Virus record (IMG/VR): IMGVR_UViG_3300013094_000353
Coordinates: 1-20,540 of that record
From: a virus
DNA length: 20,540 nt
Strand: one strand, 5' to 3'
In this document: in pieces, positions 1 to 20,540 of the stretch
Layout of the letters: each line of letters opens with the position of its first letter
How positions within the stretch are numbered: the stretch's first letter is position 1
Notes under the pieces: model-generated
Databases searched by the model: none
Told to the model about the DNA's origin: nothing
What the model saw: the letters and a program-made list of their open reading frames with translations, nothing else
Translations under genes and position numbers: made by a program

Positions 1-3000
1 AAATGATACAGAAATATCTGGATTGTTTACATCAAGAATACTGTTATCATTAAATGAGTCAGTTACAGCACCATAAACATTCTTGACAGCGCTTCCATTT
101 TGATATGCAACAGATTGTTGAAGAACGCTTTGTTGTAATTGGCTCAGAACAACATATTGTTCAATAGCAGTTATTCTTCTATCTAAATTGCCAATGTCAG
201 CCATTGTATATCTTTGGTTGTTGACATATGTCAATCCGACATTAGAACTGTAATATGTGTACGCTGGTACATTAATATTATACAATGTCATTGAATTTTC
301 AGAATCAGGTGGAGCAACTGGAGTCAATGATGGTGTTCCAGAAATCAACTTAAATGTTTGTGTTGATGATAGCGCCAACTTGTCTATTCTTGGAAGATAA
401 TAAGAATAGTTTAACTCCATTGGATATTCAGGATCAGGAGTAATAAACGGAGAAAGCGTAAATGTTGCTACATTTGACAATGTACCAATAGTTCTTGTTG
501 GTCTAAAGTCGATAGTATCTCTTAAATTAATTTGTCCTAATTTAGCGGAGTTGTATACTGGAATTGCGCCAGATGCATATATTGATGATGAGTATGAATC
601 GGCGTTGAAGAATCCAGCTGTTGTATCGTGATTAAAGAATTGAGTTACAACAAGAACTTGACCTTGTGGTGCTGGATATCCAGGCTTCAATGTTATTGAA
701 CCGTGGTCATAATAGTTATCTGTTTGTCCAGTAGAGAATGTAAAGCTTGATGTCAAATCAATTGCATTTACTGTATTTGGAGCATATGATAAGTTTCCAG
801 AATCATAAACTTTAACAATATTTACAATGTCTGGAACATATAGACTTTGTGGAACACCAGCAGTTAAACTTGTAATTGGTGAGCTGCCGTTGAACCAGAT
901 GTATCCAGTTGAAGTATTTACGCTGACGCCAGTGACACCAAGAACAGCTGTTGCAGTTGATGGAATGTCATAAGTTTGTAACTGAACGAATGCGTTTGCT
1001 GGAACTAATGTCTTTGTTCTACGAGCATAAGTTTCAGCACCAGTTGGATTACCTTCTTGGACTGTGAAAATAATATCACCAGTAAATGTGCCGCCGCTTG
1101 CGACATTAATTGTCATGCTTGTTGGTGAGGTTTGGTAAATACCATTTCCTGAAGTACATGCACCGCCGTTCTTATTAAAGACGATAACAGTACCGTTCGC
1201 TAATGTGCTTCCTGTGTTGCTCTTAACGACAACGAACACATCTTCGTTTGCAAGAATGTCGCTGACCCAACCGTTTGTGACACCAAAGGTTAGAACTTCA
1301 GTACCAGTGTTTAAACCAGAACCTGATGAAATTGTTAAATTACCAGAAGCGAATGTTTGAGAAAGTAAAGTCTTTCTTGAATAGAAAGAAACTTTGCTAA
1401 TTGAATTTTGAGAAACATAGCTGTTTGGTAATGGGAACAACAATGTGTTGTAACCAGTGCTTTGATAGACGATTGTGTTTCCTGGAATAGTTGATCCTGG
1501 AGTTACAGAAGTTTGACCCAATGGTGAAATATCCAACACAGGATAAACGCCACCATTGATTGCATTTTGAGTTGCATAGACATTAGCAGCAGTATATGTT
1601 GCTGGAGTCTGCACCATTGTTTGAATACTTTGTGTTCCGTAATTTAACACAAATTGAGTATTTGGGCTTGGTAGTTGACTGAATGGAACGTCAACATAAA
1701 GAGCGCCATTTGAAGTATCATGGGTGACTACGTTTCTAACGTCACCTGATGAGTTACCTGCAACAATGCTAATTGTTGTGCCAATATAAGCATTAGCAAC
1801 AGTTGAGAAGTATGCAGGAAGACTCAAATAACGTGTATTAGAAGAAACGTTTCCAGCATTAGCAGTAATCGGATTTGTTTTGATATCTGTCAAATATGCA
1901 TAAAAAGAATTTGATCCAGCATATTCAATATCTCTGATTCTTGCTGTACCAATTTTTGTATTAGAATATGCCCATTGGTTTGCTGTGTTAATTTGAGCTG
2001 ATGTGATCATGTGAAGATCAACATTCGGGAATTGTGTCAAATTAAAGAATCCAGCATTACCTGAGTGGACATTTGTTGTTGTCACATAGTTACCATAATC
2101 TAAAGTTAAGAAATAACTGTTAGATGTATTTGTAGATCTAGCTTTATCAACAACAATAGAAATTTTACCAGTTGTATCAAACTCGTATCCTTTAACGTAT
2201 GCTCTGCCTGGAGCAATGTCTAATAGGAAAGTTGCATTATTAGAATCAGCGGTATTATCAGCAGCTGTAACAATAAATGGTTTTACAGTAAAGTTGCCTG
2301 ATTGATCATATGTTCTTTGAGCAAGAACTGGATTGTTGATGTATTGATTTCCAAGCTGACTTGTTACAACACCATTTTCAATAGTCATCAATCTGATGAA
2401 CTTAGAAGTATCTGGAGAATCTAATGATCTTTGAGCTAGAACTAATTTAATTTGATAACGATCAGCACCTGGAGCTTGATAGTTAAATGAGCCTTGAGCA
2501 GGATCAAGTAGCGCTGAGTCTGATGTATAATTAACAACATTTTCTTCAATATTCAAACCAACCATGCAAGTTGGAAGATTGCTTAAAGAATCTAAAATAA
2601 TTGTTTGTGGATCTAGCGTTACGAAATATCCATCAACAAAGAAAACGCCACCATTAATGCTTACAATAGAAGCTGCACTAGATGAATTGGCAGTTAAAAG
2701 TGTACCAATATCTGAACTTTCAGCACCAGTAACAACAGTTTGAATTTCATCGCCATCGGCAAATTCAATACCTGTTAAATATTTAACGGCAAGTGCACCA
2801 GCGGAAGTGTTGCTTGCAAGACTTGTATCGACGGCAATAACTTTTGCTCTGATGATTTGTGGACCAGAGTTATAATTAACAATCAATTTATCGTTGAAGT
2901 CTTCAAGTGTAATTGGAATATTACCTTGATATGGTTGTAATTGTAAAGAAGTAACGCTGTTGTCGTATGTTAATTCAGAACCAGAAACGATAGAACCGTT

Positions 3001-3180
3001 TACAAAAATATTATTAGCAAATTCACCAATTTGGTTTTGTAGAATTGACTGGATTTGTGTTAATTCGCGAGCTTGGACAGCATATCCTGGCTTAAACAGA
3101 ATTTGCATGTAACCATTTTGGTTTGCACCATTTGTCGCATTAAAGTCATCATAATATGGCGATAAGTCAAAATCTAGCAT
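1..3180 (-). CDS. DUF4815-type baseplate/tail structural protein, C-terminus outside the window
   Basis: The reading frame is open for 1060 codons from an ATG at 3180 to the window edge, so the C-terminus is missing. A GGTAAC-type ribosome site lies just upstream, 11 bases after the gp8 stop. Several stretches match what I recall of the DUF4815 family of marine T4-like phages: an N-terminal PYYDDFN (residues 9-15), a FKPGYAVQARELTQIQ block (29-44), PGRAYVKGYEF (about 320-332), DTIDFRPTR (about 888-896), YYLPRID (about 925-931) and RYTMADIGNLDRRI (about 988-1001). These proteins are virion structural parts, and the gene occupies the place after gp8 where T4 has its gp9-gp12 baseplate periphery genes. 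A peripheral baseplate or fibre-anchoring role is inferred from position. The sequence is Asn/Thr/Ser rich with beta-type patterning and no membrane segment. The family call is firm; the exact role is not. Confidence 0.82.
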   Translation of the reverse strand, partial: MLDFDLSPYYDDFNATNGANQNGYMQILFKPGYAVQARELTQIQSILQNQIGEFANNIFVNGSIVSGSELTYDNSVTSLQLQPYQGNIPITLEDFNDKLIVNYNSGPQIIRAKVIAVDTSLASNTSAGALAVKYLTGIEFADGDEIQTVVTGAESSDIGTLLTANSSSAASIVSINGGVFFVDGYFVTLDPQTIILDSLSNLPTCMVGLNIEENVVNYTSDSALLDPAQGSFNYQAPGADRYQIKLVLAQRSLDSPDTSKFIRLMTIENGVVTSQLGNQYINNPVLAQRTYDQSGNFTVKPFIVTAADNTADSNNATFLLDIAPGRAYVKGYEFDTTGKISIVVDKARSTNTSNSYFLTLDYGNYVTTTNVHSGNAGFFNLTQFPNVDLHMITSAQINTANQWAYSNTKIGTARIRDIEYAGSNSFYAYLTDIKTNPITANAGNVSSNTRYLSLPAYFSTVANAYIGTTISIVAGNSSGDVRNVVTHDTSNGALYVDVPFSQLPSPNTQFVLNYGTQSIQTMVQTPATYTAANVYATQNAINGGVYPVLDISPLGQTSVTPGSTIPGNTIVYQSTGYNTLLFPLPNSYVSQNSISKVSFYSRKTLLSQTFASGNLTISSGSGLNTGTEVLTFGVTNGWVSDILANEDVFVVVKSNTGSTLANGTVIVFNKNGGACTSGNGIYQTSPTSMTINVASGGTFTGDIIFTVQEGNPTGAETYARRTKTLVPANAFVQLQTYDIPSTATAVLGVTGVSVNTSTGYIWFNGSSPITSLTAGVPQSLYVPDIVNIVKVYDSGNLSYAPNTVNAIDLTSSFTFSTGQTDNYYDHGSITLKPGYPAPQGQVLVVTQFFNHDTTAGFFNADSYSSSIYASGAIPVYNSAKLGQINLRDTIDFRPTRTIGTLSNVATFTLSPFITPDPEYPMELNYSYYLPRIDKLALSSTQTFKLISGTPSLTPVAPPDSENSMTLYNINVPAYTYYSSNVGLTYVNNQRYTMADIGNLDRRITAIEQYVVLSQLQQSVLQQSVAYQNGSAVKNVYGAVTDSFNDNSILDVNNPDISVSF

Positions 3181-3191
3181 TTCTTGTTACC

Positions 3192-4820
3192 TTATAATTC
3201 GATTACTATCTTAATCTGCTCTGTCTGATCAATTGAACGTGAAACTGCAGATCTATTTTGCACATAAAGAATTTCTCCAGTATAACTTTGAATACCTGGA
3301 GGAACTTCGTTAAATGCCGTTGCAGATCCACCCAACTTACCCTGAATTTGAGAATAAGGAGTAAATGTTCCTCTGATATTATTTAGGTAGAGAATATTAT
3401 TTACGTTATCCCAGTTTACGATTGTTCCAGTAAATGTTGGGTTGCCAACAAGACCTTGATAAGCTGTGTCGCCCATTTGAAATAAAGAGCCAGCTTTAAC
3501 TGGACCAGTGTAAATTCCAATTGTTACATTGTAAATTGAACCCGAAGCAGCGTTAGATGTATTTGCGCTGGTTTCTGGATTTTGAATAATTGAAATTTGA
3601 TAGTATTGAAATGGGTTTGGAGACAATCCAGAGCCTACTGGGATTAATCCACCTTCGTCGAAGATTAACTCGGGACACAACATAATATTGGTTGCACCAA
3701 GCTCCAAGGAGGTGTTGGACCCATGTCCACCTTCTGGGGAAATAATCGCTCTAAGAACGGCTGTATTTCCAGTTGGAGTAGATTGATTTACAGTTACATT
3801 TGCATAAGTGTAACCCTGGCCACCATTTAGAATTTGATAGCCAACGATTGCACCAGTTGAATCAACTTGAGCCACAATATTAGCACCAGTTCCATCACCA
3901 GTTACTGTAATAATTGCAGCGTTGCTGGTTGCAACGTTAGAGTTGTATCCTGTTCCACCATTTACAATTCTTAAAATATCAATACGACCATGTACCGCTG
4001 AGTCTAAAACAGAAGCATCAGTGACGACTGGCATCCATTGTGTGGTGAAGAACTTTTGTTTTAATCCTCCAGGAATGGTGTACATATATTTCCATTTGTA
4101 ACCATCTGAAGTTTGAACGTATGGATTAGTTGGAAGATCGCCACCAAGACTAATCATTGGCATTACTGTTGATGGCAGTCCAGTATTATTTGGATTTGTT
4201 ATTTCTTTTCCAGCGTTACTGTCTAGACATTTAAAAACTTGGTCGTATGAATTTCTAACGTAAAATTGATTATAGAAATATGGGAAAGATGATGAATAAT
4301 TAAATGCCTGTATTGCTGTTGCTGAGAATGTTGGTCCAGAGTTCACTATCATTTGTGTGTTGGAAGTGATCGCAACAATTTCTTTTGTTTCGTAACTTTG
4401 AGTTGCAGAGTTAGCATATGCGATATATTGACCAACACCAAAATCTAAGAAGAAAGTTGTATTGTTCCCAACAATAGTATTATTTGACGAAGTAATTGTA
4501 ATTGTACCATTGCCAGCATCATAGTCGTCATACGTGAACATGTCAAGTTGATTATCGTAAGCGACATAGTAACTATTTGCAGCCCAATCAACTCTAGGAA
4601 TCACAAAACTGAAGTCAGAAGCAGTTAATTTTTTAAGAGCAACTAAATTGTCAAAAACAAAGTTGTCGGAATCGGTGCTATTGTTTGCACTTGGAATAGA
4701 ACCATTAGCCCAAGGAACTACTGCTCCAATACCAAGATAAGTGTTGCTAGTTACAATCCAAGAATTTTCTAAAGCTGTCGCTAAAAGAACTTTTTGTTTT
4801 ACAGTAAGTAGGCTGCTCAT
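3192..4820 (-). CDS. 8: Baseplate wedge protein gp8
   Basis: This 542-residue protein is a homologue of T4 gp8, a wedge subunit that binds the gp6/gp7/gp53 core. The best evidence is the C-terminus: GEILYVQNR followed by SIDQTEQIKI (residues 515-538) lines up with the T4 GEMIYMENR and MDQTEEINI ending. FVIPRVDWA (72-80), GYKWKYMYTIP (240-250) and YQISIIQNP (407-415) also match T4 blocks in order. T4 gp8 has about 334 residues, so about 200 are extra. They fall mainly at 105-172, a T-x-V-x-G-x-x-T-x-F type beta module, and 278-345, two GxGY-type repeats around a GDGTGAN turn. Both module types recur in neighbouring wedge proteins. An AAGGT site precedes the ATG, and the gene follows the gp7-position gene by 12 bases. 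Confidence 0.9.
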   Translation of the reverse strand: MSSLLTVKQKVLLATALENSWIVTSNTYLGIGAVVPWANGSIPSANNSTDSDNFVFDNLVALKKLTASDFSFVIPRVDWAANSYYVAYDNQLDMFTYDDYDAGNGTITITSSNNTIVGNNTTFFLDFGVGQYIAYANSATQSYETKEIVAITSNTQMIVNSGPTFSATAIQAFNYSSSFPYFYNQFYVRNSYDQVFKCLDSNAGKEITNPNNTGLPSTVMPMISLGGDLPTNPYVQTSDGYKWKYMYTIPGGLKQKFFTTQWMPVVTDASVLDSAVHGRIDILRIVNGGTGYNSNVATSNAAIITVTGDGTGANIVAQVDSTGAIVGYQILNGGQGYTYANVTVNQSTPTGNTAVLRAIISPEGGHGSNTSLELGATNIMLCPELIFDEGGLIPVGSGLSPNPFQYYQISIIQNPETSANTSNAASGSIYNVTIGIYTGPVKAGSLFQMGDTAYQGLVGNPTFTGTIVNWDNVNNILYLNNIRGTFTPYSQIQGKLGGSATAFNEVPPGIQSYTGEILYVQNRSAVSRSIDQTEQIKIVIEL

Positions 4821-4832
4821 GTTTAACCTTGA

Positions 4833-7800
4833 TTATTGATTATTAATAAATGTATATGAAGTTCCATTAAACTGCGGATAGATATAATACGACTGGTTGG
4901 CAACATTAGTTGTCAGCAAGTTCGCTGGTGTATCTACAGTTAAAGCATTACCACTAGTGCTTACATAAACTACGTTAGCATTAAATCTAGTGTTAGCGAC
5001 GCCAAGATCAAATGCGATTCCATCACCAATTAAGATCTGACCATAAACATTTGTTGTTTGCGGCATGACCACAAATGTATTTGAAACAGATGGTATAGTC
5101 AATGTCACATTACTTGTTGAATCTATTGGAGCTTTCAATTGAGTATTTAGTACTGCGATTTGATTTGCTGAATAGTAAGCAACGATTGTTGCAGTATTTG
5201 GAGCATAGATCACAACATTACTTGTTCCGTCTAAAGTTGCTCCTAGGTTTCTATCTAGAACAGCGATTTGGTTTGCGCCATAATATGCTGTAATGTTTGC
5301 AGTGTTTGGAGAAGCTGATGCGCCTGTTCCACCCACAACCTTTAAGAAATAGCCGTTGTAGTATCCAGTTGTGGTGTTGGCTGCAAAAGTTGCTGTGTTT
5401 AGGTTTACGTGGTTTGCAGTATTGCCTGCACCAATAGTTAAATTGATGGTGTTGCAGATATATCCGCTTCCATGTGTAACTTGAATTACGCCATTATTGT
5501 AATAATTGTCGACTGTTGTGTTGGCGATGAAGTTGGCAGTGTTCAAGTTTACAGTGTTTGCATTTCCAGTTGTGTTGAACTGTGAAATTGTATAGTTTGA
5601 TGCACTGTAATTAATTGTCTCTAGATATCCTGGACCCAAGAACATTGTATTACTTTCCATAGTCAAATGAGTATTGTCAGTAATATTTGTAATAATCTTG
5701 ACTTGTTCTCTGTTTCCTAATCCTGAACCGATAACAACAAAGTCGCCAACTTTAGCATTCGCAGCAAAGTGTGTGCTTGTTCCAACTAGAACTGCGTTAG
5801 ACCAATATGAGTTAGATGTAACTGTTCCGTTTAGAATATTAAATGTTGATAAGTTTGCAGTTAAATCGATTTGGTTAAATTCATTGTCTGAAATTGTCAT
5901 ATAAGACAATACTTGAGTTCCAGTTGGGTGTAGAATATTCAACAGTGTATTTTTATATTCTGTTAATGCTTCCTTAACCTGAATAATATAAGAGAAGTTA
6001 TGGTATTCTGTATTGGCTTGTAGATATTGGTCTGCGCTCAATTGACCATCGGTATTTAAATAATAGCCTGGATATTGAATCAATCCGTTTAAGAAGATTG
6101 CGTTTGCTCTTGCTTTACCATTACCATAAACCTTAGCAACTACAGAACCGCTGTTTACAACAGGTGCAACATTAATTGCAGCATTAGAGAATACAAGATT
6201 CGCGTTAGGTAATAATGTTCCAGTATAGTTGTAGAGTCTTATTGAGGAGTTAGCCAATAATCCTGCATATTGAGAACCAAATTTATCAAAAAATGCTGTA
6301 AATGTTGCAGTCTTTGCATTAGCGCCCTGATACACGAAATCGTCTTCATGTAAAGTTGAATATCTAAATATTACATTAGAATTATTTTGTTGAACTGGTA
6401 AGTCAATAATCGCCAATGAAACATTTGGTGTTGTTTGATAATCGAATCCACGACTTACGATTCTAAAGTCATAAATTTGACCGATGTTGGTTACGGAAAC
6501 GTCAAAGTTCGCGCCTTCATCAAAACCATAAGCAACTAATTGTGCACCAGTTCCACTTGCAGCGTTTTGAGTATTTGCACTGTTAGCCAAATAAATTGGA
6601 GTTGTTGTTGAGATTGGATAAGTGTATCCTTCGCCAGGATTTGTTACAGATACTGTTGCGATAGATCCATTAGCATGAGTAGTGAAGCTGAATGTTGCAC
6701 CATGGCCAAGGGAGTTATTGATTACAATAACATCTTTAGTTGTATCGTATCCTATTCCTGCTGAAATAATTTGAACATTTGCGATTTGGCCAATGTCTCT
6801 GATAGATTGTACTGTGTTAGCGTGTTCTGAAATATTTGTTGGATCGTTATATCCAGCATAAACAACAGAGAAATCAGATTCAAATTGAGAATCTAATGAG
6901 ATAGTTGGTTTAGATTTAAAGCCAAATCCACCATTGATCACATTCATCGATGTGATCTTACCAACTTGGAGATTGGTTGATGTGAACGACTTACTTAAGG
7001 ACACATTAGCGTTTTCGTAAAACACAACAGCATTTGTAGTTGCGTTTGGAGCCACACTTAATGGTGGTGTTTGTGGAAGTGGTATAAATGTAGCAACACC
7101 TGTTGAACCGTTGTATGCAGTAATTAATCCTGCAGAACCTGCTCCAGCTCCAGCCACAAATTCAATTAAGGAGTTGTTATAGTAACCATTAACTGCGCTT
7201 GGTGTGAATGTTGTGCTATGAAGATTTACAGTGCTTAAGCTGTTACCTGCACCAGTGCATCCATTAATGAAGATTTGGTTATTAGCAAATCCATAATATT
7301 GATCTGCATATAGAACAACATTACTTGTAGAGTCTAAAGTTGCACCCAAATATGGTGCGCCCAACACAGCAAGTTGATTTGATGAGAAATATTGTTCAAT
7401 AATTGCAATATTTGGAGAAGCTGAGTGTCCTGTTCCAGAAACAACTTGAAGATAGTAGTTTCTATAGAAATTATCAATGGTCGTATTTGCTTGGAAAGTT
7501 GCTGTATTTAAATTTACAGTTTGAGTTGTTGTGCCAGAAGTTGAGATTCCATTGATTGTATATGTGTTAGCGTAGAACTCAATTGTTGAATTAGCAATAA
7601 ATTCAATTGCATCTGTATTAACAATAATTGAGTTTGCGGCAACGTTAATATAATCTACTGATTGAACAACAACATTTGCTCCAATACCTGTATCTGAAAC
7701 AACAGTAACGACAGTGTTAGGGAATGTTCTATATCCCCAACCACCACTTTCCGTACCGACAGAATAGATTGATCCAACGCTGACATTGTTGACATAGGCA

Positions 7801-8648
7801 ACAGCTTTAGTTGCTTGCGGAGTGTTTGCTAAACCACCAAAGATAACAACTGGATCTCCAGGATAGTTAATAGTTCCATCAAAATTATAAGTTGGTCCAT
7901 TATAGTTAAGACCTTGATAATTTGGATTAATTACGATATTTGAAAGAGAACCAATAATCTTTTGTTGGAATGAGAATTGTTCAGTGTTAGCGTATGTGCC
8001 ATTTACAATCAGGTTTTCTTCAGCGACAAACGGTGCGCTAATATTTGATAGATAAATCTCAACAACTTCAAATCCGAATTCTGGATCAACAGTCAAATAT
8101 GCAGACTCAATAGTACAAGTTGAGTTAGAAACAGAGCCAATACCCTGTCTTTGAACAAGATTGTTTGGGTCGAAATTTGGACCAACATTAACACTTGGAT
8201 ATCCACCAGTTCCTAAGATACATTTAACTGATTGTGGAATCTGCCACTTACCATCTGAGGCTTTTAATATGTTATTCTTTGGATAGAAAACTTCTGCATC
8301 TTCATTATAAAGAACTCTAAAAAGAAACTTTAAAGAATTCTCGCTACCTTTGGTTACATAAAATTCTCTAGCAGCTTTAATTAGTTTACGTTCATCAGCT
8401 GCGATTTCTTGAGGGAAGTATGGTAGAAAATCGTTAATAAAATATTGAATGAATTGATCTGTAGTTTCGTCTACGTCTTTATAACTCAATAGGTTTTTAG
8501 TTTGATAAAGAACAGCACCAGTATTTGAATCTTCCAGCCACTGATAATATGCCTTAACAAAGGCAACAAAATTTGGATTATTGGCTACAATGAATTCTGG
8601 AAATTGAGATTCCAATAATCCTGATGTTGTTAATGTTGTATTTGCCAT
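4833..8648 (-). CDS. Large baseplate wedge-region structural protein in the gp7 position
   Basis: This 1271-residue protein sits exactly between gp6 and gp8, the place of T4 gp7 (about 1032 residues), the long wedge protein that links core and periphery. I see no convincing sequence match to T4 gp7, so the assignment rests on position and size. Residues 1-135 form a helical domain (QFPEFI, FVKAYYQWLEDS, EFYVTKGSENSLKFLFR). The rest is beta-rich and very high in Asn and Thr. It contains five copies or part-copies of a VNLNTATF...YYN...GTG...NQ-AVL...TSNVV module (residues about 373-543 and 1028-1185), GxGY-type repeats (about 280-330, 562-584, 617-677, 720-750) and a GTSTHF...VGDFVVIG module (about 933-1007) resembling one in gp8. 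Its ATG is one base after the gp6 stop (TAATATG). The modular repeats suggest growth by duplication. Confidence 0.72.
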   Translation of the reverse strand: MANTTLTTSGLLESQFPEFIVANNPNFVAFVKAYYQWLEDSNTGAVLYQTKNLLSYKDVDETTDQFIQYFINDFLPYFPQEIAADERKLIKAAREFYVTKGSENSLKFLFRVLYNEDAEVFYPKNNILKASDGKWQIPQSVKCILGTGGYPSVNVGPNFDPNNLVQRQGIGSVSNSTCTIESAYLTVDPEFGFEVVEIYLSNISAPFVAEENLIVNGTYANTEQFSFQQKIIGSLSNIVINPNYQGLNYNGPTYNFDGTINYPGDPVVIFGGLANTPQATKAVAYVNNVSVGSIYSVGTESGGWGYRTFPNTVVTVVSDTGIGANVVVQSVDYINVAANSIIVNTDAIEFIANSTIEFYANTYTINGISTSGTTTQTVNLNTATFQANTTIDNFYRNYYLQVVSGTGHSASPNIAIIEQYFSSNQLAVLGAPYLGATLDSTSNVVLYADQYYGFANNQIFINGCTGAGNSLSTVNLHSTTFTPSAVNGYYNNSLIEFVAGAGAGSAGLITAYNGSTGVATFIPLPQTPPLSVAPNATTNAVVFYENANVSLSKSFTSTNLQVGKITSMNVINGGFGFKSKPTISLDSQFESDFSVVYAGYNDPTNISEHANTVQSIRDIGQIANVQIISAGIGYDTTKDVIVINNSLGHGATFSFTTHANGSIATVSVTNPGEGYTYPISTTTPIYLANSANTQNAASGTGAQLVAYGFDEGANFDVSVTNIGQIYDFRIVSRGFDYQTTPNVSLAIIDLPVQQNNSNVIFRYSTLHEDDFVYQGANAKTATFTAFFDKFGSQYAGLLANSSIRLYNYTGTLLPNANLVFSNAAINVAPVVNSGSVVAKVYGNGKARANAIFLNGLIQYPGYYLNTDGQLSADQYLQANTEYHNFSYIIQVKEALTEYKNTLLNILHPTGTQVLSYMTISDNEFNQIDLTANLSTFNILNGTVTSNSYWSNAVLVGTSTHFAANAKVGDFVVIGSGLGNREQVKIITNITDNTHLTMESNTMFLGPGYLETINYSASNYTISQFNTTGNANTVNLNTANFIANTTVDNYYNNGVIQVTHGSGYICNTINLTIGAGNTANHVNLNTATFAANTTTGYYNGYFLKVVGGTGASASPNTANITAYYGANQIAVLDRNLGATLDGTSNVVIYAPNTATIVAYYSANQIAVLNTQLKAPIDSTSNVTLTIPSVSNTFVVMPQTTNVYGQILIGDGIAFDLGVANTRFNANVVYVSTSGNALTVDTPANLLTTNVANQSYYIYPQFNGTSYTFINNQ
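5095..5570 (-). repeat. Tandem protein-level repeat block near the C-terminus of the gp7-position gene
   Basis: Three units are read on the minus strand. A half unit (about 5420-5570) has VNLNTANF...DNYYNNG...VTHGSG. A full unit (about 5205-5415) has VNLNTATF...GYYNGYFLKVVGGTG...NQIAVL...GTSNVV. A C-terminal half unit (about 5095-5200) has IVAYYSANQIAVLN...STSNV. DNA similarity is visible as well as protein similarity: both the 5214-5241 and 7316-7343 stretches read AACATTACTTGT, a variable triplet-size patch, then TCTAAAGTTGC. The pattern resembles a beta-type unit common in phage tail proteins (YYNG...I..GTG...ITAY...A.V). Boundaries are approximate because they were set by eye. Confidence 0.72.
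7020..7530 (-). repeat. Second repeat block in the gp7-position gene
   Basis: Two full units of the same module are read on the minus strand. One (about 7315-7530) carries VNLNTATF, NFYRNYYLQVVSGTG, NQLAVL and LDSTSNVVLYA. The other (about 7020-7240) carries VNLHSTTF, NGYYNNSL, AGAGAGSAGLITAYNGSTGVATF and NAVVFYE. The second is closest to the general phage-tail version with a GAG turn followed by ITAYNG. The block is separated from the C-terminal block by about 1.4 kb of coding sequence with GxGY-type repeats. Boundaries are approximate. Confidence 0.68.
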
Positions 8649-8649
8649 A

Positions 8650-10710
8650 TTATGATGATACTGCGTTTAAGATTACTGACACTGCAGTTAAGCTTGTTTG
8701 ATCTAATGTTAAAATAATTTGATTTTTAGATGAGAAACTATAATTATCTGGTTGCGCAAATATAGAAAGAACCCCATCAGTTCCAATAACACTTAATGGA
8801 TAAAAATTATTCAACGTAACTATACCATTAATGTAATCAATTGTTCCTGCTGTTGGGTTTAAAATATGTTTAACATTATTGGTGTCAAAGTAGTATGTTC
8901 TTAGCACACCAGTTCCTCCAGTTAAGTTAGGAGTTAATGATGCGCCTGTGCCGCCACCGCCAGATAATGTGATTGCTGCTGTCGTATAGTTGTTACCTGC
9001 AACATCAACTACGACAGAATTAATTTGACCATTAACAATAATAGGATATGCGTTTGCACCTAGACCATCACCTTCAATCGTGATAGTTGGTGCTGTTGTG
9101 TATGCATAACCTGGGGAGTTAATTGTTACACTTTCAATACTTCCGAAATCAAATGGAGTTTCTTCAATGTAACATTCTTGTTCGTTACCGCTTGAATCTA
9201 ATTGAATAAAGCCTGTTGAGTATAATCTGTCGTTAGAAATTCCATGATGTAGAGAAGTTCCAAATTTAATAGTATATGTTTCAGATTCTAATATACTTGG
9301 AGAGAATCGTTTCTCAATATAAATTGTTCCTGTTGATGACTGGATTGCTTGGTTTGTTCCGTCAATTGCAGCTAGGAATTTTGAATACTGGAATGATGAA
9401 TTAAATGTGTTTAAATTTGTATTTGCGAAATTGTAAACAGTATTGACGATTGAAGAAATAAGATTTTGTTGTGACTGTGTTGTTTGAGAAGGATCATAAT
9501 TTACAGTCAGATTAAAGTTTAAAAAGTCGTAATCTGGATTTACAAAATTTGGAGTAACTGTTAAAACACTAAATGGTCTGATAATATCATTGATTAGATA
9601 GTCTACTTGAGATGTAGTTGTGACATATCCATTTTTTGGTTTAGCTGAAATAAACACTTGACCATAAACTGGTGGAACTTCTTCCTCACCACCCCAAACG
9701 GTAACTGAATCAAAATAAGGGTAATTTTTATTGATAATCGTAATATAGTCATTCTTAGTGACAATTCTGTTTTGAGCAATAAAAGATTTAGGAGCATTGA
9801 ATTTTATATTTGCAACACTTTCTATCGGTTCTCCACCAAAAGAAGGCGTCGCAGTGACAACTGATGATGTCGAACCATCTAATAGAGTTGCCTGCATTGA
9901 GAATGATTGTAAATCGTTTGCGTTATCAGCGTTCGTCACCAAGTAAGAAACGGTTACGATATTTCCGTCAACTAGACTTGAACTTATTACTCCATCTCCA
10001 AAATAAATTAAGTAATTTAAATTTGAACCTTCCTCAACAAAATACACATTGCTGTTCGCAGTAACAGTTGTCGCGTCTTCAGCCAAAGTGAACACATTAT
10101 ATGAAGGATTAGTTGTTGATGCTTGTACGATAACCTGTAGAGTTGAAATATCAATATTCTGATCAACCAAATCAAAATATTGAGATGGGTTTTCTGCTAC
10201 ACTATAATTGAAAGATTTGATTACTGGAACACCTTCTTTAACAACAGTGCTGTTAAATATGAAATTTGATCCAGTGTTCGCAACATTTTCAGTATCATCT
10301 ACTGTGTAGAAAGTGTATGTTGCTCCACCTAAACTTGCAGCAACAAACGGTGTGAATCTTGGAATGTATAAAGAGGTTGTTGTATCACCAGGAGCTTTTG
10401 TGACAGTGACATTTAAAATTGCTTGTGCAGCAATAGAAGATCTAGAAGTATATCCTAAAGCTTTAGCTTGAGAAACAACTGAGGATCTTAAGACGGCTGT
10501 ATCTAAAAACATCTCATTGGCAATCATATTCATATAAAATGCATTATAGAATGTATTGTATGAAAGAATGTCTAAAAGAACATTAAAAGCCGAACCTTGG
10601 AAATTATAATCTGCAAATTGAGATTGACTCTGTAAATATGTAACCAGATTTTGCTTTATAGTGTCAAAATCTAAAGAGGTTAATTGAATTTGTGAAGTAT
10701 TGTTAGCCAT
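8650..10710 (-). CDS. 6: Baseplate wedge protein gp6
   Basis: This 686-residue protein (T4 gp6 has about 660) is the wedge scaffold whose dimers form the ring around the hub. The N-terminal block QLTSLDFDTIKQNLVTYL with DYNFQGSAFNVLLDILSYNT (residues 34-53) and VLRSSVVSQAKALGY (73-87) parallels T4 gp6 (IKQNLIEWL, DYDFEGSRLNVLCDLLAYNT, NLRSSVV). FISAKPKNGY, RPFSVLTVTPNFVNPDY and NSSFQYSKFL (about 350-450) match in order too. These blocks are the gpJ-like core conserved across contractile tails. Residues about 521-594 carry an inserted GxGY/GDGLGAN/GGGGTGA repeat also seen in gp8. The gene shares one base with the gp25 stop (TAATG), implying coupled translation of these two interacting wedge parts. 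Confidence 0.93.
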   Translation of the reverse strand: MANNTSQIQLTSLDFDTIKQNLVTYLQSQSQFADYNFQGSAFNVLLDILSYNTFYNAFYMNMIANEMFLDTAVLRSSVVSQAKALGYTSRSSIAAQAILNVTVTKAPGDTTTSLYIPRFTPFVAASLGGATYTFYTVDDTENVANTGSNFIFNSTVVKEGVPVIKSFNYSVAENPSQYFDLVDQNIDISTLQVIVQASTTNPSYNVFTLAEDATTVTANSNVYFVEEGSNLNYLIYFGDGVISSSLVDGNIVTVSYLVTNADNANDLQSFSMQATLLDGSTSSVVTATPSFGGEPIESVANIKFNAPKSFIAQNRIVTKNDYITIINKNYPYFDSVTVWGGEEEVPPVYGQVFISAKPKNGYVTTTSQVDYLINDIIRPFSVLTVTPNFVNPDYDFLNFNLTVNYDPSQTTQSQQNLISSIVNTVYNFANTNLNTFNSSFQYSKFLAAIDGTNQAIQSSTGTIYIEKRFSPSILESETYTIKFGTSLHHGISNDRLYSTGFIQLDSSGNEQECYIEETPFDFGSIESVTINSPGYAYTTAPTITIEGDGLGANAYPIIVNGQINSVVVDVAGNNYTTAAITLSGGGGTGASLTPNLTGGTGVLRTYYFDTNNVKHILNPTAGTIDYINGIVTLNNFYPLSVIGTDGVLSIFAQPDNYSFSSKNQIILTLDQTSLTAVSVILNAVSS

Positions 10711-11111
10711 TAACTCAGCCTTTGCAGAAATGTTGATATTGTAAATGTATTATTCACTGATAAAATCTCAAAATCGATTTCAATATTATATCCGTTAGTA
10801 TCATAATCAGCTTGCACGATCACATTATTAATACTAACTCTAGGCTCAAAATTTTCAACAAGAACTTTTATTTCTTTAGATAAAGCGTTTGATGTCAAAG
10901 GATCCATTTGTTCAAAAAGCAATCCTCTAATATTTGAACCAATTTCAGGGTGGAATGGCTTTTCAAAATAATTAATCTGCACCAAATTCATAAGCGACTG
11001 GACGACACTATTCGTTCCAGTAACTTTTAATAGATCCCCAGTGATCGGATTAACGTTAAAATTAACATTAAAATCACTATATGTTGTAGTTATTGTATTT
11101 GATTTTGCCAT
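10710..11111 (-). CDS. 25: Baseplate wedge protein gp25
   Basis: This 133-residue protein matches the gp25 family (GPW_gp25), the small wedge component that sits on gp6 and helps nucleate sheath polymerisation. T4 gp25 is almost the same length. Visible family features are NAVVQSL-like NSVVQSLMNLV (34-44), YFEKPFHPEIGSNIRGLLFE (48-67) and the EPR signature in NFEPRVSI (87-94), followed by a YNIEIDFEI strand and a short C-terminal extension. The ATG at 11111 has no clear Shine-Dalgarno sequence: the leader on the minus strand is A/T only, which is unlike its neighbours. The stop overlaps the gp6 start by one base. Confidence 0.95.
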   Translation of the reverse strand: MAKSNTITTTYSDFNVNFNVNPITGDLLKVTGTNSVVQSLMNLVQINYFEKPFHPEIGSNIRGLLFEQMDPLTSNALSKEIKVLVENFEPRVSINNVIVQADYDTNGYNIEIDFEILSVNNTFTISTFLQRLS

Positions 11112-11124
11112 TTTTATTATTTAT

Positions 11125-11766
11125 TTAACTTGGTCCAACCGCTTGAGTGCCAGAAGAAGAAGGAACAATAGCAGGTTTAAAGTTGACTGTAGATCCCTTT
11201 CCGTCTCCAAAATTTGGGGTCTGGACAGCGTTGACTTCTGCAATTGCATTCGCCTTAGCTTGGTTTACAAAAGTTATGATACCGTTCACTTCTGCAGCAA
11301 CTGCAGCCTTAAATTTATTTCTTATATTAAGAACATTTGCCAGTGCAGCTTTTAGCGCCGAAGTAAGTTTACCAACAACAGCTGTCAAACGGCTAAAAGC
11401 TGAAACTGTACAGCCGATTATTTTTACAGCCAATCTTTGAACAGCTTGAGCAATTTTTATAACTGCCGCTAAAAGTAAAGCTAATTGGACAGCATATTTG
11501 ATAGCTGCGTCTAACTGTGGACCGATAACTTTTTTAATGAACTTTTTAATAAATGAGAATGGGTTAAAATCTATTAAATCTGCCCATTGAGATAAAGATT
11601 TAATCTCTCTAACCATATCAGCAATAAGATCTTCCACACCTTTTAACTGACGATTGATGGCAGCTTGAATTGTATCACAACTCGAGGTTGCCATATTATC
11701 TAAGCCAGTGGCTATGTCGTTTAAATGTTTAATGTTTACTGGAAGTAAACCGTTATTCTCGCTCAT
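11125..11766 (-). CDS. Unrecognised 213-residue helical protein between gp5 and gp25
   Basis: I do not recognise this protein. It is predicted to be almost all helix. Residues 1-66 are mixed amphipathic helix (NIKHLNDIATGLDNMA, IADMVREIKSL). FIKKFIKKVIGPQLD (72-86) is basic and amphipathic. Residues 87-130 form a long Ala/Leu/Ile/Val segment (QLALLLAAVIKIAQ and onward) with a Lys or Arg every 6-10 residues. Residues 131-182 are again Ala-rich helix, and a disordered Ser/Pro/Gly tail ends the protein. The regular charges argue for a helical bundle or membrane-associated amphipathic helices more than for a simple transmembrane span. An AAGGA ribosome site overlaps the gp5 stop, and the gene lies between hub and wedge genes, so a baseplate part or hub assembly factor is likely. 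A holin-like or membrane-acting role cannot be excluded. Confidence 0.8.
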   Translation of the reverse strand: MSENNGLLPVNIKHLNDIATGLDNMATSSCDTIQAAINRQLKGVEDLIADMVREIKSLSQWADLIDFNPFSFIKKFIKKVIGPQLDAAIKYAVQLALLLAAVIKIAQAVQRLAVKIIGCTVSAFSRLTAVVGKLTSALKAALANVLNIRNKFKAAVAAEVNGIITFVNQAKANAIAEVNAVQTPNFGDGKGSTVNFKPAIVPSSSGTQAVGPS

Positions 11767-11777
11767 TTATAAATTCC

Positions 11778-12989
11778 TTATGTGCTCTTATTGACGCAAA
11801 TTCCATTAACGAAATGATATTGCGCTCCTGTGACGGAAGTAAGTGTACCGCTAAAGCCATTATCGCTACTTAAATTATTTCCTGTTGTAATGTCTCCATT
11901 TATCATATGCATTCCACCTGGAGCATTAACGCCGACTGTGGAACCAGCCGACTTATTAATACTTGTTGAAGCTGATATGTCTATTTGATTACCATGTAGA
12001 CTTAGAGTTTGTCCTGCAGCTATGGTTACATTACCTTGAGGTGCAGTCATATTAATATCGCCATTCGCCACAGTTATAGTTGTGGTTCCAGAAATTTGTA
12101 CGTTACATTGACCGCCAATTAAAACGTTCAGGTCGCCGTTTACAGTCTTATTGGATAATCCCATAATATGAACAAAATCACTACCCATTACAATTTCGTA
12201 GTTGGCGTTGGTTACTTTTTGAACCTTAGAACCATCTGGATACATTTCCATAAAAGTTCCAGTTCTATGCATCAAAGAAACACGCTCATGCCCAAAAGTA
12301 TCATCCATTTCAAATACATGCCCAGACTCTGTTTCTTTAACTTGATTGTATGGATATTTCGGCTGATATGGAGAAGCAGGTTCATTCCAAGAAATTCCAG
12401 CGGCAGTCGGAACATTTGTATCTAAGTTCTTTGCTCTGTCAATCATAACATTAACAGTCTCAGAATTATTTGGAATCTTACCAGCTTGGTTTGTTGCCAA
12501 AGAAGTAATAGAAGCATTCTTTACTTGATAATCCCTTGGATATCTTAATGTTGATGTGTTTGTATTTTCTGATATTTTAATTCCAGTTCCATCAGTATTA
12601 TATTGTCTAGACTTTACTGGTCTTGGTGCTGAGGATACTGTTTTATCATCTCTAACATCATTATATCCAGCGCCTTTGTTATTCGGATTAGTATAATATC
12701 CAGGAATAACTCCCAACATAATTGGTTGCTGTCTGCTGTAAGAATCAGCAAAAAAGCCAAAGACAACATCGCTTTCTTTTGGTGTCGCAAAAGTTCCATC
12801 GTTTAAAGAATGCGCTGGGTGTGCCCATGGTAACATTGATGTTGGAATATCAGTCAAAGAATCGTTACTGTATCCAAAAAATCTAACTTGACAGCGACCG
12901 AGTGCAAGAGGATCTTGACGGCTTTCTACAACACCAATCCACCATATAAATGGGTCTAGCCCAGCAAAATATTTTTCTTGTTCAGACAT
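11778..12989 (-). CDS. 5: Baseplate hub/spike protein gp5, without lysozyme domain
   Basis: This 403-residue protein is the trimeric hub and puncturing spike that sits under gp27. The N-terminal OB-fold has WWIGVVESRQDPLALGRCQVR (residues 16-36, matching T4 WFVGVVEDRMDPLKLGRVRVR), then IPTSMLPW (48-55) and VVFGFFAD (75-82). The C-terminal beta-helix entry is unmistakable: TESGHVFEMDDTFGHERVSL (220-239) and HRTGTFMEMYPDG (241-253), followed by short beta repeats to the end. T4 gp5 has about 575 residues, with a lysozyme domain between these parts. Here only about 105 residues (about 106-210), without a lysozyme-like sequence, fill that place. The spike must therefore penetrate without this enzyme, or use one carried elsewhere. 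The ATG shares a base with the stop of the gp27-like gene. Confidence 0.92.
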   Translation of the reverse strand: MSEQEKYFAGLDPFIWWIGVVESRQDPLALGRCQVRFFGYSNDSLTDIPTSMLPWAHPAHSLNDGTFATPKESDVVFGFFADSYSRQQPIMLGVIPGYYTNPNNKGAGYNDVRDDKTVSSAPRPVKSRQYNTDGTGIKISENTNTSTLRYPRDYQVKNASITSLATNQAGKIPNNSETVNVMIDRAKNLDTNVPTAAGISWNEPASPYQPKYPYNQVKETESGHVFEMDDTFGHERVSLMHRTGTFMEMYPDGSKVQKVTNANYEIVMGSDFVHIMGLSNKTVNGDLNVLIGGQCNVQISGTTTITVANGDINMTAPQGNVTIAAGQTLSLHGNQIDISASTSINKSAGSTVGVNAPGGMHMINGDITTGNNLSSDNGFSGTLTSVTGAQYHFVNGICVNKST

Positions 12990-14302
12990 TATAATCCCTT
13001 CAATTGTTGTAGAGGTGCTGAATTGTCAACAGGATTTGGTAACGGTTGATTGAAAGAATCCGATAACAATTCTAAAGTAGTAGAAGAAATTTGATCAGTA
13101 ATACCATGGCGAACTGCAGTTACCAGATATGATCCTGTTCTATATAGATCTCTTCTTTCGGAAGAATTTGCATCTTGAGGTACACCAGCTGGCATATTCA
13201 GAGTAACAATTCTTCCTGCTCTTATTTGAAAATCACTTGGAATTACTATTGTGAATTTCAACCCTCTCAACTGAGCGCTCTTTACATAATTTTGAAGCAG
13301 CCAATTTTGAGGCAGAATAGGATTAGTAGTTGAATCCGCATCGCTAGTGATCATATATTTGGCTACTGCGTCAGGATTATCAAAAAGGCTTTTACCAATT
13401 CTGTTTTTAGTTTGATCTGTTGGCAAATAAGTGTTTAACAATCTGCTTTCGTCATAAGAATTTCCATTCCAAGTTGTCTTAGAATAAGTTCTTTTAACTA
13501 TATCTAAATTGTAAAGAGAGGAAGAAAATTGACCCATCTTATTTCCCATAAGAATATCAAAATCGTTATCTATTTTAAAATATAAAATTGTTTGGTAGTT
13601 TGTAGATGGATCATGTTTAATATTTGGACCCCAAAAATATGATGTATATGTTTCGGTATTAATTAAATTTTCAAAAGAAGAGAAATTGAATCCATCTGCA
13701 GTTTCATAAAAAAAGTATAAGTTTTCATTGCTGCCAAAAGATCTTGTTGCTAACCAATTTATAGCCTCAAACGGTCTCATTCTAGAAATAACAAAACTGT
13801 AATTTCCTAAAGGTTTTATAAAATTGTTATTGTTTATTTTGCTCGATGCGTTTAAATAATCATTTAATATATTCTTAATCATAGAATCAACACTTCCATT
13901 ATATGATTTTCTAACATATGTTTGAGAAGAAAGAATTAATTCTTCAGAACAAAAATGGATAATATAATTCTGTATAGATTGTGTTGATGTTTGGCGATTA
14001 GAAATTTTGTATATTCTAAATGCTTTTTGAATTGGTTTATTTAAAGATGGTTTGTCTAATTTTACATAAACCCACTCGTTTCCGTTTAGAGAAAAATTTG
14101 TAATTATATCCAAACCGTCACCAAATTCCATTTCCCCAGTCATACATGGAGAAAATAAACTTTCGTACAAATTAAACTTCATTATTAGAGGAGTTATATC
14201 TTGCAGCTGTCCTGAACCAGTGGCTAATGATACCGATAAAGTATAGTCACTGGTTTGTGTTACGCCATTAATTTGATCTGTTGGAACTGTTTGAGTTGAC
14301 AT
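12989..14302 (-). CDS. 27: Baseplate hub protein, gp27-like
   Basis: This 437-residue protein lies directly upstream of gp5 and overlaps it by one base (TAATG), as expected for the torus protein that binds the gp5 trimer. T4 gp27 has about 391 residues. The match is by pattern rather than by close identity. The N-terminal barrel contains PLIMKFNLYESLFSPCMTGE (38-57) and a following GDGLDII, typical of gp27-type hub first domains. RPFEAINWLATRSFGSNENL with FFYETADGF (about 175-203) parallels the T4 ENYLSYVREVALAVGSDK/FVFVWQDIMG segment. The C-terminal strand RAGRIVTLNMPAG and YLVTAVRHGI fit the closing barrel (T4 LTPGVKIIF, YVDEVIHEL). No enzyme motif is visible. The hub role is well supported by context; orthology to T4 gp27 is an inference. 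Confidence 0.82.
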   Translation of the reverse strand: MSTQTVPTDQINGVTQTSDYTLSVSLATGSGQLQDITPLIMKFNLYESLFSPCMTGEMEFGDGLDIITNFSLNGNEWVYVKLDKPSLNKPIQKAFRIYKISNRQTSTQSIQNYIIHFCSEELILSSQTYVRKSYNGSVDSMIKNILNDYLNASSKINNNNFIKPLGNYSFVISRMRPFEAINWLATRSFGSNENLYFFYETADGFNFSSFENLINTETYTSYFWGPNIKHDPSTNYQTILYFKIDNDFDILMGNKMGQFSSSLYNLDIVKRTYSKTTWNGNSYDESRLLNTYLPTDQTKNRIGKSLFDNPDAVAKYMITSDADSTTNPILPQNWLLQNYVKSAQLRGLKFTIVIPSDFQIRAGRIVTLNMPAGVPQDANSSERRDLYRTGSYLVTAVRHGITDQISSTTLELLSDSFNQPLPNPVDNSAPLQQLKGL

Positions 14303-14305
14303 GAA

Positions 14306-14989
14306 TTATTTTCTCAATAAATTAACAAGCTCATCCTCAATTTGAGTTGCGTATTCTTTTTTAGGAAGTTGTATATTTCTTCTTGAATTATTCACCATAA
14401 CTTCAGAATCATAAGCTGAAACAGCATTAAAAGTTATTGTGGTAGAAACTGCTGTATTACCAACGGTCACAGAAGGCGGTGAAGTTAATTGTAGAGTTGG
14501 ATGCGCTAAAGTTGGCAAATTCGTTATTATCTCTCCAGAAACTTCATCAGTTATAGAGTATATTGTGTTTGCATAATATGTTTTAGAAGTTGTTACTGTA
14601 GACTGTTGCATTTGCCCGTATGGAACAGAAAGAACTTTTTTAACTTTCTCATAATGTTCTAGTGTGCCTTGAGAATTACTTAAACTGCCATACTTGTTTA
14701 CAATATAGTTCTGAAAAGAAATATCATTTAGTGGGGCTTGATATTGCGGATCAAGAATTAAATTAGCAAACAAAATAATCCAATATCTGTTGGCGTCGCC
14801 ATAATATTTGTATGCGATACTCTCAAAGGTGTCATGATTTTGCATAGTGTATGCATAATACACATTTATGTTGTTTAAAATGCTATCTAGAAATTTAACA
14901 CGTGTGAATATGTTTGTAACGTTAAATACGTTTTTTAAATTTGGATCAAATGTGTATAGTGTTGTGGGGAAATTTGAAAAGTATTGCAT
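14306..14989 (-). CDS. 53: Baseplate wedge protein gp53
   Basis: This 227-residue protein (T4 gp53 about 196) is the wedge subunit that clamps adjoining gp6-gp7-gp25 wedges. The diagnostic region is DTFESIAYKYYGDANRYWII (residues 53-72) with FANLILDPQYQAPL (74-87). It matches the gp53 pattern in which a LysM-like fold is followed by YW-ll-N-i-DP (T4 ELANAIYGNPQLYWVLLMCN). A FQNYIVNKYG helix (92-101) follows as in the family. The middle section (about 105-190) is Thr/Ser-rich and variable, and the C-terminus (KKEYATQIEDELVNLLRK) is helical like the T4 ending. The gene starts within the gp48-like stop (TAATG), and its own stop is three bases before the gp27-like ATG. Confidence 0.88.
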   Translation of the reverse strand: MQYFSNFPTTLYTFDPNLKNVFNVTNIFTRVKFLDSILNNINVYYAYTMQNHDTFESIAYKYYGDANRYWIILFANLILDPQYQAPLNDISFQNYIVNKYGSLSNSQGTLEHYEKVKKVLSVPYGQMQQSTVTTSKTYYANTIYSITDEVSGEIITNLPTLAHPTLQLTSPPSVTVGNTAVSTTITFNAVSAYDSEVMVNNSRRNIQLPKKEYATQIEDELVNLLRK

Positions 14990-16236
14990 TAGTATCCCAT
15001 TTGATCTATCAATTGACTGTAAATAATATCCACTTCTTTGAATCTCAACTGCATTCCAATGCTTACAGGCATACCGTCAGAGTATGTTGCAAATTGACCA
15101 GATTCAGAATAATTGACTTGTATGTCTTCTAAAACGCAAGTTGATATTTTTGGCAAATTGGCATTTGGAGAATTCGAGAATAAGAATTCAATATCAAATT
15201 GACATGGAGGAATAAAATATCTTCCACCGAAACTCTGATCTCCAGTAATCAATGTAGGAGCAGCATATTGTTTGAATGCTTTTATAATTCCATTAATTTG
15301 AAGAGCCTCAGCTGAACTTCTTGGTTGGAATTTAAATTCAAAAATAAATTGTCTGTTAGCGGTTCCACGATAGAGCATTTCAATTTGAGGGTTAACCGCA
15401 TAGCCTTTTGAACCTGCTACAATTGCACCCCAATCTGAACTTCCTGTTAATCTATTTAAAACTGCACCTGCTGCCTCAAGTTCTTGTGGTGTGCTTAGAC
15501 TATTGGCTATAGCTTCTGGAACTTGTCTCCAGTTGCTTGTTTTTGCAAAATCTGACAAACTACCACCATTTAACAAATCGCTTATACCAGCAATAGCGAA
15601 AGCTGCTGTTCCTATTGATCCCAATTGATTAGTTAAACTTACAGTGTCCCAATTATGTTGAAATCCTGCAACTACCGTATCTGGCATATAAAGAGCAATT
15701 GCCTGTTTAATTCTTACAGTTGATGGTTGTAATTTTGATGCAGATGTTGCTGCGACTATATGCTGAGCAACATCTGCGGCGCTACTCGCTATTGAAGTTG
15801 CAGCACCAGTCAAACTGCTTGTGTCTACATTAACTCCACTCAACGCACTACCTGTCGTGTTTAAAGATTTAGAAACAAACGCAGCATTCTTGGTGGCATT
15901 AGAAACTGCTCCATTGTTGGCAGGTTCATAATGTGAGGTAATAGGTTGATTAACATAAAACATCACAGCATGCGGTGGATTTTCTAAACTATTTCCTAGA
16001 ACTTCTAGTGGGTAACGAAGAACATTATATGATTTTGTCGGATCGTTTAAATTTGATAATTGTGTGGCTCCAGTATTCAAAGGATTGATCGAGGAAACAA
16101 CTGATTGTTTAACAGTAGCCGTGCCTATTTGAGACACACCGCTAAGATAACTTGGAGCGACAGAACTAGCCTGTAATCCCTCTTGGACTCCCTGCGAAAC
16201 AATTGAACTTAGTGAAATACCTGAGAATAATCCCAT
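14989..16236 (-). CDS. 48: Baseplate tail-tube cap protein, gp48-like
   Basis: This 415-residue protein (T4 gp48 about 364) is the first gene of the leftward operon. gp48 caps the hub and, with gp54, starts the tail tube. The family-like part is at the C-terminus: EMLYRGTANRQFIFEFKFQP (about 286-305), SAEALQINGIIKAFKQY (about 307-323) and LEDIQVNYSESGQFATY...GMPVSIGMQLRFKE (about 368-404). This corresponds in order to T4 YGGAENRTKVFTWDLTPRS, the following helix, and the final LEITMRE strand. Residues about 105-185 form an Ala/Ser/Thr-rich insert, likely flexible. The ATG is preceded by ACAGGTATCATA (AGGT site) and by a late promoter on the minus strand. The gp54 partner is on the other strand, 1.1 kb away. 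Confidence 0.78.
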   Translation of the reverse strand: MGLFSGISLSSIVSQGVQEGLQASSVAPSYLSGVSQIGTATVKQSVVSSINPLNTGATQLSNLNDPTKSYNVLRYPLEVLGNSLENPPHAVMFYVNQPITSHYEPANNGAVSNATKNAAFVSKSLNTTGSALSGVNVDTSSLTGAATSIASSAADVAQHIVAATSASKLQPSTVRIKQAIALYMPDTVVAGFQHNWDTVSLTNQLGSIGTAAFAIAGISDLLNGGSLSDFAKTSNWRQVPEAIANSLSTPQELEAAGAVLNRLTGSSDWGAIVAGSKGYAVNPQIEMLYRGTANRQFIFEFKFQPRSSAEALQINGIIKAFKQYAAPTLITGDQSFGGRYFIPPCQFDIEFLFSNSPNANLPKISTCVLEDIQVNYSESGQFATYSDGMPVSIGMQLRFKEVDIIYSQLIDQMGY

Positions 16237-16251
16237 TATGATACCTGTAGC

Positions 16252-16259
16252 TATAAATA
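16252..16259 (+). promoter_or_regulatory. T4-type late promoter for the rightward operon
   Basis: A perfect TATAAATA, the T4-type late promoter -10 element read by the phage late sigma factor (gp55), lies 26 bases before the gp4 ATG. With T4 spacing the start would fall near 16265, giving a leader of about 21 bases that has only a weak GGA as a ribosome site. It lies inside the early transcribed region of the opposite operon. Confidence 0.75.
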
Positions 16260-16278
16260 AGCTTTAGTGTTATTGGAC

Positions 16279-16286
16279 TATTTATA
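16279..16286 (-). promoter_or_regulatory. T4-type late promoter for the leftward baseplate operon
   Basis: TATTTATA on the plus strand is a perfect TATAAATA on the minus strand. With T4 spacing, transcription would start near 16273 and reach the gp48-like ATG at 16236 after a leader of about 37 bases. The last base of the element is the A of the gp4 start codon. By eye this is the only perfect minus-strand copy upstream of a gene start, so it probably serves the whole 16-kb leftward operon. Confidence 0.75.
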
Positions 16287-16753
16287 TGGCATACTCAGGT
16301 CGTTTTCATCCCAGAAACCAGAAAAAGTATTATGGAGACGTCTCCAATATTTGGTACAGAAGTCTCTGGGAAAGAAAGGTTATGGAATGGTTTGACGATA
16401 ACGAAAACGTTGTTGAATGGTCAAACGAAGAACTGATCATTCCATATATCTCCCCTCTAGACAATAAATATCATAGATACTTTCCCGATTTTGTAGCTAA
16501 GATAAAAGGTAAAGACGGAAGTATCAAAAGGTTTGTGATTGAGATTAAACCCGAGAAACAAACCAAGCCGCCTGTGAAGCCAAAAAAGGTGACCAGAAGC
16601 TTCATTAATGAGGTTGCGACTTGGGGAGTGAATGAAGCCAAGTTTAAAGCCGCCAGAGAGTTTTGCGCTGATCGCGGTTGGCATTTTGAAATTATTACAG
16701 AAAGAGAGTTAAAAATACCTGATGGCAAGTCTAATAGAAAAAGTAAGGGATAA
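16286..16753 (+). CDS. 4: Head completion protein gp4 (PD-(D/E)XK nuclease fold)
   Basis: This 155-residue protein closely follows T4 gp4 (also called gp50/65; about 150 residues), which is needed to finish DNA-filled heads so tails can join. SLWERKVMEWFDDNENVVEW (26-45), EELIIPYISPLDNKYHRYFP (48-67) and INEVATWGVNEAKFKAAREF (106-125) align almost without gaps to T4. A TnsA/PD-(D/E)XK-type active-site set is intact: E29, D68 in FPD, and E86-x-K88 in VIEIKP. A nuclease trimming or proofreading role is therefore plausible. The start at 16286 gives the T4-like N-terminus (MAYSGRFHPRN). The gene overlaps the next one by 32 bases. Confidence 0.94.
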   Translation: MAYSGRFHPRNQKKYYGDVSNIWYRSLWERKVMEWFDDNENVVEWSNEELIIPYISPLDNKYHRYFPDFVAKIKGKDGSIKRFVIEIKPEKQTKPPVKPKKVTRSFINEVATWGVNEAKFKAAREFCADRGWHFEIITERELKIPDGKSNRKSKG

Positions 16754-17303
16754 TCTGGCGAAGGAGAACATCCAAGTCAGAACCAAAAAAGCTCGAGACT
16801 GGCTCAGAAGAAACGTAAGAACTCTTCAAACCAGCAGAAGAAGTATTCTATCTGCAACCGATAACATATTCGCAAAAAGAATTATTGTAGGAAAGATGTA
16901 TTTCTATTCCTATGATCCAAAATTAAAAGATGTACTTCCATACTATGATCGTTTCCCATTGGTGATTCCAATTGAAAATTACAGTGATGGGTTTCTTGGT
17001 TTAAATTTACATTACATTTCATCAAAACATCGTTTAGCTTTATTAGACAAACTTTATGGTCTTTTAAACAATAAGAATTTTGATGAAACAACAAGAATGA
17101 GAATCAGTTATAATATCTTAAGCGGTACAAGAAGATATAAAGAATTTGCTCCATGTCTAAAAAGATATCTGTATTCTCATTTAGATTCTAAAGTTGTTGA
17201 GGTTGCACCTGACGATTGGGAAATTGCAATTTTCCTACCAGCAGAACAATTTATTGGAGCCACAGCAACTAAAGTCCAACGTCAATCTCTAAGGCAATTC
17301 TAA
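16722..17303 (+). CDS. Conserved-looking phage protein of unknown function downstream of gp4 (gp2 position candidate)
   Basis: This 193-residue protein starts inside the gp4 gene (32-base overlap) and ends in a TAATG junction with gp54. Residues 1-45 are basic and helical (KARDWLRRNVRTLQTSRR at 23-40). The centre has a compact ordered block, GKMYFYSYDPKLKDVLPYYD (57-76), then RFPLVIPIENYSDGFLGLNL (77-96). It reads like a motif I have seen in T4-like marine phages, but I cannot name the family. The C-terminal part is mixed helix and strand, with a basic end. T4 has gene 2 (DNA end protector) next to gene 4, so a DNA-end or head-neck role is one reading. No sequence match to gp2 was established. 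Basic N-terminal residues would suit DNA binding. Confidence 0.8.
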   Translation: MASLIEKVRDNLAKENIQVRTKKARDWLRRNVRTLQTSRRSILSATDNIFAKRIIVGKMYFYSYDPKLKDVLPYYDRFPLVIPIENYSDGFLGLNLHYISSKHRLALLDKLYGLLNNKNFDETTRMRISYNILSGTRRYKEFAPCLKRYLYSHLDSKVVEVAPDDWEIAIFLPAEQFIGATATKVQRQSLRQF

Positions 17304-18235
17304 TGGCTATTAATTTAAATCCTGTTGGTATCACTAATCCTGATACAATTATTCAACAAAATATCAATAACATTACAGGAAGCATAGAAAGTTCGGTTAC
17401 GAGAAATATAAGAAATCCTGTTTTGGCTGGAGCAGCACAATCATTATTGGGGGCAATTCTAGGAAACAATCAAAACACATCAGCAAATTTCCAAGCTCCA
17501 TCTAGTCAAACAAACCAAAATATATCAAACATAGCTAGACTGTTTAGCGAACTAGACAATAGATCAGAATTTTCAAAATCATGTAAATTCTTAGTCAATA
17601 TACCTAATCCTCCATGTATAAAAAATTATGCTGGAGTTGGGCTAACATCACCATCTCTACAGTTCGCATGTCATACTGCCGAATTACCAGGTGTAAATCT
17701 ACATCCTATTGAATTTAGACATAATGCATTCACACAAAGAGTTGCACATTTTCCAACATTTGATCCAATCACTCTAACATTCTATTGTTTCGGTGATATG
17801 ATTGAAAAGAATTATTTTGAATATTGGCTTAGTTATATGCTTGATTTTCAAAGCGGTCTTTTAAATTATCCAAGAGACAAAAACAATCAGCCTGTTTCTA
17901 TGACAGATATTTCAATAACTGCTTATACGAACTCTGGACAACCAAATTACATAATTAAACTTTTTGATGCATTTCCAATCTCAATAAATGCTATGGGATT
18001 AAACTGGCAAGAAGACAGAATACATGAACTCCAAGTAACTTTTGCTTATACGAAATGGAGAACTGGATTCACTGATGCTAATCCGAATTTCCCAGTTGGA
18101 TCTGGAATTAATATTCCTGAAGGAAAATCATCTAATCCTAATGCTGGCTTAAATGGTTCTGTTTCTCCTTCTGTATCAATTCCAGCTATCAACCCATCTA
18201 CCCTAAACTTTTCTCCTCCTCCGACAATTAAATAA
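17303..18235 (+). CDS. 54: Baseplate tail-tube initiator gp54
   Basis: This 310-residue protein (T4 gp54 about 320) forms the ring on which tube protein gp19 polymerises. The gp19/tube fold is visible from residue 90: SKSCKFLVNIPNPP, a loop with SLQFACHTAELPG, FDPITLTFYCFGDM (about 153-166), GLLNYPRDKNNQPV (about 189-202), DAFPISINAMGLNW (about 221-234) and HELQVTFAYTKWRTG (about 242-256). These parallel T4 GLRALPQDV, CIPISVSAPELSY and TFDVTFAYRVMQAG. Residues 1-85 are a poorly conserved Asn/Gln-rich helical arm, and the C-terminal 50 residues are Ser/Pro-rich and probably flexible. It overlaps the preceding gene by one base. Confidence 0.88.
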   Translation: MAINLNPVGITNPDTIIQQNINNITGSIESSVTRNIRNPVLAGAAQSLLGAILGNNQNTSANFQAPSSQTNQNISNIARLFSELDNRSEFSKSCKFLVNIPNPPCIKNYAGVGLTSPSLQFACHTAELPGVNLHPIEFRHNAFTQRVAHFPTFDPITLTFYCFGDMIEKNYFEYWLSYMLDFQSGLLNYPRDKNNQPVSMTDISITAYTNSGQPNYIIKLFDAFPISINAMGLNWQEDRIHELQVTFAYTKWRTGFTDANPNFPVGSGINIPEGKSSNPNAGLNGSVSPSVSIPAINPSTLNFSPPPTIK

Positions 18236-18249
18236 AATAAGGTGACTAT

Positions 18250-18987
18250 ATGAAATTGCCAAAAATTGAAACTCCGATATATCAGGCAAAATTGCTTTCT
18301 ATAAAAGAACCAGTGATGTTTAGACCATTTCTGGTTAAAGAACAAAAATTGATGCTGCAGATTGTAGAAGAAAGAGATCCAAAAGAATCAATTAAAATTA
18401 CAAAAACAATAATTAAAAATTGTTTGCTAGATCAGTCAATTGACGTTGATGCTCTACCATCGGTCGATATTGAAATTCTATTTCTGAATTTCAGAGCCAG
18501 ATCAATGGGAGAAAATCTAGATGTCTTTTTTAAATGTAAGAATTTGGTTGGTGATGGAGAAGAGAAAAAAGAATGCGGAATGGTTATTGAATCCTCAATT
18601 AACCTACTAGAAGTTCCAGTGGCAAATCAGGATTATAACAATAGAATTATGATCTCTGATGACATCGGGATACAAATGAAGTTGCCAACATTCGAGATAG
18701 TGGAAAGTATTGCAAATGTTGACGCTAATGTTGAAAACTCAGAATTCAAATCTATAGCAATGTGTATTGATTTTATTTTTGAAAAAGAAAATGTGTACTA
18801 CGCTAAAGATGCTACATTGGAGGAATTGATAGAGTTTATAGTGCAGCTTCCTCCTGAAAAATATGAGCTTATAACTAAATATTTCAATAATATACCGATA
18901 GTTAGAAAAGAATTAGATAAAGAATGTCCAAAATGCGGATTTAAGCACAACTTTGTGCTGGAGGGTCTCAACGATTTTTTTATCTAA
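18250..18987 (+). CDS. 26: gp26-like baseplate hub / tape-measure chaperone protein (zero-frame product)
   Basis: This 245-residue product (T4 gp26 about 208) belongs by pattern to the T4 gp26 hub-assembly family: an N-terminal strand with FRPFLVKEQKLML (24-36), a helical LPSVDIEILFLNFRARSMGE block (69-88), a Cys strand VFFKCKN (92-98) with C109, and a terminal zinc-ribbon half CPKCGFKH (226-233). C96, C109, C226 and C229 could bind one zinc ion. A strong AAGGTGA site (18239-18245) precedes the ATG at 18250. The family is thought to act in hub/tape-measure assembly rather than as a large virion part. The last codons before the stop hold a T7 run, and a second frame continues past it. The longer product is described separately. 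No separate gene 51 follows, although T4 has one here. Confidence 0.82.
   Translation: MKLPKIETPIYQAKLLSIKEPVMFRPFLVKEQKLMLQIVEERDPKESIKITKTIIKNCLLDQSIDVDALPSVDIEILFLNFRARSMGENLDVFFKCKNLVGDGEEKKECGMVIESSINLLEVPVANQDYNNRIMISDDIGIQMKLPTFEIVESIANVDANVENSEFKSIAMCIDFIFEKENVYYAKDATLEELIEFIVQLPPEKYELITKYFNNIPIVRKELDKECPKCGFKHNFVLEGLNDFFI
18975..18981 (+). promoter_or_regulatory. Candidate -1 programmed ribosomal frameshift site (T TTT TTT)
   Basis: Seven T residues lie in the zero-frame phase GA-T TTT TTT ATC TAA, the X XXY YYZ arrangement that lets two adjacent Phe tRNAs slip back one base. The zero-frame stop (18985-18987) follows two codons later. Seven bases after the run, CTTTGG (18989-18994) can pair with TTAAAG (19005-19010). 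This is a weak six-pair stem with two G-U pairs, at a spacing usual for frameshift stimulators. RNA polymerase slippage on the T run is an alternative route to the same product. Confidence 0.72.
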
Positions 18988-19184
18988 GCTTTGGTAATGA
19001 TGGGTTAAAGGACTATTACAGTTTAAATTTCTCTCTCCTTTATCACCATAAAATTGATTTTAGAATTTTCGATGATATGATTCCTTGGGAAAAAGACATT
19101 TATATTGGAATGTTATCCAATAAAATTAAAGAAGAACAAGAAGCGGCAAAACTGAGAGAAATGCAGATAAAGACTAGAAGGTAA
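18981..19184 (+). CDS. Frameshift extension of gp26 (tape-measure chaperone T-like part)
   Basis: After a -1 slip on the T7 run, the frame reads 67 further codons (TAT CTA AGC TTT GGT ...) and stops at TAA 19182-19184, giving a 311-residue fusion. This frame is open only from 18945, and its first ATG is deep inside the conserved-looking part (in FDDMIPWEK). It therefore has no credible start of its own and seems to exist only as an extension. The content is protein-like: KDYYSLNFSLLYHHKI, then MIPWEKDIYIGMLSNKI, then a charged helix EEQEAAKLREMQ. The aromatic YY-LNFSL-YHHK and PWE-IY pattern is one I associate with T domains of phage tail chaperones; that link is from memory. The strong AGAAGG site for the next gene lies in its last codons. 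Confidence 0.75.
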   Translation, partial: YLSFGNDGLKDYYSLNFSLLYHHKIDFRIFDDMIPWEKDIYIGMLSNKIKEEQEAAKLREMQIKTRR

Positions 19185-19188
19185 GTAA

Positions 19189-20540
19189 ATGGCTACGGCT
19201 ACAGGTTTTTCTATCAAATCTCTTGTTTCTACAATTAGACAACAAGATCCAAATATTGACGTCAAAGACGCCAAAGAAATTGCTGAACAGATTAGAAACA
19301 ATATTATGAAGTCGTTGGTTGGCGAAAGAGTCACATACACCAGAAAAACGTCTGCAAAAAGTAAAGAAGAAGCTCCAAAAAAAGAAAACAAAAAAGAAGA
19401 TAAAAAAGAAACCTACAGAACTCCTGATGGTAAATTCTCATCATTTAATAAAATGGTTGAAGGTGGATTAAAAGAAATCAGAAATGATCTTAAAAAGAAT
19501 ACAAGTGGAATATCGACTATTGAGAAGAATTCTAATGAAATCGGAAAAGACATTAAAGAAATAATTAAAAATATTAATTCTGAAAGAGTTTCTAAAAGTA
19601 AAGACGTACAGCAAGAAAAATACAAGCTAATTAATCCTAGAGTAACAGTAGAGAAAGACAATCAAGAAATGACTGGTGAAAGAATGTCACCGTCAGGAGT
19701 TCTATCACAAATTAAAAAAATACAAGAAGAAAATTCAAATAAATTAGTAGATCTTGCGAAAGACGTAAAGTTTATAAAGAATAAAAGTGAAGAACAAGAC
19801 AACCAAACAAAAGAAGCAAAAGAAGCTGAAAAGAAATATGCTTTAGAAGATTTAAATAAAAAGCTAGACAGTATTTTAGAGAAATTGAGTAAAGATAAAA
19901 AAGAAAGTATATTTGATATTTTTTCTAATCTTTTAGGAAGCACATTTAAAAGTGCACTAGGGATAATCACAGGAATATTAACTTTAAATTTTGGTACAAT
20001 AATGAGGGCACTTGCTGACATAGGGTCTTCTTTAGTTCAAGCTGGAGCTAAGGGGCTTAGATGGTTAGGAGCACTTGCTGTCGAGAATCCTGTTGGCGCT
20101 TTAGTTGTTGGAACTGCAGCTGTAGCAGTTGGTGGTGCAGCATATCAAGCAAATAAATCAGGTGATCTTGAACAACAAATACTTAAAGCTTCCGCATTAG
20201 GCGATAAGAAAAAAGTAGAAGAATTAGTTAGACAAAAGAAAAGAACTGACATCATGTTTGATCCTGGTGCAGAATATGGAGTTGGAGAAACTGATGCTGT
20301 AGAGGTTGAAGCTGATATTGAAAAACAAACTAAAGAATATCTTGGTAGAGGCGAAGATCTAAGAAAAAACATCAACAAGAATTGGGAAATGTTAAAAAAT
20401 GAGTTAGATGCGTGGATTGATTCTCAACAAGATGTCACAAGTGAATATAGAGAAAAATTAAGAACATGGTATATGTACTACTATGATGTTTGGAAAAAAG
20501 AATTTCCGACTGATCCACCAGATATAAACTCTTTCATAAG
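19189..20540 (+). CDS. Probable tape-measure or hub-core protein, C-terminus outside the window
   Basis: The frame is open for 450 residues from an ATG at 19189 to the window edge. A strong AGAAGG site (19176-19181) precedes it, and it lies four bases after the gp26 extension stop. Residues 1-50 are helical. About 50-75 is a Lys/Glu-rich low-complexity stretch. About 80-240 is charged helix with heptad-like spacing and probable coiled coils (KIQEENSNKLVDLAKDV, LNKKLDSILEKL). About 241-323 is hydrophobic (FSNLLGSTFKSALGIITGIL, NPVGALVVGTAAVAVGGAAY), and the remainder is charged helix with WEMLKNELDAWID. A long helical rod with a membrane-competent segment right after a G/GT-type chaperone fits a tape measure (T4 gene 29 position), but no sequence match was recognised. 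Any lytic domain would lie beyond the edge. Confidence 0.68.
   Translation, partial: MATATGFSIKSLVSTIRQQDPNIDVKDAKEIAEQIRNNIMKSLVGERVTYTRKTSAKSKEEAPKKENKKEDKKETYRTPDGKFSSFNKMVEGGLKEIRNDLKKNTSGISTIEKNSNEIGKDIKEIIKNINSERVSKSKDVQQEKYKLINPRVTVEKDNQEMTGERMSPSGVLSQIKKIQEENSNKLVDLAKDVKFIKNKSEEQDNQTKEAKEAEKKYALEDLNKKLDSILEKLSKDKKESIFDIFSNLLGSTFKSALGIITGILTLNFGTIMRALADIGSSLVQAGAKGLRWLGALAVENPVGALVVGTAAVAVGGAAYQANKSGDLEQQILKASALGDKKKVEELVRQKKRTDIMFDPGAEYGVGETDAVEVEADIEKQTKEYLGRGEDLRKNINKNWEMLKNELDAWIDSQQDVTSEYREKLRTWYMYYYDVWKKEFPTDPPDINSFI

Follow-up and report, generated by a model that had tools for sequence, protein, structure and literature searches.

Genes 26 and 51 of the phage DNA analysed here very probably form a single gene for a tail assembly chaperone of the lambda G/GT type, read through a programmed -1 frameshift. 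The window, which is the whole stretch of 20,540 nucleotides of IMG/VR record IMGVR_UViG_3300013094_000353, contains a gp26-like gene and an extension in the -1 frame that overlap at a slip heptamer. The core frameshift claim is supported by the invariance of this heptamer, conservation at silent sites of the junction, purifying selection ahead of the first start codon of the extension frame and the lack of any exception among about 154 distinct loci. These sequence comparisons favour the proposal of an earlier note on this DNA, in which gp26 was read as a frameshifted chaperone gene of the G/GT type.

Gene anatomy and identity of the extension

The features of the region are as follows.
17303 to 18235, + strand: upstream tail tube gene (phrog_45, E=3.5e-31; PF06841, E=3e-6, just under the cut-off)
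18250 to 18987, + strand: gp26-like gene with a zero-frame product of 245 aa, proposed as the short form TAC-N of the chaperone (PF12322, phrog_150, AF2)
18952 to 18984, + strand: block of 11 codons at the end of gp26, identical in DNA in the window, L006 and L007
18960 to 18965, + strand: GGAGGG, SD-like candidate stimulator (anti-SD energy -9.8 kcal/mol in the window)
18975 to 18981, + strand: slip heptamer T TTT TTT (X XXY YYZ), zero frame GAT TTT TTT
18975 to 19184, + strand: -1 frame extension (FF, 67 aa and stop), proposed part of the long form (phrog_634, tblastn, dN/dS)
18985 to 18987, + strand: gp26 zero-frame stop TAA, one codon past the heptamer
19077 to 19079, + strand: first ATG of the extension frame, within the conserved DMIPWEK motif
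19189 to 20538, + strand: start of the putative tape-measure gene, which runs off the window (phrog_2337, E=0.016)

The zero frame of gp26 ends in the window as ...CTC AAC GAT TTT TTT ATC TAA. The run of seven T forms an X XXY YYZ slip site one codon before the stop, as the earlier note had read it, and the coordinates given there for the -1 frame all hold: this frame is closed by the TAA at 18942-18944, opens at 18945, passes through the slip site and ends with the TAA at 19182-19184, and the following gene starts four bases on, at 19189. The extension frame of the window contains no ATG, GTG or TTG until the ATG at 19077, 31 codons past the gp26 stop, which agrees with the earlier remark that no ATG precedes the middle of the conserved motif. 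Translation of gp26 residues 1-244 together with the -1 extension gives a fusion of 311 aa, the proposed long form TAC-NC.

The 245-aa product matches PF12322 (T4_baseplate) over residues 9-244 (E=8e-50; 169.9 bits against a curated cut-off of 24.5) and phrog_150 (E=7e-54). AF2 gave a confident model of gp26 (pLDDT 93). A Foldseek search of the PDB with this model placed the HK97 chaperone 2ob9 at rank 2 (probability 0.66, E=1.0) and also returned YqbN 3klu (E=8), which we take to be a tail-chaperone-type protein; neither match is significant, and together they give only a hint of a chaperone-type fold. No solved relatives of gp26 were found by sequence. A zinc-ribbon-like CPKCG motif is located near the C-terminus of gp26 (CxxC at residues 226-229 of the product of 18250-18984). 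This motif is common to T4 gp26 and is missing from several cyanophage homologues.

The gene order is tail tube, gp26/51 and putative tape measure, and this position fits G/GT chaperones. The putative tape-measure assignment rests mainly on relatives, several of which show tape-measure profile matches in the gene at the same position (E=4e-8 to 2e-5). The gene in the window has a weak direct profile match and a central hydrophobic segment. The corresponding product is 789-797 aa long in the near relatives L003 and L005 (797 aa in L005), and its N-terminus differs in L007.

The statement in the earlier note that no gene 51 is present proved wrong. The 67-residue extension, taken with the two slip-site Phe, matches phrog_634 'baseplate hub assembly catalyst' (gp51) at E=1e-17 and covers positions 56-117 of the 121 in the profile. 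Matches to the extension were also obtained by tblastn in 477 phage records, mostly from cyanophages, where the matching stretch is often labelled as a separate gp51. Judged by these alignments, the extension is homologous to the C-terminal part of gp51, and gene 26 contains gene 51 as its frameshifted half. The extension is no unknown domain in the slot of gene 51. A separate full-length, in-frame gene 51 in the T4 arrangement was not found in the 20.5-kb fragment, which was the scope of the search for a second copy, and the extension is reachable only in the -1 frame. In the annotated records that were fetched the extension is a separate CDS or is unannotated, and none of them joins the two frames. 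The extension is predicted to be helical. Profile and structure comparisons had both been suggested for it; the former gave the phrog_634 match, and a fold search with the extension model gave no matches.

The product of T4 gene 51 has a PF12322 match at residues 1-201 (E=4e-52) and a phrog_634 match in its last 100 residues, whereas T4 gp26 matches PF12322 and not phrog_634. In T4 the short and the long form are therefore encoded by two genes, and T4 gp51 looks like a gp26-like domain fused in frame to the extension. The separate gene 51 of T4 to which the earlier note referred is thus not an unrelated gene. The comparison of the gp26 profile with T4 gp51 by hhalign gave a short zinc-ribbon match only, and the clear answer came from the Pfam and PHROG profiles.

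Conservation of the slip site and selection on the extension

The heptamer T TTT TTN (N is C in 70 loci, T in 29 and A in 3) was identified at the 3' end of gp26 in 102 of the 102 loci found mainly with gp26, which comprise the window, named phages and IMG/VR contigs. It lies 0-3 codons before the gp26 stop and exactly one codon before it in 83 of these loci. The -1 frame runs into the extension in all 102, two contigs ending before the extension does. A second search, started from the extension, found the heptamer in 80 of 80 loci, 60 of which are not near the earlier loci. The two sets overlap: 182 loci were read, of which about 154 are distinct. Alignment of the junction in relatives, a check suggested earlier, thus found the phase of the T run and the overlap kept in both sets (102/102 and 80/80). 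Since the extension query opened with the two slip-site Phe and the LEG..FF motif was among the gp26 patterns, neither search was blind to Phe-Phe, a point that the codon tests address.

The first Phe codon is TTT in 94 of 94 dereplicated loci, against 65.0 expected from the usage of each gene, and the codon preceding it ends in T in 94 of 94, against 58.8 expected. The joint log10 probability of the two biases is -37 under the assumption of independent loci, which are not strictly independent. In the rest of gp26, T TTT TTN occurs in frame at 23 of 21,414 codon positions, and 6 of the 102 Phe-Phe pairs there have the slip form; the contexts of these pairs may recur in part. Three loci carry TTTTTTA, which changes Phe to Leu in gp26 and keeps the heptamer. 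These tests argue against the heptamer as a by-product of a conserved Phe-Phe. The last 11 codons of gp26 are identical in DNA (11/11) in the window, L006 and L007; in the gene body 55-58% of the codons for shared residues are identical.

Homologues of gp26 with a -1 extension containing the motif ..PWH.. were also observed in seven distant phages, namely Ackermannviridae and similar Vibrio and Pseudomonas phages (L025, L026, L027, L028, L029, L031 and L035), which were read separately. Their slip sites are less canonical (e.g., GAA ATT TTC ATT TAA or x CTT TTT), and the extension is often unannotated or called hypothetical.

Alternatively, the extension could be a small gene 51 of its own, with translation beginning at an internal start codon or by reinitiation after termination at the gp26 stop; we consider this reading improbable. 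The extension is annotated as such a gene in syn9, S-PM2, P-SSM2 and other phages, and an ATG occurs within about 9 codons past the slip site in 31 of 92 scored loci. Many cyanophages have such an early ATG, and a separate small gp51 may exist in them. However, the first ATG in the window and its near relatives lies 31 codons past the gp26 stop, inside the conserved motif (L007 is an exception, as TTG and ATG occur earlier in its extension frame), and the stretch ahead of this ATG is under purifying selection. The dN/dS values of this stretch are 0.18-0.26 in the window clade, and the other two frames before the first ATG show no consistent pattern of the purifying kind; as 31 codons are few, the dN/dS result taken by itself is suggestive. 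Desulfovibrio phage 7757 (L021, an unannotated record) speaks most clearly against an independent gp51, since its extension frame lacks ATG, GTG and TTG throughout. In addition, the annotated starts vary between phages, and an independent gene leaves the invariant heptamer unexplained. Many 'gp51' entries, annotated from various start codons, are probably incorrect.

Transcriptional slippage on the T run, which would produce mRNAs with an altered number of U and a fusion translated from the edited messages, is very improbable. The window does have a run of seven T, but six T followed by C are found at the slip site in about 70% of the loci, and a run of six T is short for polymerase slippage. 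All loci moreover show the codon phase X XXY YYZ that tandem tRNA slippage requires. A sequencing or assembly error in a plain in-frame fusion, for which homopolymer runs are error-prone and of which eight or six T had been named as the sign, is ruled out for all practical purposes, since the exact junction of the window recurs in the near relatives L003-L008, which come from several metagenomes, the arrangement is also found in deposited phage genomes and no in-frame fusion of gp26 and the extension occurs among the 182 loci (about 154 distinct).

Proposed mechanism and candidate stimulator

With regard to slippage, its rate, the role of the SD-like sequence and the chaperone function, we infer the following scheme for the programmed frameshift. 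Most ribosomes would halt at the gp26 TAA and release the 245-aa short form. A minority would slip back one base on T TTT TTT, where the Phe tRNAs of the P and A sites could re-pair on TTT TTT, and would produce the 311-aa form with the gp51 domain at its end. By analogy with lambda gpG and gpGT, the domain present in both forms would form a coat on the tape-measure protein, and the tail tube subunit would be recruited by the extension. The upstream SD-like GGAGGG probably pairs with 16S rRNA and so increases slippage, as happens in dnaX.

A gap of 10 nt separates the GGAGG core of this element from the heptamer. Over the 27 nt that precede the heptamer, anti-SD pairing has a mean of -6.88 kcal/mol, compared with -5.25 +- 0.13 kcal/mol in synonymous versions. 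The excess was also obtained in the second locus set (-6.15 vs -4.75 +- 0.17 kcal/mol expected) and with one locus per 50%-identity cluster (29 clusters; -6.54 vs -4.95 +- 0.27). The Glu of the LEG motif is encoded by GAG in 48 of 72 cases, against 16.7 expected, and GAG before Gly elsewhere amounts to 22%. The element is not universal: GGAGG or GAGGG is present in only 48 of 94 loci, and about half lack the core. A role as a start signal for the extension was rejected, as no start codon of the extension frame was found 3-15 nt after GGAGG/GAGGG in the 48 loci.

The weak stem-loop to which the earlier note had pointed after the slip site does not stand out in the window, where it is indistinguishable from synonymous shuffles (z about +0.4 and -0.01 for the longer stretches). 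The family as a whole shows some excess of downstream structure, with a mean z of -1.27 and 37% of values below -2, compared with 8% in controls. No correlation indicating a trade-off between SD strength and downstream structure was found. A strong hairpin is located just 3' of the slip site in S-PM2 (L016), with a stem of about 13-14 bp (-16.8 kcal/mol for a 70-nt stretch), and P-SSM2 (L030) has a strong hairpin just past the slip site, unlike the window. The stimulator may differ from clade to clade. In the window the upstream SD-like GGAGGG is the likelier, dnaX-like stimulator and a better candidate than the downstream stem-loop, and its effect on -1 frameshifting is testable. The dnaX gene of E. 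coli slips on A AAA AAG, with an SD-like sequence about 10 nt upstream and a strong downstream hairpin. The spacing of the SD-like sequence is alike in the two genes, but the counterpart of the dnaX hairpin is undetectable in the window.

Relation to known chaperone systems

The tail assembly chaperone genes of T4-like phages, which we take on the present domain analysis to be 26 and 51, were reportedly identified by Vladimirov, Gautam and Davidson (2022, Virology 566:9; PMID 34826709), as indicated by the title of that paper. The frameshift idea is therefore not new, which limits the novelty of the present analysis. Passages citing that paper state that some T4-like phages have a short gene and a longer fusion gene (PMC10885494) and that the chaperone genes of T4-like phages are known to carry poly-T slip signals (PMC12846349). 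To judge from these passages, the frameshifted gp26/51 variant is probably covered in the 2022 paper, which likely holds much of the return of T4-like phages to the frameshift rule. A 2016 review described the G-T frameshift as widely conserved in long-tailed phages except T4 (PMC5009743). The frameshift reading would bring the cyanophages, KVP40, Aeromonas phage 65 and the clade of the window back under the rule of frameshifted chaperones. In a broader form, to which we give even chances, genes 26 and 51 of most T4-like phages would be one ancestral chaperone gene with a frameshift, whose main stimulus is an SD-like sequence inside the gene at a fixed distance, and T4 would be the exception in which frameshifting was replaced by gene duplication and fusion.

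T4 gp26 and gp51 follow the same logic of a short and a long form as the window and belong to the same families (PF12322 and phrog_634). T4 differs in having two separate genes, 26 and an in-frame 51, whereas the window has one gene with a slip site for both forms. The 3' end of T4 gp26 (GAG TTC TTT GAG TTA CTA TAA) contains no slip site. The lambda gpG/gpGT system (PMC5009743) resembles the window in its slip site at the 3' end of the short open reading frame, its start-less -1 extension and its location just before the tape measure. It differs from the window, where the heptamer is T TTT TTY and an SD-like element lies upstream. The chaperone frameshift of Vandenendeviridae and Andersonviridae uses GTTTTT (PMC12846349). 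These phages share with the window a poly-T slip and a -1 extension that is annotated as a separate hypothetical gene, but they belong to other phage families, and the window carries the full tandem heptamer.
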